The translations under genes and the position numbers were made by a program. This document shows, piece by piece, positions 1 through 17,096 of a stretch of 17,096 nt of DNA. This DNA is from Gemmatimonadota bacterium (GTDB lineage Bacteria; Gemmatimonadota; Gemmatimonadetes; Longimicrobiales; Longimicrobiaceae): assembly GCA_019348475.1 (NCBI GenBank), contig JAHWJJ010000028.1:1-17096 (forward strand), given 5' to 3'. The notes below the pieces were generated by a model. That model saw only the letters and a program-made list of their open reading frames with translations, did no database searches and was not told where the DNA came from. How positions within the stretch are numbered: position 1 is the first letter of the stretch; every line of letters begins with the position of its first letter.

Positions 1-10
1 CGGCTGGCGA

Positions 11-102
11 CCCCTCCCCCAACCCCGGGGGAGGGGTGGCGTGGAGCAGGGTGTAATCCGCAGAACGAAGTTCAACCTCCCCCAGGGGTTTTTGGGGGAG
101 GT
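11..102. repeat. Two GC-rich palindromes sharing the same arms
   Basis: Two stem-loops lie in tandem before the first gene. The first has 10-bp arms at 11-20 and 27-36 (CCCCTCCCCC / GGGGGAGGGG) around a 6-base loop. The second has 9-bp arms at 75-83 and 94-102 (ACCTCCCCC / GGGGGAGGT) around a T-rich 10-base loop. The shared CCTCCCCC/GGGGGAGG arms suggest two copies of a dispersed extragenic palindrome; the first could also end an upstream transcript. The rest of 103-207 shows no gene. Confidence 0.6.
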
Positions 103-207
103 CGCGAGGAACGAGCGGGAGGGGGCGCGGCGCGGAGCCGACCATGCTTCTGAAAGGCTGGTCACGCGCCATCCAGCGATTGAGGAATCCGCCACCCCGC
201 GTGCAGT

Positions 208-250
208 TGCAGGCTATTCCCTGTTCCGTATTCCCTATTCCCTGCAGTTC
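208..250. repeat. GGGAATA-type simple repeat abutting the holB start
   Basis: Reading + strand, imperfect copies of a TATTCCC heptamer run up to the start codon at 251. The same motif reappears in opposite orientation at 4980-4999, upstream of the baeRF-like gene. Because it occupies the place where a Shine-Dalgarno would lie, the holB start has no recognisable ribosome binding site. Confidence 0.6.
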
Positions 251-1396
251 ATGCCGCTCCCTCCCGTCTACGGCCACGCGGACGCGCTGGCGATGCTCGC
301 CGCGGCGGCGCGCGCGGGCAACCTGTCGCAGTCGCTCCTGGTGCACGGGCCCTCGGGCGTAGGCAAGGAGCGGGTGGCGCTCTGGGTCGCGCAGCTGGTG
401 CTCTGCGCGCAGCCTGGCGACGGCGGGCCCTGCGGAGAATGCCGCGCGTGCCGGCAGATCGACCGGCTGGAGCACCCGGACGTCCACTGGTTCTTTCCCC
501 TTCCCCGCCCCGACGCGGCGACGCCCGAAAAGCTGCGCGACAAGCTGGAAGAGGCGCGCGGCGCGGAGCTGGCGGCGCGGCGCGCCAACCCGCACCACGT
601 GCCGCAGTTCGACAAGGCGCCCGCGTACTTCATGGGCACCATCCAGAACCTGCAGCGCCTGGCCTCCATGCGCCCGTCCGTGGGCTCGCGCAAGGTGTTC
701 GTCGTCGGCGACGCGGAGGCCATGGTGCCGCAGGAGTCCAGCCCCGAGGCGGCCAATGCCTTCCTCAAGCTGCTGGAGGAGCCGCCGGCGGACACCACGC
801 TGGTGCTGACCTCGTCCAGCCCCGGCGCGCTCCTCCCCACCATCCGCTCGCGGGTGCTCCCCATCCGCCTGCTGCGCATCGCGGTGGACGAGGTGGCGGA
901 GTTCCTGGTGCGGGAACTTTCGATGGACCGTGCGGAGGCGGCGACGCTGGCCGCGATCTCGGAGGGGGCGATCGGGCGGGCGCTGCGGCTTACGCCGGGC
1001 GCGGGGGGCGCGGGGGCGCTGCAGCGGCTGCGCGAGATGGGACGCGACCTGCTGACCGCGGCGCTGGCGGAGAGCGAGGCGGGGCGCTTCGCCGCGGCCA
1101 ACGCGGTGGCGCCGTCCGGGGCGCGGGGCGAGTTCAGCGGCGCGCTGGCGGCGCTGGCGCTCTGGCTTCGCGACCTGATGGCGGTGGCGGCGGGGGCGCC
1201 GGACTCGGTGGCGTACGCCAGCGCGGCGGACGAGGCACTGCTGCGGAAGCTGGCCGGGCGCCCCGGCGTGCACGCGGCCGGCGTGGCGCACGCCATCCTG
1301 CGCGTGCAGGAGGCGCAGGAGCTCGCGTCCGGCAACGTGAACCCGCAACTCATCCTGGCAAACGTGCTGGGCGGCATCCGCCGGGCGCTGGCGTAG
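251..1396 (+). CDS. holB: DNA polymerase III subunit delta' (clamp loader)
   Basis: This 381-residue protein is the delta' subunit of the clamp loader, which helps load the sliding clamp on DNA at the replication fork. The N-terminus carries the P-loop GPSGVGKE (residues 33-40). Four cysteines at 52, 61, 64 and 67 form the zinc module typical of gamma/delta' subunits. The family hallmark ANAFLKLLEEPP lies near 168-179, and TIRSRV near 198 takes the place of the usual TxRSRC motif, with valine for cysteine. The reading frame is open upstream to 41, but ATG 251 starts the family-like sequence MPLPPVYGHADAL, and the upstream part is a simple repeat. No Shine-Dalgarno is visible. moaC follows 107 bases downstream on the same strand. 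The identity is secure; the start is somewhat less so. Confidence 0.92.
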   Translation: MPLPPVYGHADALAMLAAAARAGNLSQSLLVHGPSGVGKERVALWVAQLVLCAQPGDGGPCGECRACRQIDRLEHPDVHWFFPLPRPDAATPEKLRDKLEEARGAELAARRANPHHVPQFDKAPAYFMGTIQNLQRLASMRPSVGSRKVFVVGDAEAMVPQESSPEAANAFLKLLEEPPADTTLVLTSSSPGALLPTIRSRVLPIRLLRIAVDEVAEFLVRELSMDRAEAATLAAISEGAIGRALRLTPGAGGAGALQRLREMGRDLLTAALAESEAGRFAAANAVAPSGARGEFSGALAALALWLRDLMAVAAGAPDSVAYASAADEALLRKLAGRPGVHAAGVAHAILRVQEAQELASGNVNPQLILANVLGGIRRALA

Positions 1397-1503
1397 GCGC
1401 GTCGCCCCGCTTGACGCCGGGGGGCCTTGACGCGACATCCGTTTGCCCCATCGCCCCACCCGTGTCCCACCTGCATGTGGAACAGAATCCCGCCACCGGA
1501 AAA

Positions 1504-1998
1504 ATGTCCGACGACCCCGGCTTCACCCACCTGGACGAGAGCGGCCGCCCCCGGATGGTGGACGTGGGGGGCAAGGCCGTGACGCGCAGAACCGCGGTGG
1601 CGGAGGGCACGATCCGCATGTCGGCGGAAACCCTGCGCGCCATCGTGGCCGGCGAAACGCCCAAGGGGAACGTGCTCGTGATCGCCCAGCTGGCGGGGAT
1701 CATGGGCGCCAAGCGCACCCCCGACCTCATCCCCCTGTGTCATTCCATTCCACTGAGCTCGGTGGAGGTGGATGTCAAGCCCGACGCGTCTCTGCCGGGG
1801 GTACGGGTGACGGCGACGGTGGGGGTAGAGGCGAAGACGGGGGTGGAGATGGAGGCGCTCACGGCGGTAAGCTGCGCACTCCTTGCCGTTTACGACATGT
1901 GCAAGGCGCGCGACCGCGCGATGGTGATCGGCGCGGTGCGGCTGCTTCGCAAGGAAGGCGGACGGAGCGGCACCTGGGAAGCCGGACCTGAGGAGTGA
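1504..1998 (+). CDS. moaC: Cyclic pyranopterin monophosphate synthase MoaC
   Basis: MoaC converts the MoaA product (3',8-cyclo-GTP) to cyclic pyranopterin monophosphate in molybdenum cofactor synthesis, in the cytoplasm. The 164 residues match the usual family length of about 160. Visible signatures are FTHLDESGRPRMVDV near the N-terminus, LIPLCHSIPL (75-84) and the active-site helix KTGVEMEALTAVS to YDMCKARDR (111-138). D131, K134 and K54 sit where the catalytic Asp/Lys residues are expected. ATG 1504 was chosen because the family sequence begins there; an in-frame GTG at 1462 would add 14 unconserved residues. No other molybdopterin gene is in the window. The stop is followed after 56 bases by the transglycosylase gene, so holB-moaC-transglycosylase may be one transcript. 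Confidence 0.96.
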   Translation: MSDDPGFTHLDESGRPRMVDVGGKAVTRRTAVAEGTIRMSAETLRAIVAGETPKGNVLVIAQLAGIMGAKRTPDLIPLCHSIPLSSVEVDVKPDASLPGVRVTATVGVEAKTGVEMEALTAVSCALLAVYDMCKARDRAMVIGAVRLLRKEGGRSGTWEAGPEE

Positions 1999-2054
1999 CC
2001 CGGCATATCCCTTGCTCCACCTGCCTGCGACCTGTGCAGAACGGAGGCACATCC

Positions 2055-2714
2055 ATGCAGGCACTGATCCTGAAATTGCAGGCCGACGTAGAGGCCCGCA
2101 AACAATCCCGGCTGGACCTTTCCGCCACCGCGCGCGTGACGCTGGTGGCCGGATTGCTCTTTGTGGGCGCGTTCTTTCTGGGGGTGCAGTCGGCGGACTC
2201 CACGGTGTTGCAGTGGAGGGAGGCGCTGGGCGTCGCGGCGCCCGAAGGCGCGATGGAGCTTCAGGAGCTGGAGATCGCGCGCCTCAAGCGCATCCACGAA
2301 AACTCTTCGCAGTTCGGCATTCCGGCGGACCTGGCGGAGCGGATCGAGGACATTGCGCTGGCGGAGGGGATCGAGCCGCGCGTGGCGTTCGGGCTGGTGC
2401 GGGCGGAGAGCGAGTTCAACCGCCGCGCCGTGAGCCCGGTGGGCGCGGTGGGGCTGACGCAGCTGATGCCGTCCACGGCGCGCTACTTCAAACAGGGCGT
2501 GAGCCGCGAGGCGCTGTTCGACCGCGACACCAACCTGCGCATCGGGTTTCGCTACCTGCGCACGCTCATCGAGAAGTACGACGGCAACCTAGAGCTGGCC
2601 CTGCTGGCGTACAACCGCGGCCCCCAGCGGGTGGACTCGCTGCTGCGCGCGGGACAGAATCCGAACAACGGGTACGTAGAGATGGTGCTCGGAAAGCGGA
2701 ACAAGCGCCGCTGA
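2055..2714 (+). CDS. Membrane-anchored SLT-family lytic transglycosylase
   Basis: This protein cleaves the MurNAc-GlcNAc bond of peptidoglycan with formation of the 1,6-anhydro end. It has 219 residues: a short cytoplasmic head, one membrane segment (about 27-46) that anchors it at the periplasmic face, a linker, and a C-terminal SLT domain. The SLT motif ESEFNRRAVSPVGAVGLTQL begins at the catalytic Glu118, and LLAYNRGP (183-190) is the second family motif. ATG 2055 was chosen over GTG 1995 because GGAGG at 2043-2047 is well spaced from it and the GTG overlaps the moaC stop. The domain is compact, as in MltE/Slt-type catalytic domains, with no LysM or other wall-binding module. The family is certain; the individual role is unknown. 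Confidence 0.92.
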   Translation: MQALILKLQADVEARKQSRLDLSATARVTLVAGLLFVGAFFLGVQSADSTVLQWREALGVAAPEGAMELQELEIARLKRIHENSSQFGIPADLAERIEDIALAEGIEPRVAFGLVRAESEFNRRAVSPVGAVGLTQLMPSTARYFKQGVSREALFDRDTNLRIGFRYLRTLIEKYDGNLELALLAYNRGPQRVDSLLRAGQNPNNGYVEMVLGKRNKRR

Positions 2715-2737
2715 TCTGAACCGTCGGAGCCCCACGA

Positions 2738-2776
2738 GAATCGCCCCGCCCGGCCACACGCCGGGCGGGGCGATTC
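2738..2776. terminator. Strong hairpin after the transglycosylase gene
   Basis: A perfect 17-bp stem (2738-2754 with 2760-2776) around the loop CACAC begins 24 bases after the stop codon. No T-run follows on either strand, so it may end transcription with help or serve as a 3'-end stabiliser. It could also act on the opposite strand for the gene ending at 2891. Confidence 0.75.
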
Positions 2777-2830
2777 GCTTGGCGGAGGACCTCCCGTGGA
2801 CTTCGCTTGACGAGCGGCCTGGGCGCCGAC

Positions 2831-2887
2831 CCGTTCACCCGCTCACGCCGTTCACCCGTTCACCCCTTCACCCCTTCACCCCTTCAC
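2831..2887. repeat. Octamer tandem repeat (CCSTTCAC)n
   Basis: Seven near-identical 8-base units, alternating CCGTTCAC, CCGCTCAC and CCCTTCAC, run through 2831-2887 with one extra base at 2847. The array ends three bases from the stop codon of the minus-strand gene at 2891. The three units nearest that gene (2864-2887) are identical. The rest of 2777-2890 shows no gene. Confidence 0.85.
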
Positions 2888-2890
2888 CCG

Positions 2891-3514
2891 CTACTCCACC
2901 TCGCCGTGCGCCAGGTAATTGCCCAGCACGCGGTTGGTGGCGTTCAGGACCGCGAGGGCGGCGGAGCGGTGCGGGTCGGCGGTGGCCAGCGAGGCGCCGA
3001 TGAGCGCGTGCACGTTCTCCGTGCGCAGCAGTACGACGACGAGGTCGGTGTCGAAGGCGCGGAAGCTCTTGATCCCCACCAGCCCGAACTGCATGCGGCG
3101 GTTCAGGATGGCCTCCAGCGCGCGGAGCGTGGCCTGCGCGGTCAGCCGCACTTCCACCGCGGCACCGGTCTCACCCTCCACCTCGTCGCGGTAGGTGCGG
3201 CCGCCCCACTCCAGCTCCACCTGCGCCAGCGCGCGCCCCGTCCGCGGCGTGGTGACCCGTGCCGCCACGAAGCGCACGCGTCGCCGCGCCTCGGGCGGGG
3301 GCAGGTGGGCCAGGTACACCTCGGCGTCGGCGGCCAGGCCGCCGCGGGCCAGAATGCCGCGCACCAGCATCTCGGTGGGTGCCTCCGCGCGCTCGCAGAT
3401 CAGGTAGATGCGCAGCGGGTCCTGGTCGATCACGGCGCGGCGGACGCCTTCCAGCGCCTCCAGCTGCGCGCGCAGGTGCTCGCGCGCGTCTACGTCCAGT
3501 GCGGATAACGGCAT
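2891..3514 (-). CDS. Conserved hypothetical protein
   Basis: I do not recognise a named family. The 207 residues are soluble, with no signal peptide or membrane segment. The N-terminal part (to about 95) alternates helices and strands, for example VRRAVIDQDPLRIYLICE. A second domain (about 100-205) contains ALEAILNRRMQFGLVGIKSF, FDTDLVVVLLR and the helix HRSAALAVLNATNRVLGNYL, a pattern of two repeated alpha/beta halves. ATG 3514 was chosen because a GTG at 3571 would add 19 residues with no similarity to coding sequence. No good Shine-Dalgarno is visible. Codon use (G/C at third positions) matches real genes on this strand. It lies downstream of the baeRF-like gene in the same direction, but that gene's terminator separates them, so it is probably transcribed alone. 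Confidence 0.75.
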   Translation of the reverse strand: MPLSALDVDAREHLRAQLEALEGVRRAVIDQDPLRIYLICERAEAPTEMLVRGILARGGLAADAEVYLAHLPPPEARRRVRFVAARVTTPRTGRALAQVELEWGGRTYRDEVEGETGAAVEVRLTAQATLRALEAILNRRMQFGLVGIKSFRAFDTDLVVVLLRTENVHALIGASLATADPHRSAALAVLNATNRVLGNYLAHGEVE

Positions 3515-3603
3515 GGGCGGGAAACAGATTGTGGGGGAACACTGGATTCCGAAGGTTGGGGCGGCAACCACGCGGTGTCAAGTTTCTTGTGATTACGCCG
3601 CGC

Positions 3604-3633
3604 AAAAAGGGCCCGGGGCGTGCGCCCCGGGCC
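3604..3633 (-). terminator. Rho-independent terminator of the baeRF-like gene
   Basis: An 11-bp GC stem (3610-3620 with 3623-3633) is followed on the minus strand by CTTTTTGC (3609 down to 3602). It lies 31 bases after the stop codon at 3665. The apex leaves only two bases, so the inner pairs must open to form the loop. Confidence 0.85.
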
Positions 3634-3664
3634 TTCTTGCTCCGTCCACGTCCGATCCGCCGGA

Positions 3665-4807
3665 TCAGAACCGCAGCAGCGCCGCGGCGCCGCGCAGGTC
3701 GGCGATGGCGTTGGCGTCGGCGAACTGGATGTCGGCGCCCTGCTGCTGCGCCAGGCGCACCATCTCTTCCATCACGTCCACGCCCTCCAGCTGCTCGCTC
3801 CCGTCGTACGGGCAGCGGGTGACGTCGCGGACGAAGACGAAGCCGCACTGCGTGCAGCGGGCGCCCTGCTGCTCACGGTCGCGCGCCAGCACCAGGGTGT
3901 CGACCTTGCCCTCCTGCAGCGCCGTGAGCGTGCCCTGCAGGCCCGCGGTGGCCAGGTAGTCGTGCGCGGCGCGGTCGCGCACCTGCTCCAGGAGCGCCTG
4001 GCTTTCGCGCTCCAGCTCGCCCGCCAGGTGCGGCTCCAGCCGCGCCAGGATCTCGCGCGCCGGGCCGTCCACGGGCGCCGGGCCGGTGTGGATGATGAGG
4101 TCGGCCACGGGCTGCGGCAGGAACTCCTTGAATTTGGCCACGTTCTGGTCCGTCCCCATCAGCACCAGGTGCTGGGGCTGATAGCGGGCCACGAACCGCT
4201 CCACCTCTTCGGCGAAGTCCTTGAAGAAGTGGCGCATCTCCTCCAGCTTGTGCCGCTGAAAGCGCTTGTGCGAGTATCCGCCGGCCTGCACGTGGTGGTT
4301 GGAGGTGGGCGCGATGGGGTCGCCGCGAAACTCCAGCTCGTCCAGCAGGGTGCCCAGGTACACGCTCAGAATGCGCACGTGCTCGCGGTCCATCAGGATC
4401 ACGCCGTAGTGCTCGTACGCGTTCAGCACCTGCGCCAGCGGGCCGATGACGGGGCGGTCGGCCACCACCAGGCGGTTCTGCACGGGCACGGGAAACTGCA
4501 GCGCCTCCCACCAGTCGCCGCCCACCTCGCTGTAGATCACCAGGCCGCGGTTGGATTCGTCGAAGTTGTTGTCGATCCACTCCACCACGCGCTCCAGCAG
4601 GGTGCCCATCCCCGACTCGCTGCCGTTGCCGGTGCTGATGGGGCGGTTGCCCTCCAGCTCTTCGAACTGCGCGCGCTTCTGGCCCAGGAACACGTGGTGG
4701 TTGCGCTTGTTGTTGGCGTCTACCGACATGTCCAGGAAGAGCGAGAGCACGGGCTTGCCGCCGTCCTGCCGCTGAATCAACCGCTCGAGGTCCTGTCTGC
4801 TGATCAT
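3665..4807 (-). CDS. baeRF/Vms1-like release-factor family protein (putative peptidyl-tRNA hydrolase)
   Basis: The 380 residues look like a bacterial member of the archaeo-eukaryotic release factor superfamily. Relatives such as Vms1/ANKZF1 cut peptidyl-tRNA on stalled large subunits. The N-terminal alpha/beta domain (about 15-155) includes SLFLDMSVDANNKRN and YGVILMDREHVRILSVYLG. A linker with AGGYSHKRFQRH (175-186) takes the position of the catalytic GGQ/GSQ loop. A middle domain follows (LVLMGTDQNVAKFKEFL, 214-230). The C-terminus has a zinc-ribbon-like CTQC-x10-C stretch (C318, C321, C332) and ends GAAALLRF, the tail typical of the eRF1/Pelota third domain. The fourth zinc cysteine is not obvious and the loop lacks the Gly-Gly-Gln sequence. 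ATG 4807 follows the family start; the frame runs open to 5041 through repeat sequence. It is transcribed alone with its own terminator. Confidence 0.82.
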   Translation of the reverse strand: MISRQDLERLIQRQDGGKPVLSLFLDMSVDANNKRNHHVFLGQKRAQFEELEGNRPISTGNGSESGMGTLLERVVEWIDNNFDESNRGLVIYSEVGGDWWEALQFPVPVQNRLVVADRPVIGPLAQVLNAYEHYGVILMDREHVRILSVYLGTLLDELEFRGDPIAPTSNHHVQAGGYSHKRFQRHKLEEMRHFFKDFAEEVERFVARYQPQHLVLMGTDQNVAKFKEFLPQPVADLIIHTGPAPVDGPAREILARLEPHLAGELERESQALLEQVRDRAAHDYLATAGLQGTLTALQEGKVDTLVLARDREQQGARCTQCGFVFVRDVTRCPYDGSEQLEGVDVMEEMVRLAQQQGADIQFADANAIADLRGAAALLRF

Positions 4808-4979
4808 GGTCTGGCTGGTTGGAGGGTGGGGCGCCGCGCCGCGCGCGGACTCTCCGCGTCGGGGGTGGGAGGAATGCAAGAAAGCTGCCGATCGCCCCGC
4901 CTGGCGGGGGTCCGGCGGTGCGGGCGGGGGGATTTCGGAGTGCGCTGGCAAGTGGTTGACTGGCAGATACTTAGGGCAG

Positions 4980-4999
4980 AGATAGGGAATAGGGAATAG
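4980..4999. repeat. GGGAATA simple repeat, second copy
   Basis: The + strand reads AGATAGGGAATAGGGAATAG, the reverse complement of the motif at 208-250. It lies about 170 bases upstream of the baeRF-like start. The rest of 4808-5080 is GC-rich without a convincing gene. Confidence 0.6.
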
Positions 5000-5085
5000 C
5001 CTCCGGGTGGTTCCTGGCCGGATCAGCCGCCGGAACGTCATTCGACATCCGTCGTGGGGGGACGAGCACGGGAGATGGGCTCGGG

Positions 5086-5248
5086 TGCGGATCTCGGCGC
5101 AATCCCGCCGGGGTGCTGGAGCGGGGGGCGCAGATCGGCGGCGAGTGGAAGCTGCTGGTGATCAGCGAGCACTGGTGCGGCGATGCGTTCAACACCGTCC
5201 CCGGCCGAGGTGCTGCCCAGCGCCGAGGTTCTGCGGATCACGTAGGCG
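5086..5248 (+). pseudogene. Remnant of a thioredoxin-like (Thioredoxin_9 type) gene
   Basis: One + frame between about 5098 and 5200 translates to RRNPAGVLERGAQIGGEWKL, then LLVISEHWCGDAFNTVP. The block WxxLVIxExWCGDAxNTVP is the active-site strand and helix of a thioredoxin-like family that keeps one cysteine of the CxxC pair. Just after NTVP the frame loses sense. Another frame then gives AEVLPSAEVLRIT followed by a stop, resembling the next strand of the same fold. The N-terminal start and the C-terminal half of the domain are missing. This is therefore a truncated, frameshifted relic, not a working gene. It sits directly beside the orphan immunity-like gene. Confidence 0.6.
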
Positions 5249-5266
5249 GCAGTGCTATACGGCGGA

Positions 5267-5971
5267 TCAGGCGATGCCGAGCGGGGTCCCGAGCTCGCGC
5301 GCGCGATCCCGTGGCATGTAGTTCGACAGCCGCCAGGTGCCGACCCCGAGTTCCGCCGCGGCGGCGAAGACTCTCGCTTCAGGATCTGCCAGACTCAGCA
5401 GCCTTGCTCCCTTCAGGTTGTTGGCTCTGACCACATCGGCCACCCTGGGTGTCACCCACACGTAAGCCGGAAAGGGCCAGATCATGAAGATGTCGCTTCC
5501 ATCCCAGCGCTCGCAATCGAACAAGCGGCTCGGGTCCAGCGCACCCCGGTAGACCTGCTTTCCGCAGCCGGGGCACGGACCCTCCACTCTGCGGAGACCG
5601 CTGCGCGCGGGAGCGATCCCGCCCCAGCCGGTCGTCACCAGGCGCCAGAGGCTGGGCGGCTCACCCAGGGAGGCCGCACGAGCACCCGTATATCGGGCGC
5701 CCACGAGTTCGGCTTCCCATCCGGTGATCCCGGCCTCGAGAAAAATATCCCGCACCCGCCCGGTGACCATCCTGTCGAGCCCGTCGGTCACGAACAGGTC
5801 GCTGGGCGGACTTCTGAGGACGAGGGACGGCGCCGTGAGAGGCGCCCCCGGCAGAATGTGCCGGGGGTCCACGGGGCACGGTGTGCGGGGGCCGTACACC
5901 GTGCGCTCCGTGTCCACCGAAACCAGCCTGGGCCCGGAGCCGGTGTCAAAGAAGAGCAGCTGCGGTTGCAT
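5267..5971 (-). CDS. CXXCG-motif protein, possibly a polymorphic-toxin immunity protein
   Basis: The 234 residues have no signal peptide or membrane segment. A single CPGCG motif (C133, C136) is followed by LDPSRLFDCERWDGSDIF (145-162) and a hydrophobic segment with VTPRVADVVRANNLKGARLL (173-192). Earlier, SDLFVTDGLDRMVTGRVRDI and the following GITGWEAELV (81-90) echo the same pattern. This layout resembles the myxobacterial double-CXXCG (SitI6-like) and DUF1629 immunity proteins, but only one CXXCG is present, so the family call is tentative. ATG 5971 was chosen because a short upstream frame ends 4 bases before it (TGAGAAGATG), allowing coupling. ATG 6049 would add 26 residues. No toxin gene is in the window, so it is an orphan if the reading is right. 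Confidence 0.6.
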   Translation of the reverse strand: MQPQLLFFDTGSGPRLVSVDTERTVYGPRTPCPVDPRHILPGAPLTAPSLVLRSPPSDLFVTDGLDRMVTGRVRDIFLEAGITGWEAELVGARYTGARAASLGEPPSLWRLVTTGWGGIAPARSGLRRVEGPCPGCGKQVYRGALDPSRLFDCERWDGSDIFMIWPFPAYVWVTPRVADVVRANNLKGARLLSLADPEARVFAAAAELGVGTWRLSNYMPRDRARELGTPLGIA

Positions 5972-5975
5972 CTTC

Positions 5976-6071
5976 TCAGAAGAGGGGGGCTGCAATCCCG
6001 AATTCAGCCACCGCCGCCCGGGCGAAGAGATAGGCGTTGATGACGTCATCGGAGGTGGACGCCGTTTCCAT
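5976..6071 (-). CDS. Possible 31-residue leader peptide or gene tail
   Basis: This short frame begins METASTSDDVINAYLFARA and ends GIAAPLF, with its stop 4 bases before the start of the immunity-like gene. AGG lies five bases before the ATG, a weak ribosome site. The sequence looks coding-like and helical. It could be a coupling peptide, the fragment of a lost upstream gene such as a toxin tail, or chance. A TATTAT hexamer overlaps the ATG (6070-6075, minus), so transcription might instead begin just downstream of it. Confidence 0.3.
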   Translation of the reverse strand: METASTSDDVINAYLFARAAVAEFGIAAPLF

Positions 6072-6148
6072 AATACCTGACCCTGGACGTAATGGCGGAC
6101 GGCTGAGCGGGTCCCATCCACATCGAAGGCGCCGACTCGACCGCGGCC

Positions 6149-6655
6149 GGTTGAAGCCCCGCGCAGTTTGCGGGGCTTTCCGCTGTCGTTGCGGCGGCTT
6201 CAGCCGCTCAGGCGCGAGGTCCGCCATCCTGCACCAGACGCCGGCGCTCGCGCCGTGGCGAAGCCAGCCGGAGCGAATGAATTCGCCGCTGGAAAACCGC
6301 GATGTCCGCCTGCGCGGACGGCTCCTGCCGCGCGCCAGGCGAGTGCACACCCGCGGTCCCCCCGCCGTTGAAGCCCCGCACAGTTTGCGGGGCTTTCCGC
6401 CGTTGTTGCGGCGGCTTCAGGGGCGCGAGGTCCGCCATCCTGCACCAGACGCCGGCCCGCGCGCCGTGGCGAAGTCCCAGCCGGAGCGAATGAATTCGCC
6501 GCGGGAAAACCGCGATATCCGCGTTCGCGGACCGCTCCTGCCGCACGCCGGGCGAATGCGCACCCGCCGTCCCCCGCCGTTGAAGCCCCGCGCAGTTTGC
6601 GGGGCTTTCCGCTGTTGTTGCGGCGGCTTCAGCCGCTCCCGCGGTCCGTAGCCGC
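6149..6655. repeat. Three-copy structured direct repeat (about 215-bp period)
   Basis: Units begin TTGAAGCCCCGC at 6151, 6368 and 6580 (spacing 217 and 212). The first two are full length and the third ends near 6655. Each unit opens with the hairpin AGCCCCGC-N7-GCGGGGCT, enclosed by a TGAAGCC...GGCTTCA outer pair. The two full units continue with a block containing CGAATGAATTCGCCG and a second hairpin. That second stem reads GTCCGC-CTGC-GCGGAC in unit 1 and TCCGCG-TT-CGCGGA in unit 2, so pairing is kept while bases change. The array fills the gap between the immunity-like gene and the DUF2254 stop codon at 6667. No convincing gene lies in it. Confidence 0.88.
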
Positions 6656-6666
6656 GGGTGCGCGCC

Positions 6667-7968
6667 TCACGAGGGGAGCAGGCGCGTGGCGGCCTCTTCC
6701 ACGCCCACCCGGTCGCCCGCGCTCTCCACTCGCGCGCGGGCGTCGTCCAGTACGGCATGCGCCTGCGCCAGCAGAACGGGGCGCCGCGACGGGGGCACCA
6801 GCGAGGCCAGCCGCGCCAGCACCTCCAGCAGCTTGCGGACGATGCCGGGGTTGGACGCGCCGAAGTGGCGGATCTGGTCGAACGAGAGCCCCACCGCGCG
6901 CTCGAAGGTGGGGTGCCGCGCGTGGTAGTGCACCCGCCCCTCCTCCGTACGCCACGGACGCGGCGGCGCGCGCGTCCCCATCTCCAGCAGCACCTCGGCC
7001 AGCCGGTCGATGCACCGGAACGCGGTGGTGGGGTCGTTGATCCCCGGCGACAGTGCCTTTACCGCGATGTCGGAGATCTCGATGATCCCGAACTCCACGT
7101 CCTGCTCCGGCGTCCGCTCCGGCCCCAGCAGAAACGCCTTGCGGACGTGCGCGCACACCTCGTCGTCCACCGCGCCGGGCGGGGAAACCTTCGCCAGCGG
7201 CTGGCCGGGGAGCACGAAGTCGCCGATCTGGGGCTCCATCGCGATCACCAGCTCTTTGTCCTTGCCCATCCGGAACAGGCTGCGCCCGTCCACCGCCTGA
7301 AGGTAGCCGGCGGAATCCGCCGTAACGGTGACGGACGGCTGCTCCCGCGGACGCGGGTCGGGGGGCTCCGCGGCGTCGGCGTGGCCGATCTCGTCCGGGA
7401 ACAGGCGGTGCACGTGGTCGAGCGTGCGGCCCGCCACCCGGTCCAGGATGGCCGCCACCTGGATGGAGCGCGCCGAGTGGTTGATGTAGAAGATCAGAAA
7501 GCCGATGGCCACCAGCACCAGCACCACCGCGAGCGTTACCCCCACCCGCGGCACGAACGGGTTCCCGCCCTCCTCGGCCGAGCGGACGGTGCGCAGCACC
7601 AGCACCGTATACGTAAAGGTGCCGATGAACACGCCCAGCACCAGCTGGTTGCCGCGGTCCGACGTGAAGTTGCGCAGCACGCGGGGGGTGAACTGCGTGC
7701 TGGCGAGCTGAAGCGCCACGACGGTGACGGAGAACACCACGCCCGTGACGGTGATCAGCCCGCTGGCGATGGCCTCCAGCACCCCGCGCGCCCCTTCCAC
7801 GCCACCGCCGAAGAGCCAGCTGTCCAGCATCTCGGCGTCGAAGGCGCCGCCCTGCTCCGCCTGCGTAATCCCCACCGCCAGCAAGGCGCCCACGAGCGTC
7901 AGCACGCTGGGAACGAACCACAGGCTGTCGCGGACGCGGATCCAGACCAGGCGCAGTTTCGCGGGCAT
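6667..7968 (-). CDS. DUF2254 family multispanning membrane protein
   Basis: The 433 residues match the DUF2254 (COG4325) predicted membrane proteins, whose function is unknown. Four membrane segments are seen at about 17-35, 64-88, 108-126 and 141-162. The family block ALQLASTQFTPRVLRNFTSD (85-104) links the second and third. The long soluble C-terminal part includes QAVDGRSLFRMGKDKELVIA, GDFVLPGQPLAKV and the conserved SDIAVKALSPGINDPTTAF. ATG 7968 was chosen on family length, with weak GAGCGAG ribosome-site similarity before it. Its start lies 11 bases after the DUF389 stop, so the two genes are almost certainly co-transcribed. The structured repeat array begins just after its stop and may end the transcript. 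Confidence 0.92.
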   Translation of the reverse strand: MPAKLRLVWIRVRDSLWFVPSVLTLVGALLAVGITQAEQGGAFDAEMLDSWLFGGGVEGARGVLEAIASGLITVTGVVFSVTVVALQLASTQFTPRVLRNFTSDRGNQLVLGVFIGTFTYTVLVLRTVRSAEEGGNPFVPRVGVTLAVVLVLVAIGFLIFYINHSARSIQVAAILDRVAGRTLDHVHRLFPDEIGHADAAEPPDPRPREQPSVTVTADSAGYLQAVDGRSLFRMGKDKELVIAMEPQIGDFVLPGQPLAKVSPPGAVDDEVCAHVRKAFLLGPERTPEQDVEFGIIEISDIAVKALSPGINDPTTAFRCIDRLAEVLLEMGTRAPPRPWRTEEGRVHYHARHPTFERAVGLSFDQIRHFGASNPGIVRKLLEVLARLASLVPPSRRPVLLAQAHAVLDDARARVESAGDRVGVEEAATRLLPS

Positions 7969-7979
7969 CGTACGCTCGC

Positions 7980-9272
7980 TCAGCGCGGCTGACTGGAGGG
8001 CCGCTCCAGGACGGTGACGTCCACCAGCGGCGTCACCCGCGGCAGGCGCGCCGCGACGGCGTCGGCCACTCGCATCGCGGTGCGCTCCCTGACGCCCTGG
8101 ACCGCCGCGGCGCCATCCCGGCGCTCCACCGCCACGCGTAGCAGCAGCGGGTGGTGCGCCGCGTGGTCGGGCCGCGGGAATCGGGCCCACACGTCCAGCA
8201 CCCGCACCTCCGGGTCCTGCCGCAACGCCGTGACGGCGGCGGAGCGGGCGCGCTCCTCCAATCCGGCGCGCACCAGGGTGGGCCGCGGCGTGGCGAACTG
8301 CAGGGCCAGCAGCCCCGCGAACGCGGCGCCGATCACCACCCCCGCGATGCGCGCGGCCCACGCGTGTCCGTGCGGATACCGCCGCCCCTGGGGACCCACC
8401 CCGAAGAGGCGGAAGACGACGGCGCCCGCCAGGTCGATCCCCACCAGCTGCAGGACCAGCAGAAAGCCCGCGCTGGCAGCCAGGTCCCACCGGCCGAGAA
8501 CGGCGCTGATCCCCACCACGCCCGCGGGCGGGGCCAGCGACGCCGCCACCAGGAGCCCGGCGCCGGCGCCTGAAACCAGGCTGCCGCGCTGCGACTGGCA
8601 CAGGGTGAGCGCCCCCGCCGCGCCCGCGGCCAGGGGAAGAAGGAACGCCGCGGGCGACACGTTGGCCACCCGCACCATCTGGTCGGTGGGGAGTGTCTGC
8701 CGGAAGATCAGGGTGAGGAGCGCGGCCACGCCGATGGTGAACGAGAGCGCGGTGCCGTAGCGCGCCAGGGCGTGGGCCAGCAGCCGCCCGTCGCCGCGGG
8801 CCGTGGCCAGCGCCGCGTTCACCGCGGGGCTGGCGAAGGGGGCGATGAGCATGGCGCCCACCATCAGCGCGGCGGTGTCGGTCACCAATCCGATCCACAC
8901 CACCACGCCCGCGATGCCCGCGTAGCCCAGGAACCCCTTCCACGAGCCGATGGACTGCAGCCCGGCCAGGTACACCTCGAAGGGGCTGCGGGGCGTGACG
9001 TCCCGCGTCTGCCCCGCCACCTCGTCCGTCGGCGGACGCAGCGCCAGGGCGCCGGCATCCAGCAGCGACAGGTGCACGTCGGGGAGCGCCTCCAGCTCGT
9101 CCGCGAACGGGCCCACCCGCTCATTGGCCAGGTGGACCAGCACCATCTCGTAGCGCCGGTCGTCCTCGCCGGCCGCGTCCCACCGCGACACGTTCACCGC
9201 ATTGTAGCGCCCGGCGGCCTCCAGGACGCCGCCGCCCTCGCCGCGCGGCACCCGCACCATTACCTGCCGCAC
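7980..9272 (-). CDS. DUF389 family membrane protein
   Basis: The 430 residues belong to the DUF389 (TIGR00341-like) membrane proteins of unknown function. A soluble N-terminal domain (to about 95) starts MRQVMVRVPRGEGGGVLEAA, the common opening of this family. A membrane region of several segments (about 114-290) follows. It contains GAMLIAPFASP (139-149) and VAASLAPPAGVVG (242-254), versions of the two family signature loops. A soluble C-terminal domain of about 110 residues completes it. GTG 9272 was chosen over ATG 9260 because AGGGAGGG lies 4-5 bases before it and the MRQV opening is conserved. It is first of a two-gene unit with DUF2254. Its start and upstream leader are copied at 10783-10943. 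Confidence 0.92.
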   Translation of the reverse strand: MRQVMVRVPRGEGGGVLEAAGRYNAVNVSRWDAAGEDDRRYEMVLVHLANERVGPFADELEALPDVHLSLLDAGALALRPPTDEVAGQTRDVTPRSPFEVYLAGLQSIGSWKGFLGYAGIAGVVVWIGLVTDTAALMVGAMLIAPFASPAVNAALATARGDGRLLAHALARYGTALSFTIGVAALLTLIFRQTLPTDQMVRVANVSPAAFLLPLAAGAAGALTLCQSQRGSLVSGAGAGLLVAASLAPPAGVVGISAVLGRWDLAASAGFLLVLQLVGIDLAGAVVFRLFGVGPQGRRYPHGHAWAARIAGVVIGAAFAGLLALQFATPRPTLVRAGLEERARSAAVTALRQDPEVRVLDVWARFPRPDHAAHHPLLLRVAVERRDGAAAVQGVRERTAMRVADAVAARLPRVTPLVDVTVLERPSSQPR

Positions 9273-9360
9273 GGCACCCTCCCTCGCTGGCGCATTCTGC
9301 CTCCACGTCTCCGCCCGCGGCTCCGCACCGGCAAAACGGGTTCCGCAATCCGTCCCGCCC
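9201..9360. repeat. Segmental duplication, copy A (DUF389 start and upstream leader)
   Basis: This stretch matches 10783-10943 with, by eye, five substitutions and one single-base indel in about 160 bases. It covers the first 24 codons of the DUF389 gene, its ribosome binding site and about 80 bases upstream. The remaining gap, 9361-9664, shows no convincing gene. A 29-codon minus frame from 9474 (MTTAVIPGQG...) lacks a ribosome site. Confidence 0.9.
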
Positions 9361-9664
9361 GGCCTCGCCTGGTCGGGGAGGCTAGCGCTGCTCAGCGGGG
9401 GCAAACGCTGCGACGGCGGCGAGACCTGCGAGCGCGAGACGGCGTCCCTGCCCGGGTATGACCGCGGTGGTCATGATGCTCGCGGCGGTGAGTTGGAGAG
9501 CCGGCAGGCGCCCGGAGGGGGACGTCCCCGGGTCACGGAACGTGGAGGGGAGCGGCGCCCGTGGCCCGCCAGCCGCCGCAGAACCCAAGCTCAGGTCCCT
9601 GCGGGCCCGCGCGCAAGGGTCACGCTTGCACCCGTCCGCCTGCATTCGCTCCTCAGGCCGCGGC

Positions 9665-10297
9665 TCAGGGCAGCAGGGTGGGGCCGAGGAGCCCGATGTA
9701 GAGCGCGAGCCCCGCGATGGTGCCGAGCGCGACGGCGCTGACGGTGCGGAGGCGCTGCCCGGGCGGGATGCTTCGGAACAGATAGATCCACGCGGCCAGG
9801 AGCACCGTCATGCTGAGGCCGACCAGCAGGTCGGGGGAGAGCCCGAGCGAACGGGCCGCGTTCAGCTCGTCGAAGTTGCCGCTGCCGGATGCACTCGGGT
9901 GCAGGATGCGGGTGAGCAGGTAGGCGGTCCCAATCAGGATGGAGCGCACACCTGCGCCAAAAGCGGCAGCGACGGGCAGAGCTCGCGGCCCGGACCGTCC
10001 GACAGCGTAGACGCACCCCAGCACGATCACCAGTGTGACCAGCGGTCCAGCAGCGGCTTGCAGGCCCGTCTGCCAGGGTGGAGCACCAGTCTCGGCGCCG
10101 CGGTGGCTCACCGAGCCATAGTGCAGCACCACCCCGGGAAAGCCGAACGACTTCGCCGCCACAAAGTGCCCGAGCTCGTGCAGTACGACCGCCGTGGGCG
10201 CGGCAAGCGCTGCGGTGCCCGCCCACGCAAGCCAGCCGCGTACGCGCGCAGAACGGCTGCCTGTCGTACGAGCATCGGCGTCTATCGCCTGGCGCAT
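9665..10297 (-). CDS. M50-type (site-2-protease-like) membrane metalloprotease
   Basis: This integral membrane protein of 210 residues carries the zinc-binding motif HELGH (40-44) inside its first membrane helix (WLAWAGTAALAAPTAVVL before it). That arrangement marks the site-2-protease/M50 group, which cuts substrates within the membrane. Further membrane segments lie at about 78-99, 107-128, 158-174 and 186-205. NFDELNAA (141-148) may supply the third zinc ligand (D143), but the classic NxxPxxxxDG motif is not present. No PDZ domain is seen, so it is a small, minimal member. ATG 10297 is preceded by GCGAGG and was preferred; ATG 10339 in the same frame would add 14 basic residues without a ribosome site. 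Substrate unknown; it could also be an inactive scaffold. Confidence 0.82.
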   Translation of the reverse strand: MRQAIDADARTTGSRSARVRGWLAWAGTAALAAPTAVVLHELGHFVAAKSFGFPGVVLHYGSVSHRGAETGAPPWQTGLQAAAGPLVTLVIVLGCVYAVGRSGPRALPVAAAFGAGVRSILIGTAYLLTRILHPSASGSGNFDELNAARSLGLSPDLLVGLSMTVLLAAWIYLFRSIPPGQRLRTVSAVALGTIAGLALYIGLLGPTLLP

Positions 10298-10509
10298 GGA
10301 CCTCGCCGGCTTGCCGCGCCACTCCATCGCCAGGCGCATTCACGAAGAGCGACCATCACCACCGGCCGCACGTCGCCTGCTCTGAGCCGTCGCGATTGAG
10401 AACCCGGAATCGTGAGCCCTTCATCTCGTGTTCCGATCCCTTCGAGGGGCCGGTACCCGCGGAGCTCGCGCCAGGAGACTGCCCGCCGCACAGGCCCGCG
10501 CCACGGGTT

Positions 10510-10854
10510 TCACGGCGTGCGAAGGGAAAGGCCGACCTGCACGCCCTCGGCCTGGGGTTGCAGAGTGAGGGCGGGAGCGCTCCGCACCGTGACCGACCGC
10601 CACCGCTCGCGGGGAAAAACGAACCCGGCCACGGCGCCCGACGCGGCCCCCAGCGGCGCTCCGATCGCCACCCCGACCAGGGCCCACTCGCCGGTGCTGA
10701 AGCACAGGACCCCGTCCCCCTGCCGGTCACAGGCGTCGGGCACCACCAAGCTGGGGAGGGCCAGCGACGCGGCACCGCAAATATTGTAGCGCGCGGCGGC
10801 CTCCACGACGCCGCCGCCCTCGCCGCGCGGCACCCGCACCATTGCCTGCCGCAC
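10510..10854 (-). pseudogene. Chimeric frame: duplicated DUF389 start fused to a glycine-zipper protein tail
   Basis: Read from GTG 10854 this gives 114 residues. The first 24 (MRQAMVRVPRGEGGGVVEAA, then ARYN) are a near copy of the DUF389 protein start. After ICGAASLALP the sequence changes to CDRQGDGVLCFSTGEWALVG, then VAIGAPLGAASGAVAGFV and FPRERWRSVTV, ending GVQVGLSLRTP. The second part is the C-terminal half of a small glycine-zipper membrane protein with a beta-like tail, whose own N-terminus is gone. The join is in frame and the ribosome binding site was carried along, so the frame may be expressed. I classify it as a pseudogene because neither parent domain is complete. Codon use in the tail is normal for this genome. 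Confidence 0.6.
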
Positions 10855-10943
10855 GGCACCCCCCCCTCGCTGGCGCATTCTGCCTCCACGGCTCCGCCCG
10901 CGGCTCCGCACCGGCAAAACGGGTTCCGCAATCCGTCCCGCCC
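10783..10943. repeat. Segmental duplication, copy B
   Basis: This is the second copy of 9201-9360. Similarity starts at ATTGTAGCGC (codons for RYN in both proteins) and stops at CGTCCCGCCC, just before a hairpin at 10945-10965. The single-base indel lies in the ribosome-site G-run, outside the coding part, so the reading frame is preserved. Confidence 0.9.
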
Positions 10944-10944
10944 C

Positions 10945-10965
10945 GGCACCCGCCGCGCGGGTGCC
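10945..10965. terminator. Hairpin at the edge of the duplication
   Basis: GGCACCCGC (10945-10953) pairs with GCGGGTGCC (10957-10965) around a 3-base loop. It lies about 140 bases beyond the kinase-like gene's stop, so it may end that transcript; no T-run is present. The remaining gap to 11102 shows nothing else. Confidence 0.45.
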
Positions 10966-11102
10966 CGCCGCGAGCGCCGGCGGTGCAGCGGAAGAACAGG
11001 CGCGTGCCGCCGGCCCCATCTGATTCACCCCGCCGCTCGCCGTGGTCAGCGCTTCGCGTGTAGTCACCCGCGCGCTGCCGGCCGCAGGGGCTCGCGCACC
11101 CC

Positions 11103-11726
11103 TCAAGGCGCCGGTGCCGATGGAGCGAAGAACTCCGTAAACGCGGCGAGGAACTCCCGAACCTGCGTCGAACGGTGCGCAGTCCCGTCGATAACGAGGT
11201 CCGCCGCGTGCACGTCCTGACGGACGGCGGCGGTGTTCGGTGCCAGACCGCGGCTGATCACACGCTCTGCCGTGGCAGGATCCACCCGTGTGCCGGTCAG
11301 CCGCTCCGCAATCACCTCACCGGGAGTGTGCACGAAGACTCGCATCGGTCGCGGCATCGCCGCGAATGCGAATGCGTGCGTGCCAGCAACGAGATACGCC
11401 CTGCATGCCGGCTCCATTCGGCGCCCTGGCCCATCCGCGATCGCACCGCCGGCCGAGATCCAGCTCCGCCAGCCGCCCTCCCAGGCAGGTCGCGGTGAGT
11501 AGCAGGGCTCCCCGCTTTCCAGGATCGCGAGGTGCGACCGCAGGTGGTCCCACGCGATGCAGTTCGGTGACGCAATCCAGTTCAGGAAGTGCGTCGCGGC
11601 CGGTACTGGACGTACGTAGCGGTCGAGCGGCACGTGGGTGAAGCCCTCCCGGGCCGCTTCGATCGCGTCGCAGAAGGATGACTTTCCCGCTCTGGGAATC
11701 CCCGACACCAGGACTACGTGAGCCAT
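11103..11726 (-). CDS. P-loop kinase-like protein (uridine kinase-type fold)
   Basis: The 207 residues begin MAHVVLVSGIPRAGKSSFCD, with the Walker A motif GIPRAGKSS at 9-17 after the first strand. AWDHLRSHLAIL (58-69) and YLVAGTHAFAFAAMP (111-125) sit where uridine/phosphoribulokinase-like enzymes have their substrate segment and the VEGxxAL strand. ERLTGTRVDP with the following R155 and R159 may form the lid. The substrate cannot be told from sequence; a nucleoside or other small hydroxyl compound is possible. ATG 11726 gives the canonical strand-P-loop start; no clear ribosome site precedes it. The 13 bases after its start overlap a possible secreted-peptide frame upstream. It is probably an independent gene. 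Confidence 0.72.
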   Translation of the reverse strand: MAHVVLVSGIPRAGKSSFCDAIEAAREGFTHVPLDRYVRPVPAATHFLNWIASPNCIAWDHLRSHLAILESGEPCYSPRPAWEGGWRSWISAGGAIADGPGRRMEPACRAYLVAGTHAFAFAAMPRPMRVFVHTPGEVIAERLTGTRVDPATAERVISRGLAPNTAAVRQDVHAADLVIDGTAHRSTQVREFLAAFTEFFAPSAPAP

Positions 11727-11904
11727 GCAGCAGGGCGGCTGAAGGAATTCGGGCCTGGAGCCGAGGGCGGCTCTGGAGCTGAGGACCGGCGATTCTCGGA
11801 GCGAAGTTCGGCCACCAGGTCCGCCACCGACTGGCCTGCACAGCCGGCGCGACGGCCAGCAACGCGGCACCCAGCTGCGGAAAGATCCGCGCGACGACCT
11901 TCAT
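11714..11904 (-). pseudogene. Signal-peptide-bearing small gene, apparently frameshifted
   Basis: ATG 11904 follows GAGGAG with 8-base spacing, one of the best ribosome sites in the window. The frame opens MKVVARIFPQLGAALLAVAP and AVQA, a textbook secretion signal with a cleavage site. After that the frame becomes arginine/proline-rich nonsense. Another frame continues with a helical stretch (GQSVADLVAELRSENRR) to a stop at 11714. A single indel near 11835 would join them into a protein of about 63 residues. Either a real small secreted protein has been broken or the continuation is coincidental. The rest of 11905-12026 shows no gene. Confidence 0.35.
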
Positions 11905-12026
11905 GGTTCGAGCTCCTCGACAGAGTGTGTGTCCATTCCGCTTCGGCCCGGCGCGAGTGCACGAGCCGCTCCCCGGACGTTCCCGGCCCACGGGGTAGAT
12001 GTCACGCGCCCGGGTGCTGCCTGCCG

Positions 12027-12512
12027 TCAGGCGCCACCGGGCAGAGGATTGCGGGCGATCATCACTACCTCATCGGCGGAGTAGAGATTCGTCAGCGTGG
12101 CCTCGACCTCTGCTCCAAGGCACCGTCGGTAGAGCCGCTGCGCCTGGTTGTCGGCCCTGGTGGTGACCAGCACGTGCTTCAGCTGCGCGCCCCGCGCTCT
12201 GAGGTGCTCCACGACCTGCGGCAGAGACTCTCGGATCAGCCGCTCTCCGATGCCCCTCCCCTGGTGCGCCGGATGGACGCCGATCTGCTCCAGCTCCAGC
12301 ACCACCTGCTCACGGAAGCCGCTCTTCTGGCTCCAGTGGATAAAGCCAAGCGCCTGCTCGTTCTCCGCGGCCACGAAATACTGCATGCGCGGGAATGCCC
12401 GCCAGTTGCACTCGATCCACTCGCGCGAGTGCCTCTGACGCGGAAAGGTGCGCGCGTGGATCTCGGCCACGGCAGAAAGGTCAGGCTGGAGCAGCGGACG
12501 AATCACGGTCAC
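12027..12512 (-). CDS. GNAT family N-acetyltransferase
   Basis: The 161 residues cover one GNAT domain, which moves an acetyl group from acetyl-CoA to an amine. VIRPLLQPDLSAVAEIHART opens the first strand and helix. Motif A is LEQIGVHPAHQGRGIGERLI, with the acetyl-CoA loop HQGRGIG (83-89). Motif B is TTRADNQAQRLYRRCLGAE (117-135). The acceptor cannot be predicted. The start is uncertain: GTG 12512 gives MTVIRP, the usual family opening, but has no clear Shine-Dalgarno. The frame stays open to 12713 with a less coding-like extension. An AT-rich TAATTA (about 12644-12649) upstream on the same strand could be a -10 element. The LuxR-type gene ends 164 bases upstream in the same direction. Confidence 0.83.
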   Translation of the reverse strand: MTVIRPLLQPDLSAVAEIHARTFPRQRHSREWIECNWRAFPRMQYFVAAENEQALGFIHWSQKSGFREQVVLELEQIGVHPAHQGRGIGERLIRESLPQVVEHLRARGAQLKHVLVTTRADNQAQRLYRRCLGAEVEATLTNLYSADEVVMIARNPLPGGA

Positions 12513-12676
12513 CGTCCGGCCGGCACGCAGCAACGCCGGGAGATCGGAGGCCGGACCGTACGCATGTTCCAAAAGGGTGGAGTCACGGGTGAGATCGCGG
12601 GGCGGCGGGTGGAGGTTACCCGGGCTTGAGCTGATGAAGCTGATAATTAGACCCCTCACGCCTTGCTTCCTGACCA

Positions 12677-13900
12677 TCATCCCACGGCTCGCACTTCGCT
12701 CGGGGCGAACCATCCACCGGCCGCAAGCGCATCCCCGCGGCTGATCCGTGGCTGATGATGCTGGAAGAAGACGTGGGCCACCAGTTCCTTGCGGCTGCGC
12801 ACGCCCATCTTTTGGAAGATCGACTTCAGATGGTCCTGCACGGTATAGGGGGAAAGCCGCAGCTGCTTCGCGATTCGCTGGGTCGCGAGGCCCCTGAGGA
12901 CGAGAGTGGTCACCTCGCGTTCACGATCGGAGAGCCCGTATCCCTGCGTGATCAAGGGTGCGATTTCCGCCGGTCCCGCCGGTTCGATGATGATCGCGAC
13001 CTGCTCGCCCGCGCTCGTCTCGAGCACGGTCCCGTGAAGCACCAGCCACTGTCCCGTCACGGTCTGCGCTCGCGCACGGGCGGTCGCGGCCGCATCCCCG
13101 GTGTGCGCGGCGCGACGAGCCCGGGACGCGACCGCCAGGACCGCCGCGGGGAGGGGGCCGGTGGCGGGCGGGTCAGAGCCTCGCAGCGCCTCCAGCCACT
13201 GCACGGCGGCCGGCGTAGCCGCGTCGACCGCCCCTGCCGCGTCGATGAGGATCAGTCCGGGCGGCGAGGGCTCGACCCCATCCTCCAGGGCCGTGCCGAT
13301 GACGGCGGTGCGCAGTCCGTGCGCGATGTATTCCGACATCTGCCGGACGAAGGCGGTCTCCTCGGGCGTGAAGTCCGGCTCGCCCGCCGCGCGCAGCAGG
13401 ATCAATCCGCCCCAGCTCGACCCTCCCGAGACAAAGCTCGCCCGGAGCTCGCCCTCCAGCCCGAAGGGCCGCAGCAGCGTCCGGTAGCGGGGGCTGCGCT
13501 CCAGATCTCCGCCGGTCGCCTCACGCAGCACGCCCACCCGCGACGGGCTCAGCGTCAGCTGCGCGAAGGTATTGAAGTCCTCGTCCTGATACTCGTTCTT
13601 GCACAGGAGCGCAAACCCCTCGGCGGGCAGGTCGTCGCTGAAATGGCTGGTGAAGAGCAGCGTAGCCGGGTCGAAGGTGATCCAGCACGCGCCGGCGAAC
13701 GGCACCACCCGCCGCAGCGCCCCGGCGGTCGTGCGATAGAACCCGACGCGATCGGCGCTTCGGTGCGAGGCGCGGATGATCTCCTGCCTCGACTGCCGCC
13801 ATGCTCCCTCGGCCCTGGTTCGTTTCACGGACTGCTCCCCTGGGATTGCAGCGGAGGAGATCCCAGCAATCTGGGATACCGGTGCGTCGTCCATCAGCAT
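12677..13900 (-). CDS. LuxR-type transcriptional regulator with GAF/PAS-like sensor region
   Basis: The 407 residues form a cytoplasmic DNA-binding regulator. The N-terminal half (about 40-200) looks GAF-like: TTAGALRRVVPFAGACWITF, then GGLILLRAAGEPDFTPEETA and the connecting helix to about 200. A PAS-like segment follows (about 212-307, GLILIDAAGAVDAATPAAVQ to VAIIIEPAG). The C-terminal LuxR helix-turn-helix is GLSDREREVTTLVLRGLAT (322-340) and LSPYTVQDHLKSIFQKMGV (349-367). No receiver domain or autoinducer domain is seen, so the signal is unknown. ATG 13900 was chosen; ATG 13894 in frame is equally possible, and longer starts would run into the cupin gene. It diverges from the cupin gene with 43 bases between starts, a classic regulator-target layout. 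Confidence 0.92.
   Translation of the reverse strand: MLMDDAPVSQIAGISSAAIPGEQSVKRTRAEGAWRQSRQEIIRASHRSADRVGFYRTTAGALRRVVPFAGACWITFDPATLLFTSHFSDDLPAEGFALLCKNEYQDEDFNTFAQLTLSPSRVGVLREATGGDLERSPRYRTLLRPFGLEGELRASFVSGGSSWGGLILLRAAGEPDFTPEETAFVRQMSEYIAHGLRTAVIGTALEDGVEPSPPGLILIDAAGAVDAATPAAVQWLEALRGSDPPATGPLPAAVLAVASRARRAAHTGDAAATARARAQTVTGQWLVLHGTVLETSAGEQVAIIIEPAGPAEIAPLITQGYGLSDREREVTTLVLRGLATQRIAKQLRLSPYTVQDHLKSIFQKMGVRSRKELVAHVFFQHHQPRISRGDALAAGGWFAPSEVRAVG
13860..13877. promoter_or_regulatory. Candidate operator dyad in the LuxR gene start
   Basis: ATCCCAG-N4-CTGGGAT is a perfect 7-bp-arm dyad inside the first codons of the regulator and about 67 bases before the cupin start. A second pair, ATGGTC (13904-13909) and GACCAT (13926-13931), brackets the intergenic gap. 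Size and place suit binding by a LuxR-type dimer, but binding is inference only. Confidence 0.35.
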
Positions 13901-13943
13901 ACGATGGTCTCGGGTATCGCGCCACGACCATGGAGGAATCGAG

Positions 13944-14453
13944 ATGACCATTCCGAGCGGTGGGCCGTTCGTACTGGGGCCGGAAGAGGGAGACGATCTG
14001 TGGATCCTGGGGGGGCTCTATTCGTTCAAGGCGCTCGGCGCCACGAGCGGCGGTGCCTACACCCTCTGCGAGGTGCAGGGACCGGCTGGCTTCGCCATAC
14101 CGATGCACATCCACGAGCATGAGGAGGAGGGCTTCTACCTGGCCCGCGGCGAGGCGACGCTCTTCGTGAGCGACGACGAGCACCGGCTCGCGGCGGGAGC
14201 GTTCGGCTTCGTGCCGCGCGGCCACCGCCACTGCTTTCGCCTGGACAGCGCGGATGCCCGGCTGCTCCTCCTGGTCAGCCCCGGAGATGCTGGACACGAG
14301 GCGATGTTCCGCGCCATGGGCGAGCCGGCGGGGCGCCACGCGGTGCCGGCGGCGGAGGAAGTGCAGACGCCCGACCTGGAGACCCTGCCCTCGATCGCGG
14401 CACGGCACGGAACGCGAATCGTCGGCCCACCGCCCGGGTCCGACCCGGCGTAG
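13944..14453 (+). CDS. Cupin-domain protein (quercetin dioxygenase-like)
   Basis: The 169 residues hold one beta-barrel cupin. Motif 1 is GFAIPMHIHEHEEEGFYLARG (in part 49-69), giving metal ligands H55, H57 and E61. Motif 2 is GAFGFVPRGHRHCF (85-98), with H96 as the fourth ligand. All four metal-binding residues are intact, so an iron, manganese or nickel enzyme is possible. Many such stand-alone cupins are annotated as quercetin 2,3-dioxygenase-like without proof, and the substrate is unknown. ATG 13944 follows GGAGGAA (13932-13938), an excellent ribosome site. The gene diverges from the LuxR-type regulator and is its probable target. No gene follows on the same strand with confidence. Confidence 0.92.
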   Translation: MTIPSGGPFVLGPEEGDDLWILGGLYSFKALGATSGGAYTLCEVQGPAGFAIPMHIHEHEEEGFYLARGEATLFVSDDEHRLAAGAFGFVPRGHRHCFRLDSADARLLLLVSPGDAGHEAMFRAMGEPAGRHAVPAAEEVQTPDLETLPSIAARHGTRIVGPPPGSDPA

Positions 14454-14584
14454 CGGCACGCCCTGCCGGCGGCGATCACTTCGTCGTCTGAAGAGTACGC
14501 GAGAGCACGACCGGCCGCACCCCGGAGAACGATCCGATCGTCTCCGGGGGGCGTCCTGCGGGGTGACGTGACTGGAGGAGATAT

Positions 14585-14836
14585 GTGATCAGGATCGTAC
14601 CGAATTCCGGCCGGCCGCAGCCGCCCAGCGGCGGCAGGATTTCTACCTCGCGCTTACCCCTGGTTACCGGCACCGCGCAGCGTCCTCCAGCGCCTCGTCC
14701 GGCGATACAGATCAGACAAACGCGCGAAGAACCCCGATCGCTCGCAAGGCGCGAGCAATCGGGGTACCCGCAGCTCAATCCGGACTGCCCATCCAGCGGA
14801 TCGGAGCCGGGGCTGGGGGTCAGGAGGCGCACATGA
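14585..14836 (+). CDS. Possible small ORF with strong ribosome site
   Basis: GGAGGAG (14574-14580) stands 4 bases before GTG 14585, which opens an 83-residue proline/arginine-rich frame (MIRIVPNSGRPQPPSGG...). An ATG two bases earlier is followed at once by a stop. The product has no recognisable fold, and the terminator-like hairpin at 14731-14765 lies inside it, so it may be a relic or chance. Otherwise 14454-14819 holds only that hairpin. Confidence 0.2.
   Translation: MIRIVPNSGRPQPPSGGRISTSRLPLVTGTAQRPPAPRPAIQIRQTREEPRSLARREQSGYPQLNPDCPSSGSEPGLGVRRRT
14731..14765 (-). terminator. Terminator-like hairpin after the lipoprotein gene
   Basis: A 15-bp stem with one mismatch (ACCCCGATCGCTCGC at 14731-14745, pairing with 14751-14765) surrounds the loop AAGGC. 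On the minus strand it is followed by TCTTC. It lies about 55 bases beyond the lipoprotein stop at 14820. Confidence 0.65.
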
Positions 14837-15584
14837 GCGCGCCGGGATCCTCCCGCACGTGCACCTGTGCGTCCGCAGCCTTACCGTTTGCATCGGTGAC
14901 CACGACCCGGAGCGTGAAATCGGTATTGATGTCCCCGCTGAGCACGCCACCCGTGTACGAACTACCGGAGCCGACAAGATTGCCGTCGTACCACCAGTTG
15001 TACGTGTATCCTCCGCCCCCGCCGCTCGCATGTGCCGTCCAGGTACACTGTGTCCCCGGGTAGATCTCGGAAGGGCCATCGATTGTAACCGTGGGGGACG
15101 GAGGCACTTCTACGGCGCAACTCCTCTCCCCGTTGTGCCAGAACGGCGTAGTCCCGTTGGCGCATGTCCACTTTCTGCAATCGGAGTCTCGTACGCCTAC
15201 CCTCACACCGCAGAGTGCATTGGACGGACACGCTGACGCGGGGCAAGCTTCATAGCAGTCCCAGCAGATGTGCGAGTACCACGGTGTCAGTTCCGACTTA
15301 CCGGGACACTGATACCAGGCCAAGTCCTGGAAGCCCGAAGCATCCGGGATGATCTGAGTAACCACACCGCCCGGCTCCCCACAGGCCTCCATTGAACAAT
15401 TCGGGCTCAAGGCGCTGGTGCTGAACTCGATCGGAGTGTCAACAGCCGGCACGGTGTCATACGATATGCTGGTCATGTGCGGCGGCAGACCCACCGGGTT
15501 GGGCTGCTGGATCATCGACGTGGCGTCGCACGCCGCAAGCGTAACCACGATAGTGCCGAGCAGACCCGCGGCGCGTGTGATCAT
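14820..15584 (-). CDS. Cysteine-rich lipoprotein with C-terminal Ig/PKD-like domain
   Basis: The 254 residues begin MITRAAGLLGTIVVTLAACD, a lipoprotein signal with lipobox LAAC and modified Cys19, so the protein is membrane-anchored outside the cytoplasm. After a proline-rich spacer comes a cysteine-dense region (C63 to C156) including CWDCYEACPASACP (107-120), eleven cysteines in about 95 residues. A beta-sandwich of the Ig/PKD kind follows (about 163-246: PTVTIDGPSEIYPGTQCTWT, then TYNWWYDGNLVGSGSSYTGG and DFTLRVVVTDANGKAADAQV). I know no family for the cysteine region. ATG 15584 follows GGCAGGA at good spacing. Base composition is less GC-rich than neighbouring genes, hinting at transfer or a surface-protein bias. 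Function unknown; disulfide-stabilised binding or an exposed surface role is inference. Confidence 0.8.
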   Translation of the reverse strand: MITRAAGLLGTIVVTLAACDATSMIQQPNPVGLPPHMTSISYDTVPAVDTPIEFSTSALSPNCSMEACGEPGGVVTQIIPDASGFQDLAWYQCPGKSELTPWYSHICWDCYEACPASACPSNALCGVRVGVRDSDCRKWTCANGTTPFWHNGERSCAVEVPPSPTVTIDGPSEIYPGTQCTWTAHASGGGGGYTYNWWYDGNLVGSGSSYTGGVLSGDINTDFTLRVVVTDANGKAADAQVHVREDPGALMCAS

Positions 15585-15651
15585 GATCGTCCTGCCTTTT
15601 TTAGCCAGAGATGAGAGGCCCGTCGGTCATCCGCCACCGTGGGCGACGCCG

Positions 15652-15840
15652 CAAAGATGGGCCGGCTGCTGGAGATGCTGTCGGACCGCGTCGGCGCGTT
15701 CGAGGGCATCGCGAACCAGCATTCCCTCGCAAGACGGTGGTCCTCGACCGCGCGCGCATCCTGCGCCTGCTGTCCCCGATAATGCGGGCTCGCCGAGACT
15801 CCCCTTACTGGATTGGCTACGGCGGCAGTTCCTCCGCCTA
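15652..15840 (+). pseudogene. Possible frameshifted gene fragment
   Basis: Two adjoining + frames look coding-like. ATG 15658 opens MGRLLEMLSDRVGAFEGIAN with high-GC third positions. After about 15735 another frame reads KTVVLDRARILRLLSPIMRA and ends SPYWIGYGGSSSA at a stop inside the hairpin 15821-15852. One indel would join them. No family is recognised. This could equally be the untranslated leader of the lipoprotein gene on the other strand. Confidence 0.25.
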
Positions 15841-15852
15841 GGAACTGCCGCC
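15821..15852. terminator. Perfect hairpin after the RiPP-like gene
   Basis: GGCGGCAGTTCCT (15821-15833) pairs completely with 15840-15852 around a 6-base loop. It lies 18 bases after the peptide gene's stop (minus strand) and separates it from the lipoprotein gene. No T-run follows, so termination may be partial. Confidence 0.75.
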
Positions 15853-15869
15853 GCCTTCTCCCGCCGGGG

Positions 15870-16013
15870 TCATTCACAGCACTGACGCGGCGGGCAGTAG
15901 GTGTCCAGGCAGCTCTGCGCGTTCTCCCGCTCCGTGGGCGCCAGCGGGGTGTTCGGCGCCTCGAACGACTCGACGGTGAGGGCGTTCAGGTCCAGCTTGA
16001 GCTTCGCTTCCAT
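15870..16013 (-). CDS. RiPP-like precursor peptide (pinensin-type leader)
   Basis: This 47-residue peptide starts MEAKLKLDLNALTVESFEAP. Such a lysine/leucine/aspartate leader with VESFE is typical of small lanthipeptide-like precursors of the pinensin type, frequent in Longimicrobium-like genomes. The tail NAQSCLDTYCPPRQCCE has four cysteines (35, 40, 45, 46). Ser34 and Thr38 (and Thr22, Thr27 further up) are the only dehydratable residues after the leader, so at most a few thioether rings could form; disulfides are an alternative. GGAGG (16019-16023, minus) lies 5 bases before ATG 16013, an excellent ribosome site. The gene has a candidate promoter and ends in a hairpin. No LanB, LanC, protease or exporter is in the window, so any maturation enzymes would act from elsewhere. 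Too small for many annotation pipelines. Confidence 0.75.
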   Translation of the reverse strand: MEAKLKLDLNALTVESFEAPNTPLAPTERENAQSCLDTYCPPRQCCE

Positions 16014-16070
16014 GCTATCCTCCAGGAAAGGCGTCAACTCTGTCGGCCGTGGATTCGGACCGACCACACA

Positions 16071-16099
16071 AGAATATCGTCACCGCACGCGCTGCGCAA
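16071..16099 (-). promoter_or_regulatory. Candidate promoter of the RiPP-like gene
   Basis: On the minus strand TTGCGC (16094-16099) is followed by exactly 17 bases and TATTCT (16071-16076), a fair sigma-70-type match. It would start RNA near 16064 with a leader of about 50 bases ahead of ATG 16013. The rest of 16100-16185 shows no gene. Confidence 0.45.
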
Positions 16100-16185
16100 C
16101 CCGAAGGCGCAAAACGCACGCACAGTTGACTACAAAGCTCATGGGGACTGAGTTGCGGGGGTGATCCACCACGCAAACGCCGCCC

Positions 16186-17096
16186 CTACCGCCGATCGGC
16201 GCCGGGCGGTGCCGGGAGGGATGAGAGATGCCCGGTTCCCGCCGCCTCGTTCACCTCCCGCGCCGCGCGCAGGCCGGACCGCAGCGCGCCTTCCATCCAT
16301 CCCGGGCGCGCGGTGGTGTGCTCCCCGGCGAAGTGGACCCGGCCCACGGCGCGCGCCGCCTCCGGGACGAACTCCAGCAGTTGGCCCGGGCGCCACCAGG
16401 GATAGGCGCCGCGCGCCCACGGGTCGGCGTCCCAGTCCTTCGACGTACCCACCTCGAAGTGGGCGGCCGCGCCCGGAAAGACGCGCTCCAGGTGCTCCAG
16501 GGCGAAGCGGACCCGCTCCCCCGGGGGTAGCTGCGCCGCGGCGCGGGCACGGGGCCCGGCCAGGTACGTCTCCAGGATGGCGCACTCGCCCGCCTGGCCC
16601 TCACTCGCGGGGTTCACCATCTGGATCGGCGTGTCGGTCTCCGCGTATCCGCACAGCCGCTCGTCTTCCCAGAACCGGCGCCTGAACTGGAGGAAGATGC
16701 GCGTGACCGACGTCTGCGGGGTCTCGCGGATCGCCCGCATCCGCTCCGGTTCCGGCGGCGGCGCGATCTCCATCCGTGCCAGGAGCGGGAGCGGGACGGC
16801 GCAGACGACGTAGTCGGCCCGGACGGTCTGGTTCGAGCCGCGGTCGAGGTACGCGACACTCGCGCCCCCGGCATCGTGCGTCACCTGGACGACGGGCGCT
16901 TGCAGGCGGATGCGGCCCCGCAGCCGGTCGGCGAACGCGCGGGGGAGCAGGTCCGTGCCGCCCCGCACCACCGACGGCGCCCCGCCGCGGTGGAGCGCCA
17001 GGCCCCGCAGGTGCGCCAGCGCGGAGACCGCGTCGATCCCGTCGCCCAGCAGCGACGGGTCGCCGTGCGTGAGCTCCACCGGAGTGCCGTCGGGGG
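16186..17096 (-). CDS. Flavin-dependent amine oxidase, C-terminal part
   Basis: The frame runs off the right edge, so the N-terminal FAD-binding Rossmann motif is outside the window; about 303 residues are visible. GGAPSVVRGGTDLLPRAFAD, with the following DRL, is the conserved segment that positions substrate and flavin. RADYVVCAVPLPLLARMEIA is the usual GMG-preceding strand block. The C-terminal FAD motif reads VHFAGEHTTARPGWMEGALR with SGLRAA after it, as in monoamine oxidases and related polyamine or L-amino acid oxidases. WARGAYPWWRPGQ matches the aromatic-cage strand, in which a tryptophan pair (PWW) sits near the flavin. The substrate is unknown. The enzyme lacks visible membrane anchoring at this end and stops at TAG 16186-16188. 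Confidence 0.9.
   Translation of the reverse strand, partial: PDGTPVELTHGDPSLLGDGIDAVSALAHLRGLALHRGGAPSVVRGGTDLLPRAFADRLRGRIRLQAPVVQVTHDAGGASVAYLDRGSNQTVRADYVVCAVPLPLLARMEIAPPPEPERMRAIRETPQTSVTRIFLQFRRRFWEDERLCGYAETDTPIQMVNPASEGQAGECAILETYLAGPRARAAAQLPPGERVRFALEHLERVFPGAAAHFEVGTSKDWDADPWARGAYPWWRPGQLLEFVPEAARAVGRVHFAGEHTTARPGWMEGALRSGLRAAREVNEAAGTGHLSSLPAPPGADRR

Follow-up and report, generated by a model that had tools for sequence, protein, structure and literature searches.

A Longimicrobium peptide as a probable substrate of a class I lanthipeptide pathway shared by dispersed precursors

The locus considered here raises the question of how a RiPP-like precursor peptide would be matured when its gene lies apart from any modification enzyme. 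The window (the whole stretch of DNA that was analysed, 17,096 nucleotides, on contig C302) encodes on its minus strand, at 15870-16013, the 47-residue peptide MEAKLKLDLNALTVESFEAPNTPLAPTERENAQSCLDTYCPPRQCCE (codons 15873-16013); the ORF, its sequence and its four-cysteine tail, as given in the initial annotation, are borne out by ORF calling and translation. From comparisons of this sequence with its relatives, we propose that the gene probably encodes one of the substrates of a class I lanthipeptide pathway that is shared by precursors dispersed over the genome of this Longimicrobium (Gemmatimonadota), a reading to which we assign a probability of roughly three in four. The features on which the argument draws are as follows.

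15870..16013, minus strand: precursor peptide gene, 47 codons plus TGA stop (ORF; leader profile; alignment with 12 distinct relatives)
15963..16013, minus strand: leader, residues 1-17, MEAKLKLDLNALTVESF, with LxLD and Lx4F motifs (pattern, profile score, NF038180 at 15.6 bits)
15873..15914, minus strand: core, residues 34-47, SCLDTYCPPRQCCE ([ST]C..T.C....C in 13 of 13 sequences, window peptide included)
16019..16023, minus strand: GGAGG ribosome-binding site (sequence; 5 nt before the ATG, 16013)
15819..15854, minus strand: hairpin 3' of the stop, 15 pairs, 6-nt loop, no U-tract (fold; terminator scan 0)
16071..16099, minus strand: promoter TTGCGC-17-TATTCT of the initial annotation, unsupported (7 of 12 consensus matches)

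The ATG at 16013 is supported by three relatives (P0002, P0007 and P0009) that have MEAK at the equivalent place; P0001 has EEAK at that position, without Met. The GGAGG site reported earlier is present at the stated spacing, and SD-like words lie upstream of 156 of 170 precursors, compared with a fraction of 0.17 of 5000 random 19-mers. The hairpin behind the gene is real, but it has no T run after it, and a terminator consensus scan of 15500-16400 found none. The proposed promoter is not supported: when its 100 nt were dinucleotide-shuffled 500 times, 341 shuffles equalled its 7 of 12 consensus bases, and a stricter promoter consensus scan of 15500-16400 found none. Given the hairpin without a T run and the empty terminator scan, the description of the gene as carrying complete expression signals is too strong. 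The unsupported promoter and terminator, together with a degenerate copy of another gene family in the downstream spacer, would suit a relic, in which a copied leader gene has lost expression or maturation; yet the ORF is intact, the ribosome site is good, and metagenomic relatives have kept the core and, in three of them, the start codon, so that we regard a relic as very improbable.

The degenerate copy (15663-15716) belongs to a multi-copy small-protein family (~80 aa, ARLLEMLSDRFGAFEAIA); 4 of the 10 genus genomes gave matches to it. Also downstream of the precursor, positions 14820-15584 (minus strand) encode a protein of 254 aa, rich in Cys, whose start resembles that of a lipoprotein and for which Pfam gave no match. 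Elsewhere in the window, at 6150-6650, the segment RAVCGAF.C.CGGF ... QPERMNSP is repeated several times in translations, and a like segment occurs on contig C175 of the same genome; this is perhaps a local and dispersed DNA repeat.

The initial annotation described the peptide as an orphan, pinensin-like RiPP precursor. Its relationship to pinensin-type leaders stands, but against NF038180, the NCBIfam pinensin leader, it scores below the cut-off of 24 bits; a paralog at C285 just passes (24.4 bits), as do members from 7 of the 21 family genomes. The sole Pfam match to the window peptide, ATP_sub_h, was at chance level (0.012, below cut-off) and was set aside. Scored with a profile built from the leaders of 158 precursors outside its own genome, the window peptide reaches 30.5 bits, against 7.3 for the best of 20,000 shuffles. 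We define on this basis the VESF-leader precursor family of Longimicrobiaceae, to which the window peptide belongs by a leader profile built without any sequence from its own genome. Judged by sequence, the peptide most likely resembles a pinensin-type precursor in its working, yet lies outside that family by NCBI's cut-off.

The family comprises 171 distinct precursors extracted from loci in the window's own genome and in relatives (158 from outside the own genome), drawn from 60 fetched stretches, loci from searches and operon stretches rather than from all leader matches. The extraction pattern itself requires parts of the leader motif, so that leader column frequencies and counts depend on it; it used no Cys filter, and still every one of the 171 has at least two Cys. 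A leader pattern with LxLD and Lx4F is common to the 170 other precursors. The sequence G[TS][VILAM] after the leader, present in 141 of the 158 relatives' precursors, is absent from the window peptide and from 18 others of the 171.

The peptide is no orphan. The own genome (4.08 Mb in 504 contigs, 76.6% complete) has 13 NF038180 matches at E <= 10, on 11 contigs; each falls in a short ORF, with the leader towards its beginning and three or more Cys. Besides the window peptide, there are thus 12 more precursors on 10 other contigs. One of these paralogs (L009; G000:C285:3150-3395) has many spaced Asp-Thr pairs ahead of its Cys-rich end. Related genomes, in which a lack of homologous leaders had been named as grounds for rejecting the initial annotation, have such leaders in plenty: 49 matches in G010, 45 in G014, 36 in G011 and 34 in G017, with 1 to 4 LanB matches in each. 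In G017, the 30 leader matches listed, out of 34, sit on 12 contigs; three among the matches listed are on a LanB contig, 67 to 160 kb from LanB, and one further precursor, recognised by pattern on C6, is ~3 kb from LanB.

The immediate gene neighbourhood is not conserved. An amine oxidase gene near the precursor was considered as a conserved partner and rejected; its relatives in G010 and G011 (~50% identity) have no precursor in the 10-11 kb around them. In these two genomes, 40-residue orthologs of the window peptide are flanked by an aconitase or methyltransferase-like gene and by another methyltransferase (for the G011 genes at 7285 and 8038, methyltransferase is assigned by BLAST match only). 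Because the amine oxidase relatives are without a precursor and the orthologs stand in other gene surroundings, there is no synteny with the window. The methyltransferase-like gene divergent from the orthologs (L186:9513-10199 and L187:9342-10031) is 81% identical between G010 and G011. The two orthologs themselves show 5 synonymous and 8 nonsynonymous codon differences, which are few for a selection check.

The core provides a second line of evidence. A core profile search returned 11 proteins with the core, the already-known P0001 among them; P0002-P0011 were found by a profile of four core-bearing sequences, and since that profile held the core, their likeness is partly selected. Twelve of the 13 distinct aligned sequences end in CC[AE], and the invariant positions of the alignment include Cys35, Thr38, Cys40 and Cys45. 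On the strength of the shared pattern and these invariant positions, the window core looks constrained. Across family cores, Ser/Thr is enriched relative to Cys at offsets -1 (0.389 vs 0.195), -5 (0.377 vs 0.193) and +3 (0.306 vs 0.193), with z-scores that are inflated by related cores. The window core fits offsets -1 and +3; at -5, the family's second strongest offset, it has no Ser/Thr for any of its four Cys. The motif [ST]C.[DNR]T.C occurs in 11 of 171 cores, compared with a shuffled mean of 0.46 and a maximum of 3 in 300 shuffles; three of these 11 cores lie beside LanB operons, HSCYDTVCC and HSCLRTACC among them.

Ser34 and Thr38 had been singled out earlier as the only Ser/Thr close to the cysteines, which is correct for residues adjoining cysteines; besides them, Thr22 and Thr27 follow the leader. 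Two conserved Ser/Thr beside three to four Cys would allow at most two conserved thioether rings, and the remark that the ring pattern would be unusual therefore holds. The same imbalance, and the departure from the -5 offset, could also be read as signs of a peptide that shares the leader but forms no thioether, namely, a Cys-rich disulfide or metal-binding peptide with the conserved C....CC as its functional part. We consider this quite unlikely: all 13 sequences keep Ser or Thr at position 34 and Thr at position 38, and the [ST]C.[DNR]T.C motif is also carried by precursors that adjoin LanB/LanC.

If the peptide is a lanthipeptide precursor, its enzymes are likely to be encoded on other contigs. 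No LanB or LanC was found among the five Pfam-scanned window proteins near the peptide, in agreement with the earlier statement that no maturation gene is nearby, and contig C302 has no LanB/LanC matches; the clustering of precursor with LanB/LanC that is usual for class I lanthipeptides, and not strictly defining, is absent here. The combination of LanB dehydratase and LanC cyclase is present in the genome, with LanB (PF04738) matches on C322 and C261, each with an adjoining LanC. On C322 the LanB is a single full-length protein that includes PF14028, and a C39-peptidase ABC-type protein is encoded there too; on C261 the LanB is split between neighbouring genes, one for PF04738 and one for PF14028. 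The C261 contig stops 189 bases past LanC, so that any precursors there would be unseen. Contig C175 encodes an ABC transporter 75% identical to the one that flanks such clusters in relatives; no precursor was found on C175.

The C261 LanC has a ~250-residue C-terminal extension with an RRE-like predicted fold (L026:17285-18043, G000:C261), the last ~115 residues having a predicted fold like those of the RRE proteins PqqD, TbiB1, TglI and TbtB. In known RREs a three-helix winged HTH comes after beta strands, and PMC12710340 counts LxLD and Lx4F, the leader motifs, among the sequences that RREs recognise. Kinship of LanC with LanM cyclases shows in a TIGR03897 match of E 7.8e-74 and 249 bits, below the cut-off of 304. 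Of 7996 proteins scored in a whole-LanC profile search, 1903 reached E <= 1e-50; the lengths of the 120 listed, 632-718 residues, leave room for the C-terminal extension. Genes were called with a simple ORF picker; for three sequences in the LanC alignment, whose called frames ran longer, just the final ~690 codons were used.

Co-occurrence links the leader family to LanB. Among 21 family genomes, the 10 with leader matches (E <= 0.02) are exactly those with LanB at E <= 1e-5 (Fisher p 2.8e-6, kinship ignored); for one of these, G015, the result depends on the threshold, its leader matches being weak (best E 0.0047) and gone at E <= 0.002. LanC-like proteins are more widespread (13 of 21): the genus members G009, G012 and G016 encode LanC-type proteins but neither LanB nor a leader match. 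G013 has a single leader match, adjoining its LanB. In a phylum sample of 200 genomes, leaders (E <= 0.002) were found in 3, all with LanB, and LanB in 10; 7 genomes, G015 included, have LanB without such leader matches. Outside the family, LanB alone is no predictor of the leader.

Adjacency in relatives points to the C261 type of LanB. Sixteen LanB stretches were read, 12 of which have a LanB-N at least 38% identical to the C261 LanB, and leader-family precursors lie beside this LanB at 7 of these 12 loci. At the other 5, including the own one, no precursor was found in the fetched stretch (some at contig ends), nor was one found in the stretch fetched for a 13th, weaker C261-like locus (L183, 29% identity). 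Between LanC and an ABC transporter there are nine precursors at G011:C103 and six at G010:C23 (the transporter was assigned by Pfam for G010 and G007; the G011 gene begins alike and was outside the Pfam scan). A separate PF14028-type gene was recognised beside LanB at 5 of the 12 loci (L026, L174, L176, L177 and L181), a count affected by gene calls that merge frames at other C261-type loci. Two LanB-adjoining precursors, L182:12000-12242 (G013) and L176:7825-8097 (G011), have cores made mostly of short Ser/Thr/Cys repeats.

The same precursor role could be served by the C322 set, that is, the full-length LanB, its LanC and the C39-peptidase ABC-type protein, the last of which would remove the leader as the product is exported; a paralogous precursor in the own genome, ~8 kb from the C322 LanB, speaks for this. 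However, the full-length, high-scoring LanB type was found in just two (G000 and G017) of the 10 family genomes with leaders, whereas the shorter C261 match type occurs in all 10, and the window leader is without a GG motif for the C39 peptidase; we therefore find the C322 set an unlikely modifier. G000, the own genome, groups in one genus with G010, G011 and G017. A scan of genome contigs with the C322 LanB yielded three distant loci only, which were not used. The earlier suggestion that enzymes encoded elsewhere modify the peptide is upheld as the likely one by the dispersed leaders, the LanB/LanC on C322 and C261, the co-occurrence and the LanB adjacency in relatives.

For the shared, dispersed pathway that we favour, we infer the following course. 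The conserved leader (LxLD...Lx4F, with its VESF end) would be bound by a shared enzyme set, through the predicted RRE-like fold in the C-terminal extension of LanC. The split C261 LanB, as separate PF04738 and PF14028 proteins, would dehydrate Ser/Thr, and up to two core residues, Ser34 and Thr38, would become Dha/Dhb and be joined to two of the four Cys; the remaining two, probably the CC pair, would stay free or form a disulfide. The leader would then be removed by a protease and the product exported, plausibly by the ABC transporter whose ortholog flanks the clusters in relatives.

Gene-cluster mining seeks precursors within seven genes either side of LanB/LanC, according to PMC7268733, and would miss many dispersed precursors. 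Searches of PMC open-licence text turned up neither a dispersed class I system nor a LanC-RRE fusion, which is not proof of absence in print. If the proposed reading is true, a genus with a cultured species (Longimicrobium terrae, isolated; PMC7291104) holds a class I counterpart of the prochlorosins, with a leader-docking domain built into the cyclase that would be usable for modifying unrelated peptides, and with a natural set of more than 100 diverse cores with which to study how a single set of enzymes copes with many substrates.

Two known systems invite comparison. The prochlorosins and synechococsins (class II, ProcM) resemble the window family in having many genome-scattered precursors, one conserved leader and shared enzymes: procA/syncA genes are described as occurring scattered as individual precursor genes (PMC10783134), and many prochlorosin-type precursor genes as distant from their LanM (PMC7268733). 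They differ in that prochlorosins use one LanM and Nif11-type leaders in ocean cyanobacteria, whereas the window family combines LanB, LanC and a VESF leader in Gemmatimonadota. It may be, with the chances evenly balanced, that Longimicrobium independently evolved a prochlorosin-like many-substrates system from class I enzymes, in which an RRE-tailed LanC and a split LanB capture dozens of singly scattered precursors; the two-Ser/Thr, four-Cys core of the window peptide would then be among the few products that have been conserved and not diversified. The pinensins and pinensin-like lanthipeptides (Bacteroidota, class I; NF038180) share with the window family the leader family, a split LanB, described for pinensins as pinB1/pinB2 in PMC10112250 and PMC7268733, and a LanC related to LanM cyclases, a kinship stated for the pinensin family in PMC7268733. 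Pinensin precursors, in contrast, are described inside their gene cluster, whereas those of the window family are dispersed, and the window peptide differs from pinensins in its sub-cut-off NF038180 score and in its core.
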